This document shows positions 1-64,000 of a DNA stretch of 64,000 nt, in pieces; positions within the stretch are counted from its first letter, which is position 1; the number at the start of each line of letters is the position of its first letter. Both the position numbers and the translations under genes were made by a program. Under the pieces are notes generated by a model. It did no database searches. It had not been told where the DNA came from and was given only the letters and a program-made list of their open reading frames with translations. This DNA is from Parvularcula lutaonensis (lineage in GTDB: Bacteria; Pseudomonadota; Alphaproteobacteria; Caulobacterales; Parvularculaceae). The DNA lies in NCBI RefSeq assembly GCF_014651915.1, contig NZ_BMXU01000001.1, forward strand, positions 1,309,501 through 1,373,500, read 5' to 3'.

Positions 1-149
1 GGGAATACTGGCTGCAACCGGGGCCGATCAAGAAACCCGGCACCATCATCATGACCATCCACCCCCCAATCACGGATGTTTCCAACCGCAAGCAGTTCCT
101 CCGCGCGGTGGAAGCGGCGATTGAGGGAGAAGAGGAGACCGCTGCATGA
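1..149 (+). CDS. 1-acyl-sn-glycerol-3-phosphate acyltransferase, C-terminal fragment
   Basis: Only the last 48 or so codons lie in the window, in the frame starting at base 3 and ending with TGA at 147-149. The fragment reads EYWLQPGPIKKPGT, then a beta-strand followed by HPPI and a short charged helix. This matches the tail of PlsC-type acyltransferases, which acylate lysophosphatidate at the inner membrane; the tail typically has a pattern like PGTITVEFLPPI. The catalytic HX4D motif lies outside the window, so the call rests on the tail alone. Its stop overlaps the ATG of the next gene (ATGA), so the two are probably co-transcribed. Confidence 0.6.
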   Translation, partial: EYWLQPGPIKKPGTIIMTIHPPITDVSNRKQFLRAVEAAIEGEEETAA

Positions 150-1066
150 CAGAGAACAGAGCGCCGCGCCGTATCATTGTCGGCGCATTCGCCATTTTTG
201 CCGTCCTCGCGGTCCTTTACACGATCATGTGGAACACCGGCGCGCGAAAGATGAAGGAAGAGATCGCCGCCTTCGCAGCGCGTGAAGCCGAGGCAGGCCG
301 GAGCTTTACCTATGACCGCATCGATGTCGCCGGCTATCCATTCACCCTGCGCGGAAAGGTACGGAACCTGATCTGGGCGAGCGATCTCTACCGTTTCGAC
401 GCAGAGGACGTGACGATCGCGACCCTGCCCTATGACCCGAGCCGCATCATCTTCGCACCGCGCGGCAAGAGAACCCTGCGGATCGGCGACGAAGCCTACG
501 ATCTCCAATCGGACGACCTGCGGTTCAGCCTCGAACCGAATTTCGTGGTGATGGAAGGCCACGGGCTGATTCTGACTGGCAAGGACCGCGCGATGGCGAT
601 CGGCGACGTGATCGCCAACTCCCGGCGCCTCGGAGGGGGGAGCGCCATCGCCGTGCAGATCAAGAACTGGTCTTTCGGCGGCGAGGCCGATGCGCGGATG
701 ACCTATTTCAACCTCGCCGCATCGCGAGAGAACGGTGTGCTGACGATCGCCGGCATGTCCGCTGGCATTGGCGAGGGCGAAGACACATCGCCCACCCAAA
801 TTCAGGGACAAGGCACGCTTTCGGCCAACGAGGAAGGCGTCCTCGATGGCCGCCTCGATCTCAAGCTGAAGAACGAACGCCCCCTGCTCACCTTGCTGGG
901 ACGCACCGCCGCGTTTGACCCGTCGACCATGGACACGGCGGCGAGCCTTCTCGGCGCCGTCACCAATCAGGGCACAAGGGAGATCGAGCTGCCGCTGGTC
1001 ATCGATGGCGGCGACCTCAAGCTCGGGCCAGTGAGCCTCGGCGAGTTGCCGCCGGTCAGCCTCTAA
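146..1066 (+). CDS. DUF2125 domain protein
   Basis: A 306-residue protein with one N-terminal membrane anchor (about residues 9-28) followed by a periplasmic region rich in beta-strand patterns. The segment RIDVAGYPFTLRGKVRNL near residues 58-75 is the hallmark of the alphaproteobacterial DUF2125 family, whose function is unknown. The start overlaps the stop of the plsC-like gene, suggesting translational coupling and perhaps an envelope or lipid role. The stop TAA shares bases with the stop of hisC on the other strand. Family assignment is confident; function is not known. Confidence 0.85.
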   Translation: MTENRAPRRIIVGAFAIFAVLAVLYTIMWNTGARKMKEEIAAFAAREAEAGRSFTYDRIDVAGYPFTLRGKVRNLIWASDLYRFDAEDVTIATLPYDPSRIIFAPRGKRTLRIGDEAYDLQSDDLRFSLEPNFVVMEGHGLILTGKDRAMAIGDVIANSRRLGGGSAIAVQIKNWSFGGEADARMTYFNLAASRENGVLTIAGMSAGIGEGEDTSPTQIQGQGTLSANEEGVLDGRLDLKLKNERPLLTLLGRTAAFDPSTMDTAASLLGAVTNQGTREIELPLVIDGGDLKLGPVSLGELPPVSL

Positions 1067-2157
1067 CGCGAAAAGCTCTCCGATGCTGCGAGGAAGGCGT
1101 CGTTCGCCTCCCTGCTGCCGATCGAGACCCGAACGAAATTCGGCAGGTTCGAGCTTGAAAGGCCACGCACGAGAACACCGTGATTCTCCTGGTGCTGAAG
1201 GAAGTGCTGCGCCTCGGCCGTGTCAGGGAGTTCGACAAGAATGAAATTGGCCATGGTCTCACGCACCGTGAGGCCGTGGCCGCGCAGGGCCTGGACCAGC
1301 CGGGCCATCTCGCTGAAATTGTGACGCCTGTTGCGCTCGACGAAATCCTGGTCGTCAAGCGCCGCCTCTCCCGCGACGAGGCCCGGAGCCGTGACGTTGA
1401 AGGGACTCCGCACACGGTTGAAGACATCGATCACCGAAGGCGGTGCATAGGCCCAGCCCACACGCATCCCACCGAGACCATAAATCTTGGAGAATGTCCG
1501 CGTCATGACGACATTGTCGGCGCCAGTCGCGATCGCCTCTCGCACGAAACCGGTGCCGGGATCATAGTCCGTATCGAGAAGATACTCGGCATAGGCACCG
1601 TCGAGGACCAAGAGAATGTCCTCGCGAAGGTTTTCTCTAAGCCGGCCGATCTCTTCGTTCGGCAGCAGCGTACCCGTCGGGTTGTTCGGGTTGGCGAGGA
1701 ACAGGACCTTGGTCTTCTCGGTAACCGCGGCCAGCAGAGCATCGACGTCGGCGACGAGGTCGTCCTCCTCGGCCTGCACCGGCGTGCAGCCTTCGGCCAT
1801 GGCGCAGAGCGGGTAGTAGCTGAATCCGTGTTTCGTCATCAGCACCTCGTCACCCGGCTCGGTGAAGCAGCGCACCGAGAGGCTGAGCAGCTCGTCAGAA
1901 CCATTCCCGCAGACAAGATGATCCGGGTTGAGATCATAGACCTGCCCAAGCTTCTCCCGCAGGGCCGTGGCCGATCCATCCGGATAAAGATGAAGCTTGC
2001 CGGCAGCCTTTTCAGCCGCCTTGATCGCGGACGGTGCAGGACCGAGGGCGCTTTCGTTGGAGGACAGCTTGTGCACCTTGCCCGCGCCGGCCTTGGCCTT
2101 GCCAGGCACGTAAGGGGAGATGTCGAGAATGCCGGGGCGCGGGGTCGGTCTGGTCAT
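1063..2157 (-). CDS. hisC: histidinol-phosphate aminotransferase
   Basis: A 364-residue fold-type I PLP aminotransferase that transfers the amino group from glutamate to imidazole-acetol phosphate in histidine synthesis. Visible features are the N-terminal substrate segment KLSSNES (30-36), NPNNPTG (157-163), the cofactor aspartate in LVLDGAYAEY (about 186) and the Schiff-base lysine K224 in TFSKIYGLGGMR. Length is normal for HisC. Some alphaproteobacterial HisC enzymes also accept aromatic keto acids, and hppD lies elsewhere in this window, but nothing here shows that activity. No other his genes are nearby. Confidence 0.9.
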   Translation of the reverse strand: MTRPTPRPGILDISPYVPGKAKAGAGKVHKLSSNESALGPAPSAIKAAEKAAGKLHLYPDGSATALREKLGQVYDLNPDHLVCGNGSDELLSLSVRCFTEPGDEVLMTKHGFSYYPLCAMAEGCTPVQAEEDDLVADVDALLAAVTEKTKVLFLANPNNPTGTLLPNEEIGRLRENLREDILLVLDGAYAEYLLDTDYDPGTGFVREAIATGADNVVMTRTFSKIYGLGGMRVGWAYAPPSVIDVFNRVRSPFNVTAPGLVAGEAALDDQDFVERNRRHNFSEMARLVQALRGHGLTVRETMANFILVELPDTAEAQHFLQHQENHGVLVRGLSSSNLPNFVRVSIGSREANDAFLAASESFSR

Positions 2158-2189
2158 GGACGGGGAATGCCTGAAAGGCGACGGCTTTT

Positions 2190-2942
2190 CTAGCGATCTT
2201 TGCGCCGCTCTCGTTCAGCGGCGAGCCCCGCCACCCGTCGGCCCTTGCCCGCGAGGAGCGGCTTCAGGACTTCGACCTTGCTGCCTGACGCCGGAACCGC
2301 CATCGAGCGCCGCGCCTCCACCATCACCACGCCCGCCACGTTGGGAAGCGGCACCCGCAGCGGCTCGAGCCGTTCCGCCGTCCGCTCCCACATCGGCGCG
2401 AGACGCCGGAGCTTGGCAATCGGCGGGAAATAGAGGGCGGAGGCTTGCGCCGTCGGTGCGAACATCGAACGGTTCAGGAGCTCGAGGAGCTGGCGCCGCG
2501 AATAGGCCCGGCCCGCGGCAAGCGGCGAGTTCTCGATCAGGGTCCAGAAGCCGTGCCTGTTGGCAGCGATCAGGACCAGGCGGCCATCGTCGGTGAGGAC
2601 GCGCCACGCCTCGCGCAGCAGGCGATGGGGCTGCGCCGCTTCTTCAAGCCCATGCAGAATGACCAGCCTGTCGATAGAAGCCTCGCGCAGCGGCCAGTTT
2701 TCTTCCTCGACCAGCACCTCGTTCTTCCGGACCACGGCTCCGGCTGCGGCAGGCACCATGTCGATGACCCGTTCGGCGTCCGGGAAGGCATCAAGCACGG
2801 GCGCAGAGTAGCCAAAGCCAGCCAGCCGCTGGCCCTTGAGGTCACCCCACGCGTCGGTCATTCGCTGGATCAGCGTTGCCTGCGCCACCTGCCCGAGAGG
2901 GCTGGCATAGAAGCGCTGGAGCTCTGCACTCTCGGTCCGCAA
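2190..2942 (-). CDS. class I SAM-dependent methyltransferase
   Basis: A 250-residue protein with a Rossmann-type methyltransferase pattern: LAGFGYSAPVLDAF as a degenerate motif I (about 40-53), the segment REASIDRLVILHGLEE (about 86-101) in place of the usual DALP-type post II, and LLREAWRVLTDDGRLVLIAANRHG as the typical post-II/III region of methyltransferase_11 proteins. The start is TTG at 2942, supported by AAGGACG about 8-10 bases upstream. Motif I lacks the usual GxGxG, so catalytic competence is uncertain. It sits downstream of nothing obvious and is divergent from gloB, next to which this family is often found. Substrate unknown. Confidence 0.75.
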   Translation of the reverse strand: MRTESAELQRFYASPLGQVAQATLIQRMTDAWGDLKGQRLAGFGYSAPVLDAFPDAERVIDMVPAAAGAVVRKNEVLVEEENWPLREASIDRLVILHGLEEAAQPHRLLREAWRVLTDDGRLVLIAANRHGFWTLIENSPLAAGRAYSRRQLLELLNRSMFAPTAQASALYFPPIAKLRRLAPMWERTAERLEPLRVPLPNVAGVVMVEARRSMAVPASGSKVEVLKPLLAGKGRRVAGLAAERERRKDR

Positions 2943-3013
2943 GGGGGTTCGTCCTTTTTGCCGAGCGGCTTCGGCGCCGCTACGGTGGAAAACATAAGGA
3001 GAAACGTTCCGCG

Positions 3014-3793
3014 ATGCACCATCTTGGCCCGCTTACCGTGCACCAGTTCCCGTGCCTGCAGGACAATTACGGATTCCTGGTCCGTGACGAAGCTTCGGGA
3101 CAGGTCGCAACAGTCGACACACCAGACGGAAAAACCATTGCAGAACAGTCTGATAGGCTCGGATGGCGGATCGACATGATCCTCAACACCCACTGGCACC
3201 CCGACCATATCGGCGGCAATCCGCACCTTGTTGAGCGCTTTGGCTGCGACGTTATCGCGCCCGCAGCCGAGGGCGAGAAGATCCCGCACAAGACACGCGC
3301 GGTCGCTGGCGGCGACGAGGTCAGGCTGGGAGAAACCCGGTTGAGGGTCATCGACGTTCCCGGCCATACCCTCGGGCACATCGCCTACCATTCCGAAGAG
3401 GCCGGCGTGGCCTTTGTCGGCGACACGCTGTTCTCTCTTGGCTGCGGAAGGATGTTCGAGGGCGATCCGGAGACCTTCTGGGCGTCGCTGTTGAAGATCC
3501 GGGCCTTGCCTGCCGAGACAATCATCTTCTGCGCCCATGAATACACCGCGGCGAATGCCGAGTTCGCTCTCAGCATCGATCCCGCCAACCCCGCGCTGAA
3601 GGCCCGCGCGGAGGACGTCGCTGCCCTTCGTGCACGGGGGGAGCCGACCGTGCCGGTGAGGCTGGCCGACGAGATCGAAACCAACCCCTTCCTGCGCGCG
3701 GACGATGCCGGACTGGCAGCGTCCCTTGGCCTCGCCGGCGCGCCGCCCCATGAGGTCTTCGCCGAGATCAGGAGCAGGAAAGACCGGTTTTGA
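3014..3793 (+). CDS. gloB: hydroxyacylglutathione hydrolase (glyoxalase II)
   Basis: A 259-residue metallo-beta-lactamase-fold enzyme that hydrolyses S-lactoylglutathione to D-lactate and glutathione, completing methylglyoxal detoxification. The binuclear metal motif THWHPDH is at residues 59-65, with further ligands in PGHTLGH and in FVGDTLFSLGCGRMFEG; the C-terminal glutathione-binding region includes CAHEYT and ends RSRKDRF. The ATG at 3014 is chosen because homologues start just before this point and AAGGAG lies upstream. Its TGA overlaps the TTG start of the following cupin gene. Confidence 0.93.
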   Translation: MHHLGPLTVHQFPCLQDNYGFLVRDEASGQVATVDTPDGKTIAEQSDRLGWRIDMILNTHWHPDHIGGNPHLVERFGCDVIAPAAEGEKIPHKTRAVAGGDEVRLGETRLRVIDVPGHTLGHIAYHSEEAGVAFVGDTLFSLGCGRMFEGDPETFWASLLKIRALPAETIIFCAHEYTAANAEFALSIDPANPALKARAEDVAALRARGEPTVPVRLADEIETNPFLRADDAGLAASLGLAGAPPHEVFAEIRSRKDRF

Positions 3794-4191
3794 GCTCGCC
3801 AGAAGACCTGATCCGCCAGCACGCGCTCCTGCCCCACCCGTTCGAGGGGCACTGGCGCGAAACCGCCCATGTCAAAGGCATCCGGCGAGAGGGCCTGCAG
3901 CTCTTGACCGCTCTCGATGAGGCTGGCTGGCACGGCGTCGAGGCCGAAGTCAGCTACACGCTGGAAGAAGGCGGGCCTGTTGCGCTGAGCCTCTCGTCGA
4001 ACCGGCGCACGGCCTACGGCTACAGGCTGCTCACCCCCGGTGACGCGGTGAAGGTGGGTCCGGCCGTGCTGCGCGCCATTTCGTGTCTGGGCGGCCATGC
4101 GCTCCTGCGGCTAAGGCTGGAGCCAGACGTCGCTTTGACGGACCGGCAGCTGATGCCCGATGACTGGTACCCGCAGCCTGACGGAGTGTGA
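3790..4191 (+). CDS. cupin_5 / DUF985 family protein
   Basis: A 133-residue protein starting at a TTG that overlaps the stop of gloB, so it is translationally coupled. The opening SSPEDLIRQHALLPHPFEGHW and the later pattern AYGYRLLTPGDAVKVGP and WYPQP resemble DUF985 (cupin_5) proteins, annotated as sugar-epimerase-like cupins of unknown activity. Several histidines and acidic residues usual in the cupin barrel are poorly conserved here, so the family match is moderate and the protein may have lost metal binding. Coupling to gloB suggests, but does not show, a link to aldehyde or glutathione metabolism. Confidence 0.6.
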   Translation: MSSPEDLIRQHALLPHPFEGHWRETAHVKGIRREGLQLLTALDEAGWHGVEAEVSYTLEEGGPVALSLSSNRRTAYGYRLLTPGDAVKVGPAVLRAISCLGGHALLRLRLEPDVALTDRQLMPDDWYPQPDGV

Positions 4192-4200
4192 GGGGGAGCT

Positions 4201-4713
4201 ATGGTGAAAGAGGTCCACAGCAGCGTGGATACGGGCGCTCTTCGCTCGCGCTCGGCGCAATGGCTGGGATTTGCCGGGCTCATCCCGTTCTGGATGCTGC
4301 CCATCATCCAGTTTGGCGAAGCCGGGCTCGGGACGGAATGGAAGCACGCGGCGGAGACAGCCATCCTGCTCTACGGCGTCACCATCGTGTCCTTCATGGG
4401 CGGCGGGCGCTGGGTCTTCAGGATCTTCGACGTCGATGACAGCCCCACGTCCCTCTTCGGCGGCTTCCTCGCTGCAGTCATGCCCCCGCTCGTGGCCTGG
4501 GCCGTCGCCGCTGCCCCCGATATCCTTTGGGGACGGGAGTTCGGCCCCTTGCCGCGGTGCCTGATCGTCGCCTTCCTGCTCCTCTACCAGCTCGGACAGG
4601 ACTGGGCGCACAGGCGGGTCATTCCGGCGTGGTACATGGAGCTGCGGATAATGCTGACGATCGGCGCGACGGCGCCGATCTTCTTCGCCCTGGTCCTCGC
4701 GCCGATGGTCTAG
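4201..4713 (+). CDS. DUF3429 family membrane protein
   Basis: A 170-residue inner-membrane protein with about five hydrophobic segments (near residues 20-37, 51-66, 83-100, 117-130 and 147-166). The motif ILLYGVTIVSFMGGGRW is typical of the DUF3429 family, in which the consensus reads YGAVILSFLGGIRWG. The function of the family is unknown. The gene lies 9 bases after the cupin gene on the same strand. Its TAG shares the bases CTAG with the stop of pdeM on the opposite strand. Confidence 0.8.
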   Translation: MVKEVHSSVDTGALRSRSAQWLGFAGLIPFWMLPIIQFGEAGLGTEWKHAAETAILLYGVTIVSFMGGGRWVFRIFDVDDSPTSLFGGFLAAVMPPLVAWAVAAAPDILWGREFGPLPRCLIVAFLLLYQLGQDWAHRRVIPAWYMELRIMLTIGATAPIFFALVLAPMV

Positions 4714-5438
4714 CCGCGCATCCATGCAGGCGGCGGGGTGTCGGAGCGCAGGCTCGCCCGCGGCACGCCGTAGACGCGGGACTTGCCGCAAAGATAGGCT
4801 TGGAAACCTTTCGGGAAGACGCTCGAAAAAGCCGCGTCGAGGACGTTGAGCCCGCCGGTAAAGGCGCCGAAAGCCGGCATCACCATGTGCGAACCATCGC
4901 TCACGAAAGCGGGCCGGCGCACGCCGCGACCATCCTTCTGCGCCACCGCGCAAGGGTGAAGGTGGCCTGCCACCTGCCAACCTTCGTGATCGCCGGGCTC
5001 ATGGCTGAAGGTGAGGCCCGCGACCTCGATGATCTCTTCGGCAATACCCCTGAAACGCGCAGGCGGCTGTGGGTCATGGTTCCCGAGCACCCAGATCCAG
5101 TCCGCAGCGCGGCAAAGCGTCTCGAGCCGCGCAGCGTCACTCTCATGCATCCGCGCCTCGGCCTCAGTGTCGTGGAACGCGTCACCCAGCGAGATCACGG
5201 TCTTCGCCCGGGTCAGCCGCATCAGTCTCTCGACACCGTCCAGCGTGGCGCGGGTATCATAGGGCGGCAGGAACTGGCCCCGCTTGGCGAAATGCGAGCC
5301 TTTCTCGAAGTGAAGGTCGGAGACCACAAGCACACCGGCGTCCGGCAGCCACATGGCACCGGAGCAGTCGAGGACAACCTCGCGCGCTCCCAGGAGAATG
5401 GTCCCCGGGAGGCAGGATGGGACCGTTGTTGCCTGCAT
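4710..5438 (-). CDS. pdeM: ligase-associated DNA-damage-response phosphoesterase PdeM
   Basis: A calcineurin-like metallophosphoesterase of about 242 residues from the ATG at 5438; an upstream in-frame ATG at 5456 is possible. Metal-binding motifs are VVSDLHFEKGS, SLGDAFHD, LGNHDP and AGHLHP, in the order normal for this superfamily. The combination of SDLHFEKGSHFAKRG with a C-terminal CGKSRVYGVP is characteristic of PdeM, which in other bacteria is encoded beside an ATP-dependent DNA ligase, an Lhr-like helicase and a second nuclease. None of those partners is in this window, so the gene is an orphan here. Confidence 0.85.
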   Translation of the reverse strand: MQATTVPSCLPGTILLGAREVVLDCSGAMWLPDAGVLVVSDLHFEKGSHFAKRGQFLPPYDTRATLDGVERLMRLTRAKTVISLGDAFHDTEAEARMHESDAARLETLCRAADWIWVLGNHDPQPPARFRGIAEEIIEVAGLTFSHEPGDHEGWQVAGHLHPCAVAQKDGRGVRRPAFVSDGSHMVMPAFGAFTGGLNVLDAAFSSVFPKGFQAYLCGKSRVYGVPRASLRSDTPPPAWMRG

Positions 5439-5507
5439 GTTCCAGCTCTTAACCATCCGGCGCTCGTCCGGGAAGCAACATCGATCAATGTGGACAAAGT
5501 GAATCGT

Positions 5508-5569
5508 ATCCAAGCAAGGGCCGCGCTCCGCCGAATTGCCGTAAATATTTAACCTGCTTTTGCTTGGAT
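5508..5569. repeat. 10-bp perfect inverted repeat in pdeM/DUF2336 divergent promoter region
   Basis: ATCCAAGCAA at 5508-5517 is mirrored by TTGCTTGGAT at 5560-5569 with 42 bases between. The spacer holds a 10-base AT palindrome, TAAATATTTA, at 5541-5550. The repeat lies between the divergent starts of pdeM and the DUF2336 gene and could be paired operator half-sites or a long-loop hairpin. Confidence 0.6.
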
Positions 5570-5596
5570 CAGAGATCAAAGCAGGGCCGAATAACC

Positions 5597-6838
5597 ATGA
5601 TCGAGAACAGTACAGGCGACGAAGTCGTTGATCGTAATGCAGAACAGCTTCTGAACGCAGTTTCGCAGCTGCTGGTTTCGACGCGGCGGCACCAGACCCG
5701 GTCGGACCGCCAATACGCCAATGAACTCGTCGGGCGCATCATCGACGCGATGAGCCTCGAATCCAAGATCAAGGCCGCGGATATCCTGAGCCGCATGTCC
5801 GAGCCGCCCGAGGACCTGATCCGCAAGCTCGGCCTCGCCTCGCCCGAGACGGCCCGCGTCATCCTGCTTGGCCGCCACGTCACCGACGCAGTCCTCATGG
5901 AAGCTGCGTCGAAGAGTTTCGAGCTGCGCGAGATCATTGCCCAGCGTCCGCAGCTTTCCGAACCCGTGGTCAATCGCCTTCTCTTCTACGAAGAATCCAA
6001 GATCGAGAACATGATCCTGCCGCGCTCGGAATGCCCGATTTCCAACAGTCGCGCCGCGCGCCTGATCAACAGGGTCGAGGATGGCTCGACCCTCGGCTGG
6101 ATGCTGTCGAAGCGGACAGACCTGTCCCCGCGTCTCTCCCTGCGCCTTTTCTGGAGGGTCGAGGGAGACAGCCGCCAGGCTATCCTGTCCCGCTTCAAGG
6201 TCGATCCGAGCCTTGCCGCGGAGGTCTTCACCCGCGTCTTCAAAACCGAACAAGATGCCTTCAGCAGCACCCCCCTCGGCAAGCTGGCCCAGCTTGTCTC
6301 CGAAGCGCGCGAATCCGAGAACGGCCCTCTCAAGGATGCTCCAGGGCCTCAGCTTACGGACGAACTAACCGCCTTTCGGACCAACGCCAACACGGCTGCC
6401 ATCCAGACAGTCTCCGACGCTGCGAAGATCAGTTTCGAACTCGGCCGCAAGATTGCCGAAGATGTGCCCGGCGACGCATTCACCATCCTGTGCACTGCCC
6501 TTGGCGTAAAGGACAAGGCGTTCGGCAAGATGATGGCGATCCGCCCACGCAAGGGCGCCGGAAGCGCTCCCTATACGAATGAGGACAAAGACCGCTCGAT
6601 CGCCCTGTTCGACCGGATCTCTCGATCCGCAGCCATTGGCATCCTGAGCTATTGGGAAATCGACCTGATCGAAGACATCAAGGCCAGGGCACGCGAGCAA
6701 CTCGATATGGACCTCAACGCCATCAAGGAAAGGCTCAGCAGTGAGTTCGATCAGGAGACTGACGAAGAAGCTGAAGCCCGGACCGAGGCTGAAAAAGCGG
6801 CAGCCACATCGAAGAAACGCCGCTTCGGCATCTTCTAG
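5597..6838 (+). CDS. DUF2336 domain protein
   Basis: A 413-residue soluble protein starting at the ATG at 5597; a TTG at 5564 in the same frame lies inside an inverted repeat and is less likely. It carries the helical-repeat pattern of the alphaproteobacterial DUF2336 family: SESVVNRLL-like repeats, RAARLINRVEDGSTLGWMLSKR, and a later block ending in GVKDKAFGKMMAIR. In Caulobacter-type bacteria some family members link to cell cycle or c-di-GMP signalling, but the role of this one is unknown. The C-terminus is a charged tail ending KKRRFGIF. Its TAG shares CTAG with the stop of the gene on the other strand. Confidence 0.8.
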   Translation: MIENSTGDEVVDRNAEQLLNAVSQLLVSTRRHQTRSDRQYANELVGRIIDAMSLESKIKAADILSRMSEPPEDLIRKLGLASPETARVILLGRHVTDAVLMEAASKSFELREIIAQRPQLSEPVVNRLLFYEESKIENMILPRSECPISNSRAARLINRVEDGSTLGWMLSKRTDLSPRLSLRLFWRVEGDSRQAILSRFKVDPSLAAEVFTRVFKTEQDAFSSTPLGKLAQLVSEARESENGPLKDAPGPQLTDELTAFRTNANTAAIQTVSDAAKISFELGRKIAEDVPGDAFTILCTALGVKDKAFGKMMAIRPRKGAGSAPYTNEDKDRSIALFDRISRSAAIGILSYWEIDLIEDIKARAREQLDMDLNAIKERLSSEFDQETDEEAEARTEAEKAAATSKKRRFGIF

Positions 6839-7647
6839 GCCAGACCCAGGATTTCGGCGACCGTTGCCGCCTCATCAAGGAAGCGCTCCCGCCTTGCGGG
6901 GGCGTTTTCGTCGGTGACGACGATCAGGCCCGCATTCTGGTAGAAGCCTTGCTGGCGATAGCCCGCAAAGCCGCCCTCGACCCCCGTCCTGAAATCAGGC
7001 AGCGGACGAAGCCTCCCCTTGGCGGCAGCCCAACGGACCTCGAGCCCGGAGCCTTGGCACCACTCGAAAAGCGCCAGCATCTCGTTCGACAGGAATTCGT
7101 CATAGTTCACGAGCTCATCGAACAACAGCACCGTTCCCGGACGGATCGTTCTTCCCAAGCTATCGAACACCTCCGCCGCCGACGAATAGATATCGCAATC
7201 GATATGGAGGAGGGCGGCTGTCTCCTCTGCCTCGAGGTCCTGGACGAATGGCGCGAGGGTGTCGCCGAAATAGCCCTGATGAAGCCGCACGTTCGCAGGC
7301 ACTTCCGGCAGTTCGGGCAGGGAGAAGTCCTGCCGCCAGTCGCCGCGGCCGTCATCCGGGAACCCTTCGAAACTGTCGAAGCCGTGGATCGTCCGTTCCG
7401 GGAAAATCTCGGCAAGCAGGCGAATCGAGTGCCCCTTGTGGACACCGAACTCAGCGATCAATCCCGGTCCGGCCTGTGCCGCCGATGCGCGAAGGATGCT
7501 GCGCATCGGCTTCTTCTGCCGCTTCACGAGCGGTTCGCGTATGCGGCGCCCCTCTTTCCCGAACCGGTCGTAGAGGTCGAGAACAAAGGCAAGATAGCCC
7601 CGCAGATCCTCGGCTGTCATCGCCGCAAGGCGTTCGCTCGCCTTCAA
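6835..7647 (-). CDS. TylF/MycF-like SAM-dependent methyltransferase
   Basis: A 270-residue class I methyltransferase. AEFGVHKGHSIRLLAE is motif I of the TylF/MycF family (macrocin O-methyltransferases and relatives), followed by IHGFDSFEGFPDD and LLHIDCDIYSSAAEVFDSL with the conserved acidic metal-site residues and VLLFDELVNYDEF. The start is TTG at 7647, two bases after the stop of the dCTP deaminase gene, with CAGGG upstream; an ATG at 7620 is an alternative. Family members methylate sugar hydroxyls in antibiotics or polysaccharides. No glycosyltransferase neighbours are present, so the substrate is open. Confidence 0.8.
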   Translation of the reverse strand: MKASERLAAMTAEDLRGYLAFVLDLYDRFGKEGRRIREPLVKRQKKPMRSILRASAAQAGPGLIAEFGVHKGHSIRLLAEIFPERTIHGFDSFEGFPDDGRGDWRQDFSLPELPEVPANVRLHQGYFGDTLAPFVQDLEAEETAALLHIDCDIYSSAAEVFDSLGRTIRPGTVLLFDELVNYDEFLSNEMLALFEWCQGSGLEVRWAAAKGRLRPLPDFRTGVEGGFAGYRQQGFYQNAGLIVVTDENAPARRERFLDEAATVAEILGLA

Positions 7648-7649
7648 GG

Positions 7650-8702
7650 TCAGGCCCTGCGGAAATGCTTGGAGAGGCGCAGGCCCTGCCCCTGGTAATT
7701 CGAGGACTGAGCACCGCCATAGAGCATCTTCGGCACCTCGCGCAGCCGCTCATATCCAAGCCTTGCGACCCTTTGGCCGTGCTCGAGGATCATCGGCACG
7801 TCAAAACCGCGCACCTCGAGGACCGCGCGGCTCGGCGCCTCGACGCCAAAACCAGGATCGAAGAAGCCTGCGTAATGCGCGCGGAAAGCCCCCAGTTCCT
7901 CGTCGATGGCGACCATCTCCGCCGCAAGGCCAGGCGGGATCACCACCTCCTCGCGGCTTGCAAGGATGTAGAACTCGTCCGGGTCAAGAGTGATATAGCC
8001 GTCGCGAGGTGGCGCGATCGGCTCGAAATAGTCATCGGGATCCAGTGCGCCGACCTCGTCGACATCGATCAGCCCGGCATGGCGCCGGGCACGCCAGCCG
8101 GCTATTTCTCCAAGCTCCGCAGACAGATCGACGGAAAGATTGAGGCCATCCGCAACATGGGCGTCGGGACCAAGGACATCACGAAGCTCCTCGTCCGGAA
8201 GCGTGGTCACACCCTCCCTGACCCGCAGCTGGTTCAGGGACGACCCCTCGCGCACAACGATCGGGAATGTCCGTGGGCAGATTTCGAGATAGAGCTTGCC
8301 CTCGTATCCGGCGGGTACCCGCTCATAGCCCTCATGGCTTTCGGTCAGGAGGCGCACGAAGACGTCGATCCGCCCGGTGGAGCTTTTCGGGTTTGCAGTC
8401 GCCGTCAAGCTTTGCGGCAGGGCGAGCCGCTCGTTCAGCTCCACCACATAAACGCAGCCCCGTTCGAGCACCGCGCCACCGGAGAGATCGAGGGTGTGGA
8501 GCGTGAGCGCTTCAAGGCGCTCCTCAAGACTGGCGCGGTCGCTGGGCAGGAAGGCCGCCCGGACTCGCCGGGCCGTCGCACCGAGGGTGAGATCGAGGCT
8601 TGCCGGCTGGAGCTGGCGCGGACCGGGGCGCGCCTTGATCGCGCCCGCTTCGATGAGGCACCGCAGCGCCTCTCCGCTCAGCACCCCTGAACCACCGGCC
8701 AT
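7650..8702 (-). CDS. dcd: 2'-deoxycytidine 5'-triphosphate deaminase, long form
   Basis: A 350-residue dCTP deaminase, about twice the length of the E. coli enzyme. It deaminates dCTP to dUTP for thymidylate synthesis. The N-terminal half contains QPASLDLTLG and the nucleotide-binding stretch TANPKSSTGRIDVFVRLL (about 104-121), with the catalytic-type segment ending in GKLYLEICPRTFPI. The second half repeats the fold with ITLDPDEFYILASRE, HAGFFDPGFG and VARLGYERL. This duplicated architecture is seen in alphaproteobacterial Dcd proteins. The TylF-like gene follows 2 bases downstream. Confidence 0.87.
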   Translation of the reverse strand: MAGGSGVLSGEALRCLIEAGAIKARPGPRQLQPASLDLTLGATARRVRAAFLPSDRASLEERLEALTLHTLDLSGGAVLERGCVYVVELNERLALPQSLTATANPKSSTGRIDVFVRLLTESHEGYERVPAGYEGKLYLEICPRTFPIVVREGSSLNQLRVREGVTTLPDEELRDVLGPDAHVADGLNLSVDLSAELGEIAGWRARRHAGLIDVDEVGALDPDDYFEPIAPPRDGYITLDPDEFYILASREEVVIPPGLAAEMVAIDEELGAFRAHYAGFFDPGFGVEAPSRAVLEVRGFDVPMILEHGQRVARLGYERLREVPKMLYGGAQSSNYQGQGLRLSKHFRRA

Positions 8703-8823
8703 CGGGCATTCCCTTGGTTAATTGCAGCTCTGGAACGCATCGCGCGCAGCGGGCCGCTGGTCAAGCACGGTGATGCCGGGTAACACTTGACCTGATCCCC
8801 CTCCGGCGCAGAGGAGTGCCGCC

Positions 8824-9252
8824 ATGATCGACGAGTTTGAAGAGTTCGACGAGGAGCTGGTTTCCGAGGCCGTCACCGACGGAATCCGTGTCCGGGTCTC
8901 ATCCGATTACATCGAGGACGAGAGCCGTCCCGATGAAGGCCGCTACTTCTGGACCTACACCGTCCGCATCGACAACGACTCCGGCCAGACCGTGACGCTC
9001 AAGCGCCGGACCTGGCACATCGCTGATGCGCTGGGGCAGAGCTTCGTGGTCGAAGGCGACGGCGTGGTCGGCGAACAGCCGGTCCTGCTGCCTGGCGATG
9101 CCTTTGAATACACAAGCGGAACACCTCTCTCCGCCCCGTCGGGCATGATGTTCGGCGCCTATGAGATGAACCGCGAAGACGGCGCCGTTTTCGAGGCCAT
9201 GATCCCGCCCTTCAGCCTCGACAGTCCCTACGACACCCGCCGGTTGAGTTGA
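8824..9252 (+). CDS. apaG: ApaG family protein
   Basis: A 142-residue protein whose central 120 residues form the single Ig-like ApaG domain: YFWTYTVRIDNDSGQTVTLKRRTWHI, followed by the glycine-rich GDGVVGEQPVLLPGDAFEYTSG and MFGAYEM. The domain is also found in F-box and polymerase-interacting proteins. Bacterial ApaG has been linked to cobalt and magnesium resistance, but its molecular role is not settled. The N-terminus is a short acidic extension (DEFEEFDEEL). It is monocistronic or heads the P450 gene, which starts 105 bases later. Confidence 0.9.
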   Translation: MIDEFEEFDEELVSEAVTDGIRVRVSSDYIEDESRPDEGRYFWTYTVRIDNDSGQTVTLKRRTWHIADALGQSFVVEGDGVVGEQPVLLPGDAFEYTSGTPLSAPSGMMFGAYEMNREDGAVFEAMIPPFSLDSPYDTRRLS

Positions 9253-9356
9253 GGCACCTATTGAGGGCTCGGAACTCGGTTATCGGGCCAGGCAGGGCAC
9301 GGGGCCCCGGCAAATGGACTAGGCTCAGCGAAGCAGATGTTCTGCGGAGACCTGCC

Positions 9357-10562
9357 ATGAAACCCACGAACGCCAGCCGAGAAATCCCCGTGAGGGCCGA
9401 TTTGGATGCCTTCGCCGATGACCATGCCTATCTTCGGTCATGCCGCGAGCAGGCGCCGGTCGTCCGCGCGCCATCGGGCGTGCCGATCGTCCTGCATTTC
9501 AGGAACATCGAAAAGATGGTCGATCCGAGGACGACGCGCCAGCTCGAAACCGAGGGGCTCGCCTTCCAGGGGGTGACCTCGGGGCCACTCTACGACGTCG
9601 TGCAGCGTTCCATGCTGTTCTCGAACGGCCAGGTCCACCGGAATCGGCGCGGCGGCCTGTCCCGGACTTTCGCCTTCAAGCTGATGGAAGGCTACCGCGA
9701 AGATGTTCGCGCGCTCGCAGATCGCCTGGTGGCAGGGCATGTCGGCCACGGCCCAATGGATTTCCTCGAAGATATTGCAGGAGAGATTCCCGCACGGATC
9801 ATCGCCAAGCTCCTTGGCGTGCCCGAGGACGACATCCCGCAGTTCCGCAAGTGGGTATACGCGGCTGTCCGTGGCATCGGATTCCACGGCCCGGAGGAAC
9901 GGCCGGAGATCGAAAAGGGCGCGCGTGCCCTTCAGGCCTATGTGGATGCCCTGCTCGACGGGCCCGCCTCAGAACGAAGCTTCATCACTCGTTACGTCCA
10001 GGACAACCGCGAAGAAGGAAGTCTGACCGAGGAGGAGATCCGCGGCCAGATTATCACGCTCATTATCGCGGGATCGGACACGACGCGGCTCGCGCTCTGC
10101 TCGGCCATGCATCACCTCCTCCGTCATGAAGACCAGTGGCGGACCTTCTGTGAGGCACCCGAGGAACTGAAAAAGCCGGTCGTCCAGGAGACGATGCGCT
10201 ACGACCCCTCCGTTGCGAGCTTTCCCCGTGTCACCCTCGAAGAGCTCGAGATCGACGGCTATGTCATCGACGCAGGGTCCTTCGTCGGCGTCTCGACCAT
10301 GTCGGCCATGCGGGACCCGGAAGCCTACGCAGATCCCGACCACTTCGACATTCACCGCACGGATCATCCGAAGTGGCATCCGGTCTTTGGCGCCGGGGCG
10401 CATCGCTGCCTCGGGGAAGCCCTCGCCCGAGTCGAACTGGAGGAGGTGCTCGCATCGCTCGCCACGCTGGCACCGAACAGCGCCCCGGCAGGCCAACCAC
10501 CGAAGATCAGCGGCCTCGCTGCGGTGCGATCAATCGACCAGATGGCGCTCGAGCTGCGCTAG
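9357..10562 (+). CDS. cytochrome P450
   Basis: A 401-residue soluble bacterial P450. The oxygen-activation helix has AGSDTTR, the K-helix has ETMRYDPSV (ExxR) and the heme pocket has FGAGAHRCLGEALAR with the thiolate cysteine. The start is the ATG at 9357 preceded by GGAG; the frame is open upstream to 9249. No ferredoxin or ferredoxin reductase gene lies nearby, so electron partners must be encoded elsewhere. Substrate unknown; overall pattern resembles class I CYP families that hydroxylate steroids, terpenes or fatty acids. Confidence 0.9.
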   Translation: MKPTNASREIPVRADLDAFADDHAYLRSCREQAPVVRAPSGVPIVLHFRNIEKMVDPRTTRQLETEGLAFQGVTSGPLYDVVQRSMLFSNGQVHRNRRGGLSRTFAFKLMEGYREDVRALADRLVAGHVGHGPMDFLEDIAGEIPARIIAKLLGVPEDDIPQFRKWVYAAVRGIGFHGPEERPEIEKGARALQAYVDALLDGPASERSFITRYVQDNREEGSLTEEEIRGQIITLIIAGSDTTRLALCSAMHHLLRHEDQWRTFCEAPEELKKPVVQETMRYDPSVASFPRVTLEELEIDGYVIDAGSFVGVSTMSAMRDPEAYADPDHFDIHRTDHPKWHPVFGAGAHRCLGEALARVELEEVLASLATLAPNSAPAGQPPKISGLAAVRSIDQMALELR

Positions 10563-10565
10563 CCC

Positions 10566-11444
10566 TCAAAGTCTCTCGAAATCAAAGATCCGCTCGTCCG
10601 CCAGATGGCTCGGCCTGACATTCTGCAAGGCACGGAACATCACGTCGCGCTGACCGGGCTTTTTCTGCTCCCAGCCATCGAGGAGCGCCTTCATCGCCAT
10701 GCGCTGGAGTCCTTCCTGGGTGCCGCAGAGATTGCACGGGATGATCGGGAACCGGCACAGCTCGGCAAATTTCGCAAGGTCCGCCTCTGCCGTGAAGATC
10801 AGGGGGCGGAGAACGTTCAGGTCGCCCTCGTCATTCCGGAGCTTGGGCGGCATCGCCGCGAGCCTGCCGCCGTGGAGCAGGTTCATCATGAAGGTCTCGA
10901 GGCTGTCGTCCCGGTGATGGCCGAGGACGATCGCATCACACCCCTCCTCCCGCGCCACCCGGTAGAGGATGCCGCGGCGCAGGCGTGAGCACATCGAGCA
11001 GTAGGTCTTTCCCTCGGGCACCTTCTCCGTGACGATGGAATAGGTGTCCTCTGTGATGATCCGGTGCGGAACGCCGAGGCTTGTCAGATATTCAGGCAGC
11101 ACATGCTTTGGAAAGCCCGGCTGGCCCTGATCGAGATTGCAGGCGACGATGTCGGCTTTCAGCGCGCCCTGCCATTTGAGATCGAGGAGCGCTGCGAGCA
11201 GGCCGTAGCTGTCCTTGCCGCCGGACAGGCAGACGAGCCATTTCTGTGGCGAGCCATCTTCCCGCGGCGTGTCCATTGCGAATTTGCGGATCGCTTCCTG
11301 GGTCTCGCGCAGGATGCGCTTGCGCAGCTTCTTGAACGCCACGGAGGACGGCGCGTGACGGTAGGCGGCCAGCTCGGGCTTGATCCCCGAAGCTTCCTTG
11401 TCCTCTGCCACGCCGGTGTCGATATCGGTGATGCCATCAGCCAT
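10566..11444 (-). CDS. ttcA: tRNA 2-thiocytidine(32) synthetase TtcA
   Basis: A 292-residue PP-loop ATPase that thiolates cytidine 32 in certain tRNAs. SGGKDS is at 74-79; the iron-sulfur cluster cysteines are C149 and C152 in [12 protein letters not shown] and C237/C240 in [14 protein letters not shown], exactly the TtcA signature. The protein is slightly long because of a 30-residue N-terminal extension. It ends three bases from the convergent P450 gene and shares a 57-base divergent promoter region with trpS. Confidence 0.93.
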
Positions 11445-11501
11445 GGTTCTTCATTCTCCAAGACTCGCCAGAATGGCAAGCGTGCGCTAACGGCCCGCCC
11501 C

Positions 11502-12518
11502 ATGAGCAAGCATACCCAGCGCGTTTTCTCCGGCGTCCAGCCCACCGGCAACCTGCACCTTGGCAACTATCTCGGCGCGATCTCGAAATTCGTGACGATG
11601 CAGCACGACTATGAGTCGATTTTCTGCGTCGTGGACCTTCACGCCATCACCGTGCCTCAGGACCCGGCAAAGCTGAAGGCGCAGACCCGCGAGGTCGCGG
11701 CCGCCTATCTCGCCGCGGGCATCGATCCCGAGAAGTCGATCATCTTCCAGCAGTCGGCCGTGTCGGCCCATGCCGAGCTCGCCTGGATTCTCGGCTGTAT
11801 CGCGCGCATCGGCTGGCTCAACCGGATGACCCAGTTCAAGGACAAGGCTGGCAAGGACAAGGAGAAGGCCTCGGTCGGCCTGTACACCTACCCGGTCCTG
11901 ATGGCCGCGGACATTCTCGCCTACAAGGCGACGCACGTCCCTGTGGGCGAAGACCAGAAGCAGCACCTCGAGCTTGCGCGCGACATCGCGGCCAAGTTCA
12001 ACAATGATATGAACGCGGAAAACTTCTTCCCGCTGCCGGAGCCGATGATTCAGGGGCCGGCGACGCGCGTCATGTCATTACGCGACGGCACGGCGAAGAT
12101 GTCGAAGTCCGACCCGTCGGACCTCAGCCGGATCACCTTCACGGACGACGCCGACGCCATTGCGAAGAAGTTCAAGAAGGCGAAATCCGACCCCGATCCT
12201 CTGCCAACGGAGAAAGAGGGCCTCGAAGGCCGTCCCGAGGCGAAGAACCTTGTCGGCATCTATGCTGCGCTGGCTGGCACGGATGTCGAAACCGTGCTTT
12301 CCGAGTTCGGCGGGCAGGGCTTCGGCGCGCTGAAACCGAAACTGGCCGAGCTCGCGGTGGAGAAGCTCTCCCCCCTCTCCGCCGAGATGCGCCGCCTGAT
12401 GGACGACCCTTCGCACATCGACAGTATTCTGACGAACGGTGCCGAGAGAGCGGAGGCCATCGCGGCACCGATCCTCAAGGACGTGAAGGACATCATGGGC
12501 TTCCGGCCGCGGGGTTAG
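11502..12518 (+). CDS. trpS: tryptophan--tRNA ligase
   Basis: A 338-residue class I aminoacyl-tRNA synthetase that charges tRNA-Trp. The HIGH-type motif is HLGN at 19-22 after the typical FSGVQPTG opening, and KMSKS is at 199-203. The reading frame is open far upstream, but the ATG at 11502 places the conserved N-terminus correctly. Length is normal. It is divergent from ttcA and convergent with the DUF4262 gene, with 12 bases between. Confidence 0.95.
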
Positions 12519-12530
12519 TCGCGCGGACCA

Positions 12531-12995
12531 TCAGTTGCAGCGTGCCTGCGAATGGTCAGGCTGGGCGGCAGTGATCGCATCGCCACTTCCGTCTTCCCAC
12601 GGGAAGAAGCCCGTCCCTTTCTCAGGCCAGAACATTTGCATGGCCCGGTAGGTTGATCGTTCCAAGCCCGCCCACTTGCAATACCAGAGCGAGTAATTGA
12701 CGTGTCCGGCATATCGAGAGGGATGGATTTCGCGAAACGCGCAGTCATAGCCCTTGATGAGCTCGGCTATGCAGTCGCCGTGAGAAAGCTTCAACCCATT
12801 CTTCAGCCTTGAGAATAAATCCGACAACAGCGCGTGGGCAAGCTCCGAAGGCAAGCCGAAGACAAGCACGTCCGGTTGGTTGACAGTGACGGGCCATCCG
12901 ATGGAATATGTGAAGCCGGGGCCATTTTGATCGCCCGAGACCGAAAGCGCCTGCCAACCGTGCTCGTGCACGTCTTCAATGCACTTAAGGTCCAT
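12531..12995 (-). CDS. DUF4262 domain protein
   Basis: A 154-residue protein starting at the ATG at 12995. It opens with a C-rich helix and then GWQALSVSGDQNGPGFTYSIGW, followed by QPDVLVFGLP, the hallmark of DUF4262 proteins of unknown function. A longer frame upstream overlaps eda in antisense-free register but lacks conservation. It follows eda by 17 bases on the same strand, so it is probably the last gene of pyk-eda-DUF4262. Confidence 0.8.
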   Translation of the reverse strand: MDLKCIEDVHEHGWQALSVSGDQNGPGFTYSIGWPVTVNQPDVLVFGLPSELAHALLSDLFSRLKNGLKLSHGDCIAELIKGYDCAFREIHPSRYAGHVNYSLWYCKWAGLERSTYRAMQMFWPEKGTGFFPWEDGSGDAITAAQPDHSQARCN

Positions 12996-13012
12996 CTCCG
13001 TTAGATCGCTGC

Positions 13013-13651
13013 TCAAAGCGCTGCCGCTTCCCGCGCCAGCGCCTCGACGCCGGCCCAGTCCTTTGCCTTGAGAAGGTCCTTCGGCGTCAGCCATGATCCG
13101 CCTACGGTGAAGACGTTCTTGAGCTTCTTGTAGGCTGGCGCCTTGTCCGGCGTGATCGAGCCGGTGGGACAGAATTTGAGCCGCGGCAAAGGTCCCGCAA
13201 GGCTTGCGAGATAAGGCGCACCGCCCGCCGGCTCTGCGGGGAAGAACTTCAGCCGCTCGAAGCCTGCTTCCTCGGCACGCATTGCTTCGGACGCCGTAGC
13301 CACACCGGGCAGGAGCGGGCATCTGTCCATATGTTGTCCCGCTGCGGTGGCGAGGATCGTGGTGAGGCCCGGACTGACGCAGAATTGCGCGCCCGCGTCG
13401 ATCGAATTCATGAGGTCCTTCTCTGTAAGGACCGTCCCCGTACCGATAATTATGTCCTTGCGCTCGGTCGCGATCGCCTTGACCGCAGGCAGCGCCGCTG
13501 GCGTGCGCAGCGTGATCTCCACCGCATGGATGCCGCCAGCCACCAGCGCATCGGCCAGCGGCAGGGCGTCCGCCTCGTCCTCGATGACGAGGACCGGCAT
13601 AACGGGTACGGAAGAAAGGAGCTCGTCAATCCGTTCGGCCTGGCTTGTCAT
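13013..13651 (-). CDS. eda: 2-dehydro-3-deoxyphosphogluconate aldolase
   Basis: A 212-residue class I aldolase that splits KDPG into pyruvate and glyceraldehyde-3-phosphate in the Entner-Doudoroff pathway. The catalytic glutamate is E45 in AVEITLRT and the Schiff-base lysine is K135 in ERLKFFPAE; GTGTVL and CPTGSI complete the phosphate and substrate sites. One base separates it from pyk upstream. This pairing places the last step of the pathway beside the enzyme that makes more pyruvate. Confidence 0.92.
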   Translation of the reverse strand: MTSQAERIDELLSSVPVMPVLVIEDEADALPLADALVAGGIHAVEITLRTPAALPAVKAIATERKDIIIGTGTVLTEKDLMNSIDAGAQFCVSPGLTTILATAAGQHMDRCPLLPGVATASEAMRAEEAGFERLKFFPAEPAGGAPYLASLAGPLPRLKFCPTGSITPDKAPAYKKLKNVFTVGGSWLTPKDLLKAKDWAGVEALAREAAAL

Positions 13652-13652
13652 C

Positions 13653-15083
13653 TCAGTTTTTCCCCAGCTTGATAAGCTTCATCGTGTTGGTCCCGCCCTT
13701 CACGCCCGACGGAATGCCGGCAATCAGCACCACGCGTCCTTCGTCGGAAATATCGAGCTGCTCCCGCGCCACGCTTGCCGCCTTGGCGGAGAGTTCCTCG
13801 AAACTCTCGTCGCGGTCGGTCAGGACGGGCTTCACGCCCCAGGCGAGGGCCATCTGCCGTGCCGATTGGGCATTCGACGTGATGGACAGGATCGGCACCG
13901 GCGGCCTGTTCCGGGCCACCGCGTAGGCCGTGCCTCCCGAAAGCGTCGCGGCGATGATCGCACCCGCCCCGGACTTCTCCGCCGCCCAGGCCGCCGCTGC
14001 AGCGATCACTTCGCTATCGCTCTCGGGCGCCCTGGTCTCCGCCGCAGCCTTGATTTCCGCCTGCGCGCCCTCGTCCTCCGAGACGGCCTTGAGGATCCGG
14101 CTCATGATCGCGATCGCCGCTTCAGGATGGCGGCCGACAGCGGTTTCTGCACTGAGCATCACCGCGTCAGCGCCAAGATAGGCGGCGGCAGCGGTATCGG
14201 AGGCTTCCGCTCGGGTCGGGGTTGGCGAGTCGATCATGCTTTCCAGCATCTGGGTCGCAACGATCACCGGCTTTCCGGCATTACGCGCCATGCGGATGAT
14301 CGTGCGCTGTGCCCGCGGCACCATCTCAAGTGGCAGCTCGACGCCGAGATCGCCCCGCGCGACCATCAGCGCGTCGGCTTCGGCGACGATAGCTTCGAGC
14401 TCGTTCATTGCGCCCGGCTTCTCGATCTTGGCAATCAGCTTGGCTTTGCTGTCACCCATCCGCGCCCGCGCCTCGCGCAGATCGTCTGCCGTCTGGACAA
14501 AGCTGAGGGCGACGTAATCCGTGCCCTGCGAGATCGCGAAATCGAGGTCCGCGGCGTCCTTGTCAGTCAGGGCCTTCAGCGGCAGCCTGCGGCCGGGGAT
14601 ATTGATGCCCTTGTTGTCGGTCAGCTTGCCCGGCACCTCGCATTTCAGGACCATGCGGTCCTTCCCGGCCTCGGTGACGACGAAGCGGAAGGCGCCGTCA
14701 TTCATCATCACCACGTCGCCTTCCTGCAGGGCGTCGAACAGCTCCTGGTGCGGAATGGGGATCACGCCCTCTTCGGCGGTCTCACCGAGCTTCGCCTCGT
14801 ATTCCTGGTCATAGGAGAGGTTCAGCGCGCCTCCAGACAGCTTTCCGACACGAAGCTTCGGCCCTTGCAGGTCAGAGACGATCGCGACCTGCCTGCCGAC
14901 CTTGTCGGCGGCGGCGCGCACGGCCTCGAACCGCTCCTTGTGGTCGTCATGGCTGCCATGGCTGAAGTTCATTCGGAAGGCGGAGGCCCCGGCGCGGATC
15001 ATGGCTTCGATGCGGTGCGGCGCACTCGATGCAGGACCCAAGGTGGCGAGGATCTTCGTCTTGGCGAAAGCGGGTTGGGTCAT
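13653..15083 (-). CDS. pyk: pyruvate kinase
   Basis: A 476-residue enzyme that converts phosphoenolpyruvate and ADP to pyruvate and ATP. The N-terminal ILATLGPASS and FRMNFSHG, the B-domain, the active-site block LIAKIEKPGA, MVARGDLGVE and the ATQMLESMI signature, and TRAEASD are all present, followed by the C-terminal allosteric domain. It heads an operon with eda. Length is normal. Confidence 0.95.
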   Translation of the reverse strand: MTQPAFAKTKILATLGPASSAPHRIEAMIRAGASAFRMNFSHGSHDDHKERFEAVRAAADKVGRQVAIVSDLQGPKLRVGKLSGGALNLSYDQEYEAKLGETAEEGVIPIPHQELFDALQEGDVVMMNDGAFRFVVTEAGKDRMVLKCEVPGKLTDNKGINIPGRRLPLKALTDKDAADLDFAISQGTDYVALSFVQTADDLREARARMGDSKAKLIAKIEKPGAMNELEAIVAEADALMVARGDLGVELPLEMVPRAQRTIIRMARNAGKPVIVATQMLESMIDSPTPTRAEASDTAAAAYLGADAVMLSAETAVGRHPEAAIAIMSRILKAVSEDEGAQAEIKAAAETRAPESDSEVIAAAAAWAAEKSGAGAIIAATLSGGTAYAVARNRPPVPILSITSNAQSARQMALAWGVKPVLTDRDESFEELSAKAASVAREQLDISDEGRVVLIAGIPSGVKGGTNTMKLIKLGKN

Positions 15084-15123
15084 AGGGGGAATTCCCGTCT
15101 CTCTCTAGCAAATCGGAACAAGG

Positions 15124-16572
15124 GTGGCGTTGCAGCGCCAAAGCCCTACAAGCCTGCCGATGGACGTGCAGGCCAACAAGGACGATGTGAAGCCTTCCGC
15201 TGCAGAAATGCGCAGGAAGCCGCGCGCGCTCGGCGATCTCGCCGTCGCTGCGGGCGTGGTGTTTCTTGCCCTCAGCCTCGCTCTCGTCCTGGGGTTGGTG
15301 CCGCTCGAAGGCGCGCTGCTGGTCGGCGGCATCACCTTCGTCACCCTTGTCATCCGATATGTGGTTCCCCGCCCCGGCGAGATGTTCCAGGCGCTGACCG
15401 AGGAGGAAAGCGAAGAGGTCCGGCGCCTGCAGCGTTACTCGATGCTGCTCGACTCCCTGCCCCAGCCGGTCATGCTGCTCGATGGGCAAGACCGGATCGA
15501 GCTTGCCAACGCCGCCTGCTCGCGGGTCTTCGGCCAGGCCATCGACGGAAGCCATATCGCAAGTCTCATCCGCGCACCCAGTGCCCTCGGCGCCCTGCGC
15601 GAGGCCCGGCACGACAACCTCGCCAAGGAAGCCGAGTTCACCATGGCCGGAGGGGCACAGGAGCTCTCGGCCCTGTTCTACGTTGTCCCACTCGACCCCG
15701 AGCACAGCGGCACCGACGGCGAGATGCTCATCATGGTCCGTGACCGGACGGAACAGCGCAAACTCGAACGCATGCGAACGGACTTCATCGCCAATGCCGG
15801 CCATGAGCTGCGCACGCCGCTGACTTCGATCCTCGGCTTCATCGAGACCCTTCAGGGCCACGCCAAGGACGACCCGGACGCCCGCGAGCGCTTCCTCAAG
15901 ATCATGCAGGCCCAAACAGAGCGAATGCTTCGCCTCGTGAAGGACCTCGTCAGCCTCTCGGCCCTCGAACTCAATGAGCGCCGCCTGCCGGAAGACGTGG
16001 TCGACCTCCGCGAGGTGGCTGAGACCGTCTGCGAGATGATGGACCCGGTGGCGAAGAACGCCGGCGCCGAGATGGTCCCCGGCCCGCTCGATGGCCCTGC
16101 GCGGATCACCGGCGACCGGGACCAGCTCATCCAGGTCGCGCAGAACCTCGTCGATAATGCCCTCAAATATGGCGAACGCCCCGACGGCACACCGACCAAG
16201 GTGCACGTCTCGGTGGGCAGGGGCCCCAGCCTCGCTTTCGAGAACGCCGACCGCAGCGGCGACAGCCCGGAGCAGATTGCCGTCAGGGCCGGCTGCCGCC
16301 CCGACGACCTGCGCTTCATCCGGGTCCGTGACGAGGGGCCAGGCATCGATCGCAACGACCTTCCCCGCGTCACCGAGCGCTTCTACCGCATCGACGTCGA
16401 ACGCAGCAGCGCGAAGAAGGGCACCGGCCTCGGCCTCGCCATCGTCAAGCATATCGTCGGGCGCCACCGCGGCGGGATCCAGATCGAGTCGGCGGAGAAT
16501 CGTGGTGCGGCCTTCACCTGCTACTTCCCTCCGCAGGTGCACTCGGAAGCCGAAGCACCCGCTCAAGACTAA
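15124..16572 (+). CDS. phoR: phosphate-regulon-type sensor histidine kinase
   Basis: A 482-residue membrane kinase from GTG at 15124, or 470 residues from ATG at 15160. Two membrane segments lie at about 38-58 and 63-80, followed by a PAS domain (about 102-200), a HisKA domain with phosphoacceptor H227 in NAGHELRTPL, and a HATPase domain with NLVDNALKYGE, DEGPGI and GTGLGLAIVKHI. This domain order and the phoU and phoB genes downstream identify it as PhoR, which senses phosphate status through the Pst transporter and PhoU. The pst genes usually found between phoR and phoU are missing here. Confidence 0.88.
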   Translation: MALQRQSPTSLPMDVQANKDDVKPSAAEMRRKPRALGDLAVAAGVVFLALSLALVLGLVPLEGALLVGGITFVTLVIRYVVPRPGEMFQALTEEESEEVRRLQRYSMLLDSLPQPVMLLDGQDRIELANAACSRVFGQAIDGSHIASLIRAPSALGALREARHDNLAKEAEFTMAGGAQELSALFYVVPLDPEHSGTDGEMLIMVRDRTEQRKLERMRTDFIANAGHELRTPLTSILGFIETLQGHAKDDPDARERFLKIMQAQTERMLRLVKDLVSLSALELNERRLPEDVVDLREVAETVCEMMDPVAKNAGAEMVPGPLDGPARITGDRDQLIQVAQNLVDNALKYGERPDGTPTKVHVSVGRGPSLAFENADRSGDSPEQIAVRAGCRPDDLRFIRVRDEGPGIDRNDLPRVTERFYRIDVERSSAKKGTGLGLAIVKHIVGRHRGGIQIESAENRGAAFTCYFPPQVHSEAEAPAQD

Positions 16573-16642
16573 TTCTCTGGGTCCGGGCACAAATCGTGCT
16601 TAAAATAGCGAAAAAGTTCGGCGAGCCGGCGTAGCTACAAGA

Positions 16643-16655
16643 TTGTGTCACACAA
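16643..16655. promoter_or_regulatory. palindrome upstream of phoU
   Basis: TTGTG-TCA-CACAA is a perfect 5+5 palindrome with a 3-base centre, 37 bases before the phoU start and inside the 119-base gap where pst genes would be expected. It does not match a textbook Pho box. It could be an operator for a separate phoU-phoB promoter. Confidence 0.4.
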
Positions 16656-16691
16656 ATCGGGCAGCAGGGCGCGCCAAGAGGAGTGTGGACT

Positions 16692-17405
16692 ATGCCATTC
16701 GGCATCTTGAGACAGCAAGCCGACCGCATCGAAAAGCTCGATGTCGCCCTCGCCACCATGGGCGGGCTGGTCGAGCAACAGCTGACGGATGCTCTGGCGG
16801 CGTTCGAGCAGCGCGATGCGTCCCTTGCCCGGGGCGTGGTCAAACGCGACGCCGAAACCGACCGCTATGAGCGCCAGATCGAACATCTCGTTGCCGATCT
16901 CTTCCATGAGCGTCGCCGCGACCAGAACGAAATCCGCCGCATGATGGCCGCTGTCCGCATTGCATCGGAGATGGAGCGCGTCGGCGACCTCGCGAAGAAC
17001 GTCTCGCGCCGCTCGATCATCATTGCCGAGGCCGACGACGACGGCGAGCATTCCAAGCATGCAGGCGTTGTCCGCATGGGTCGCATCTCGCTGCGCCAGT
17101 TTTCCGAAGCGCTCGATGCCCTCTTCCGCCGCAATGCCGACGCCGCCCGCGCGGTGCGCAATGCCGATGACCAGGTGGACGATATCTATAACTCGGTCTT
17201 CAGCGAACTGATGACCCTGATGAACCGCGTCCCCGGCATTGCGTCGACAAGCACGCACCTTATCTTCGTCGCCAAGAATTTCGAACGTATCGGCGATCAC
17301 GCCACGAACATCGCTGAGCGGGTGCACTATGCCCTCACCGGCGAAGAACTCACCTCGGACCGGATCAAGACGGACGTGACCAGCACGCTGATCGCTGCGG
17401 AGTAG
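16692..17405 (+). CDS. phoU: phosphate signalling complex protein PhoU
   Basis: A 237-residue all-helical protein with the two PhoU repeats; the metal-binding patterns ASEMERVGDLAKNVSRR and KNFERIGDHATNIAERV are both present (E/DxxxD type). It restrains PhoR signalling and phosphate uptake. The ATG at 16692 is preferred over GTG at 16683 because AAGAGGAG ends 8 or so bases before it. phoB follows after 5 bases. Confidence 0.93.
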   Translation: MPFGILRQQADRIEKLDVALATMGGLVEQQLTDALAAFEQRDASLARGVVKRDAETDRYERQIEHLVADLFHERRRDQNEIRRMMAAVRIASEMERVGDLAKNVSRRSIIIAEADDDGEHSKHAGVVRMGRISLRQFSEALDALFRRNADAARAVRNADDQVDDIYNSVFSELMTLMNRVPGIASTSTHLIFVAKNFERIGDHATNIAERVHYALTGEELTSDRIKTDVTSTLIAAE

Positions 17406-17410
17406 GAGCC

Positions 17411-18121
17411 ATGGCCGCTGCCACCATCCTCATTGTCGAAGACGATGAGTCGCTTCGCACACTGATGGAATACAACTTCGGCAAGGAGGACTTCGAAGTC
17501 CTCACGGCGAAGGATGGCGAAGAGGCCCTGCTCAAGATCGACGAGGAGAAGCCCGACCTTGTGGTCCTCGACTGGATGCTGCCGAGCGTTTCCGGCATCG
17601 AGATCTGCCGCCAGCTGCGCCAGAAGCCCGAGACCAAGGGCCTGCCCATTATCATGCTGACCGCGCGCGCCGAGGAAAGCGACCGTATCCGAGGCCTTGA
17701 TACCGGCGCTGACGATTACGTCGTGAAGCCTTTCTCGATGGAAGAGCTCGTGGCGCGGATCCGTGCCGTGCTGCGCCGCCTGCGTCCGACCCTCGTGTCG
17801 GATGTCGTGACCTGCGGCGATATCGAGATCGACCGTACGGCGCACCGTGTACGCCGCAATGGCGAAGAGGTGCACCTGGGCCCGACCGAGTTCCGTCTTC
17901 TCGATCACCTGATGCAGAATCCGGGCCGGGTCTTCAGCCGCGAGCAGCTCCTCAACGCGGTCTGGGGGTCGGACGTCTTCGTCGAGGCACGCACCGTGGA
18001 TGTCCATATCGGACGCCTTCGGAAGGCTCTCGGCAAGCATGGCGACAAGAACCCGATCCGCACGGTGCGCTCTGCCGGCTACTCGATCGAAGGCCAGCAG
18101 CCCGACGAGCGGGCTGGCTAA
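17411..18121 (+). CDS. phoB: phosphate regulon response regulator PhoB
   Basis: A 236-residue OmpR-class regulator. The receiver has D54 in VVLDWMLP, the switch threonine in MLTARAEE and K in VVKPFSMEEL; the winged helix ends in RTVRSAGYSIE. WMLPSVSGIE and the winged-helix sequence match PhoB rather than other OmpR members. It is transcribed with phoU. Its stop shares CTAA with the stop of trkH on the other strand. Confidence 0.93.
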   Translation: MAAATILIVEDDESLRTLMEYNFGKEDFEVLTAKDGEEALLKIDEEKPDLVVLDWMLPSVSGIEICRQLRQKPETKGLPIIMLTARAEESDRIRGLDTGADDYVVKPFSMEELVARIRAVLRRLRPTLVSDVVTCGDIEIDRTAHRVRRNGEEVHLGPTEFRLLDHLMQNPGRVFSREQLLNAVWGSDVFVEARTVDVHIGRLRKALGKHGDKNPIRTVRSAGYSIEGQQPDERAG

Positions 18122-19593
18122 CGCACCCAGAAGCTCGGCACGAACAGCACCAGCACCGTGAAGAGTTCGAGCCGTCCCAGCAGCATGGCTGCGGACAGGA
18201 TCCACTTCGCTCCCGCAGGAAGCGTCGCGAAATTCCCTGCCGGACCGACCACGTCGCCAAGGCCGGGGCCGACATTGGCAATCGCCGTGCCGGCCGCCGA
18301 CAGCGCCGTCACAGGATCGAGCTGGAACAGCGACAGGGCCACGGCGACCGTCGCGAAGATCGTGAAGTAAATGAAGAAGAAGATCAGCACCGAGCGGAAA
18401 ACGCTCTCATCGATCGCCCGACCGTTATAGCGCGCCACCGTCACCCGGTGAGGATGGCTGAGTTTCTGGATGTAGACCGACACGGCGGAGAACGCGACCT
18501 GCAGACGGAAGATCTTGAGCCCGCAGGACGTCGAGCCCGCGCAGCCGCCGACGAACATCACGCAGAAGAAGAATCCGAGCGCGAACGGTCCCCATGCATT
18601 ATAATTCGCGCTGGCATAGCCCGTTCCGGTCATGATCGAGACGATGTTGAACGCTGCCGTCCTGATCCCGCCCGAGACGTCATAGCCGAGGGTCGAGATG
18701 ATCCTGAAGGCGATGATGGCCGTGAAGACCACCGCCGCGGACAGGAAGAACTTCACCTGGCTGTCCGAGAAGATCGCGCTCGCTTTGCCCCGCAGGGCGA
18801 GGATGTAGAGACCGAAAGGCAGCGAGCCGAGGATCATGAACACCACCGCGACGACGTCGATCGGCCCGCGCGCCACCCCGGCCGAGACGAAATAGGCGAA
18901 GGAGCTGTCCTTGGTCGAATAGCCGCCCGTCGCGACGGTCGTCATGGCATGGTTGACCGCATCGAAGGCGCTCATCCCGAAGAGCCAGTAGAGGAAGAAG
19001 CACGCCGCCGTCATCGAGACATAGAGGGTAAAGATCGACGCTGCGAGGTCGTCCGCGCCGGGAAGGACCTTGTCGGACTTGTCGGAGCTCTCGAGACGGA
19101 AAAGCTGCATCCCTCCGACCGAGAGGAAGGGCAGGATGGCGATCGCCATGATGATGACACCAATGCCGCCGATCCACTGCAGCATCGAGCGCCATATCAA
19201 GAAGCCCGGAGGCCTCGTGTCGAGCCCCGTGACCACGGTCGATCCCGTGGTGGTCAAGCCGGACATGGCCTCGAAAAAGGCATCGGTCACCGACAGCCTG
19301 CCCTCTCCGAGGGCAAGCGGCAAGGCGGCCGCAATGACGAGCGTCACCCAGCTCGCCGTGGTGATGAGGAAGCCTTGCCGGGTGGTGATCGTCTCCACCC
19401 GGCCCCAGGCGCCTGCCGCCATACCTGCGCCGAGGGTCATGCAGATCACGGAAGATGCAAGGAAGGCCAGCATGTCGGCCCGCGCCGCATCCCCTTCCGC
19501 TGCCCAGTCGACCAGCACAGGGATAAGCATCGTGGCGCCGAGGGCTGCCACGAACAGGCCGATGACCAGGAGAACAGGACGAATGTCGCTCAT
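18118..19593 (-). CDS. trkH: TrkH-family potassium uptake channel
   Basis: A 491-residue membrane protein with ten or more hydrophobic segments and four pore repeats; filter-like glycines appear in GLTTTGSTVVTGL, MTTVATGGYSTKD, MTGTGYASANY and NVGPGLGDV. It moves K+ across the inner membrane and normally needs the cytoplasmic TrkA ring, which is not in this window. The MFVGGCAGSTSCGLK segment is typical of TrkH. The gene stands alone. Confidence 0.9.
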   Translation of the reverse strand: MSDIRPVLLVIGLFVAALGATMLIPVLVDWAAEGDAARADMLAFLASSVICMTLGAGMAAGAWGRVETITTRQGFLITTASWVTLVIAAALPLALGEGRLSVTDAFFEAMSGLTTTGSTVVTGLDTRPPGFLIWRSMLQWIGGIGVIIMAIAILPFLSVGGMQLFRLESSDKSDKVLPGADDLAASIFTLYVSMTAACFFLYWLFGMSAFDAVNHAMTTVATGGYSTKDSSFAYFVSAGVARGPIDVVAVVFMILGSLPFGLYILALRGKASAIFSDSQVKFFLSAAVVFTAIIAFRIISTLGYDVSGGIRTAAFNIVSIMTGTGYASANYNAWGPFALGFFFCVMFVGGCAGSTSCGLKIFRLQVAFSAVSVYIQKLSHPHRVTVARYNGRAIDESVFRSVLIFFFIYFTIFATVAVALSLFQLDPVTALSAAGTAIANVGPGLGDVVGPAGNFATLPAGAKWILSAAMLLGRLELFTVLVLFVPSFWVR

Positions 19594-19707
19594 GAACCCT
19601 TTGCGATACCCCGATCAGCCCGGACGTCAAATCTCTCCGCGCTGCATTCTGCAATGGTCAGGGTTTGGGATAGGTTTCACCAACCACCATCGTGGTAGGA
19701 GCGGGGC

Positions 19708-20850
19708 ATGAGCGAGAACGCGGCAACGGTTGGGTTGGTCCTTTCAGGCGGCGGCGCACGCGGCGCTTACCAGGTGGGCATCCTGAAGGCCCTGGCGGAG
19801 GCCTTGCCCGGCCCCCTGCCCTTTCCGGTGGTCACGGGCGTTTCCGTTGGTGCCATCAATGCCGCGGTGGTCGCCGAGGGAGCGGATGATTTCCAACAGG
19901 GGGTCGCGCGGCTCGAGCGGCTCTGGCGCAGCCTCAGCTGCGCGCAGGTCTACCGCACCGATCCTGCGCATCTCTTCGGACGGCTCGGCCGTTGGGGCCT
20001 TGCCATGGCGTTCAGCTGGGCCGGCGCAAAAGCACCCCAGTCCCTGCTTGATGCCGACCCGCTCAAGGATCTCCTCTACCGCGAAATCGACAGCCAACGG
20101 ATCACCCGGATGGTGGCCGAGGGTCACCTGCGCGCCCTCGCCGTGACGGCTTCGTCCTATGTGACCGGCATTTCGACGACGTTCTTCCAGGGGACCCAGC
20201 CAATTCTTCCGTGGAACCGTGCGCGACGGAAGGGAGAGCGTGCCATCATCGGTCCCCAGCATATCATTGCCTCCTCGGCGCTGCCCGGCGTGTTCCAGGC
20301 CCGGAAGGTCGGCGATGAATGGTTCGGTGACGGCGCCATCCGCCAGACCGCTCCGCTATCGCCCGCGATCCACCTCGGCTGTGACAGGCTTTTCCTGATC
20401 GCCGCGCGCGACGGCACGCCCGATGACCCCGCGAACTACATGCTGGGCACGCATGATTACCCCACCCTCGGTGTCCTCGGTGGCCACCTCCTCGACATCG
20501 TCTTCAACGATAATCTCGATGCAGACCAGGAGCGCCTCGAGCGCATCAACAGGACGATCGAGATCATGATCCCGGAACGGCGGGCGCAGACGAACCTCCG
20601 CCGGATCGATACGCTTATGGTCAGGCCGTCGGAGGATGTCCGCAAGATCGCAGGCGAGCATATCGACGAGATCCCGCGCACGGTGAAGACGCTCCTCGGC
20701 GCCATAGGAGGCCTGCGCGCGCCATACGTGCTACCGAGCTATTTGACCTTCGAGACTGGTTTCATCGGTGCCCTGATCGACCTCGGTTACAAGGATGCCA
20801 AGAACGATATAGGCAGGCTCTTGCGTTTCGTCCGGGTCGGGAATGTCTAG
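19708..20850 (+). CDS. patatin-like phospholipase
   Basis: A 380-residue cytoplasmic or membrane-associated lipid hydrolase. The oxyanion loop GGGARGAYQVG is at 14-24, the nucleophile S46 in GVSVG and the catalytic aspartate D208 in GDGAIRQ, giving the Ser-Asp dyad of the patatin family. TAGGAG precedes the ATG. The C-terminal part with NDNLDADQERLERIN is shared with RssA-like bacterial members but extends further. Substrate is not known. The stop shares CTAG with the M23 lipoprotein gene. Confidence 0.85.
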   Translation: MSENAATVGLVLSGGGARGAYQVGILKALAEALPGPLPFPVVTGVSVGAINAAVVAEGADDFQQGVARLERLWRSLSCAQVYRTDPAHLFGRLGRWGLAMAFSWAGAKAPQSLLDADPLKDLLYREIDSQRITRMVAEGHLRALAVTASSYVTGISTTFFQGTQPILPWNRARRKGERAIIGPQHIIASSALPGVFQARKVGDEWFGDGAIRQTAPLSPAIHLGCDRLFLIAARDGTPDDPANYMLGTHDYPTLGVLGGHLLDIVFNDNLDADQERLERINRTIEIMIPERRAQTNLRRIDTLMVRPSEDVRKIAGEHIDEIPRTVKTLLGAIGGLRAPYVLPSYLTFETGFIGALIDLGYKDAKNDIGRLLRFVRVGNV

Positions 20851-21293
20851 AACGGCACCACACCTGCGGGATTGACCGGGCGGCCATTGATGCGAAGCTC
20901 GAAATGCAGGTGATGGCCCGAGGCGCGGCCGGACTTGCCGACCCGGCCGATCTTCTGACCGCGTTTCACCCTGCGGCCTTCGCGCGTGTTGAAGCCTGAA
21001 AGATGGGCGTAGTAGCTCTCGACGCCGTTGCCGTGGTCGATGATGACGAGACGGCCATAGCGCTTCTTCCTTCCGCGGAAGATGACCCGCCCTTTCTGGA
21101 CGGCCCGCACCTCGGTTCCGCGCGGAGCGGCAACATCGATCCCCTCGTGGAAATTGCGCTTCCGGGCACCGTAGTTCGAGGTCACGGTGCCGTCGACCGG
21201 CGACACATAGGCTCCCTTGGGCGCCGAGGCGCAGCCGGCAGCCAGAAGCAGCAGGGCCGCGCCGAGAATGATCCTGATCCTTGCGCCGTCCAC
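20847..21293 (-). CDS. M23-family peptidoglycan metallopeptidase, lipoprotein
   Basis: A 148-residue protein starting at GTG 21293 with GGAGGGGG upstream. A lipoprotein signal with lipobox LAAGC (C21) precedes a complete LytM domain: H49 and D53 in HEGID, H97 in YYAHLSG and H128/H130 in GHHLHFE. All zinc ligands are present, so it is likely an active endopeptidase anchored in the envelope and acting on peptide cross-links. There is no coiled coil or LysM domain, unlike NlpD or EnvC. It may follow the envelope theme of the neighbouring uppP. Confidence 0.87.
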   Translation of the reverse strand: MDGARIRIILGAALLLLAAGCASAPKGAYVSPVDGTVTSNYGARKRNFHEGIDVAAPRGTEVRAVQKGRVIFRGRKKRYGRLVIIDHGNGVESYYAHLSGFNTREGRRVKRGQKIGRVGKSGRASGHHLHFELRINGRPVNPAGVVPF

Positions 21294-21391
21294 CGCTTTC
21301 GTCCCCCTCCGTAACCAACTGCCAATGTGTTCATACTAGACAGAAGATCCTTTGTGGGCAGTGAAGAGCGTTCCATGATAGCGGCGGCGGC

Positions 21392-22189
21392 ATGACCATT
21401 CTCCAGCTCGTCATCCTGGCGATCATCCAGGGCGTGACGGAATTCCTCCCGGTTTCCTCGTCCGCGCACCTGATCCTGCCCTCGGCGCTGATTGACGGCT
21501 TTGCCGACCAGGGCCCGATGCTCGACGTGGCCGCCCATGTCGGCACGCTGGCGGCGGTGATCCTCTATTTCCGCCGCGATGTCGGACGGCTGTTCGTCGG
21601 CGCAGGCGATTTCGCCCTGCGCAGGAATTCGAGCGATCGCAGGCTTTTCGAGGTCATCACGATAGCAACGATTCCGTTCCTGATCGCTGGCACGCTGGTG
21701 GCGCTGACAGGGCTCAACGATCACCTGCGCAGCCCGGTGGTCATCGCCTGGGCCTCCATCGGCTTCGGCATCCTTCTCTGGGTGGCGGACAAGCGGCCCC
21801 AGACCAGGGATGGCGACATCTCGACCTTCGGGGCTGCGCTTTGGGTCGGGCTTGCCCAGTGCCTCGCTCTCATCCCCGGAACATCGCGGAGCGGGATCAC
21901 GATCACGGCCAGCCGGATTCTCGGTTACGAGCGCCGGGATGCCGCACGCTTCTCGATGCTGCTGGCCATACCGGCCATCGGCGCCTCGGGGCTTTATGCA
22001 GCCTATGACCTCATCAGCGAGGGCAATCTCGAGAACCTCAAGGCAGCAGGCCTGATCGCCCTGCTCTCGTTCCTTGCCGCGCTGGCCGCGATCGCGCTGT
22101 TCCTGAAGGCCTCAGAGCGGTTCTCCTTCACGCCCTTCGTGATTTACCGCATCGCTCTCGGGATCGTGGTTCTCCTGCTTGTCACATAA
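21392..22189 (+). CDS. uppP: undecaprenyl-diphosphate phosphatase
   Basis: A 265-residue inner-membrane enzyme of the BacA family that recycles the lipid carrier for cell-wall synthesis. The signature QGVTEFLPVSSSAHL lies at 14-28 and the second conserved block PGTSRSGITITA near 167-178; seven or eight hydrophobic segments are seen. Length is normal. It is divergent from the M23 lipoprotein gene. A GC-rich hairpin follows the stop at 22246-22262. Confidence 0.95.
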   Translation: MTILQLVILAIIQGVTEFLPVSSSAHLILPSALIDGFADQGPMLDVAAHVGTLAAVILYFRRDVGRLFVGAGDFALRRNSSDRRLFEVITIATIPFLIAGTLVALTGLNDHLRSPVVIAWASIGFGILLWVADKRPQTRDGDISTFGAALWVGLAQCLALIPGTSRSGITITASRILGYERRDAARFSMLLAIPAIGASGLYAAYDLISEGNLENLKAAGLIALLSFLAALAAIALFLKASERFSFTPFVIYRIALGIVVLLLVT

Positions 22190-22195
22190 CCGTCA

Positions 22196-22223
22196 TTGAA
22201 CGGCGCCCTGTGAGCGTTATGTT
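22196..22223 (+). promoter_or_regulatory. candidate sigma-70-type promoter for DUF1150 gene
   Basis: TTGAAC at 22196-22201 and TATGTT at 22218-22223 are separated by 16 bases. If used, the transcript would carry a leader of about 145 bases that contains both hairpins described below. Confidence 0.4.
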
Positions 22224-22245
22224 AGCACTTCTAGGGCAATCATCT

Positions 22246-22262
22246 CCCCGTGGGGCACGGGG
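22246..22262 (+). other. GC-rich hairpin downstream of uppP
   Basis: CCCCGTG-GGG-CACGGGG forms a perfect 7-bp stem with a 3-base loop. There is no T-run, so it may be a weak terminator of uppP or part of the DUF1150 leader RNA. Confidence 0.45.
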
Positions 22263-22313
22263 GCAGAAGCGATCTCTTAATAATTTGTTCACCGATCGCG
22301 GACGACCCTAGGA

Positions 22314-22343
22314 CCGAGAAATCCAGTAAAAACTGGAACTCGG
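22314..22343 (+). promoter_or_regulatory. stem-loop in leader of DUF1150 gene
   Basis: CCGAG-AAA-TCCAGT-AAAA-ACTGGA-A-CTCGG forms two stacked stems (5 and 6 bp) with an uneven internal loop and an AAAA loop, ending 32 bases before the ATG and leaving the AAGGAAG ribosome site free. The paired arms and lack of a U-run suggest a leader element rather than a terminator. Confidence 0.5.
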
Positions 22344-22375
22344 CGTCGAATAGTAGTGGCAGAAAGGAAGTCTAA

Positions 22376-22612
22376 ATGACGACTTCGATTGACAGTACTG
22401 ATCGTCGTGTTTGTTACGTCCGGGAAGTTCTAGCGAAGGACGTTCGCGAGGACATCGAGCGCGAGCTCGACGCGACCTATGCTTTTGACGACGACAGTGT
22501 TCTTTACGCACTTCACGCCGATGACGGATCCCGCATCGCGCTGATGAGCGATCGCGAGATCGCGTTCGCTGCCGCACGGCAGCACGAAATGACCCCGTTC
22601 AGCGTCCACTGA
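22376..22612 (+). CDS. DUF1150 family protein
   Basis: A 78-residue acidic protein. The C-terminal half, with LYALHADDGSRIALMSDREIAFAAARQHEMTPFSVH, matches the DUF1150 family of alphaproteobacteria, which ends almost invariably in a (D/M)xPxSVH motif. Function unknown; in other genomes it is often beside a small heat-shock protein, but not here. AAGGAAG lies 9 bases before the ATG. The long structured leader suggests post-transcriptional control. Confidence 0.85.
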   Translation: MTTSIDSTDRRVCYVREVLAKDVREDIERELDATYAFDDDSVLYALHADDGSRIALMSDREIAFAAARQHEMTPFSVH

Positions 22613-22652
22613 CGCTGGCGACAGGTCGCCTTTCCTTAGAAAATCAGGATGG

Positions 22653-22677
22653 AGGAAGCAGCGTCAGGCTGCTTCCT
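22653..22677 (-). terminator. hairpin at the end of ptsN
   Basis: AGGAAGCAGC-GTCAG-GCTGCTTCCT is a perfect 10-bp stem with a 5-base loop, spanning the ptsN stop codon. A TTTT lies about 10 bases beyond the stem on the minus strand. Probably the terminator of the leftward cluster; it also faces the DUF1150 gene. Confidence 0.55.
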
Positions 22678-23131
22678 GATCGCTTTCGGACAGGAGTGCC
22701 GCATAGGCGACTTCCGGGTCATCGGCGCTGCGCAGCGCCCGCACCACGCCGGGCATCCGGAAGGTCCTGGCAACGCGGGACAACGCCTTGAGATGGCTTG
22801 CATTGTCCGCTTCGGGAGCGAGCAGCAGGAACACGATATCCACGGGCTCATTGTCGATCGCTTCGAAGTCGACCTTGTCCCTCAGCCGCAGCACGATGCC
22901 CTGGAGTTCATCCACATCGGCCCGGGCATGCGGAATGGCGATTCCGTGCCCGACCCCTGTCGAGCCGAGACGCTCGCGCTGGATCAGCTTCTCGAGCAAG
23001 GCATCCCGGTCGAGTCCGAAACGGCTCGCGGCCAGCCCTGCGAGGCGCTCCAGCACCGAACGCTTGCAGTTTGCGGGGACGTCGAGATGGACGTCCTCGG
23101 GCTCGATCAGCCCACGCAAAGATTTCGTCAT
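22664..23131 (-). CDS. ptsN: nitrogen-type phosphotransferase IIA protein
   Basis: A 155-residue EIIA-Ntr protein that accepts phosphate from NPr and in other bacteria controls nitrogen, potassium and envelope responses. The phosphorylated histidine lies in GIAIPHARAD (about 68); RERLGSTGVGHG precedes it as in the family. It is the last gene of the lptCAB-rpoN-hpf cluster. A 158-base gap separates it from hpf and contains a sigma-54-like site. Confidence 0.92.
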   Translation of the reverse strand: MTKSLRGLIEPEDVHLDVPANCKRSVLERLAGLAASRFGLDRDALLEKLIQRERLGSTGVGHGIAIPHARADVDELQGIVLRLRDKVDFEAIDNEPVDIVFLLLAPEADNASHLKALSRVARTFRMPGVVRALRSADDPEVAYAALLSESDQEAA

Positions 23132-23206
23132 AACATTCTGCGCCCTCGCGAGCGCACCTTAGCCTGTACCACGGCAACGCAACCCGCGTGGCGGTCGTTG
23201 CCCCTC

Positions 23207-23223
23207 ATGCGGGAGCCGTGCCA
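23207..23223 (-). promoter_or_regulatory. candidate sigma-54 promoter upstream of ptsN
   Basis: On the minus strand the site reads TGGCACG-GCTC-CCGCA, against the consensus TGGCACGNNNNTTGCA: the -24 block is perfect and the -12 block keeps GCA but has CC for TT. The predicted start would be about 65 bases before the ptsN ATG. It overlaps the inverted repeat at 23216-23264. Confidence 0.5.
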
Positions 23224-23264
23224 AACGGCGCCCGCTCCCATCCGCGGGTCCCATAACGGCACGG
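23216..23264 (-). other. nested inverted repeats between hpf and ptsN
   Basis: CCGTGCC at 23216-23222 pairs with GGCACGG at 23258-23264, and inside them CCCGC at 23231-23235 pairs with GCGGG at 23244-23248. There is no U-run. This may end part of the hpf transcripts or structure the hpf-ptsN RNA. Confidence 0.4.
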
Positions 23265-23289
23265 GGGAGCAAGCGAAAGTGACCAAAGG

Positions 23290-23868
23290 TTACGCTTTTG
23301 CAGCGGCCTCTACCCATCCGATATTGCCATCTTCGCGACGGTGCACAACGGAAAGAGCGCCATTTTTCGCGTTCCTGAAGACAACGACAGGTGCTTCGCC
23401 CACATCGAGCTGCATCACCGCGTCGGTGACAGTCATCGAGCGCACCGAGGTTTCCGCCTCGGCGATCACCAGCGGGGCGTCGTCGCCCACTTCCTCGCTG
23501 TGGTCGAAGCCATTGGGGCTGCGCAGGACATAGCTCGACGCCATCTCCGCGGGCAGCGGGGTGCGTTCCTTCGAATGGTGGTCCTTCAGGCGGCGTTTGT
23601 AGCGTCGGACGCGCTTTTCGAGCTTCTCCATCGCCTCGTCGAAGGCAGCATAGGCGTCGTCGCCCTTCCCGTTGGCTGCCAGGAAGACCCCTGATGCGAG
23701 GTGTACCATCGCCTCAGTGGTGAAGCGGTTGCCGTCCTTGCCGAAATTGACGGTCGCTTCGGCGCCCCTGTCGAAATACTTGTGGACCCCGGCGCTGACA
23801 TTATCGCGCACATGCTCCTGGAGAGCTTCTCCGAGATCAATGCCTTTGCCGGTGATTTGGACGTCCAT
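23290..23868 (-). CDS. hpf: ribosome hibernation-promoting factor, long form
   Basis: A 192-residue protein from the ATG at 23868, preceded by GAGGAGGTAAT. The N-terminal domain MDVQITGKGIDLGEALQEHV and the DAYAAFDEAMEKLEKRVRRYK helix bind the 30S subunit; the C-terminal domain from about residue 130 (PLVIAEAETSVRSMTV to GALSVVHRREDGNIGWVE) mediates 100S dimer formation, so this is the long form. It shuts down ribosomes in stationary phase. The rpoN gene upstream ends 98 bases before. Confidence 0.92.
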   Translation of the reverse strand: MDVQITGKGIDLGEALQEHVRDNVSAGVHKYFDRGAEATVNFGKDGNRFTTEAMVHLASGVFLAANGKGDDAYAAFDEAMEKLEKRVRRYKRRLKDHHSKERTPLPAEMASSYVLRSPNGFDHSEEVGDDAPLVIAEAETSVRSMTVTDAVMQLDVGEAPVVVFRNAKNGALSVVHRREDGNIGWVEAAAKA

Positions 23869-23965
23869 GATTACCTCCTCGCTCTGACGCAGCGGTTCGT
23901 GTGAGACGAACTTAGGCCTCCCGCGCCGCGGGTTCCAGCAATCGAGGCTGTGTTCGGGATATCCC

Positions 23966-25387
23966 TTACAGTGCGGACTTCGCCGCGCGCTTTCGTTCCA
24001 CGGACGAAGGCACGCCAAGGCTCTGGCGGTATTTCGCAATCGTGCGCCGCGCGATCGCGATGTCGAGATCAGCGAGCGCCGCGACAAGCTGGTCGTCGCT
24101 GAGCGGATTGAGCGGATCTTCCTTGTCGATGAGATCCTTGATGACATGGCGAACGCTCTCGGCCGAATATTCGACCTCTCCGCCCGAAGACGGGATCGCG
24201 GCCGTGAAAAAGTACTTCATCTCGAAGACCCCGCGGGGCGTGTGCATGTACTTGCCCGACGTCACCCGGCTCACCGTGCTTTCATGCATGCCGATCGCCT
24301 CGGCGACCGTCTTGAGGTTGAGCGGCCGCAAGTGGCGGATACCATAGGCGAAGAAGCCGTCCTGGTACCGCACGATTTCGCTGGAAACCTTCAGGATCGT
24401 CCGTGCACGCTGGTCAAGGGAGCGGACGAGCCAGTTGGCGTCGTTGATCTGCTCCTGCAGGAAGGTTCTCGATTCCTCTCCCTGCTTCTCCCGCGAAAGC
24501 TCGGCATAGTAAGCTTCGTTGGCAATCACCTTGGGCAGGGTGGCCGCATTGAGCTCCACCTTCCAGCCGCCGTCGGTGTTCTCGGAGACATAGACGTCCG
24601 GCACGACCACCTGCACCGGGTCGCCGCCATAGGCGAGGCCCGGCTTCGGGTTCAGCTTCCTGATGATGTCGAGGGCCGAGGCGATACCCTCCTCGTCGAG
24701 GCCGGTTTTCTTCTTCAGCTCACTGAGCTTCCGCGCACCAACGAGATCGAGATTGTCGAGAAGGGCACTGATCCCGCGCTCGAGAATTCCCTGGTCCTCA
24801 AGCTGCAACCGCAGGCATTCGCTCAGGGTCCGCGCGCCGACACCCGCTGGCTCGAACTTCTGGATGACATGGAGGAGCCTCTCCGCCTCGGAGACCGGGC
24901 AGCCGAGGCGTTCCGCCACCACGTCAAGGGGCGTGCCGAGATATCCGGAGTCCTCGATCAGGTCGATGAGGTACCGTCCGAGGGCCTGATCGACGGGATC
25001 GCGCACGGCGATCACCAATTGCTCATTGAGGACTTCCGTGAGGCTCTTCTCGACGGTCACATTGGCGGCCGCGTCATAGTCCTCATTGCCCGCACCTGAG
25101 CCGGCAGAAGAGGCGTTCTCGCGGATGCGGTCGCGCTGCACCGTGGGCGGCTCGTCGCTGCCATCGGCGGGACCGCTGTCGGCCTCGCCCTTGGTCGCGT
25201 CCGACCCTGCTGCGTCGGTGTCGGCTTGCTCATTGCGTTCGAGGAACGGGTTCTCGAGAAGGCGCTCCTCGACATATTCCTGCAGTTCGAGATTGGACAG
25301 CTGCAACAGCTTGATCGCCTGCTGAAGTTGCGGCGTCATCGTCAGCTGCTGGTTCTGCCGTGCCTCTAAGCGGCCCGTCATGCTCAT
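23966..25387 (-). CDS. rpoN: RNA polymerase sigma-54 factor
   Basis: A 473-residue sigma-54. The glutamine-rich region I (QNQQLTMTPQLQQAIKLLQLSNLEL) is followed by an acidic linker, the core-binding domain, and the C-terminal helix-turn-helix with the RpoN box near the end (AxRTIAKYR). It directs transcription from -24/-12 promoters with ATP-dependent enhancer proteins. It lies between lptB and hpf, the standard order. Its own product may act on the site upstream of ptsN. Confidence 0.95.
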   Translation of the reverse strand: MSMTGRLEARQNQQLTMTPQLQQAIKLLQLSNLELQEYVEERLLENPFLERNEQADTDAAGSDATKGEADSGPADGSDEPPTVQRDRIRENASSAGSGAGNEDYDAAANVTVEKSLTEVLNEQLVIAVRDPVDQALGRYLIDLIEDSGYLGTPLDVVAERLGCPVSEAERLLHVIQKFEPAGVGARTLSECLRLQLEDQGILERGISALLDNLDLVGARKLSELKKKTGLDEEGIASALDIIRKLNPKPGLAYGGDPVQVVVPDVYVSENTDGGWKVELNAATLPKVIANEAYYAELSREKQGEESRTFLQEQINDANWLVRSLDQRARTILKVSSEIVRYQDGFFAYGIRHLRPLNLKTVAEAIGMHESTVSRVTSGKYMHTPRGVFEMKYFFTAAIPSSGGEVEYSAESVRHVIKDLIDKEDPLNPLSDDQLVAALADLDIAIARRTIAKYRQSLGVPSSVERKRAAKSAL

Positions 25388-25444
25388 GGAGCTGTCCCCC
25401 GACCGGGCGGTGCCTCCGGCACCCCCTACCCGGACGGGATGACC

Positions 25445-26218
25445 CTAGCCGCTATACGTTTCCCCTAAGTATACTCGGCGGACATCTTCGTTCGAGATCA
25501 CCTCGTCCGGCGGGCCTTCGAACAGCACGCGGCCTTCATGAATGACGCTCGCCCGGTCGATGATGTCGAGGGTATCCCTGACATTGTGGTCCGTGATCAG
25601 GACACCGAGCCCGCGCTCTTTGAGCTGGGTAATCAGGGCCTTGATGTCGGCGATGGCCAGCGGATCGATGCCTGCGAAGGGCTCGTCCAGCAGCATGTAG
25701 TCGGGACTGGTGGCCAGGGCCCGCGCGATCTCCAGGCGCCGCCTCTCACCGCCCGAGAGCGCCGTCGCCATCGAATTCCTGACATGGGTGATGTGGAACT
25801 CTTCGAGCAATTCCTCGATCACGGCCTTGCGCTTGTCCCGGTTGGGCCAGGCAAGCTCGGCCACGGCCTCGATGTTCTGCTCCACCGTCAGGCCGCGAAA
25901 GATCGAGGCCTCCTGCGGAAGATAGCCGAGGCCCAGCCGTGCGCGCTGGTACATCGGCAGGCCCGTGACATCGTAGCCGTCGATGGTAATCGTGCCGCCA
26001 TCGGCCTTCACGAGGCCCATGACCATGTAGAAGCAGGTGGTCTTGCCCGCGCCATTGGGGCCGAGCAGACCCACGACCTCGCCGCGGCAGACCCGGAAAT
26101 TGACATGGTGGACAACCCGTCGGCGGCGATAGGACTTCTGCAGGTTCTCAGCCACGAGCCCCGTCGTGGTGTCGGGAGCGGGCGTGCCTTCGAGCTTCGA
26201 CGCGACGCTGCCTTCCAT
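25445..26218 (-). CDS. lptB: LPS export ABC transporter ATP-binding protein
   Basis: A 257-residue ATPase that powers lipopolysaccharide extraction from the inner membrane with LptF and LptG (not in this window). Walker A GPNGAGKTT, Q-loop region, signature LSGGERRRLEIARAL, Walker B MLLDEPFAGIDP and the switch histidine ITDHNVRDT are all intact. The 12 or so residues before the domain are longer than usual. Its ATG overlaps the stop of lptA (ATGA), so translation is coupled. Confidence 0.95.
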   Translation of the reverse strand: MEGSVASKLEGTPAPDTTTGLVAENLQKSYRRRRVVHHVNFRVCRGEVVGLLGPNGAGKTTCFYMVMGLVKADGGTITIDGYDVTGLPMYQRARLGLGYLPQEASIFRGLTVEQNIEAVAELAWPNRDKRKAVIEELLEEFHITHVRNSMATALSGGERRRLEIARALATSPDYMLLDEPFAGIDPLAIADIKALITQLKERGLGVLITDHNVRDTLDIIDRASVIHEGRVLFEGPPDEVISNEDVRRVYLGETYSG

Positions 26219-26691
26219 CAGCTCTCGCCCTGCTGCTGGAGGAGCCCGCGGACGCGGCGGCCATCGCCACCGGTCATCACCATGGCGCCGGTTTCAGTGT
26301 TGTAGGTCAACTCTTCGGCCGTTGCGACCTGGCCCTGCTGGAGGACCACGACATTGCCCTGGACCACCAGACGGTTCTCGGTCGCGAAGTAGATCGCGCG
26401 GTCCCCGGCAATCGCGTCACCCGTGACGGCGGCGTAGCGCACGCGCCCCGCTGCCTCGACGCGCTGCAGATCACCATCGGCGTCGCGGAAGACGTCCATG
26501 CGGTCGGCGGTCAGGATCACGCCGGGCTGGCTGATCGAGACATTGCCTTCGAGGATGACATGCTCGCCGCCTCCGAGGAGTTCGGCGCGGTCGCCATCCA
26601 CCTCGGTGGGCTTGTTCGGGTCGAAGCTGACCGTCTGGGCCTCGGCCGCCGTGAACAGGAGGCCGGCAATGATGAGAGCGCGAATGAGCAC
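26218..26691 (-). CDS. lptA: periplasmic LPS-bridge protein LptA
   Basis: A 157-residue secreted protein starting at GTG 26691, preceded by AAGGACG. A signal peptide (LIRALIIAGLLFTAAEAQT, cleavage after AEA) leads into an OstA-type beta-jellyroll with GDRAELLGGGEHVILEGNVSI and TADRMDVF repeats. LptA forms the periplasmic bridge that carries LPS to the outer membrane. The stop overlaps lptB. Confidence 0.9.
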   Translation of the reverse strand: MLIRALIIAGLLFTAAEAQTVSFDPNKPTEVDGDRAELLGGGEHVILEGNVSISQPGVILTADRMDVFRDADGDLQRVEAAGRVRYAAVTGDAIAGDRAIYFATENRLVVQGNVVVLQQGQVATAEELTYNTETGAMVMTGGDGRRVRGLLQQQGES

Positions 26692-26709
26692 GCGGGCTGT
26701 CGTCCTTCG

Positions 26710-27405
26710 TTAGCTACCGTCGGTTTCGGCGTTGGAGGCGTCCTCCTCGCCGTCATCCTCGGCTGGCTCAAGGGTAATCTTCACGCCGCCTTCGAGCACG
26801 ATGCGGTCCTCGCCCTGGTAAAGCGTGCCGCGATCAGCGCGGACTTTGCCGCCCTTGCCTTCGCCGGTCACCTCTGTTTCGGAGCTGACGACCTGGTTCT
26901 CTATATCCATGGTCGCAGCATCGGTGCGGAGGATGAAGCTGCCCGAAGCGCCCTGTTGTTCAAGCTCGACGTCATTGCTGAGGTCCACGCGCTTGGCCGT
27001 CTGGTCGTAGAGGCCGTCCCTGGCACGCACGAGGGTCGCCTGGCCATCGGGCCGGACCCGCCTGGCCTCAGGCAATTCAAGCCCCACGCGCTCGTCATTG
27101 TCGCCGGAACGGGTGGCGCTGTTCGCCGCGATCTCGAAGGGCTGCCCTTCGAGGTCTTCCCCGGCATAGCGCGGCTTGGCCAGCTTCACGCCGTCCTCGG
27201 TTTCCTCGATGGCGGCGAACTGGTCGATGAACTCGCGGTCGACCTGCGGCGGGGTCGCCGAAAGGGCGTAAGTAATGATGAGCCCGACGGCGAGAGCGGG
27301 AACGGCAAGCCTCAGATGCCGGACGACGGCGGTGTGACGGCTCACGCGGGCTGCCACGTCGCTCAGCGCAGGTTGTTGGTTTCGCTGGCTTAGTTCCTCA
27401 GCCAT
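26710..27405 (-). CDS. lptC: LPS export protein LptC
   Basis: A 231-residue protein with one N-terminal membrane anchor (about 31-50, LRLAVPALAVGLIITYAL) and a periplasmic beta-jellyroll with LVRARDGLYDQTAKRVDL and GKVRADRGTLYQ repeats, the LptC pattern. It links the inner-membrane LptBFG complex to LptA. A 30-residue acidic tail (EPAEDDGEEDASNAETDGS) is unusual. Starts 18 bases before lptA. Confidence 0.88.
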   Translation of the reverse strand: MAEELSQRNQQPALSDVAARVSRHTAVVRHLRLAVPALAVGLIITYALSATPPQVDREFIDQFAAIEETEDGVKLAKPRYAGEDLEGQPFEIAANSATRSGDNDERVGLELPEARRVRPDGQATLVRARDGLYDQTAKRVDLSNDVELEQQGASGSFILRTDAATMDIENQVVSSETEVTGEGKGGKVRADRGTLYQGEDRIVLEGGVKITLEPAEDDGEEDASNAETDGS

Positions 27406-27507
27406 GCCGCCTGCGCCGCTCCTCTCGTGTCACACTGTACCGCCTTAGATGGCACGTGAAACTTAAGGATAAAAGACGTGATCGCTGGGCAGGCCGTGAA
27501 AACCTGC

Positions 27508-28134
27508 TTAGCTGTGGGAGAAAATATCGGTCTCGGACCAGCCCAGGAGGTCGAGATCGGCGCGCGTCGGCAGGAAACGGAAGCAGGCTTCCGCGATCTC
27601 TTCCCGCCCCTCGCGCCGCAGGCGCTCGTCGAGCCAGTCCTTGGCATCGTGGAGATAGAGGACATCCGACGCAGCATAGGCCTTTTGCGCGTCAGTGAGG
27701 TCATCGGCGCCCCAGTCGGAGGACTGCTGCTGCTTCGAGAGGTCGACGCCGACCGACTCCCGCACGAGATCCTTGAGGCCATGCCGATCGGTATAGGTGC
27801 GCACGAGCTTCGAGACGATCTTGGTGCAATAGACCGGCGCGGTATCGACGCCGAGATAGGCCTTCATCACCGCTACGTCGAAACGGGCGAAGTGGAACAG
27901 CTTCGTCACATTCTCATCGGCGAGAAGCGCCTTTAGCCGCGGCGCTTCGTACTGGCCCGGCGCAAACTGGACGAGATGGGCCGTGCCATCGCCGAGGCTG
28001 AGCTGCACGACGCAAAGCCTGTCGCGGTGCGGGTTGAGGCCGAGGGTCTCCGAGTCCACCGCCACGGAAGCATCGCGCGCACCTGACCAGTCGAAATCCT
28101 CGGGCAGGTCGCCGCGGTAGTGCTTGATGGCCAT
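27508..28134 (-). CDS. rnd: ribonuclease D-type 3'-5' exonuclease
   Basis: A 208-residue DEDD exonuclease from ATG 28134 with GGAGATTT upstream. The three exonuclease blocks are AVDSETLGLNPHRD (ExoI), FHFARFDVAVMKAYL (ExoII) and YAASDVLYLHDAKDWL (ExoIII, DEDDy type). There is no C-terminal HRDC domain, so it is the short alphaproteobacterial form of RNase D, which trims tRNA and small RNA ends. It precedes lptC by about 100 bases and may be co-transcribed. Confidence 0.9.
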   Translation of the reverse strand: MAIKHYRGDLPEDFDWSGARDASVAVDSETLGLNPHRDRLCVVQLSLGDGTAHLVQFAPGQYEAPRLKALLADENVTKLFHFARFDVAVMKAYLGVDTAPVYCTKIVSKLVRTYTDRHGLKDLVRESVGVDLSKQQQSSDWGADDLTDAQKAYAASDVLYLHDAKDWLDERLRREGREEIAEACFRFLPTRADLDLLGWSETDIFSHS

Positions 28135-28199
28135 CGAAATCTCCGTTCCTGATCGGCGGGGTGTCGGGCTCAACGTCCTATTCGTCAAGCGTTCGCAGG

Positions 28200-28445
28200 T
28201 CAGGCGCTGCGGCGGGAGCGCAGGATCTTGGCGATGCCGTAGAGGCTAATCGCGATCCAGCAGATCTCGATCACGAAGCTTGCGAGATTGAACGTGTGGA
28301 TGAGCGAGATCAGGATCAGCACCGCGCCGACGAGGTTGAGCACAGGATAGCGCAGCTCGTCCGAGCGGATCTTCTCCGTCTGGAGGAGGAAATACGCCGC
28401 GAGGATGCAGAGCACCCCGATGATGCCGATCGTGTCGAAGATCAA
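28200..28445 (-). CDS. CBU_0592-like small membrane protein
   Basis: An 81-residue protein with three membrane segments (about 5-20, 32-50 and 53-72). The pattern GIIGVLCILAAYFLLQTEKI, then RYPVLNLVGAVLILISL and NLASFVIEICWIAISLYGI, matches the CBU_0592 family of small membrane proteins of unknown function. The start is TTG 28445 with AAAGGA 7 bases upstream. The longer frame upstream has no membrane character and is a shadow. It is 65 bases before rnd. Confidence 0.8.
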   Translation of the reverse strand: MIFDTIGIIGVLCILAAYFLLQTEKIRSDELRYPVLNLVGAVLILISLIHTFNLASFVIEICWIAISLYGIAKILRSRRSA

Positions 28446-28515
28446 GGGAATGTCCTTTCTGGCTGGGACGCGGGCACCTATGGGTGATTGCGCGGAGGAG
28501 CAAGAGGAGGCGAAC

Positions 28516-29430
28516 GTGACCGCGACGATTACCGTCAGGGTGCATGAGGCGCAGGAGGAGAACCTCGTTCGATCCCTCGAAGCGCTGGACGCGCCGCTCA
28601 AGGTTGTCCGAGGGCCGACGGAAGGGGCGGAGGGGCCCCGCGTCCTGATTGCCTTCCGTCCGCCGGGGGACGAGGATGTCACGGGTTATGACTGGATCCA
28701 TCTCGCTGGTGCGGGGGCCGATCACATGGCGCCAGCGCTCAAGGGGGCGCGGCGCCTTCCGATCGTCACCAAGACCGTCGGAGCCATGGGCCGTCAGATG
28801 GCCGAGTATTGTCTCTCCTATGTCCTCGCCGATCTCCAGCTTCACGCAAAGCGCGCCACGATGCAGCGCGACCACCGCTGGTCGCAATCCGAGGGCGAGC
28901 CGCATTTCCTCTTCGATCGGAGCGTCGCGATCATCGGCACCGGCGCGATCGGTAGCGCCATGGCCACGGCGATCGCGCCGCTGGCGAAGGAAGTGATCGG
29001 CTACTCCCGCAGCGGCAAACCGGCGGGAGGCTTCACAAGGACTTCACCGCTCGAAGCCTTCGAGGCCGCGGACATCGCCATCGCCGCCCTGCCCTTAGCC
29101 CCCGGCACGAAAGGGGTGATCGGCGAGAACGTCCTTGGGCGGATGCAATCAGGCCTCTTCATCAATGTCGGCCGCGGCGCCACCGTCGATGAAATCGCAC
29201 TCCGCTCGGCGCTTGCCAGGGGCGCGGTGCGCAAGGCGGTGCTCGATGTCTTTGCTGAGGAACCCCTGCCGGAGGATCACTGGGCCTGGGAGCATCCGGA
29301 CGTGGTGGTCACATCCCACGTCTCAGGCGTCACGCGGGAAGAGGACACCCTCGCGGCCTTCAGGGACAAACTGCCTGGGTTCCTCGACGGGACCCTGAGG
29401 AGCGACATCGACATCGAGCGGGGCTACTAG
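28516..29430 (+). CDS. D-isomer-specific 2-hydroxyacid dehydrogenase
   Basis: A 304-residue NAD(P)-dependent dehydrogenase from GTG 28516 with GAGGAGG upstream. The nucleotide fold has IIGTGAIGSAMA; NVGRGATVDE and the catalytic His in DHWAWEHPDVVVTSHVSG (with Arg in NVGRG) are in the expected order. The short N-terminal substrate domain and the DLQLHAK segment resemble glyoxylate/hydroxypyruvate reductase A-type enzymes. Substrate is not known. The stop shares CTAG with the next gene. Confidence 0.87.
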   Translation: MTATITVRVHEAQEENLVRSLEALDAPLKVVRGPTEGAEGPRVLIAFRPPGDEDVTGYDWIHLAGAGADHMAPALKGARRLPIVTKTVGAMGRQMAEYCLSYVLADLQLHAKRATMQRDHRWSQSEGEPHFLFDRSVAIIGTGAIGSAMATAIAPLAKEVIGYSRSGKPAGGFTRTSPLEAFEAADIAIAALPLAPGTKGVIGENVLGRMQSGLFINVGRGATVDEIALRSALARGAVRKAVLDVFAEEPLPEDHWAWEHPDVVVTSHVSGVTREEDTLAAFRDKLPGFLDGTLRSDIDIERGY

Positions 29431-30983
29431 GCAGCCAGGCACCCTGCCGGAAGCTGCTCACGCACCTTGTCCAGCCGGGCCTCGAACTTTTCCCAGGCTT
29501 CCTTCACCGGGTCCGGATCGGTGTCCCGGGGCGGCACCAGCCACGGCTCGATCAGCCGGACCCGCTCGCAGGCTGCTTCGGCGAAGCCGCCGAGCAGGTA
29601 GAGCTCCGCAGCAGTCAGGTGCGTGTCCGTGAACGAAGCATTGCGCCGCAGCGAGATGTTGAACGCGGCCGCATCCATCGCGAGCTGGTCGGGCCGGTGA
29701 CCGAGCAGTGTGAAGGTTTCGACGTAATGCGCATTGGCGGTCGGGTTCTTCGGGTCGACCGCGAGTTGCTCCGCAAACAGACGGCGCGCCTTGATGAGGT
29801 CCTGCCTGTCGGCTTCTTTCTCATCATCCGCCGCGGCGGCCTGGTAGCGGTGGAAATGGGCATCGCCGGCAATCCGCAGCGCCCTTGGCTCGCCGGGATA
29901 GAGCGCCAGGGCTTCCTCGCCCCAGGCCACGGCAGCGTCATGGTCGTCGCGCGCCATGCTGAGGGCGAGGTAGCCGTCGAGGACCTCCATCGTTTTCCCG
30001 TCCTGCGCCAACGACTTTTCCAGCTGGCGCTCCATCCACCGCTGGTGCCGCTCATCGGCACCGCTCACGAAAGCCGACATCGCCCGGAGCTGGGCCCGCA
30101 GCGTTTCGCCGGGTGTCAGTGTGCGGACCGCAATGTCCGGCTCCGGGAAGCTGTCGGCGAAGCGTAGCTGCGTGATCGGGTAGTTGTCGCGGTTGAAGTA
30201 GCGCCGGATGTCCTTCTCGAACGCGTCGAGCGTGATTTCGAAGCCTTTTTCGAAAGCCTCGACACCATCGACCCGGTTGTTGATGAGCGCGAGGTAGTTG
30301 CCGAACTTGCCGCTCATCTCCGGGGTGAACTGAATATAGTGCACGGCCAGCCAACTCTGCCCGTAGAAATATCCCGGCCAGTATATCCGGCTCGAACTCG
30401 ACCAGTCCGGATACCGCACCACTGCGCCGAAGACCTCCTCCCAGGGCATCCAGTCGCCATAGCGCAGGCTGTTCGCGAAACTGATCCGCGGTGTACCGAG
30501 CGTCACCACATCGCCGTCCGCGCGAAAACTCGACAGGAATTCAGCGAAACCCTCATTGTACCAGCGGGGAATGAACTGGGCTGACTTCGAGTTGATGATG
30601 TGGTGGGCGAATTCGTGAAGCGCCGTGCTTCGGGAATCTTCACCGGGATCGAGGCCATCGCGGGTATCGAGAAGGAAGACCGGGCCATCCGTGGCCTGAC
30701 GATAGACGCCTGCGATGCCGCGCGAGCCAGAGAGCTTCTCCATCCCGCGCTGCCCCCGGATTCCGAAGACCTCGACCGGATGGACCTCGGGGCCGGTGTC
30801 ATACCGCAGAAGGCTCAGCACCGCGAAGCGGTAGAGCTCGAGCTCACGGACCAGCTGGACCGCCTGCTCCTCTGAAACCTGTCCCGCGAAGACGAAATTC
30901 TCCGACCGCGCCTCGGCCCATTTGGCAGCCAGCGGCGTCCACGGCGCAAGGACGAGAAAGAGCGCCGCCGGACGCATGTTCAT
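29427..30983 (-). CDS. DUF1570-like secreted zinc peptidase with C-terminal helical repeats
   Basis: A 518-residue protein with a short signal peptide (residues 1-20). A gluzincin active site is seen as H123-EFAH (HEFAHH) with a third ligand E144 in WYNEGFAEFLSS, the DUF1570 arrangement. After about residue 280 the protein is helical with TPR-like units, including DGYLALSMARDDHDAAVAWGEEAL and a later block on GEPRALRIAGDAHFH. Likely periplasmic or outer-membrane-facing protease; no substrate is known. It ends in PAGCLAA. Confidence 0.8.
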   Translation of the reverse strand: MNMRPAALFLVLAPWTPLAAKWAEARSENFVFAGQVSEEQAVQLVRELELYRFAVLSLLRYDTGPEVHPVEVFGIRGQRGMEKLSGSRGIAGVYRQATDGPVFLLDTRDGLDPGEDSRSTALHEFAHHIINSKSAQFIPRWYNEGFAEFLSSFRADGDVVTLGTPRISFANSLRYGDWMPWEEVFGAVVRYPDWSSSSRIYWPGYFYGQSWLAVHYIQFTPEMSGKFGNYLALINNRVDGVEAFEKGFEITLDAFEKDIRRYFNRDNYPITQLRFADSFPEPDIAVRTLTPGETLRAQLRAMSAFVSGADERHQRWMERQLEKSLAQDGKTMEVLDGYLALSMARDDHDAAVAWGEEALALYPGEPRALRIAGDAHFHRYQAAAADDEKEADRQDLIKARRLFAEQLAVDPKNPTANAHYVETFTLLGHRPDQLAMDAAAFNISLRRNASFTDTHLTAAELYLLGGFAEAACERVRLIEPWLVPPRDTDPDPVKEAWEKFEARLDKVREQLPAGCLAA

Positions 30984-31088
30984 GAGAATGCCCCAAAATG
31001 CCCGTTCGCACGGTACATCCCCGGGAGCGAGAAGTGAAGGTATTCCTTCAACGCACTGTTCTAGTGAGAGGGAACCTCAGAGCTGGCC

Positions 31089-31112
31089 AAAAAAAGCCCG
31101 CCAGAAGCGGGC
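31089..31112 (-). terminator. rho-independent terminator after tRNA-Leu
   Basis: On the minus strand GCCCGC-TTCTG-GCGGGC is followed by a run of T residues. It lies 78 bases downstream of the tRNA gene and probably ends its transcript. Confidence 0.85.
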
Positions 31113-31189
31113 CATTTGCTTGGTTCGGATGAAAGGTCTGACCTCGAGCCGCACGGCCACAAATCGCGAAGCGGCAGGCCAGAGGAAAA

Positions 31190-31276
31190 TGGTGCCCAGG
31201 AGAGGACTCGAACCTCCACGTCCATACGGACACCAGCACCTGAAGCTGGCGCGTCTACCAATTCCGCCACCTGGGC
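31190..31276 (-). tRNA. tRNA-Leu (CAG anticodon)
   Basis: An 87-base gene with encoded CCA. Acceptor arms GCCCAGG and CCTGGGC pair perfectly with discriminator A before CCA. The anticodon loop is CTTCAGG with CAG, the T-arm reads GGTTCGAGTCC and the long variable arm is typical of a class II leucine tRNA. Confidence 0.95.
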
Positions 31277-31401
31277 TGGTGAGGAAGGCGCGCCATAACT
31301 TCTCACCCGATAGGCCGTCAAGAAAGATGTGAGCGGTCTGGGCAAAAGGCTTCCCATGCCCTATCGGGCGAGCCGAGAAGACCCTTCGAGGAGAAGACCA
31401 A

Positions 31402-32364
31402 ATGGCGAAACTGGTGACGGTGTTCGGAGCATCGGGCTTCCTGGGCCGGCATGTGGTGCGGGAGCTGGCAAAACGCGGGCACCGCGTGCGTGCCGCCGTG
31501 CGCCATCCGCACCAGGCGGTGTTCCTGCAGCCGATGGGTGTCGTCGGGCAGATCCACCTGTTCCAGTCGAACATCCGTTACCGCCACTCCGTCGCCGATG
31601 CGCTGGCGGGCGCGGACGCCTGCGTGAACCTGGTCGGCATCCTCGCCCCGAAAGGGAAGCAGAAATTCGACACGGTGCAGGCGAAGGGCGCGGAATTCGT
31701 CGCCGAAGAATGCGCGCGAGAAGGCATCACGAACCTCGTGCATGTCTCGGCGATCGGCGCCGACAAGGACTCCGACAGTGACTACGCCCGGACCAAGGGC
31801 GAGGGCGAGGAAGCTGTGCGTAGGAACGTGCCGGCCGCTTCGATCGTCCGCCCGTCAATCGTGTTCGGGCCGCAGGACGAGTTCTTCAACAAGTTCGCCG
31901 CCATGGCGCGAATCTCGCCTGTCCTGCCCCTGATCGGGGGCGGCAAGACAAGGTTCCAGCCGGTCTATGTGGACGACGTCGCCGATGCGATCGTGAAACT
32001 GATCGACGGCGAAGCACCCGCTGGCGAGATCTACGAGCTTGGCGGGCCGGAAATCCTGACCTTCAAGGAATGCCTCGAGCTGATGCTGAAGATCATCGAC
32101 CGCCGACGCCTTCTGGTGCCCGTGCCTTGGCCGGTGGCAGAAGCGATGGGCGCGGCGGGAAGCCTTGCAAGCAGGCTCCCCTTCGTGGAAGCTCCGATCA
32201 CGGCCGATCAGGTGAAGCTTCTCAGGAAGGACAACGTCGTGGGTGAGGGCGTAAAGACCTTCGCCGATCTCGGGATCGAGCCGGAGACACTGGACGCGAT
32301 CCTGCCGACCTACCTGTTCCGCTACCGGAAACACGGGCAGTTCTCGCCGGAAGTGCCCGTCTGA
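31402..32364 (+). CDS. complex I NDUFA9-like NAD(P)-binding protein
   Basis: A 320-residue short-chain dehydrogenase/atypical epimerase. The Rossmann motif is VFGASGFLGRHV, with NLVGIL, SAIGAD and the SDYARTKGEGE region in place of the YxxxK active site. This is the NDUFA9 subfamily, whose mitochondrial homologue is an accessory subunit of NADH dehydrogenase; the bacterial role is uncertain. It stands alone between a tRNA and obgE. Confidence 0.8.
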   Translation: MAKLVTVFGASGFLGRHVVRELAKRGHRVRAAVRHPHQAVFLQPMGVVGQIHLFQSNIRYRHSVADALAGADACVNLVGILAPKGKQKFDTVQAKGAEFVAEECAREGITNLVHVSAIGADKDSDSDYARTKGEGEEAVRRNVPAASIVRPSIVFGPQDEFFNKFAAMARISPVLPLIGGGKTRFQPVYVDDVADAIVKLIDGEAPAGEIYELGGPEILTFKECLELMLKIIDRRRLLVPVPWPVAEAMGAAGSLASRLPFVEAPITADQVKLLRKDNVVGEGVKTFADLGIEPETLDAILPTYLFRYRKHGQFSPEVPV

Positions 32365-32518
32365 GGCGGGCCTCTGCACACTGACTTTCAGACGTAGGCG
32401 TCTCGATCGGAGAACCGGGACGCACTCTCCGGCCGTCGGCCACGCCAAGGCGCTTTCCACGGCCCCGCCGCGGCACCCGGCTCCTGAATGCGACGGCCCT
32501 GCCGCCCGCGCCGAGTCC

Positions 32519-32608
32519 TGTCATGCCGGGGCAGGCGACGCCTGAGCCCGGAACCCAACAGTGCTCCCCATGGCTTTGGAAGGCGAGCCCCGGCCAAACC
32601 GGGACGAT
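32519..32608. repeat. candidate dispersed palindromic repeat, copy 1
   Basis: The end of the 250-base gap between the NDUFA9-like gene and obgE has GTCATGCCGG near its left end, GAGCCCGGAACCCA in the middle and CCCCGGCC...CCGGGACGATGG near its right end, a mosaic similar to the copy at 34209-34343. The remainder of the gap is GC-rich and shows nothing else I can name. Confidence 0.35.
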
Positions 32609-32614
32609 GGCGGA

Positions 32615-34197
<1,583 letters not shown>

Positions 34198-34208
34198 GGT
34201 CCTTTCCT

Positions 34209-34343
34209 CGTCATCCCGGAAGGCCAAAGGCTCATCCGTGACCCAGGGACCAGCGGCTCCGATGCAAGCGCGGCGCCTGCCGCCCGGCTTCCGGTCCACG
34301 GGTCCCGGCTCTTTGCGCGGTTGCGCTCCGGCCGAGATGACGG
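34209..34343. repeat. candidate dispersed palindromic repeat, copy 2
   Basis: The left end is CGTCATCCCGG (34209-34219) and the right end CCGAGATGACGG, giving inverted termini, with GGGTCCCGG inside. This form is common in intergenic repeats of alphaproteobacteria. It fills the gap between rpmA and the GNAT gene. Confidence 0.45.
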
Positions 34344-34354
34344 ACCGGAGAGCG

Positions 34355-34621
34355 TTACTCGGCGGCTTGCGCCGGCTCGACGGAGACGACCTTGCGGTCG
34401 TCCTTGATCGTGCGGAACTTCACGCGGCCTGCGATCTTGGCAAAGATCGTGTGGTCCTTGCCAAGGCCAACATTGTCGCCCGGAAAGATTTTCGTGCCAC
34501 GCTGGCGGACGATGATGTTGCCGGGGACGACGGCTTCACCACCATATTTCTTGACGCCGAGGCGGCGGCCTGCGGAGTCGCGACCGTTCCGTGACGAGCC
34601 GCCTGCTTTCTTGTGTGCCAT
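34355..34621 (-). CDS. rpmA: 50S ribosomal protein L27
   Basis: An 88-residue ribosomal protein. [24 protein letters not shown] and [14 protein letters not shown] are the conserved L27 blocks, and the N-terminus reaches the peptidyl-transferase centre. The C-terminal tail VEPAQAAE is short. It follows rplU by 19 bases. Confidence 0.97.
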
Positions 34622-34640
34622 CTCTCAATACCCTCGCGTC

Positions 34641-34952
34641 TTACGCGTTGATGCTGTTGATTTTCAGGGTCGTCAGCTCCTGACGGTGACCCTTCTTGCG
34701 GCGGTAGTTCTGGCGACGGCGCTTCTTGAAGACGATGATCTTCTTGTCGCGCATCTGCTCGAGAATTTCCGCCTCGACCGAGGCACCATCGACGAGGGGG
34801 GCGCCAATTTTGACCTTGTCGCCGCCGACCATCAGAACCTGGTCGAGTTTGATTTTGTCGCCGGCTTCACCGGCCAGTTTTTCGACGGCGATGACGTCGC
34901 CGGCTTTCACGCGGTATTGCTTACCGCCCGTCTTGATCACTGCGTAGCTCAT
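34641..34952 (-). CDS. rplU: 50S ribosomal protein L21
   Basis: A 103-residue ribosomal protein with the standard opening [19 protein letters not shown] and the [19 protein letters not shown]-binding stretch near the C-terminus. It heads the rplU-rpmA pair. Length is normal for the family. Confidence 0.97.
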
Positions 34953-35183
34953 GGCTTCTCCGCTAAGTTCTCGTAGTTGGTTTTGAGACTTTGCCTTTTT
35001 GGCCCGGAGTTCTGGTGCACCGGCGAAGGGCGGCAGCTACGGCTGGACGGCGCGGGAGTCAAGCAAAGAGCCCTGTTGCCGACGGTGAAACTTGCGGAAG
35101 GCGCACGCGCTGCGTTGACGGCCTCGCCCCTATCGGGAACTGTCCCCGGCAACAACGACAACACCCACACAGGAGGACCTCCC

Positions 35184-36137
35184 GTGGCCAAACGTTCGCC
35201 CGCCGAAGCGCGGAAGCATTTCAAGGACATGATCTCGAAACAAAAGGTGCCGGTGGTCGCGGCACCGATGTTCATCGTGTCAGGACCGAAGCTGGTGAAG
35301 GCCGAGTGCGAGGCCGGGATCATCGGCTCCTTCCCTGCCCTCAATGCAAGGCCCGCCGAGATGCTGACCGAGTGGATCGACGAGATCAAGAAAGTCGGCA
35401 AGCCCTTCGCCGTGAACCACATCGTCCACCGCTCGAATGACAGGCTGATGCATGACCTCGAAGTGACGGTGAAGCACGAGGTGCCGATCGCGATCACCTC
35501 GCTCGGCGCGCGGCCCGAGGTTTTCGAGGCGACCCAGAGCTATGGCGGGCTCTGCTTCCACGACGTCATCAACAACACCTTCGCGAAGAAAGCGGTCGAG
35601 AAAGGCGCCGATGGCCTGATCCTCGTCGCTGCCGGGGCTGGCGGCCACGCGGGCACGCTATCGCCCTTCGCCTTTGTCGCCGAGGTGCGCGAATGGTTCG
35701 ATGGCCCGATCCTTCTCTCCGGTGCCATCGCCACAGGAGCAGGAATCCTCGCGGCGCAGGCGGCAGGCGCGGATGCGGCCTATATCGGCTCGGCCTTCAT
35801 CGCGACCGAGGAAGCCAATGCTCCCGACCCGTATAAAAAGGGTATCGTGGAAGGCGACATGGAAGACATTGTCTACACGAACTATTTCTCGGGCGTTCAC
35901 GGCAACTACATGAAGTCGTCGATCCGCGCGGCGGGCATGGATCCGGACAACCTTCCCGAGGCGGACCCCTCGAAGATGGACTTCAAGTCCGGCGGCGAGG
36001 GTTCGGCCAAGGTCTGGAAGGACATCTGGGGCGCAGGCCAGGGAATCGGCAGCGTGAAAACCGTCGGCACCGTCGCATCGGTGGTGGACCGTCTGGCTGC
36101 CGAGTACCAGCAAGCGAAGGCCGCGCTGACCGCCTGA
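35184..36137 (+). CDS. nitronate monooxygenase family protein
   Basis: A 317-residue TIM-barrel flavoprotein from GTG 35184, preceded by AGGAGG. The substrate and FMN motifs PVVAAPMFIVSGPKLV, GADGLILVAAGAGGHAG and GAIATGAGILAAQAAGAD are typical of nitronate monooxygenase and 2-nitropropane dioxygenase. Nitronates such as propionate 3-nitronate are the known substrates. It stands alone. The upstream open frame to 34977 lacks conservation and overlaps the L21 promoter region. Confidence 0.87.
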   Translation: MAKRSPAEARKHFKDMISKQKVPVVAAPMFIVSGPKLVKAECEAGIIGSFPALNARPAEMLTEWIDEIKKVGKPFAVNHIVHRSNDRLMHDLEVTVKHEVPIAITSLGARPEVFEATQSYGGLCFHDVINNTFAKKAVEKGADGLILVAAGAGGHAGTLSPFAFVAEVREWFDGPILLSGAIATGAGILAAQAAGADAAYIGSAFIATEEANAPDPYKKGIVEGDMEDIVYTNYFSGVHGNYMKSSIRAAGMDPDNLPEADPSKMDFKSGGEGSAKVWKDIWGAGQGIGSVKTVGTVASVVDRLAAEYQQAKAALTA

Positions 36138-36178
36138 GCCGCCCGGCGAATGCGTTCGCGCATCCGCTGGTCGACATC

Positions 36179-36219
36179 GACGCCGCGAGCCCCGGCATTT
36201 CCCCGGGATCTGCGGCGTC
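36179..36219. other. large hairpin after nitronate monooxygenase
   Basis: GACGCCGC at 36179-36186 pairs with GCGGCGTC at 36212-36219, with inner CCCGG/CCGGG pairing. There is no U-run on either side. It lies in the 245-base gap between two convergent genes and may be a bidirectional stop signal or a repeat fragment. I see no gene in the gap. Confidence 0.4.
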
Positions 36220-36382
36220 ACCTTCAGCATCGAAGCGAACAGACCGGAAGCGGCCATCGGTTCCGGCGCACCGCGGGCGGGCCTTGCGACTGTAGTCGCG
36301 AATCTTCACGCATAGCACGGCGAGTGCATGGATAGCCTGCATTCCAGCGAAAGGCACACGGGCTTTTGAGCGGCTGGCCAAC

Positions 36383-37108
36383 TCAGGAGCGGTAGTTCAG
36401 GAAAACCGTCGCCATGAGCCTCCCCAAGCGGGGATCGTCCGGAAACGGTCCTTCTCCCATGATATGGCCGGAGTGGAGGCTGTTCGAGAAATAGGCGATC
36501 ACGCGATTGAAGCGCGGCTCGACATGGGCGATACGCTCGAAGAACTGATCCGAACCCCTCATATATCCCTGGGGCTGGCCCACCTTCTGAATCTCCTGGA
36601 CGAGCGTATGGGTGTAGGGCCGGAAGCGCTCCTTGGAAATTCTCTCGAAGCCGGTCGAGCGGTGGCGGTAAAAGTCCGTGCCGCCCTTATCGTCCTCGGT
36701 CAGGTACTGGAGCAGCGCTACCTGCTGCGTCTCGAACGTGTCGAAATGAGGGACCTTCTGCGGGAGGGCGAGATCTTTCCCGGCGGTTGTCACCATCTGG
36801 ATCGCATTGAGGGCCACCCTCGGCTGGGCTCCGGGCTCGAGACCAAAGGCGGGCAGGTGCGGCTCGAGCAGGCGCTGCATCGCCTCGGCATAGGCGCCTG
36901 GCGCAGGCGCGCGGACGCCGGGGAAGTGGTTGCCGCTCCCCTCGATTCTCACAAAGCCTGCCTTGTGGGCGAGGGAGACGAGCGCCTCGGGCGTCTCGAA
37001 AGCGTTGTCGATGACCACCAGCGGCGCACGCTCCACGCCGATCTCCTGCACGGAGATCGAGAGCGAAGGGTGGAGCGCGAAACGGTCAGGCACGACCTTC
37101 CTCACCAT
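36383..37108 (-). CDS. DUF6445-like protein, neighbour of halogenase
   Basis: A 241-residue protein from ATG 37108. It contains HFDTFETQQVALLQYL (His and Asp spaced HxD), GGTDFYRHRSTGFE, and a late RVIAYFSNSLHSGH, the latter pair resembling the iron-binding HxD...H and arginine elements of 2-oxoglutarate dioxygenases. This matches the DUF6445 family as I know it, found beside tryptophan-halogenase-like genes. It is divergent from halogenase 1, with 101 bases between starts. Iron use and substrate are inferences. Confidence 0.7.
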   Translation of the reverse strand: MVRKVVPDRFALHPSLSISVQEIGVERAPLVVIDNAFETPEALVSLAHKAGFVRIEGSGNHFPGVRAPAPGAYAEAMQRLLEPHLPAFGLEPGAQPRVALNAIQMVTTAGKDLALPQKVPHFDTFETQQVALLQYLTEDDKGGTDFYRHRSTGFERISKERFRPYTHTLVQEIQKVGQPQGYMRGSDQFFERIAHVEPRFNRVIAYFSNSLHSGHIMGEGPFPDDPRLGRLMATVFLNYRS

Positions 37109-37209
37109 AGCCGCAGCGCGGCGACAAGACCGCCTGCGGGGCTTGGCTTTGCCTTGTTTCGTCCTCCCACGACCGCCATGATGAAGGCCCACCGCGCAGG
37201 AGGCAGGGC

Positions 37210-38715
37210 ATGGGCCGGAAGCTCGACAGGATCGCAATCATTGGCGGCGGGTCAGCCGGCTGGATGACGGCTGCAGCGCTGTCCTCCGCGATCGGGCGCT
37301 CATCGCAGATCATGCTTGTCGAGAGCGAGGCGATCGGCACGGTCGGCGTCGGGGAAGCGACCATCCCGCCGATCCGCTATTTCAACGAACGCGTCGGGAT
37401 CGACGAGCAGACATTCCTCAAGGAGACCCAGGGCTCGTTCAAGCTCGGCATCGAGTTTGTAGACTGGGCAAGGAAGGGTGACGCCTATTTCCACCCCTTT
37501 GGTCAGCATGGGGCCGAATTCGACCAGGTGCCGTTCTACCACTACTGGATGCGCGAATACCTGGCCGGCCGTGCCGAGAAGATCGACAACTACTCCATGG
37601 GCTGGGGCGCCGCCGAGGCGGGCAAGTTCGCCCACCCTTCGCGTGACCGGCGCCAGATCCAGGCGACCTTCGACTACGCCTATCATTTCGACGCTGTCCT
37701 TTACGCGGCCTATCTGCGCAAGTTCTCCGAAGAACGGGGCGTGACGCGGCATGAGGGCCGGATCGGCAAGGTCAGTCTCCATCCTGAAAACGGCTTTGTC
37801 CGATCCGTGACGATGGAAGACGGACGAGAGATCGAGGCTGATTTTTTCGTCGATTGCTCGGGCTTTCGCGGGCTGCTGATCGAGGGTGCTCTTCACACGG
37901 GATATGAAGACTGGTCGCACTGGCTCCCCTGCAACAGGGCCGTGGCTGTTCCCTGCGCAAAGTCAGGACCGATGATCCCCTATACGCGCGCCACGGCGCG
38001 GGAGGCGGGCTGGCAGTGGCGCATCCCCCTCCAGCACCGGACAGGGAACGGCTATGTCCACTGCGATGCCTTCATCTCCGAGGAGGAGGCGGCGAAGACG
38101 CTGCTGGCCAGTCTCGATGGCGAGCCGATGGCGGATGTGCGCACCCTGCGGTTCACCACAGGACGCAGGCGGAAATTCTGGCATCGGAATGTTGTTGCCG
38201 TGGGCCTGTCCGCAGGGTTCATGGAACCTCTTGAATCGACCAGCCTCCACCTGATCCAATATGGAATCATGCGCCTGCTGGCGCTGTTCCCGGACAAGCA
38301 GATGTCGCCGCTTCTCGCCCAGGAATACAACCGCCTGACGGTGCAGGAATATGAGCGCATCCGGGACTTCCTGATCCTGCACTATGTCGCGACGGAGCGC
38401 CGGGACAGCGAGCTGTGGCGCTACTGCGCGCACATGGAGATCCCGGATACGCTGCAATACAAGATCGATCAGTTTACGAATTACGGAATGATCGTCGCCC
38501 ATGACGGCGAGCTTTTCCGCAACCCGAGCTGGCTGGCGGTCTATCTCGGCCAGGGGATCTTGCCCGAGCGTGCGCCAGTAATGACGGAGCTGCGCGAAGG
38601 CGTTCCCGCTGCGGAGCGGCTCAAGGATGTGCGCCGTGCGGTGCGCGAGGCAGCTGCGGCGATGCCAACGCATCAGGAATTCGTCGAGCGTTATGCGCCT
38701 GCCGCGCAATTCTGA
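37210..38715 (+). CDS. flavin-dependent tryptophan-halogenase-like protein 1
   Basis: A 501-residue flavoprotein. GGGSAGW (12-18) binds FAD, the reactive lysine K78 in SFKLGIEF corresponds to the catalytic lysine of PrnA/RebH, WQWRIP (268-273) is the halogenase hallmark and E342 in MEPLEST fits the second catalytic residue. So the active-site set is intact. AGGAGG precedes the ATG. The gene runs toward and overlaps halogenase 2. Family members of this subgroup sit in TonB-receptor loci, and at least one (BrvH, from memory) brominates indole. The natural substrate is unknown. Confidence 0.85.
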   Translation: MGRKLDRIAIIGGGSAGWMTAAALSSAIGRSSQIMLVESEAIGTVGVGEATIPPIRYFNERVGIDEQTFLKETQGSFKLGIEFVDWARKGDAYFHPFGQHGAEFDQVPFYHYWMREYLAGRAEKIDNYSMGWGAAEAGKFAHPSRDRRQIQATFDYAYHFDAVLYAAYLRKFSEERGVTRHEGRIGKVSLHPENGFVRSVTMEDGREIEADFFVDCSGFRGLLIEGALHTGYEDWSHWLPCNRAVAVPCAKSGPMIPYTRATAREAGWQWRIPLQHRTGNGYVHCDAFISEEEAAKTLLASLDGEPMADVRTLRFTTGRRRKFWHRNVVAVGLSAGFMEPLESTSLHLIQYGIMRLLALFPDKQMSPLLAQEYNRLTVQEYERIRDFLILHYVATERRDSELWRYCAHMEIPDTLQYKIDQFTNYGMIVAHDGELFRNPSWLAVYLGQGILPERAPVMTELREGVPAAERLKDVRRAVREAAAAMPTHQEFVERYAPAAQF

Positions 38716-40196
38716 GCGATGAAATCGGCGTGGTCCGGCAGGGCATCGACAGCCTGGCCGATAATGCGCTCGACGCTGGCGAGGAACTCTCGCAGCTGGT
38801 CCTTGGACGGACGGTCTGCCATGGGATGGTAGCCTTCGGGCATCAGGTTCTGGCCGATCATCACCTGCAGCCAGCTTGCTTCGCGGAAAAGATCATCAGC
38901 CTCGCGGAAGATCACACCTGATGCAGCGAAGAGGCCCATCTTCTCCTTGAGGCTGTCGGGCGCCTCCATGTTCTTGCAATAACGCCAGAACTCGGTGTCC
39001 TCACGCTGGGTCTGGTGGTAGTGGAGGACGAGGAAGTCGCGGATCAGCTCATACTCCTTGCCGACGAGACGGTTGTACTCGCCAATCGTCTCTTTACGGA
39101 AGGACTTGTCGGGAAAGAGCTCGATCAGGCGCGAGACGTTGGACTGGATGAGGTGAATCGAGGTCGATTCGAGCGGCTCGAGGAAGCCGCTGGAAAGGCC
39201 GATCGAGACACAGTTCTTGTGCCAGAAAGCCTCGCGGCGCCCCGTGGTGAAGCGCAGCGGGCGCGGCTCGGCCTGCGGCTCGCCATCGAGATTGGCGAGA
39301 AGCGTTTCAGTCGCAGCGTCCTCGGTCGTGAAACTGTCGCAGAACACATGGCCGTTGCCGGTTCGGTGCTGGAGCGGGATGCGCCACTGCCAGCCTGCGT
39401 CATGGGCGGTGGCCTTCGTATACGGAAGGAGAGGCTCGGTGCGCGCGCAGGGGACGGCCACGGCGCGGTTGCAGGGCAGCCATTGTGACCAGTCACGATA
39501 GCCGACGCCCAACGCCTCGCCAATGAGAAGGCCGCGGAAACCCGAGCAGTCGATGAAGAGATCGGCGGCGCGCGTCGCACCGTTTTCGAGGGTGACGCTG
39601 GCGATGCGGCCGGTTTCGCCATCGAGTTCGACCTTGCTGATCCTGCCTTCGGTACGGATGACGCCGCGCTGTTCTGCGTAGCGACGGAGGTATTTCGCGT
39701 AGAGCCCGGCGTCGAAATGAAAGGCGTAGGCAAGCCCAGTCATCGGCGTCCGGCCGACCCGCTCCATGGGCGCGAATTTGCGCTCGTCGCACGCCTTCTT
39801 GTGCAGGGAGTATTGCCAAAGGTCAGCGTTAGACCCTTCCGCCCTCGCACGAAGCCAGTAGTGGTGAAAGCCAAGGCCGGCGAAGGGCATCCCGACGTCG
39901 CCGAAGGTGTGAATGTAGCTGTCGCCCTTCCCGCCCCAATTGTTGAATTCGATGCCGAGCTTGAAAGTGCCTTTCGTCTCACGGACGAATTCGGCTTCGT
40001 CGAGGCCGAGCATCATGTTCAGCCTACGGATCTGTGGGATCGTCGCTTCGCCAACGCCGACGGTGCCGATGGCATCGCTCTCGATGAGCTCGATCCCGAT
40101 GCTCTCGGGCAGGAGCTTCGACATGGCAGCGGCAGCGATCCATCCGGCCGTTCCGCCGCCGACGATCAGTACGCGCTCGATCGGCTGCCTCGTCAT
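38691..40196 (-). CDS. flavin-dependent tryptophan-halogenase-like protein 2
   Basis: A 501-residue paralogue of halogenase 1 from ATG 40196; GTG 40202 is a less likely start because GGAGGG sits too close to it. GGGTAGW, K79 in TFKLGIEF, WQWRIP and LEPLEST are all present, so this copy is also predicted to be active. The tails of the two genes overlap by 25 bases (38691-38715). The gene lies downstream of the TonB receptor terminator on the same strand, so it needs its own promoter or readthrough. Confidence 0.85.
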   Translation of the reverse strand: MTRQPIERVLIVGGGTAGWIAAAAMSKLLPESIGIELIESDAIGTVGVGEATIPQIRRLNMMLGLDEAEFVRETKGTFKLGIEFNNWGGKGDSYIHTFGDVGMPFAGLGFHHYWLRARAEGSNADLWQYSLHKKACDERKFAPMERVGRTPMTGLAYAFHFDAGLYAKYLRRYAEQRGVIRTEGRISKVELDGETGRIASVTLENGATRAADLFIDCSGFRGLLIGEALGVGYRDWSQWLPCNRAVAVPCARTEPLLPYTKATAHDAGWQWRIPLQHRTGNGHVFCDSFTTEDAATETLLANLDGEPQAEPRPLRFTTGRREAFWHKNCVSIGLSSGFLEPLESTSIHLIQSNVSRLIELFPDKSFRKETIGEYNRLVGKEYELIRDFLVLHYHQTQREDTEFWRYCKNMEAPDSLKEKMGLFAASGVIFREADDLFREASWLQVMIGQNLMPEGYHPMADRPSKDQLREFLASVERIIGQAVDALPDHADFIAQNCAAGA

Positions 40197-40251
40197 CTGC
40201 ACTTCCCTCCGTGAACCACGCGTCCGCGGCCAGTCCGTTCTATCCTAGCAT

Positions 40252-40288
40252 GAAAAAGCCCGCCAGGAGTGCGACCTCCTGGCGGGCT
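40252..40288 (-). terminator. rho-independent terminator after TonB receptor
   Basis: On the minus strand AGCCCGCCAGGAG pairs with CTCCTGGCGGGCT (13 bp, 6-base loop) followed by TTTTTC. It separates the TonB receptor from halogenase 2. Confidence 0.9.
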
Positions 40289-40319
40289 CGAAGTGAAGCT
40301 GATCCTCACGCCGGAGTTC

Positions 40320-43082
40320 TTAGAACTCCTTGCGGATCGTCAGGTTGAAGGTCGTGCCGTAGTTTTCGTAGCGGCTCGGGAAGGTCCCGATCTGACCTTG
40401 GGCCGGATCCTGGTTCAGGAACAGGTCGTTCTGCGTGACGAACGGCTCGTCCGTGATGTTGTAGGCCTCGAGGAGGATGCCGAAGCCCTCCAGAGGACCG
40501 GAGTCGAAGTCGTAGCCGATCTGGGCGTCGAGGATCGTCTCCGCCTGTGCGTCAGCACCGGAGAGCGAGCCGTCGAAGTTCTGGACTTCCGACAGGAATT
40601 CCGAACGATTCCGGGCATTGAGGCGCGCGCGCCAGCCATAACGTTCGTAGTAAATGTCGCCGGACCAGATCGATTCCGAGTAACCCGGGATCGGCGTGGT
40701 GTCGCCGTTCTGGTCCTCGAGCTGGTTGTCAGCATAGGTGTAGCTGGCGTTGAAGCCGAAGCCTTCGAGCGCCGGGAAGAAGTCCCCGAGAGACGATCGG
40801 AAGGTCGCTTCGAAACCCGAGATCGAACCTTCGGCGAAGTTCACCGGACCGTTCACGACACCGATCGCTGTTTGCGGGTTGGCGTCGAGGAAGGCGCCGG
40901 CACCGCGGGCCTCGATCTGCTGGGTCAGGTCCGCAACCGTGTTGAAGTCGATGACCCAGTCGCTGAGATCCTTGTGGAAGACAGCAAAGGCGAATGCCGT
41001 GGCCGATGAGAAATACTTCTCGAAGGACAGGTCGAAGCTGACCGACTCATAGGGCTGCAGGTAGGGGTTGCCGCCACCGGTGCTGAAGCACGGGTTAGTC
41101 GGTATGCTGAACTCGTTCGCGTCAAAAGTATCCGGAATACCGTCGTTCGGCGTGGAGGTATCCTGGCAGACCTGCGGGTTGAGGTTCAGGCTCTGGTTTG
41201 CGGCCAGCTGGTCGAGACGCGCCCGCGTGATCGACTTGGCAGCGGCGAAGCGGAGGAACGTGTCCTCGGCCACTTCAAGAGCGAGGTTCATGCTCGGCAG
41301 GAAGTCCGAGTAGTCGTCCTCGATCGTCTGGAGACCCGCACCTGCGAGGGTGCCGGTCGATGCCTGCTCGGTCTCGACATACTGGAAGCCGATATTACCG
41401 CGCAGCGGCATCGCGCCCAGCATGTGGTCGACATCGAGCATGGCGTAGAAGGTGTTGACCTCTTCCTCGACGGTCCACTCAGTGTCGAAGGTCGCCTTCT
41501 CCACGTCATAGGTGCCATCGGTCAGGAAGCTCGACGGATCATAGGCAATGATGTCGAAACCGAGGCTACCGGTGTCCGTCTCGCCAACGATCGAGTTGCT
41601 CGGGATGGCGAGCGAGCCATTTGTGAACGCGGCCGAGGCACGGAGGAAGGCTTCATTCGAGTCGAAGTTCTTCTCACGCTCCGTGTAGAGATAGCCGAGT
41701 TTCAGGTTCGAGAACGGACCTTTCTCGAGGGCATAGTCGGCCTCGAGGCGAATCTGGTTCAGCTCGTCCTCGATCTTCGGCTCCTTGATGAAGCCGACCT
41801 GGCCCCATCCGCCCGGGTCGGTGAGCAGCACCGTGCCCGGATCGGTGTAGTCGAGCTGGTGGAAGACCTGGAAGTCGCCATCGTCGCGGAGGTTGAACGT
41901 CAGGCTGTCCTGCGCACCCGAACGGGCCGGGCCGGTTCCTGCGTAGGACTCGTAGTCGATGTCGTTGCGGTCGAGTTCCGAACGACTGACGTCGAGCATG
42001 AAGCTCAGGCGCTCGGTTGCCGCGAAAGTGGTATTCCAGCCCAGCGACGTGATCTCGGCGGTGTTGCCTTCCGTATCGGTCCGCAGGATCGGAACGACAG
42101 CATCGAAGCTGGCCGTATCAGCGAAGACGCCGTTGCCGGTGGTCTGGTTGAACTGCGCGCCCGACCAGCTGGCGATCGGGGTTTCAACACCCCGGAAGAT
42201 GCCCTGGTCTTCCGTATCCGTATAGAACGCGTCCACGACCGTCTCGAAACGGTCGTTCGGCTGCCATTGCAGCGTACCGGCGACCGAGGTGCGCTCGAAG
42301 TCGCGGCTGACGGCGCCGAAGCGCGGGTTGTCCGAGGGGTAGACGAGGCCGGTGGCCGGGTCGGTGGCGACCTGGAAGCGATTCGTCTTCAGCTCCCGCG
42401 AGATGAACTGCGTCGGGTTCGACTGGACCGTGACGCCGAGCGACACACCGAAGCGGCCGTCAGCAAACTGATCGATATACGATCCGAACAGGCGGTAGCC
42501 ATCACGGTCGAAATCGGGGTTGAGCTGGTCCTGGTCATTGAAGACGTAGCGGTAGTTCGCGTTGATCTTGCGCTCGGAGTAGTCGAGCGGACGCGCCGTG
42601 CGCAGATCGACCGCGCCGGCGATGCCGGTGGCGGCGAGCGTTGCGTCAGGGGTCTTGTAGACGAGGCCCTGGGCGATGAGCTCCGACGGGAACTGGTCGA
42701 ACTCGATCCCGCGGTTGTTGCCGGCCGACACCTGCTCACGGCCATTGAGGAGCGCGATCGAGAAGTCCGGGCCGAGGCCGCGGATCGAGATCTGCTGCGC
42801 GCGGCCACGGACACGCTGGGCGGTCACGCCCGGAAGGCGCGCCAGCGAGTCGGCGATCGAGACGTCCGGCAGACGGCCGATGTCTTCTGCCGAGATGGCC
42901 TCGACGATCGAGTTGGATTCGCGCTTGGTATCGAGCGAGTCCTGGATGGATTTCTTGATGCCGCGAACGACGATGACATCGCTATCGTCGTCGACGTCGT
43001 CCTGAGCATAAGAAGTGGAAATGGCGAGTGCCGGAAGTGCGGCACAGCAAAGCAGCATCGCTTTGCGATTCAATTTGGGCAT
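40320..43082 (-). CDS. TonB-dependent receptor for glucan uptake
   Basis: A 920-residue outer-membrane receptor from ATG 43082, preceded by AGGGAGG. A signal peptide ends near residue 26 (STSYA), followed by a TonB-box-like DVIVVRGIKKSIQD, a plug domain (SIADSLARLPGV, RGLGPDFSIALLNGREQ, GAVDLRTARPL) and a long barrel ending in LTIRKEF. No SusD gene is present, consistent with proteobacterial loci where the receptor alone imports malto-oligosaccharides. The neighbouring GH13 and GH97 enzymes make alpha-glucan the likely ligand. A LacI-type site lies 81-92 bases upstream. Confidence 0.9.
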   Translation of the reverse strand: MPKLNRKAMLLCCAALPALAISTSYAQDDVDDDSDVIVVRGIKKSIQDSLDTKRESNSIVEAISAEDIGRLPDVSIADSLARLPGVTAQRVRGRAQQISIRGLGPDFSIALLNGREQVSAGNNRGIEFDQFPSELIAQGLVYKTPDATLAATGIAGAVDLRTARPLDYSERKINANYRYVFNDQDQLNPDFDRDGYRLFGSYIDQFADGRFGVSLGVTVQSNPTQFISRELKTNRFQVATDPATGLVYPSDNPRFGAVSRDFERTSVAGTLQWQPNDRFETVVDAFYTDTEDQGIFRGVETPIASWSGAQFNQTTGNGVFADTASFDAVVPILRTDTEGNTAEITSLGWNTTFAATERLSFMLDVSRSELDRNDIDYESYAGTGPARSGAQDSLTFNLRDDGDFQVFHQLDYTDPGTVLLTDPGGWGQVGFIKEPKIEDELNQIRLEADYALEKGPFSNLKLGYLYTEREKNFDSNEAFLRASAAFTNGSLAIPSNSIVGETDTGSLGFDIIAYDPSSFLTDGTYDVEKATFDTEWTVEEEVNTFYAMLDVDHMLGAMPLRGNIGFQYVETEQASTGTLAGAGLQTIEDDYSDFLPSMNLALEVAEDTFLRFAAAKSITRARLDQLAANQSLNLNPQVCQDTSTPNDGIPDTFDANEFSIPTNPCFSTGGGNPYLQPYESVSFDLSFEKYFSSATAFAFAVFHKDLSDWVIDFNTVADLTQQIEARGAGAFLDANPQTAIGVVNGPVNFAEGSISGFEATFRSSLGDFFPALEGFGFNASYTYADNQLEDQNGDTTPIPGYSESIWSGDIYYERYGWRARLNARNRSEFLSEVQNFDGSLSGADAQAETILDAQIGYDFDSGPLEGFGILLEAYNITDEPFVTQNDLFLNQDPAQGQIGTFPSRYENYGTTFNLTIRKEF

Positions 43083-43162
43083 CGATGTCCTCCCTAGCAG
43101 TGCATGCCGAAACTGCGCTCGGCTTGCCCGTCGGAGATCGTTGCCCAGATCGTTAATCAATC

Positions 43163-43174
43163 GCAAGCGTTTGG
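43163..43174. promoter_or_regulatory. candidate LacI-family operator upstream of TonB receptor
   Basis: GCAAGCGTTTGG matches the palindromic LacI/MalR-type site GCAAACGTTTGC at 10 of 12 positions. It lies between the TonB receptor and GH13 genes, in the promoter region of the receptor. Confidence 0.45.
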
Positions 43175-43197
43175 GTGCGCTTCGTCATGGATCGAAT

Positions 43198-45036
43198 TCA
43201 CGACTGTGACTTACAAATCACAGCCGAAAGCGCCGGAACGGTGACGCGATAACTCGCCTGAGCCTGCGCCAGATTTCCGCAGGATCCTAAAAGGCTAGAC
43301 CATTCACTGCTTTCGGGCTGAACGCGGATCTGTTCGGTGCGGTCTTCCGTGCCTGCATTGATGACGGTGAGGATTTCCGAGCCATCCTTACCGAGGCGTG
43401 AAAATGCGAAGAGACCGCCATTAACTTCTTCGAATCGCGTGACCTGCCTGCCGTGCCGGAGAGCTTCGTTGTTCTTGCGAATGTCCACGAGGTCCCGGAT
43501 GAAAAGGTAAAGCGGGTGCCCAGTGTCGAAATTGTCCTCCGCCGTGGTGGCATCGGTGCCCAGGAGATCGTTGTCGTTGTAGATCGCGACCTGGCTTTCG
43601 AACATGTCCTCGCGTGCGCCCTGGTCGCCCTCGTCGCTGACGAAGCCCTGCTCCGAGCCTGAATAGAGCGTCGGCACACCGCGAGCGGTCATCAGCAGGA
43701 CATGCGCCACCTTGAGGCGGGCCAGCATCTCCTCCTCCGATGCGTCCGGGTTGGCTTCTCGAATGAACTGGCTGAACCGGCCCATATCGTGGTTGCCGAG
43801 GAAGGTCGGCAGCCTGCGCGCCGCGGCGCGGCCGCCCCGGTAAAGCGTATCGGCTTCGAACAGGCGGGCAAGGCGGCGGGTGCCCTCGCCTTCCGCCACC
43901 ACGTCACGGACGGCGTCCTGAAAGGCGAAATCGAGGGTCGCCGGGAAGCGATCGTCCCAGGTGTGCCGGGCAAGGGCTGCCGGGTCGGGGTCGAAGACCT
44001 CGCCGAAGATGTAGAAGTTTTCCTTGCCGATGCCCTCTGCCTTCTCGAGCATGGCGGGGACGAAAGCCCGCCAGAAGCTCGGCTGGATATGCCGCGCAGT
44101 GTCGATGCGGAAGCCATCGATCCCGAAATCTTCGATCCACGAGCCGAAGATCTCGATCATCCCGTTGATGACCACCGGGTCCTCCGTCATCAGATCATCG
44201 AGGCCGAAGAAATCGCCAAACAGGAAGGTCTCGCCCGGATCGGTGAAATTACCGCGATTGTGGTAGTGGATGGGGTCGTTGAGCCAAGCCGGGTTCTTCA
44301 CGTTCGCCTCGGCCTCGGGAACGAACGGCGTGTAGGCCCAGTCCGCGCGCTCCAGCCGGGCGAAATTCTCCTCGGTCTGAATATCGAGCCCCATGAAGCC
44401 TTCATTGATGGTCTCGCCGGTGGCCGGGCCCCGAGTGGTCATGGGGTAATCCGCAAGGTTGCGATAAGGGCAGAAACCCTCGACCGGATCGTCGCCGTCA
44501 TATTCCGGGTCATGGCATTCGCGCATCTGAATGACGTCGGCGGTGTGGTTGGTGATGATGTCGAGGATCACCTTCATGCCGCGCGCATGGGCAGCATCGA
44601 CGAACGCCTCGAGGTCTTCGCGGGTGCCAAGATGCGGATCGACATCGAGAAAATCGGTGATCCAGTAGCCGTGATAGCCTGCGCTCTCGACACCTTCTCC
44701 GCCCTGGACAGGCTTGTTCTTGTAGATCGGGCCGAGCCAGATCGCGTTGACGCCCATGCCTTCGAGATAGTCGAGCCGCGCGGTCAGACCCTTGAGATCG
44801 CCGCCGTGATAGAAGCCCTTGTGGGTCGGATCGAAGCCGTGCTCCAGCCGCCCCCCGTCCATGCCGCCCGTGTCGTTCGACGGGTCACCATTCTCGAAGC
44901 GGTCCGGCAGCATGAAATAGATGACGTCGTCTTCCACGGGCCTGTCGAGGTCCTTCGAGACCTGGGCCGATGCTGCAGCGGTCATTGCGGTGGCGGCGAG
45001 AAGGCTCGCGGCGAAAGCGGCCATATGTCTGGTCAT
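43198..45036 (-). CDS. secreted GH13 alpha-amylase-family hydrolase
   Basis: A 612-residue enzyme with a signal peptide (cleavage near ASAQV, about residue 24-26). The (beta/alpha)8 barrel has DIITNH (159-164), the nucleophile D312 in GFRIDTARH, the acid/base E346 in IFGEVF and D417 in FLGNHDM. A cysteine pair and extra loop with EGFCPYRNLADYP lies in domain B. It should cleave alpha-1,4-glucan outside or in the periplasm. AGGGAG precedes the ATG. It is divergent from GH97 and 116 bases upstream of the receptor. Confidence 0.92.
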   Translation of the reverse strand: MTRHMAAFAASLLAATAMTAAASAQVSKDLDRPVEDDVIYFMLPDRFENGDPSNDTGGMDGGRLEHGFDPTHKGFYHGGDLKGLTARLDYLEGMGVNAIWLGPIYKNKPVQGGEGVESAGYHGYWITDFLDVDPHLGTREDLEAFVDAAHARGMKVILDIITNHTADVIQMRECHDPEYDGDDPVEGFCPYRNLADYPMTTRGPATGETINEGFMGLDIQTEENFARLERADWAYTPFVPEAEANVKNPAWLNDPIHYHNRGNFTDPGETFLFGDFFGLDDLMTEDPVVINGMIEIFGSWIEDFGIDGFRIDTARHIQPSFWRAFVPAMLEKAEGIGKENFYIFGEVFDPDPAALARHTWDDRFPATLDFAFQDAVRDVVAEGEGTRRLARLFEADTLYRGGRAAARRLPTFLGNHDMGRFSQFIREANPDASEEEMLARLKVAHVLLMTARGVPTLYSGSEQGFVSDEGDQGAREDMFESQVAIYNDNDLLGTDATTAEDNFDTGHPLYLFIRDLVDIRKNNEALRHGRQVTRFEEVNGGLFAFSRLGKDGSEILTVINAGTEDRTEQIRVQPESSEWSSLLGSCGNLAQAQASYRVTVPALSAVICKSQS

Positions 45037-45184
45037 TGTTGTGGTACTCCCTAGCGCGGTGGAACTTGCGAGGAGGCGCCGCTTGCGTCAACGAAAGCTG
45101 TCGGTGAGTTAAATGCGTCCCGTGCTGGTGAAATCCAGCGCAGGCCGCTAAGCCACCGGGCGCGCAGCTAGGGAGGGACCAACG

Positions 45185-47287
45185 ATGTTCCGCACTATGA
45201 TGATAACCGCTTCAGCGCTGGGACTGGCGCATGCGGTCGACGAAATTCCACCGATCAGTTTCGATCGCGACGTCAGCTATTCGGTGACCTCGCCGGACGG
45301 CGATATCGAGATCACCGCTTTCACGAACGCCTATGGCGAGCCGATGTACGAAGTCACCTTCGAGGGTGAAGCCGTGATCGAGCCCTCGCGCCTCGGCATG
45401 CGCTTCGCCGATCACCAGCAGTTCAAGGATGGCCTGCTGATCGGCCAGAAGAGCACCAACAGCCATGACGAGACGTGGGAACAGCCTTGGGGCGAGCGGC
45501 GTTTCGTCCGTGACCACCATAACGAAATGGTCGTCACCTTCCGCGACGCCGACGACGAGCGCCGGAGCTTCGATGTACGGTTCCGTGCTTTCGATGACGG
45601 CATCGGATTCCGCTACGAGTTCCCGAAACAGCGCTCCTTACGCGGAGAGCTTGCGATCACCGACGAGCTGACGGAGTTCCGTATCCCGGCCGAAGACACG
45701 ACGGCCTTCCATATCGGGGCGCGGCTGTGGAACCGCTACGAGTATCTCTACGAGACGACGCCGGTGTCAGGGATGCAGATGGTGCATACGCCAGTGACCT
45801 TCGAGCTGGGGTCCGGCGACCATATTGCCATCCACGAAGCGGCACTGGTCGATTATTCCGGCATGTCGCTCCTCCTTAAAAGGGGCAATGTCCTCGAGGC
45901 GGATCTCGCTCCGCGCTCGGACGGGCCGAAGGTGAAGAAGCGGGCGCCGTTCAACACGCCTTGGCGAACCGTTCAGATTGCGGAGGATGCACCCGGTCTC
46001 GTCAACGGCACCGACATCTACCTCAACCTGAACGAGCCGAATGTCCTGGGCGATGTGTCCTGGGTTGCCGAGGATCTCGGCGTCTACACCGGCATCTGGT
46101 GGGACATGCATATCCGCACCAAGACTTGGGGCTCGGGCCCGTTCCATGGCGCGACCACGGAATATACGAAGGAGATGATCGACTTCGCCGCGGAGAACGG
46201 CATGGTCGGTGTCCTCGTCGAAGGATGGAATGAAGGCTGGGACGGCGACTGGTACAATGCCGGCGACGTCATGGACTTCACCAAGCCCTATCCCGACTGG
46301 GACATCAAGGAAGTCACCGACTACGCACTCTCCAAGGGTGTACGGATCATCGGTCACCACGAGACCGTGGGCAATATCGGGCGCTACGAAGACCAGCTTG
46401 AAGAGGCGCTCGACCTCTATCAGGAGCACGGCATCACCCAGGTCAAATCGGGCTATGTCGCCGATGCGGGCAACCTCAAATGGACCGACAGGGACGGCAT
46501 CGAGCATTTCGAGTTCCATGACGGCCAGAGGAACTCGAACCACCACATCAAGGTCCTGAAGGAAGCGGCGGAACGCAAGATTGCCATGAACCCGCACGAG
46601 CCGATCAAGGACACAGGGCTTCGCCGGACCTATCCCAACTGGATCACCCGAGAGGGTGCCCGCGGCATGGAATACTCCGCTTGGGGCGTTCCGCCGAATG
46701 TCCCCGAGCACACGGCAATCCTTCCGTATACGCGCCTGCTGTCGGGTCCGATGGACTACACGCCGGGCATCTTCGACCTGAAGCCGAACATCAATCCGAA
46801 CTACGTGCGGGTATCCCAGAACTCGCCCGAATCGGAAGTCCAGACGACGCTCGCCAAGCAACTTGCGCTTTATGTGGTCATCTACTCACCAATCCAGATG
46901 GCACCTGACCTTCCCCAGAATTACCGCGCACGCCCCGACGAATTCCAATTCATCAAGGATGTGCCGACGAATTGGGAGGAGTCGATCGCCTTGGCAGGCG
47001 AAGTCGGGGATTACATCGTCCAAGCCCGGAAGGACTGGGACAGCGATGACTGGTATATCGGCGCGGTGACGGACGAGAACGAACGGACGGTCGAGATCGA
47101 CCTCTCCTTCCTCGACGACGGAAAAACGTACACGGCGCAAATCTACCGGGACGCCGAGGACGCGCACTGGGACGACAATCCCTATGCCACGGTGATCGAG
47201 GAGCGGGAGGTAACCTCCGAGGACGCGATGAGCCTCTACATGGCACCGGGCGGCGGGGCTGCGATCAGGTTCAAGGCCGAAGGCTGA
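45185..47287 (+). CDS. GH97 alpha-glucosidase, SusB type
   Basis: A 700-residue glycosidase with a short N-terminal signal (cleavage near LAHA). An N-terminal beta-sandwich (about 20-290) precedes the barrel. The three glutamates known from the inverting enzyme SusB are conserved: E393 in HHET, E472 in NPHEP and E496 in RGMEY, so it is predicted to be inverting rather than the retaining galactosidase form. It releases glucose from maltodextrins. The 148-base region shared with GH13 holds both promoters. Confidence 0.92.
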   Translation: MFRTMMITASALGLAHAVDEIPPISFDRDVSYSVTSPDGDIEITAFTNAYGEPMYEVTFEGEAVIEPSRLGMRFADHQQFKDGLLIGQKSTNSHDETWEQPWGERRFVRDHHNEMVVTFRDADDERRSFDVRFRAFDDGIGFRYEFPKQRSLRGELAITDELTEFRIPAEDTTAFHIGARLWNRYEYLYETTPVSGMQMVHTPVTFELGSGDHIAIHEAALVDYSGMSLLLKRGNVLEADLAPRSDGPKVKKRAPFNTPWRTVQIAEDAPGLVNGTDIYLNLNEPNVLGDVSWVAEDLGVYTGIWWDMHIRTKTWGSGPFHGATTEYTKEMIDFAAENGMVGVLVEGWNEGWDGDWYNAGDVMDFTKPYPDWDIKEVTDYALSKGVRIIGHHETVGNIGRYEDQLEEALDLYQEHGITQVKSGYVADAGNLKWTDRDGIEHFEFHDGQRNSNHHIKVLKEAAERKIAMNPHEPIKDTGLRRTYPNWITREGARGMEYSAWGVPPNVPEHTAILPYTRLLSGPMDYTPGIFDLKPNINPNYVRVSQNSPESEVQTTLAKQLALYVVIYSPIQMAPDLPQNYRARPDEFQFIKDVPTNWEESIALAGEVGDYIVQARKDWDSDDWYIGAVTDENERTVEIDLSFLDDGKTYTAQIYRDAEDAHWDDNPYATVIEEREVTSEDAMSLYMAPGGGAAIRFKAEG

Positions 47288-47311
47288 GCCTCCGCTTTTT
47301 GAAGACGGGAG

Positions 47312-47343
47312 AGCCCGCGCCAGGACCGGTGCGGGCTTTTTCT
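47312..47343 (+). terminator. rho-independent terminator after GH97
   Basis: AGCCCGCGCC and GGTGCGGGCT form a 10-bp stem with one G-U pair and an AGGACC loop, followed by TTTTTTCT. It also faces the response regulator gene. Confidence 0.9.
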
Positions 47344-47345
47344 TG

Positions 47346-47717
47346 TCAGGCAGGCTCGCCGTGGAGCTGCCGGTGCGCGGCGAGGACGACGTCTCTCAGC
47401 TCTTTCTCTTCATACGGCTTGCGCAGGATCTCGCATTCAAAGCCTTCGAAAAGCTGGGGATCAAAGCTGTACCCGGTGGCGAAGATCACCTTCGCCCCCT
47501 TTGCGATCATCCGCTCCGCCACGCCGAACGAGGTGACGCCCGCGACGTTCACATCGAGGACGCCGATATTGAAGTCGCGCTTGTCGAGTTCGGCGTTCGC
47601 CTCTTCAATATCCGTCGCATGATGTACCTCACCGATCGAGAGCCGCTCCAGCGAGTCGACGAATGTCAGCGCAAGGATGATCTCATCCTCTAGAAAAAGG
47701 ATCCGGGACGCGCCCAT
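47346..47717 (-). CDS. single-domain response regulator
   Basis: A 123-residue receiver with no output domain. It starts MGASRILFLEDE; D55 in GVLDVNV is the likely phosphorylation site and KPY the conserved lysine. The start ATG at 47717 aligns with the domain; an ATG at 47744 is possible. Both lie inside the end of the kinase gene, so the two are translationally linked and the kinase is its probable partner. Members of this group (HWE-linked receivers) act as phosphate carriers or sinks. Confidence 0.85.
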   Translation of the reverse strand: MGASRILFLEDEIILALTFVDSLERLSIGEVHHATDIEEANAELDKRDFNIGVLDVNVAGVTSFGVAERMIAKGAKVIFATGYSFDPQLFEGFECEILRKPYEEKELRDVVLAAHRQLHGEPA

Positions 47718-50700
47718 TGGCTGACAGCTCGGCTTCGGATTCATGATACAGCTTTTCAGTCGGGATACGCAGGATGCACTCCAAGCCTTGATCGGTGAAG
47801 CGCCGATCGATCTCACCACCCAATGTCTTCTGTACGCTGATGTTGATGAGTGAAGTTCCGAACCCGCGTCTCTCGGGTTCTCCTGCCTTAGGCCCGCCTG
47901 ATTCCCTCCACTCTAGCTGCAGGGTTGCGCCCTGCCCGCGGTCGAATACCCACCAGGAGATATCCAACCGTCCCTCATCGGTGCTCAATGCACCGTATTT
48001 CAGTGCATTCGTTGCCAGCTCGTGCAATGCCATCGCAATGGCAAGAGTGGCACGAGAGCCCAGCTCGACATGCGGACCGGACAGGCTGACCCTGTCTGCA
48101 CCATAGACGTCAACGAGCTCCGCTTCGAGCACAGCCGACAGCGGCGTGGATTTCCAGTCACGTGAGGTCAAGATATCGTGTGTTTTCGCCAATGACTTGA
48201 TGCGCGCCGACAAGATCGCGAGCTTCTCGTCGGGAGCCGCGTCAGAACGGACGGACTGATTCACCAAAGCCTGGACGTTGGCGAGGATGTTCTTCACCCG
48301 GTGCTGCAGCTCGCGCATGACGCGACGCAGCACGGTTTCCATCTCCCGCTGGTCTGTGATGTCGCGAACGCAAAGGCCGACGGAGACGACATTCCCGTCT
48401 TCCTTCACCGGGTACCAGTCAACCTCGAAGATGCGGTCCTCATCGGGGAACGCCTTGGTCCGGCCCGCGACCTCCGCGCCGAGGATCGGCTCGCCGGTTT
48501 CGATGACCCTGTCGATTGGCTCAGCGATGAAGGAAGCGATTCCCGGCACAATGTCGTCCGGCGTCCTGCCGAGATGGTCATCGACGGAAACGCCGTCGAT
48601 CTCGGCAAGCCGCTCATTGGCCCTGATATAGCGCTTGTCGAGATCGAGAAGCGCCATGGCCTGCGGTGCCGCGCGGTAGATCTCGCGGATTTCGTCGAGC
48701 TGCCGCTTGTAGTCAGCCTGGGCCTGCTCGAGCCTTCTGGTCACGCGGTTGATCTCGGAAATATCCGTCAGTGTCAGGACGAATCCGTTCCTGTCGCCGG
48801 ATGGCAGGATGTAGGGGAGTACCCGGACGAGATAGGCGGCATCGCCCTCGAGATTCGTGAACTCTCGCTCTTCAGCGATGCCGCTGGCTTCGACCTTCGC
48901 GAGCATATCGTCGATCATGTCGACAGGAAGCGACGACCGGATCGAATCGAGACCGCGCCCGATATCCTGCGGCAACAGCTTGAAGACCTGCGTGGCGGCA
49001 GGAGTGAACTCGCGCACCCGACGGTCGGCATCAAGGAAGATGATACCGATGTCGGTGCTCTCAAGGTAATTGGCCTTGTCGGCGTTCGCCTTGGCGAGCT
49101 CGTTGACCTTGTCCTGGAGTTCGTCATTGACCGTGGTGAGTTCTTCGTTCGCGGACTGAAGTTCCTCATTCATCGACATCATCTCTTCGTTGGAGCTCTT
49201 GAGCTCCTCGTTCGATGTCTCGAGTTCCTCGACGGTCGTGCGCAGGTCCTGCTCGGTCTGGGATAGCTCCTGCTCAAGGGCATGGATGTGATGATCGAAG
49301 ACGGCGACGTCGTCGACGAGATCGGCTGCGTCATCCCGCTCCTGCTCACGGGTCTTGTATTCAAGAAAGACAAGCAAAACCGCGTCCTTGTCCAGACGTT
49401 CGGCGACCACGTCGATCATGCGGTCGTCGTCGCCGGAATCCTGCTCGATAGTCACGCCGCGGATCTTCTTCCGGCTGGTCCCGGTATTGGCGAGCTCTTC
49501 AAGGAGCGCCGTCACCACGACCCGAAGGCCGCGCCGCGCGAGCTTTGTCACGTTGAGATCTGGGTTCCCCACGGGAAACTCCAGAAAGCGGCTCGTGTCC
49601 CTTGACGCCTTCAGGATCTCACCGCGGTTATCGACCACCACGAAGGGTGCCGAATAGCGAGTCAGGATGATGTCGCGAAGGAAGTCCTCGTCTACCTGCT
49701 CGGCTTTCGGGCTGGATGTGCGCTCCGCGATCACGGCCGCCCCGGCATAGGCCTTCCCCAGGGAGGGAAGCTGCACCCGCGGGGTCTGAACGTTCGAACG
49801 CTGATAGACTTTGTATTCGGTAGAGACGGCTTTGAACAGGCGTTTGTCCGAGGAGACATTCTCGGACGGCCCGAGAAGCAAAAATCCATCCTTCCGCAAG
49901 GAATAATGGAAAAGGGGCACGAGCCTTCGCTGCAGCGCGTTTTCAAAATAGATCAGGAGATTGCGGCAACTGATGAGGTCGAGCTTCGAGAACGGCGGAT
50001 CCTTGATGACGTTGTGCGCAGAAACCCGCACCACGTCGCGCAGGATCCGGGTCACCCGATAGCCCTGGTCCTCACGCACGAAGTATCGGTCAACCAGCTC
50101 CGGCGGGACCTCGGCTAGGGCGGACTGTTGATAGACCCCCTCACGCGAGAAGCGGGTCATCATCGGGTCGATGTCAGAGGCGAAGACCTCGACGGTGACG
50201 CCGATGTTGCGTTTGCGTTGCTCTTCGAGGAGCAGGATGGCGATGGAATACGCCTCTTCGCCGCTCGAGCATCCGGGCACCCAGACCCGGATGCGTTCGC
50301 CTGGAGACTTTCGGTCGAAGATCTTCGGAATGATCTCCGTCCGGAGATACTGAAAAACCTCCGGGTCCCGGAAGAAGGCGGTGACGTTGATGAGGATGTC
50401 GCTGAAGAGCTGCTCGGCCTCTTGCGGATCGGCGGCGAGCCGCGCGGCATACTCCTTGTCGCTGCTGATGTTCAGGATCTGCATCCGCCTTGCGAGGCGC
50501 CGGAGGAGCGAGGCTTTCTTGTATTGCGAAAAATCATGTCCGACCTGGCGACGGATCGCGTCGACAGCGGTTTCAAGCAGGGTCTTCGGGTCGGAAAGCT
50601 CTGTTGGCTCGGGGATCGAACCATTCGCGAAATAGCTCGCTACAGTCCGCGGTATGTCTTCGGGCGACAGCACGAGGTCCACAAGGCCGGTGGTCATCGC

Positions 50701-51249
50701 GCTTGACGGCATGCCGGCGTATCGCGCGCCCGAGGGATCCTGCGCAACGGTCAGACCCCCGGCCGCCTTGATCGCGCGAAGCCCTTCGGAGCCGTCCGCC
50801 CCGGTGCCGGACAGCACGATGCACGCGGCGTTGGCGCCCTGCTGGTCAGCCAGGCTCTTGAAAAACTTGTCGATCGGCCTGCGGCGGCCGCGCGGCTCGG
50901 AGAACTCCGCCAGCTTGAGCTCGCGGCCCTCGATCGTCAGCTCGGCATTGGGCGGGATCAGGTAGACAACGTTCGGCTCCACCTGCTCCCCACCTTCGAT
51001 CGTCGCCACGTCGAGGTCGGTCTTGCGGCGCAGGAGCTCGGCCAGAAGGCTTTCGTGGTGAGGGTCAAGATGCTGGACCACGACATAGGAGAGGCCGTCC
51101 TCGCGCGATGCGCCACTGAGGAGCCGCTCATAGGCTTCGAGACCGCCGGCCGATGCGCCGACGCCAACGATCGGCGACCGCCCCTCGACACGTTGTCGTG
51201 ATGGGGCGGGGCCACCGATTTTTCCCTGTGCTAATTCGCGCGAAGACAT
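47683..51249 (-). CDS. CheB-CheR-PAS-HWE histidine kinase fusion
   Basis: An 1188-residue signalling protein from ATG 51249 with AGAAGGG upstream. A CheB methylesterase domain (about 27-200; catalytic S33, H60 and D152) is followed by a CheR methyltransferase domain (about 225-480), a long coiled-coil with repeated SNEEL units (near 680-760), two PAS domains, and an HWE kinase core with phosphoacceptor H983 in LQHRVKN, HELATNALKYGAL and the WRE signature. It lacks a transmembrane segment. Such fusions are known in alphaproteobacteria but their inputs are mostly unidentified. The LOV gene is divergent and 65 bases away. Confidence 0.9.
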   Translation of the reverse strand: MSSRELAQGKIGGPAPSRQRVEGRSPIVGVGASAGGLEAYERLLSGASREDGLSYVVVQHLDPHHESLLAELLRRKTDLDVATIEGGEQVEPNVVYLIPPNAELTIEGRELKLAEFSEPRGRRRPIDKFFKSLADQQGANAACIVLSGTGADGSEGLRAIKAAGGLTVAQDPSGARYAGMPSSAMTTGLVDLVLSPEDIPRTVASYFANGSIPEPTELSDPKTLLETAVDAIRRQVGHDFSQYKKASLLRRLARRMQILNISSDKEYAARLAADPQEAEQLFSDILINVTAFFRDPEVFQYLRTEIIPKIFDRKSPGERIRVWVPGCSSGEEAYSIAILLLEEQRKRNIGVTVEVFASDIDPMMTRFSREGVYQQSALAEVPPELVDRYFVREDQGYRVTRILRDVVRVSAHNVIKDPPFSKLDLISCRNLLIYFENALQRRLVPLFHYSLRKDGFLLLGPSENVSSDKRLFKAVSTEYKVYQRSNVQTPRVQLPSLGKAYAGAAVIAERTSSPKAEQVDEDFLRDIILTRYSAPFVVVDNRGEILKASRDTSRFLEFPVGNPDLNVTKLARRGLRVVVTALLEELANTGTSRKKIRGVTIEQDSGDDDRMIDVVAERLDKDAVLLVFLEYKTREQERDDAADLVDDVAVFDHHIHALEQELSQTEQDLRTTVEELETSNEELKSSNEEMMSMNEELQSANEELTTVNDELQDKVNELAKANADKANYLESTDIGIIFLDADRRVREFTPAATQVFKLLPQDIGRGLDSIRSSLPVDMIDDMLAKVEASGIAEEREFTNLEGDAAYLVRVLPYILPSGDRNGFVLTLTDISEINRVTRRLEQAQADYKRQLDEIREIYRAAPQAMALLDLDKRYIRANERLAEIDGVSVDDHLGRTPDDIVPGIASFIAEPIDRVIETGEPILGAEVAGRTKAFPDEDRIFEVDWYPVKEDGNVVSVGLCVRDITDQREMETVLRRVMRELQHRVKNILANVQALVNQSVRSDAAPDEKLAILSARIKSLAKTHDILTSRDWKSTPLSAVLEAELVDVYGADRVSLSGPHVELGSRATLAIAMALHELATNALKYGALSTDEGRLDISWWVFDRGQGATLQLEWRESGGPKAGEPERRGFGTSLINISVQKTLGGEIDRRFTDQGLECILRIPTEKLYHESEAELSANGRVPDPFSRG

Positions 51250-51314
51250 TGCGCCCTTCTTTGAGTGTTCGCCTGTCTTCCAGTGGTCGCAGGCGGTTTG
51301 CAAGATCGGAAAGC

Positions 51315-51866
51315 ATGGCGGAAACCGCTGAATTTCAGAGACTTCGGGCGGCGTTCAGCAGCTATGCCATCTCCATCTCTATTGCCGATCTCGATCGGGA
51401 AGACGAGCCTATAATCTACGCCAATGAGGGGTTCGTCGCCCTGACGGGCTATGCTGTCGAAGAAGTCATCGGCCGCAACTGCCGGTTCCTGCAGCGCGGC
51501 GAGCAGGATCCCGAAGCGCGCGCACGCCTGCGAGCCATGCTGGACAACCCCGACATCCTGACCGCCCGCGCGGTGATGCAGAACGCGCGGAAGGACGGAA
51601 CACCGTTCGAGAACTACGTTTTCATGCACCAGCTGCCGACCCGCAACGGACGCAACCTCGCCTTCGCCTCGCAGTTCGACGTGACCCGGGCCCTCGCCTC
51701 GCTTTCCCATGACAAGATCGCGCTGTCCTACCCGCGCGAACTCGCCGGACCCCTCGCGAACTACCGGGGGCTGCGCAAAAGTGCCGCGGAGACCAAGCTG
51801 CGCTCGGTCCAACTGGCAGCGGAAACCCTGAGGACGATCACCAACGCGCGGCTGCGGCACCTCTAG
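51315..51866 (+). CDS. short LOV-domain blue-light photoreceptor
   Basis: A 183-residue protein. A full LOV domain lies at about 15-125: ANEGFVALTGY, then GRNCRFLQ with the adduct cysteine C56, followed by NARKDGTPFEN and FASQFDVT, where the flavin-contact residues (Asn, Asn, Gln) are kept. The rest is a helical tail with no kinase, HTH or other output domain. It should bind FMN and form a cysteinyl adduct in blue light. The gene is divergent from the HWE kinase gene, which has no LOV domain itself. Confidence 0.87.
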   Translation: MAETAEFQRLRAAFSSYAISISIADLDREDEPIIYANEGFVALTGYAVEEVIGRNCRFLQRGEQDPEARARLRAMLDNPDILTARAVMQNARKDGTPFENYVFMHQLPTRNGRNLAFASQFDVTRALASLSHDKIALSYPRELAGPLANYRGLRKSAAETKLRSVQLAAETLRTITNARLRHL

Positions 51867-51948
51867 ACCCGGGACTTGCCCTTCAGTCCATCCCGTGGTT
51901 TCTGGCGTGGAAATTCGTTTCAGATGAAACCATTTTGGGAGACGACCG

Positions 51949-53031
51949 ATGGCGGACCTGTTTGAAAACCCCGTGGGCCTCGACGGCTTTGAATTCATTG
52001 AGTTCTCTGCGCCTGAGAAAGGCCAGCTCGAGAAGGTCTTCGAGACCATCGGGTTCACCAAGGTGGCGGAGCACCGCTCGAAGGACGTCCACCTTTGGCG
52101 TCAGGGCGGCATCAACCTCATTGCCAACTACGAGCCGAAGTCCCCGGCCTGGTATTTCTCGCGCGAGCACGGCCCCTCGGCCTGCGGCATGGCCTTCCGG
52201 GTCAAGGACGCAAAGAAAGCCTATGACTACCTGCTCGAACGCGGCGCCGAGCCGGTGCATATCGAGGCGGGCCCGATGGAGCTGAAGCTTCCTGCGATCC
52301 GCGGAATCGGTGGCGCGATCATCTACCTCGTTGATCGGTACGGGGACGATCTCTCGATCTACGACATCGACTTCAAGTATCTCGACGGCGTCGAAAGGCA
52401 TCCCGAAGGCGCGGGCTTCGAGGTGATCGATCACCTGACCCACAACGTCTATTCCGGCCGCATGGCCTATTGGGCGGATTACTATGAGAAGCTCTTCAAC
52501 TTCAAGGAGATCCGCTTCTTCGACATCAAGGGCGAATATACCGGCCTGACCTCGAAGGCGCTGACCGCACCGGATGGAAAGATCCGCATACCTCTCAACG
52601 AAGAAGGCGAGAACGGCAAGGGCCAGATCGAGGAGTTCCTGCGCGAATTCAACGGCGAAGGCATCCAGCACATCGCCTTCAGCTGTTCGGACCTCTATGC
52701 GTGCTGGGACCGGCTCAAGGAACGCGGCGTGCCCTTCATGACCGCGCCGCCCGATACCTATTACGAAATGCTCGACGAACGCCTTCCCGGGCACGGCGAG
52801 CCGGTGGAGGAGCTGAAGGCCCGCGGCATCCTGATGGATGGCACCACCGATGAAAGCCCGCGTCTCCTGCTGCAGATCTTCTCGGAAACACAGGTCGGCC
52901 CGGTGTTCTTCGAATTCATCCAGCGCAAGGGAGATGACGGCTTCGGCGAGGGCAATTTCAAGGCTCTCTTCGAGTCGATGGAACGCGACCAGATCCGCCG
53001 CGGCGCGCTGAAGGTCGAAGAAAACGCATGA
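51949..53031 (+). CDS. hppD: 4-hydroxyphenylpyruvate dioxygenase
   Basis: A 360-residue two-domain VOC-fold oxygenase that makes homogentisate in tyrosine breakdown. The iron ligands are H162 in IDHLTHNV, H241 in GIQHIAF and E322 in [10 protein letters not shown]. Length is normal. No hmgA or fah gene lies in the window. A strong GC hairpin follows the stop at 53041-53064. Confidence 0.95.
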
Positions 53032-53040
53032 CGACAGGCG

Positions 53041-53064
53041 CGGCAGGCCCCCGGGGTCCTGCCG
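53041..53064 (+). terminator. hairpin after hppD
   Basis: CGGCAGG pairs with CCTGCCG, with a CCCC/GGGG extension across one mismatch. There is no T-run, so this may be a rho-type or paused end. Confidence 0.5.
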
Positions 53065-53106
53065 ATGCCCCTCCACAGCCGGGCGCGAGCGCTCTAGCGT
53101 GAAGCG

Positions 53107-54207
53107 ATGTTCGAACAGCAGCAGTTACGCGCCCTCATAGACACGGCTGTCGACGGCATCCTGTCGATCTCCGCCGACGGCCGCGTGCGGCTTTACAACC
53201 GCGCTTCGGAACGGATCTTCGGCTATTCCGCCGAGGAGGTCCTCGGGCAGGATGTCGCCATGTTGATGCCGGAGCATCACGCGCGCAACCACGGCCAGTA
53301 TATCGAGAACTACCTGTCGACAGGCGAAGCCAGGATCATCGGCATCGGGCGCCAGGTGCAGGGGGTGAAGAAGGACGGCTCGGTTTTTCCGCTGCACCTT
53401 TCGGTGGGCGAGTTCAGGGAAGCTGGGGAGCGCTATTTCGTCGGCATCATCCACGACCTCAGCGAGCAGATGGCCGAGCGCGAACGGACGCGAGCCCTTC
53501 AGGAACAGATCGAGCTGATCGGCAGGCACTCCGCTGTCAGCGAGATGGGCGCCGCACTTGCCCATGAGCTGAACCAGCCGCTGACCGCCGTCGATCTTTT
53601 CCTCGTCGCAGCCGAAAGGAAGCTCGAGAACGATCCTGACGGTGCACGGAGGATCTTTGCGCGGGTCAGGGAGGAGGCCGAGCGCGCCGGAAATATTGTC
53701 CGCCGAATCCGGCAAATGGTCGAACGCTCCGACGGCGAACACAGCCTTTTCGACCTCGGGCAAGTCATCGACAGCGCTGTCGAGCTGTGCCGGACGGTCA
53801 GCCAACGGCCGGACACCATCCGCATCGAGACAACCGGCCCGGCCATGCTGTTCGGCGACAGCACGCAGATCAGGATGATCCTCGTCAACCTCATCAAGAA
53901 CGCACTCGATGCGGTCGGTGACCAGCCCCGCGGTCAGGTCGTCGTCAGGGTGCGGAGCGGTGACCCTCTCCGGATCGAGGTCCTCGACAACGGCCCCGGT
54001 GTCGGGCCTGAATTCGAGGACAAGCTGTTCCAGCCCTTCGCGAGCACCAAGACAAAAGGGTTGGGCATCGGGCTGTCGATCTGCCGGACAATTGCCGAAG
54101 CTCATGGCGGCAGGCTTCTCTATAAGGCTCCGGACGGGTATCGGGACGGCCTTGGCGGCGCTTCGTTCATCCTGGAGTTGCCCCAGCCGGACGAAAGGAA
54201 CCTATGA
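53107..54207 (+). CDS. fixL: heme-PAS oxygen sensor kinase FixL
   Basis: A 366-residue soluble kinase. The PAS domain ends GIGR and matches FixL: H62 aligns with the heme-ligating histidine of Bradyrhizobium FixL and R82 with the arginine that reads oxygen. The transmitter has H153 in LAHELNQP, NLIKNAL and TKGLGIGLSICR. There is no membrane segment. It should be active at low oxygen and phosphorylate FixJ. Its stop overlaps the fixJ start (ATGA). Confidence 0.87.
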   Translation: MFEQQQLRALIDTAVDGILSISADGRVRLYNRASERIFGYSAEEVLGQDVAMLMPEHHARNHGQYIENYLSTGEARIIGIGRQVQGVKKDGSVFPLHLSVGEFREAGERYFVGIIHDLSEQMAERERTRALQEQIELIGRHSAVSEMGAALAHELNQPLTAVDLFLVAAERKLENDPDGARRIFARVREEAERAGNIVRRIRQMVERSDGEHSLFDLGQVIDSAVELCRTVSQRPDTIRIETTGPAMLFGDSTQIRMILVNLIKNALDAVGDQPRGQVVVRVRSGDPLRIEVLDNGPGVGPEFEDKLFQPFASTKTKGLGIGLSICRTIAEAHGGRLLYKAPDGYRDGLGGASFILELPQPDERNL

Positions 54208-54794
54208 GCGCCCCTGAAAAAATCGCGATTGTCGACGATGACGACAGCCTCCGGGAGGCGGCGCTTCTCGTCCTCGATCGGACGGGACGGGAGATTTCCG
54301 GCTTCGAGAGCGGCGAGGCCTTCCTTGCAACGGGGAGCGAGAGCGACTGGGATGTCGTTTTCCTCGATCTCAAGATGCCGGGACCGTCAGGCTTTGACGT
54401 GCTGCGTGACCTCTCCCGCCGCGGCAAGCCGGACTATCCGGTGGTGATGATCAGCGCCCATGGCGACGTGAAGGCCGCGGTGCAGGCGATGCGCCTCGGT
54501 GCCGTGAGCTTCATCGAGAAGCCGTTCTCCGCAGAAGAGCTGGAGGCGGCGATCACCGAGGCGCGGGAGACCTCCGAGCTCGGATCGGCAGCGCGACAGG
54601 AAGCGCTATCCCGCCTCACGCCGCGCGAAAAGGAGGTTGCTGAGCTTCTCAACGAAGGGCTCAGCAACAAGGAAGTTGCGCTGGAACTCGACTGCAGCCC
54701 ACGGACGGTCGAGATCCACCGTTCGCGGGTCCTCGACAAGCTGGGCGTGCGCAATGTAGCGGGATTGGTCAGGCTTCTCTCGTCACTCGGTTGA
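54204..54794 (+). CDS. fixJ: FixJ-type response regulator
   Basis: A 196-residue regulator. The receiver has DDDD near 11-14, D55 in VVFLDLKMP, the SAHGDV switch and K in IEKPFS; a LuxR-type HTH follows (LTPREKEV to VEIHRSRVLDKLGVRN). These features match FixJ, which is phosphorylated by FixL and activates fixK. Co-translated with fixL. A receiver gene follows 51 bases later. Confidence 0.9.
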   Translation: MSAPEKIAIVDDDDSLREAALLVLDRTGREISGFESGEAFLATGSESDWDVVFLDLKMPGPSGFDVLRDLSRRGKPDYPVVMISAHGDVKAAVQAMRLGAVSFIEKPFSAEELEAAITEARETSELGSAARQEALSRLTPREKEVAELLNEGLSNKEVALELDCSPRTVEIHRSRVLDKLGVRNVAGLVRLLSSLG

Positions 54795-54845
54795 GCTTTG
54801 CGGCAACGCAACGTTCTCTCCCGCAATCGGGCCTAGTTCCGCGCC

Positions 54846-55217
54846 ATGCCAAGCGATGCGCCATGCCCTTCCCGCGTGTTCATCATCGAGGATGACCCGG
54901 CGGTGCGGGACGCCCTTTCCCTCCTCATTGAGGGGCAGGGCGTCGAGGTGGTCTCCTTTGCCGACGGCCAGCACTTCCTGGACAGCGCTTCGCCGAAGCC
55001 AGGAGACGTGGTCCTGCTCGACCTGCTCTTGCCTAAGGTGGACGGATACCAGGTCGCCGCTGCGCTGCGAGAGCGTTCGGTCGATTGCCGACTGATCCTC
55101 ATCTCCGCAGAACGGGCTTCCGCCTTCGATGCGGCAGTGCAGGCAATCAAGCCGGAGGCCGCCTTCCGAAAGCCGCTGACGACGACGCAGCTGCTTGAAG
55201 CGATCGGGACACTGTAA
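54846..55217 (+). CDS. stand-alone receiver protein between fixJ and fixK-like gene
   Basis: A 123-residue receiver with IIEDDPAV, D59 in VLLDLLLP and FRKPL as the lysine motif, but no output domain. It is not FixT-like. Position between fixJ and the FixK-like gene suggests that it feeds into FixL/FixJ signalling as a sink, brake or adaptor. This role is inferred. Confidence 0.75.
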   Translation: MPSDAPCPSRVFIIEDDPAVRDALSLLIEGQGVEVVSFADGQHFLDSASPKPGDVVLLDLLLPKVDGYQVAAALRERSVDCRLILISAERASAFDAAVQAIKPEAAFRKPLTTTQLLEAIGTL

Positions 55218-55231
55218 GGGATTGCCCTTAC
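55214..55231. promoter_or_regulatory. 7-bp inverted repeat before fixK-like gene
   Basis: GTAAGGG-ATTG-CCCTTAC is perfect. It overlaps the stop codon of the receiver gene and lies 68 bases before the fixK-like ATG. It may be an operator. A second palindrome, GCGG-ATT-CCGC, is nearby at 55240-55250. Confidence 0.45.
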
Positions 55232-55298
55232 GCGGCGTTGCGGATTCCGCGCGCTTTTCGTTTCGGCCACCTTCTCGAAACAAGAGGAGGAGGACGAC

Positions 55299-55865
55299 AT
55301 GGCGCAATCGCTGATCAAGACCTACCCGAAGAAGGCCACGCTGTTTGCGGCAGGAGATGCGGCCGGAGCGCTGCCGAAGCTGCTTTCCGGCGCCGTCATT
55401 CTTTACACGATCCTCCCCGATGGGCGGCGTCAGGTCCTCGATCTCGCAGGGCCGGGCGACTTCCTCCATTTTGAAACCGAGGGCGAGATCGACCACTTCG
55501 CCGAAGCCCTGACCGAGTGCCAGGTGGCAAGTTTCCAGGCATCGGAACTCCTCGCCTCGAAAGACACGGCTGCCTTCCTGATCGAGCAAATGCGGGAGCG
55601 CCTCGCCATGGAGCGCCGGCACATCACCATGCTCTCGCGCAAAAGCGCTTCGGAGCGGCTGATGGACTTCGTCCTTCTGGCCGCTGACTGCCTGGGCGAG
55701 GACGAGGGTCGCTTCGACCTGCCACTGACCCGGCAGCAGATTGCAGACTTCACCGGACTGACCCTCGAAACCGTGAGCCGCACCTTTGCCAAGTGGCAAC
55801 GCGACAACACGCTGACCCGGCTTGCCGGCCAGACCTACCAGATGAGCGGCGCACTCGCAGCCTAG
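55299..55865 (+). CDS. FixK-like Crp/Fnr regulator
   Basis: A 188-residue cyclic-nucleotide-fold regulator without the N-terminal cysteines of Fnr, so it cannot hold an Fe-S cluster and fits FixK. The effector domain is short. The helix-turn-helix LTRQQIADFTGLTLETVSRTF has the E-x-x-S-R recognition pattern of proteins that read TTGAT-type half-sites. Preceded by GAGGAGGAGG. It is the likely target of FixJ and activator of ccoN. Confidence 0.85.
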   Translation: MAQSLIKTYPKKATLFAAGDAAGALPKLLSGAVILYTILPDGRRQVLDLAGPGDFLHFETEGEIDHFAEALTECQVASFQASELLASKDTAAFLIEQMRERLAMERRHITMLSRKSASERLMDFVLLAADCLGEDEGRFDLPLTRQQIADFTGLTLETVSRTFAKWQRDNTLTRLAGQTYQMSGALAA

Positions 55866-55886
55866 AGCACTGTTTCGCCTGTCATT

Positions 55887-55930
55887 TGGCCCCGCGCATC
55901 CTTCACCGTAAGGTGGTAGCGCGCGGGCCA
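55887..55930. other. large stem before LacI gene
   Basis: TGGCCC at the left end pairs with GGGCCA at the right, with GCGC stretches and an inner CACC-GTAA-GGTG. It overlaps the LacI gene leader and may separate fixK-like and LacI transcripts. Confidence 0.4.
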
Positions 55931-55938
55931 GGAAGACC

Positions 55939-56982
55939 ATGATGAGCGACAGCGGCGAGACTGATACCAAGCGCGCCGTCGTGACCGTCAAGCACGTCGC
56001 CGAGCGCGTCGGCGTCTCGCTCATGACGGTATCGCGAGTCCTGAACCAGCCCGAGAAGGTGAAGCCCGAGACAGCGGAGCGGGTGCGCAAGGCGATCCGT
56101 GAACTGAACTACCGACCCAATCCCGTGGCCCAGAGCCTTGCCGGGCGACGATCGCTGCTCATCGGCCTTCTCTATAACAATCCGAGCGCGAACTACCTTG
56201 CTGAGTTGATGCTGGGCGCCATGGCTGCTTGCCGTGAGCGGGGCCACCACCTGCTTGTCGAAGACTATATCGCCGGACGGGCCTGGGATGATGCTGAGGC
56301 GATTGCCGAGGCGATCCGAGGGAGCGGGGTACAGGGACTGATTGTTTGCCCACCGGTCGGGGAGCGCCCCGAAGCCGGCAAGATGATCGAAGCCGCAGGG
56401 CTGCCTTTCGTCCGTATTGCGCCGGGTGAGGAGACGACGGATGCGCCCTATGTGATGATCGATGACCACGAAGCAGCCCGGGGAATGACGGAGCACCTGA
56501 TCGCCCTCGGCCACGAGCGGATCGGTTTCATCGAAGGCCCTCCGGACCAGGTGTCGAGCGCCCGGCGGCGGCGCGGGTTCGAAGCGGCCATGGCGGCAGC
56601 GGGCCTGCCGCACGGGCCGGACCTGCGCGCCACGGGCGACTACACCTACCGGTCGGGCATGGAGGCGGCGCTCGAGCTCCTCGCGCCCGAGACCCGGCCG
56701 ACCGCGATCTTCGCCAGCAATGACGACATGGCAGCGGGTGCCATCGCCGCGGCGCTTCAACGTGGACTGACGATCCCCGATGACCTCTCAATCGCCGGGT
56801 TCGACGATGTTTCGCTGGCTTCTTCCATCTGGCCTCCGCTGACGACAGTCCGCCAACCCATCCGCGAGATGGCGGCGGAGGCTGTGCGGCTCCTCGAGGC
56901 GGCTGCTCGGGACGGCAGGTCCGTCGACCCCGTCATTCTTCCGACCACGGTCATCGCGCGGGAGTCCGTTCAAGGCCGCTGA
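55939..56982 (+). CDS. LacI-family transcription regulator
   Basis: A 347-residue repressor. The HTH TVKHVAERVGVSLMTVSRVLN is followed by the hinge and a sugar-binding domain with DDHEAARGMTEHL, FIEGP and IFASNDDMAAG. The N-terminal 14 residues extend beyond the usual start. It may control a carbohydrate locus; the alpha-glucan locus and its LacI-like site lie 9 kb upstream, but no gene beside it is an obvious target. It sits oddly between the fix regulators and ccoN. Confidence 0.85.
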   Translation: MMSDSGETDTKRAVVTVKHVAERVGVSLMTVSRVLNQPEKVKPETAERVRKAIRELNYRPNPVAQSLAGRRSLLIGLLYNNPSANYLAELMLGAMAACRERGHHLLVEDYIAGRAWDDAEAIAEAIRGSGVQGLIVCPPVGERPEAGKMIEAAGLPFVRIAPGEETTDAPYVMIDDHEAARGMTEHLIALGHERIGFIEGPPDQVSSARRRRGFEAAMAAAGLPHGPDLRATGDYTYRSGMEAALELLAPETRPTAIFASNDDMAAGAIAAALQRGLTIPDDLSIAGFDDVSLASSIWPPLTTVRQPIREMAAEAVRLLEAAARDGRSVDPVILPTTVIARESVQGR

Positions 56983-57221
56983 GCCTTCCCACCCGGAACA
57001 GGCACCTGCTGCTGGCGGGTGCAGACGGCAGCGGCGTGGCAGGCGTGGCGCTCCTCCGGCGCCCGGTCCGGCACGCCGAAGGGCACGAGCCGGACGAAGC
57101 CATCACTGGTGCACACCCGAACGAGAGGGAGCCCCGGGGAGACGGCGATGCCTTCGACCGGCAAGGCAAGAGCCAGCGCAGCGAGGACACGGGCCACAAC
57201 GGTTGGGACATGAGAGGCCAT
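56970..57221 (-). CDS. small secreted Cys-containing protein, uncertain
   Basis: An 83-residue frame with an N-terminal hydrophobic stretch (VVARVLAALALALPVEG) followed by PLVRVCTSDGFVRLVPFG and HACHAAAVCTRQ. This resembles small proteins with a CTxDG and ACHA-C pattern seen in other alphaproteobacteria. No strong ribosome site precedes the ATG and it overlaps the LacI stop by 13 bases. The remaining bases to ccoN hold only the regulatory site listed below. Confidence 0.5.
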   Translation of the reverse strand: MASHVPTVVARVLAALALALPVEGIAVSPGLPLVRVCTSDGFVRLVPFGVPDRAPEERHACHAAAVCTRQQQVPVPGGKAQRP

Positions 57222-57274
57222 GGCTGCCGAACTGTTTCTTTCTAGCCTACCTAGCCCGCCGAGGAACGGGTTCC

Positions 57275-57288
57275 TTGACCTCGCGCAA
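57275..57288 (+). promoter_or_regulatory. FNR/FixK-type site upstream of ccoN
   Basis: TTGAC-CTCG-CGCAA fits the TTGAY-N4-RTCAA pattern with the left half intact and CAA kept at the right. It is centred about 70 bases before the ccoN start, where an activator site for an FNR-type promoter would lie. Confidence 0.55.
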
Positions 57289-57350
57289 TTCATTCCCTGC
57301 CCGACCTGCGAAGACACACCTGATCCAGTGGTGAAACCGGCAGGTTCGGC

Positions 57351-59018
57351 GTGCAGAATCAGACAGCTCCCCAGCCCATCCGGGAATCCGGCGATGAGAT
57401 CCCGTTTCTCGCCTTTTTCCTCGGTATAGGCACACTCTTCTTCTTCGTGATCGCAGCAGCAACGCCTGAAGAGGCCATGCGCGTTCATGCGTTCTTGTTC
57501 CTGGCAGCGTTCAGCGCCGGGCTCTACGCCCTTCTCCTCCACCTTCAGTCAGGGACGCGACCCGATGCGACAGCCTACAATATGGGCGTCGTGAAGGCCG
57601 GGGTTTTCGCTTCGGCCTTCTGGGGGGTCGCAGGGTTCCTCGTTGGAACGCTGATCGCATGGCAGCTCGCCTTCCCCGAAACACTGTCCTTTCCGAGCCT
57701 TCCGTGGACGAATTTTTCACGGTTGCGGCCAGTGCACACTTCCGCGGTGATCTTCGCCTTTGGCGGCAACGTGCTCATTGCGACCTCGTTCTATGTCGTG
57801 CAACGGACAACCAAGGCGCGGCTGTGGGGCGGGACGCTGCCTTGGTTCGTGTTCTGGGGCTATAACCTGTTCATCGTCATCGCGGCGACCGGCTACCTGA
57901 TGGGCATCACCCAGTCGCGGGAATACGCCGAGCCCGAGTGGTATGCGGATCTTTGGCTGACCATCGTCTGGGTCGTCTATCTCCTCGTTTTCCTCGGCAC
58001 CTTGTGGAAGCGGAAAGAACCCCACATCTACGTGGCGAACTGGTTCTATCTCGCCTTCATCGTGACCGTGGCGATGCTGCACGTGGTCAACAATCTCGCC
58101 GTTCCGGTGAGCATTCTCGAAAGCCGGAGCTATTCGCTCTTCTCGGGCGTTCAGGATGCACTGACCCAGTGGTGGTACGGGCATAATGCCGTCGGCTTCT
58201 TCTTGACCGCGGGCTTCCTCGCCATCATGTACTACTTCATCCCGAAAAGGGTGAACCGGCCGGTCTATTCCTACCGGCTGTCGATCGTGCACTTCTGGTC
58301 ACTGATCTTCATCTATATCTGGGCAGGCCCGCACCACCTTCATTACACGGCTCTTCCCCAATGGGCGCAGACCCTCGGCATGGTGTTCTCTGTCATGCTG
58401 TGGATGCCGAGCTGGGGCGGGATGATCAACGGAATCATGACCCTCTCCGGGGCCTGGGACAAGCTGCGGACCGACCCAGTCGTTCGTATGATGATCGTTT
58501 CGCTCGCCTTCTATGGCATGTCGACCTTCGAAGGCCCGCTACTTTCCATCCGTGCGGTGAATGCCCTGTCACACTATACCGAATGGGGTATCGGTCACGT
58601 GCATTCAGGTTCTCTCGGCTGGGTCGGCTTCATCAGCTTCGGTGCGCTCTACTGCCTCACGCAGTGGGTGTGGAAGCGGGAGCGTCTTTACTCCCTCGCC
58701 CTCGTCGAATGGCACTTCTGGATCGCGACGATCGGTATCCTTCTCTACATCTGCGCGATGTGGGTGGCAGGAATCACCGAGGGCCTGCAGTGGCGCGCCT
58801 ATGACGAGTTCGGCTTCCTCCAGTACTCGTTCATCGAAACCGTCGAAGCGAAGCACATCCCCTACATCATCAGGGCGACCGGCGGCTCGATGTTCCTGAT
58901 TGGTGCACTGATCATGTGCTACAACCTCTATATGACGGCCACCGGCCGGGTGCGGGAGAGCGAGCGCAATGCCGCGCCCGCCGCTCCCGCCGACACCGTC
59001 GCTGTCCCTGCGGAGTAA
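57351..59018 (+). CDS. ccoN: cbb3-type cytochrome c oxidase subunit I
   Basis: A 555-residue catalytic subunit, starting at GTG 57351. About 14 membrane segments; histidines for the low-spin heme b and the heme b3-CuB centre appear in [37 protein letters not shown] and [12 protein letters not shown]. It reduces oxygen at low concentrations. First gene of ccoNOQPGHI. Confidence 0.97.
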
Positions 59019-59023
59019 CCGCC

Positions 59024-59800
59024 ATGAGCATCATGAACCGTCACAAGTTCCTCGAGAAAAATTCGGGCCCTCTCGTCGCGGCCATCCTGGTCGTGGTGTC
59101 GATCGGCGGCCTCATCGAGATCGCACCACTCTTCTATGTCGAGAACACGATCGAAAAGGTTGAAGGCGTTCGTCCCTATACGCCGCTCGAACTGGCCGGC
59201 CGGGATATCTACATCCGAGAAGGCTGTTACAGCTGCCATAGCCAGATGGTCCGCCCCCTGAGGGATGAGGTCGAACGCTATGGGCACTACTCCCTCGCGG
59301 CTGAGAGCATGTATGACCATCCGTTTCAGTGGGGTTCCAAGCGTACTGGCCCGGATCTCGCGCGCGTTGGCGGCAAGTATTCCGACGACTGGCACCGCCA
59401 GCACCTGATCGACCCGCGGAGCCTCGTCCCCGGCTCGGTGATGCCGCCCTACGCCTTCCTCGACGGTGAGGAGCTCGATATCGAGCGGATCGCCGACAAG
59501 ATGAAGACCAACCGCAAGGTAGGCGTGCCTTATACGGACGAGCAGATCGAGAGTGCGGCTCACGATCTCCGGATGCAGGCAGGTTCGCCGTATGCCGAGG
59601 ACTATTCCGGCTTCGAGGAACGCTGGGGAGGGGTGGCGATCCCCGACATCCCGACCAACAAGACAATCACGGAGATGGATGCGCTGATCGCCTATCTCCA
59701 GGTCTTGGGGACCATGGTCGACTTTTCGACGTTCGAGATCGACGCTCCCGACCCCGACGATCTTTCCGCTGAGATCCAGACCGACGGGACGGAGGGCTGA
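59024..59800 (+). CDS. ccoO: cbb3-type cytochrome c oxidase subunit II
   Basis: A 258-residue membrane-anchored monoheme cytochrome c. One segment (about 16-34) anchors it; the heme c motif is CYSCH in [15 protein letters not shown], with the axial methionine in VMPPYAF. Passes electrons to CcoN. ccoN ends 5 bases upstream. Confidence 0.96.
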
Positions 59801-59802
59801 AA

Positions 59803-59967
59803 GTGCACGTTCTTCTTTCCAATATCGCGCAGACCTTCGGCCTGCTCCTCTTCATCATCGCTTTCGCGCTGATCCTTTTCTACGCGCTGTCGCCCGCCAA
59901 CAAGGCGACTTTCTCCCGCGCGCGTTTCGTTCCCCTTGACCGGGATGGTAGTGACGATGACCAATAA
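59803..59967 (+). CDS. ccoQ: cbb3-type oxidase subunit CcoQ
   Basis: A 54-residue protein from GTG 59803, too short to be listed by a length-limited search. One membrane segment (GLLLFIIAFALILFYAL) is followed by SPANKATF and an acidic tail. Matches CcoQ (FixQ), which stabilises CcoP in the complex. The start is 2 bases after the ccoO stop; the end overlaps ccoP by 11 bases. Confidence 0.9.
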   Translation: MHVLLSNIAQTFGLLLFIIAFALILFYALSPANKATFSRARFVPLDRDGSDDDQ

Positions 59968-60889
59968 CGATCACCAGACGGACAAAACTGAGGTCGACGG
60001 CCACACCGGCGTCGAGACCACCGGCCATGAGTGGGACGGCATCAAGGAGCTGAACAATCCGCTTCCTCGCTGGTGGCTGATCGTCTTCTACGCCACCATT
60101 GCGTGGGCGGTAGCCTACTGCATCTTCATGCCGTCGTTCCCCGGCTTCCCCGGACTGAGGAAGTACTCCGACCGGGACAAGGTTGCCGAGGAGATCGCCC
60201 TTGCATCGAACGAGCGGTCGGAGCTTGCGAACCGCCTCCTGTCTGATCTTTCGCTCGAAGCAATCGAACAGGACCCGGAGCTCTTCCAGTTCGTGATGGC
60301 TGCCGGCAAGTCCGCCTTTGGTGACAATTGCGCCACCTGCCACGGCGTGGGCGGGCGCGGTTTCAGCGGTTATCCAAGCCTTGCCGACGATGTCTGGCTG
60401 TGGGGCGGGACCCTGGAAGACATCAAATACACAATTACCCACGGCATTCGTTCGCACTCGGAACAGACGCGATTTTCCTCCATGCCGGCTTATGGTGAAC
60501 AGAAAATCCTGTCTCCCAGAGACATCGACAATCTTGCCGTCTACGTCAAAAGCCTGTCCGAGGACGTCGATAACCCCGAGGCGATCGAAGCTGCACGGCC
60601 GATCTTCGAGGCCCAGTGTGCTACATGCCACGGCAAGGACGGCCGCGGGAACCGGGAGTTCGGGGCCCCCAACCTCACTGATGCCGAGTGGCTATATGGA
60701 GGGGACCTGCGGTCAATCCGTGCACAGATACATAGCGGCCGGAACGGTGTCATGCCTGCATGGGGAGATCGGCTGGATGACGCCACGATCACCGCGCTCG
60801 CCGTCTATGTCCACGCCCTTGGAGGTGGCGAGCAGGATTATGCGCGCATTGACGATCAAGAAACGGAGGACGCCGCAGGCGGGAAATGA
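59957..60889 (+). CDS. ccoP: cbb3-type cytochrome c oxidase subunit III
   Basis: A 310-residue diheme cytochrome c. The N-terminal FixP segment with NPLPRWW and one membrane helix is followed by two cytochrome c domains with NCATCH and QCATCH. Start ATG 59957 is the best fit to CcoP; ATG 59945 is possible. It receives electrons from bc1 through soluble cytochromes. Its stop overlaps ccoG (ATGA). Confidence 0.96.
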   Translation: MTNNDHQTDKTEVDGHTGVETTGHEWDGIKELNNPLPRWWLIVFYATIAWAVAYCIFMPSFPGFPGLRKYSDRDKVAEEIALASNERSELANRLLSDLSLEAIEQDPELFQFVMAAGKSAFGDNCATCHGVGGRGFSGYPSLADDVWLWGGTLEDIKYTITHGIRSHSEQTRFSSMPAYGEQKILSPRDIDNLAVYVKSLSEDVDNPEAIEAARPIFEAQCATCHGKDGRGNREFGAPNLTDAEWLYGGDLRSIRAQIHSGRNGVMPAWGDRLDDATITALAVYVHALGGGEQDYARIDDQETEDAAGGK

Positions 60890-62319
60890 CGTCGATGCCG
60901 TTCGATGAGGCTCATCCGCAGCTCTACGCCAAGCGTGAGGCTATCCACCCCAAGCTGGTCAAGGGGAAGTACCGCCTGATAAAATGGGCGGTGCTCTTCG
61001 TGACCCTCGGCACCTACTACACCCTGCCTTGGTTACGCTGGCCGCGCGCGCCGCATGAGCCCAGCCAGGCGGTCCTCGTCGATTTCGCCGGTAGCAGGCT
61101 CTACTTCTTCGGCATCGAGATCTGGCCTGATGAGTTCTACCTGGTGACAGGCGTCCTTGTCTTGTCCGCCCTCCTCCTTTTCCTGACGACAGCGATCTGG
61201 GGGCGCCTCTGGTGCGGTTACGCCTGCCCACAGACGGTGTGGACGGATCTTTACATCGCGGTCGAGCGAATGATCGAAGGCGACCGCAACAAGCGGCTGC
61301 AATTGGCGAAGAAGCCCTGGACGGCGGACAAGATCGCCAAGAAAGTGGCCAAGCACAGCCTGTGGCTGTTGATCGCCGCCTGCACGGGCGGGGCATGGGT
61401 GCTCTATTTCCATGATGCACCCACGGTCATCCGCGGGCTCTTCTCGGGGGAAGCCCCGGGAAGCTCTTACATCTTTATTGGTCTACTGACTTTCACGACC
61501 TATACCCTGGCCGGAATGATGCGCGAGCAAGTCTGCACCTATATGTGCCCATGGCCCCGCATCCAGGGCGCGATGACCGACGCCGAGACCTTCCAGGTCG
61601 GCTACTACGCCCTGCGCGGCGAACCACGGGGTAAGCACAAGAAGGGCGCGGACTGGTCGAAGCTAGGCGATTGCATCGATTGCAATGGCTGCGTCGTCGC
61701 CTGCCCGATGGGGATCGACATCCGCGACGGCGACCAGCTCGAATGCATCAATTGCGGGCTGTGCGTCGATGCCTGCGATGCGGTCATGGCAAAGGTCGGC
61801 CTGCCCAAGGCGCTGATCGCCTACGGGAACGACTATACCCGGGTGAAGGACCCAAAGGACCGCAGGCGCTTCCCAAAGATTTTCCGTCCACGGATCTATA
61901 TCTATCTAGCAGCGATCTTTCTTGTCTCGGTTTTGATGCTGGTGGGGTTCCAGTCCCGAGAGAGCGTCGAGTTTGGCCTTGAACGCGATCGCGCCGTGCT
62001 TGCAACCACATTGTCTGATGGCAGCATACGGAACGCTGTTACCGCCCGCATCCTGAACAAGGACAGCGAGCCGCGAGAGTTCATGCTCTCTGTCAGTGGG
62101 CCGGATGCGCTTGAGGTTTCAGCCGTCGGCAGGGATGTCGAAGACCGGTCAATCGCATTCACCGTCCCCGGCGACCGCCAAGTGAAGGTCCGCCTGTTCT
62201 TGACCCTTCCTGCCGAGGCCCAACGCCATGAGGAAATCGATCTGACCCTGACCGACCTCGCGAGCGGCGAGACGACCACCCGCACCATGAGCTTCGTCCG
62301 GGCGGGACCGAACGGATAG
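60886..62319 (+). CDS. ccoG: cbb3 oxidase accessory protein CcoG (FixG)
   Basis: A 477-residue membrane protein with about five hydrophobic segments. Two 4Fe-4S motifs are seen: CIDCNGCVVACP and CINCGLCVDACD, with YMCPWPRIQ and WCGYACPQTVW as further Cys-rich blocks. It reduces copper for the assembly of the oxidase. Overlaps ccoP. Confidence 0.95.
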   Translation: MTSMPFDEAHPQLYAKREAIHPKLVKGKYRLIKWAVLFVTLGTYYTLPWLRWPRAPHEPSQAVLVDFAGSRLYFFGIEIWPDEFYLVTGVLVLSALLLFLTTAIWGRLWCGYACPQTVWTDLYIAVERMIEGDRNKRLQLAKKPWTADKIAKKVAKHSLWLLIAACTGGAWVLYFHDAPTVIRGLFSGEAPGSSYIFIGLLTFTTYTLAGMMREQVCTYMCPWPRIQGAMTDAETFQVGYYALRGEPRGKHKKGADWSKLGDCIDCNGCVVACPMGIDIRDGDQLECINCGLCVDACDAVMAKVGLPKALIAYGNDYTRVKDPKDRRRFPKIFRPRIYIYLAAIFLVSVLMLVGFQSRESVEFGLERDRAVLATTLSDGSIRNAVTARILNKDSEPREFMLSVSGPDALEVSAVGRDVEDRSIAFTVPGDRQVKVRLFLTLPAEAQRHEEIDLTLTDLASGETTTRTMSFVRAGPNG

Positions 62320-62332
62320 AGGAGGAGAAACG

Positions 62333-62836
62333 ATGATGGAAAGGCGCAGCGGAAACGAGATCACGGGTCGGCACGTCCTGTTCGCTTTCATCGCGTTCTT
62401 CGCGGTCGTGATCGTGACGGATACGATCTTCGTGAAACTGGCGGTCACCAGCTTCCCGGGAGAGCAGGTCGAGAAATCCTACTATCAGGGCCTCAACTTC
62501 AATGATCAGCTTGCAGAGAAAAAGCGGCAGGCTGCGCAAGGCTGGAGGCTGAAGCTCGTCGAGAACCCCCGCGCAGGAGAGACAAGGCGGCTCGTCGTCC
62601 GGCTCGAAACCGCCACCGGTGAACCGCTTGCCGATACAGTGCTGACTGGCAGGATTGTCCGCCCAGTGACGGATCGCGGGCTTCAGAATCTTGATTTCGA
62701 GTACCAAGGCAACGGGCTCTACACCGCCGAGATCACGCCGCTCGACCGTGGGGTCTGGGACCTCTCGCTCAAGGCTACGGCGGAAGGCGATACTGAGCCG
62801 GGGCTCGAAGCGACGAGAAGGATGATGGTGCCATGA
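62333..62836 (+). CDS. ccoH: cbb3 oxidase assembly protein CcoH (FixH)
   Basis: A 167-residue protein with one N-terminal membrane helix (about 15-32) and a FixH domain: FPGEQVEKSYYQGLNFND and GVWDLSLKA. It helps assemble CcoNOP. GAGGAGAAAC precedes the ATG and its stop overlaps ccoI (ATGA). Confidence 0.93.
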   Translation: MMERRSGNEITGRHVLFAFIAFFAVVIVTDTIFVKLAVTSFPGEQVEKSYYQGLNFNDQLAEKKRQAAQGWRLKLVENPRAGETRRLVVRLETATGEPLADTVLTGRIVRPVTDRGLQNLDFEYQGNGLYTAEITPLDRGVWDLSLKATAEGDTEPGLEATRRMMVP

Positions 62837-64000
62837 CCGCTGCCGTCCGCCATCTTGGTTGCCCCTCCGGCCTTACCCCTGCAAGGATAGCCGAGGACCG
62901 CCCCGATCCTCGGCCATTCGTCCGTGAACAAGGCGGCGAACGACACCTCGAACTCTCAGTGACCGGTGCGAAATGCGCTGGCTGCATCGCCAAGATCGAG
63001 GGAGCGTTGACGGCGCTTCCCGGGGTGAGGTCTGCGAGACTGAACCTTTCGACGGGGAAGCTGGCTGTCCGATGGACAGGGTCTTTGGCACCGATCGCGA
63101 TCACCGAAGCGGTGAATGACCTTGGCTATACGGCCATCCCCTTCGACCCGGCAGCGGCCGAAGACGCTGACGACGGCCATGGGCGCTTCCTCCTGCGCTG
63201 CATGGCCGTGGCCGGTTTTGCGTCAGCCAATATCATGCTGCTTTCTGTATCGGTCTGGGCCGCGCATGACGGTGAGATGGGCGAGGCGACGCGCGCGCTC
63301 TTGCATCTCATCTCTGCACTGATCGCCATTCCCGCGGTCGCCTTTGCCGGGCGGCCTTTCTTCCAATCGGCGTGGAAGGCACTGAGGCATGGCCGCGCCA
63401 ATATGGACGTGCCGATCTCCCTTGCCGTTTTCCTGGCGCTCGGCGTGTCGCTGTTTGAAGCACTGAGCGGCGGCGAGCACGCCTATTTCGATGCGGCCGT
63501 CATGCTCTTGTTCTTCCTGCTGATCGGGCGCTGGCTCGATCACCGGCTACGGACGAAAGCGCGCTCGGCCGCGCGGGACCTTCTCGCATTGCAGGCAACG
63601 ACCGCCCTGCGGCTCGATGACAACGGCCATGCTGAGGCAGTTTCGGCCAGGGACATCCGGCCGGGCGACAAGCTGGTGGTGCAACCGGGCACGCGCCTGC
63701 CGGTCAATGCCGAGGTCATCGAGGGGACCTCGGATCTCGACGTCGCATTCCTGACTGGCGAAACCTTGCCGAGGCTTGCCTCCCAAGGTGACACGGTCCT
63801 CGCCGGGGCGCGCAACCTTTCGTCCCGCCTCGTCGTCAAGGCCACGTCGGACACCGCAACCTCGGTGCTCTCCGACCTTGTCCGGCTTGTCGAAGCCGGC
63901 CAGCAGGCAAAAGATCAGTATACCATCCTGGCTGACAAGGCAGCCAGGGCATATGTCCCCATCGTCCATTCCCTTGCTGCGCTGACCGTCGCCGGTTGGC
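62833..64000 (+). CDS. ccoI: copper-exporting P-type ATPase CcoI (FixI), partial
   Basis: The first 389 codons are in the window; the frame stays open to base 64000. A heavy-metal-associated domain with CAGC in TGAKCAGCIAKIE is at about 43-56, preceded by an N-terminal Pro/Arg-rich extension with a lone cysteine. Then come membrane helices and the actuator domain with TGE (LTGETLPRLASQGD). It supplies copper for the CuB site of the oxidase. The phosphorylation DKTGT motif lies beyond the window. Confidence 0.93.
   Translation, partial: MTAAVRHLGCPSGLTPARIAEDRPDPRPFVREQGGERHLELSVTGAKCAGCIAKIEGALTALPGVRSARLNLSTGKLAVRWTGSLAPIAITEAVNDLGYTAIPFDPAAAEDADDGHGRFLLRCMAVAGFASANIMLLSVSVWAAHDGEMGEATRALLHLISALIAIPAVAFAGRPFFQSAWKALRHGRANMDVPISLAVFLALGVSLFEALSGGEHAYFDAAVMLLFFLLIGRWLDHRLRTKARSAARDLLALQATTALRLDDNGHAEAVSARDIRPGDKLVVQPGTRLPVNAEVIEGTSDLDVAFLTGETLPRLASQGDTVLAGARNLSSRLVVKATSDTATSVLSDLVRLVEAGQQAKDQYTILADKAARAYVPIVHSLAALTVAGW

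Follow-up and report, generated by a model that had tools for sequence, protein, structure and literature searches.

A free short LOV protein encoded beside a CheB-CheR-HWE histidine kinase and a single-domain receiver in two alphaproteobacterial families

Results and Discussion

In the window analyzed here (the whole 64,000-nucleotide stretch of DNA from a marine, Parvularcula-like host), three neighboring genes, all of them intact, encode a free blue-light sensor of the LOV type, a large kinase of the two-component type and a small receiver. Adjacency is conserved in either of two orientations, the association is specific from the LOV side as well as from the kinase side, the trees of LOV and kinase match, and the cassette appears to have been transferred as a unit; together these findings strongly support a functional link of the free LOV protein with the kinase and the receiver. 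These observations lead us to propose that the trio is probably a blue-light-gated two-component system in which the photoreceptor is a separate subunit, the LOV protein acting in trans to control the kinase and the kinase signaling through the receiver.

Components of the locus

The LOV gene lies in an open reading frame at 51153–51866 on the forward strand, and its likely start at ATG 51315 gives a protein of 183 amino acids (51315–51866). Pfam reports a PAS domain alone (PAS_9, E = 2.6e-14). The LOV core spans residues ~12–125 and includes the adduct cysteine Cys56, and a helical extension follows at ~141–182; in the structure model (pLDDT 79) the C-terminal 42 residues form one helix, in agreement with the initial annotation, which described a LOV protein lacking an output domain and keeping C56 and the flavin contacts. 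The latter are indeed present as N55-C56-R57-F58-L59-Q60 together with N90, N100 and Q120, and N55, C56, R57, L59, Q60, N90, N100 and Q120 are invariant in the alignment of 19 trios. The best solved relatives are the structures of RsLOV (PDB 4hia, 4hj3, 4hj4 and 4hj6; 1.3e-24), which likewise consists of a LOV core and a helical extension with no effector. The model and RsLOV match over ~180 columns with an rmsd of 12–13 Å and a TM score of ~0.6, where the core agrees and the orientation of the C-terminal helix differs, and RsLOV is one among many LOV structures matched. In its adduct cysteine, flavin-contacting Asn and Gln residues, helical extension and lack of a fused effector, the protein resembles the short LOV proteins of the RsLOV type.

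The kinase gene (47683–51249, reverse strand) encodes, counted from an ATG, 1188 amino acids in the order CheB, CheR, coiled coil, PAS_10, PAS_4 and HWE histidine kinase. The Pfam matches (CheB, CheR_N, CheR, PAS_10, PAS_4 and HWE_HK, the last at 1e-21) bear out its earlier description as a 1188-residue kinase with an HWE core and PAS domains and no LOV domain. The HWE signature comprises the phospho-acceptor H983, N1081 and W1114/E1116 and is invariant in all 19 LOV-linked homologues; the CheB triad S33/H60/D152 and the SAM-binding motif of CheR (G326/G330/D359) are also present. Across the 19 trios the flavin, CheB, CheR and HWE residues are invariant, except for CheR position 331 (E or Q) and one S328A substitution. 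Because nearly all key residues are invariant, all parts of the trio appear to be active. A low-confidence model of the kinase (pTM 0.31), used for secondary structure only, contains a third, cryptic PAS-like strand pattern at ~534–631 and a helix of ~98 residues at 634–731. Service of the CheB and CheR domains in MCP adaptation was ruled out as a general rule, since two genomes that carry the trio (G604 and G646) have no MCP domain at E ≤ 1e-10. The window genome has eight HWE_HK matches and also encodes a separate single-chain LOV-LOV-HWE kinase.

In the trio, LOV and HWE core are not joined in one chain; they are encoded by two divergently transcribed genes, whose start codons are separated by a 65-bp intergenic region (51250–51314) that we presume to be a shared promoter region. 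The corresponding gaps in divergent relatives are estimated at 52–198 bp (8 measured), and no EcfG-like promoter was seen in the divergent intergenic regions of the 8 loci examined. The receiver gene (47346–47714, reverse strand) overlaps the 3' end of the kinase gene by 32 bp, as the initial annotation had noted. That annotation placed all three genes correctly apart from the start of the receiver, which is nearer 47714 than 47819; from the nearest ATG the protein has ~122 amino acids. Its Pfam score of 27.5 bits is just under the cut-off of 30.2 bits. Its closest solved structures are Sma0114 (2lpm, 8e-10) and SdrG (5ieb, 8e-7), and it carries the motifs VIFATGY and VLDVN. The motif, the phospho-acceptor Asp and the similarity to Sma0114 and SdrG identify it as a single-domain receiver of the FATGUY type.

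Adjoining the trio in the window are an alpha-amylase family gene and a GH97 glycoside hydrolase gene, divergently placed (43198–47287) and absent from the related loci looked at. Further along, at 53107–55865 on the forward strand and 3' of a hydroxyphenylpyruvate dioxygenase gene, successive genes encode, by Pfam, a PAS-histidine kinase, a receiver-LuxR regulator, another receiver and a regulator of the Crp type; this group resembles a FixLJ-type cluster.

Recurrence of the trio in related genomes

A lack of conserved co-location in relatives, which the initial annotation had named as an observation that would speak against a common module, is contradicted by our survey: the trio recurs in about 19 genomes belonging to two families. 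The survey comprised a LOV-only search and a kinase-only search, run separately and then compared. Among 328 genomes of a Rhodobacteraceae-type family, 14 of the 17 standalone LOV genes found at E ≤ 1e-35 directly adjoin a full-length CheB-CheR-coiled coil-HWE kinase, and none of the 6 LOV genes that are part of longer proteins of the LOV-kinase type lies beside such a kinase. Conversely, 16 of the 19 kinase matches above 1,100 bits in the same genomes have a LOV neighbor, compared with 0 of 11 more distant CheB-CheR matches examined. By our own estimate, which assumes ~4,000 genes per genome and few such kinases, the probability that chance would place a LOV gene next to such a kinase is far below 1% for each gene. 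Within the 62 genomes of the family to which the window belongs, the LOV-kinase pair was found in G000, G009 and G049, the kinase of G049 being cut by a contig end; G009 is a Parvularcula (taken as Parvularcula mediterranea) and thus of the same genus as the window. Two further cases came from scanning genomes of named organisms: in Tranquillimonas rosea and Pseudooceanicola onchidii the LOV gene, the CheB-CheR-HWE kinase gene and the receiver gene follow each other in this order on a single strand. A class-wide sample of 385 genomes yielded only one further close full-length kinase, which has no LOV gene, and the trio therefore seems, at the sensitivity of this search, to be restricted to two families.

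Twelve of the 19 trios are divergent and seven are tandem, the latter arranged as an operon in the order LOV, kinase, receiver. In one tandem trio (G759) the start of the kinase gene overlaps the stop of the LOV gene by 4 bp, an arrangement compatible with translational coupling. The receiver lies at the 3' end of the kinase gene in 18 of the 19 trios and is inverted in two, and the receivers of the tandem clade, where readable, have FHSGH in place of FATGY. Related kinases with no LOV gene occur in G028, G784, G631, G682 and G295.

A natural fusion was found in the planctomycete Candidatus Laterigemmans (L113, 3768–8471, forward strand), where a single chain of 1567 amino acids runs CheB-CheR-coiled coil-PAS-LOV-PAS-histidine kinase-receiver (the kinase and receiver parts were read by eye). 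An apparent LOV fusion of 1341 amino acids in G588 was rejected, the long frame being antisense to the kinase. A third LOV/CheB-CheR pairing is present in G003, a genome of the same genus as the window (L052, 574–5631): the gene for a 326-residue LOV protein, whose C-terminus resembles a degenerate kinase (Pfam reports PAS only), diverges from that for a CheB-CheR-multi-PAS-HWE kinase belonging to a different clade, and a receiver gene lies downstream.

Co-inheritance of the LOV and kinase genes

In the kinase tree the divergent trios and the tandem trios form separate, fully supported groups, and each group has LOV-free kinases as its neighbors. The LOV tree repeats this split (81/94) and several of the inner pairs. 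Distances among the LOV proteins are strongly correlated with those among the kinases (19 pairs; Mantel r = 0.83, P ~5e-5), and the correlation holds within the divergent group (0.80) and the tandem group (0.95); these are distances uncorrected for the species tree, so part of the match reflects common descent. In both trees the pair of G009 groups with Rhodobacteraceae pairs (G548/G722), which suggests that LOV and kinase genes have been transferred jointly between the families. A long branch leads to the window LOV and makes its exact place in the LOV tree unsure. Its closest LOV relative and one of the closest relatives of the window kinase are both found in G049.

Relation to characterized light sensors

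Few photoreceptors have been studied as thoroughly as the short LOV proteins, and RsLOV serves as a component in optogenetics. Genome G549, which we take to be probably Rhodobacter sphaeroides 2.4.1, encodes a short LOV protein ~80% identical (by eye) to the crystallized RsLOV, and its gene is divergent from that of a CheB-CheR-PAS-HWE kinase at a distance of 71 bp; a FATGY receiver is also present. The window LOV is ~27% identical to this protein. A 2022 paper states that binding partners of RsLOV and DsLOV had yet to be identified (PMC9758184), and in the literature we searched, subscription papers aside, there is no link of short LOV proteins to CheB-CheR-HWE kinases. Nor does that literature describe a partner kinase for RsLOV. 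The conserved and co-inherited kinase and receiver genes beside an RsLOV orthologue provide concrete partner candidates for short LOV proteins of the RsLOV type.

The trio shares a LOV input, an HWE/HisKA2 core and a single-domain receiver with the LOV-HWE kinases EL346, Brucella LOV-HK and the LovK-LovR system of Caulobacter, and the window LOV and kinase between them account for both parts of a family model of such single-chain kinases; unlike them, it has LOV and kinase on separate chains, and the kinase adds CheB, CheR and further PAS domains. PmSB-LOV of Pseudomonas mendocina is a short LOV protein that acts on the product of a neighboring gene, PmlR2 (PMC9758184). It resembles the proposed system in acting in trans on a neighbor's product, whereas its effector is a MerR-type DNA-binding repressor and no kinase is involved.

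Proposed mechanism and alternatives

In the mechanism that we consider probable, the short LOV protein would bind flavin and form the Cys56 adduct under blue light, and its terminal helices would bind the neighboring CheB-CheR-PAS-HWE kinase and change its activity. Most simply, the LOV subunit would dock on the PAS/coiled-coil region and switch the HWE kinase, which would then phosphorylate the FATGUY-type receiver of the same locus and perhaps PhyR as well, so that light or flavin redox state would tune a stress-type response. Flavin photochemistry and kinase-to-receiver transfer are predicted from the families to which the proteins belong; direct LOV-kinase binding, the sign of the light effect, the final output and the targets of CheB and CheR we only infer. 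Several considerations count against this explanation. Gene neighborhood does not equal binding, and homologous kinases also occur with no adjacent LOV gene. The long branch of the window LOV and the share of common descent in the matching distances likewise weigh against it. The short LOV proteins of R. sphaeroides and D. shibae affect photosynthesis genes (PMC4844311; PMC4335406), and these effects could involve another partner, for example AppA/PpsR. If confirmed, the mechanism would add an architecture in which LOV acts on a kinase in trans, whose separable parts would be of use in constructing light switches, and would give CheB-CheR fusion kinases a defined signal.

One alternative, which we consider unlikely, is that the trio forms a single regulatory unit in which LOV protein and kinase do not touch; the target of the former would be the receiver or some further protein, for instance a transcription factor, and the locus would reflect co-expression. 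The short divergent intergenic regions would permit such co-regulation, and short LOV proteins can act on other proteins, as in the case of PmlR2; similarly, the LOV-pseudokinase LdaP acts on PpsR (PMC10890935). The strong agreement between LOV and kinase trees, the tandem and 4-bp-overlapping gene orders, and the planctomycete chain that has LOV inside a CheB-CheR kinase all favor a direct link to the kinase instead. Within the preferred reading of a LOV subunit that controls the kinase directly, a further and quite unlikely scenario is that the coiled coil of the kinase or the LOV helix is reversibly methylated through the CheB and CheR domains, providing light adaptation without a chemoreceptor, and that the kinase is the missing partner of RsLOV-type proteins. 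A detachable LOV subunit would in that case gate a single-chain "chemotaxis-like" kinase.

The initial annotation also suggested that input and output may have been separated. "Split" is an apt description of the architecture. As an account of its origin, fission of a single-chain LOV-HWE kinase with fusion of the HWE half to CheB-CheR appears distinctly improbable. In its favor, the window LOV and kinase align to complementary stretches of the NCBIfam LOV-HWE model NF010077 (46–163 and 157–361), as does the R. sphaeroides-type pair (49–178 and 155–361), and in G003 a LOV protein with a kinase-like tail is found beside a CheB-CheR kinase. However, a match to the kinase half of the model may be no more than what any HWE core gives, the nearest kinases have no LOV, and the HWE cores of LOV-linked kinases, that of the window among them, are not placed with LOV-HWE cores in a FastTree phylogeny, which is rough and has few LOV-HWE rows, the H-box pattern having missed most LOV-HWE sequences. 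Recruitment of a free LOV protein, perhaps twice, is likelier than fission and fits better because the kinase or the kinase-receiver pair exists without LOV (G028, G295) and LOV-bearing kinases form two distinct clades. Finally, it is extremely improbable that an unlinked LOV gene lies by accident next to an unrelated kinase, a notion to which the related kinases without LOV lend some support but which the survey contradicts with ~19 genomes, two families, two gene orders and matching trees.

Possible connection to the stress response

Phosphate from HWE/HisKA2 kinases reaches the FATGUY receivers MrrA and SdrG, which in turn signal into the general stress response (PMC5964349). Like Sma0114, SdrG and MrrA, among which are its closest solved sequences, the window receiver combines a FATGY motif with a location beside an HWE kinase; unlike them, it is dedicated by gene order to one CheB-CheR kinase. 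PhyR-like proteins were found in 19 of 20 genomes checked. The related LOV-free kinase of G028 adjoins a PhyR-like gene, whose product is 43% identical to the PhyR of the window genome, and the latter is encoded away from the trio, near another HWE kinase. A stress-response output of the trio is plausible as a candidate function, but the location of the trio away from the PhyR gene and the lack of an EcfG-like promoter in the eight intergenic regions examined do not favor it.

Other contexts of standalone LOV genes

The remaining three of the 17 standalone LOV genes share a second conserved context, with two dynamin-like GTPases (L220, 6851–10700, reverse strand; L223, 3014–7338, forward strand; L227, 1176–5442, forward strand). 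These loci are marked by Dynamin_N matches, the second GTPase of L227 being left unresolved by Pfam, and the LOV genes of L223 and L227 are directly preceded by a gene for a small roadblock-like protein (recognized by eye, no Pfam match). It is possible that they represent a light-linked dynamin system. In a 1.8-Mb alphaproteobacterial genome (G128; L233, 1–7084), a standalone LOV gene lies ~4–6 kb from CheR-like and CheB-like genes.
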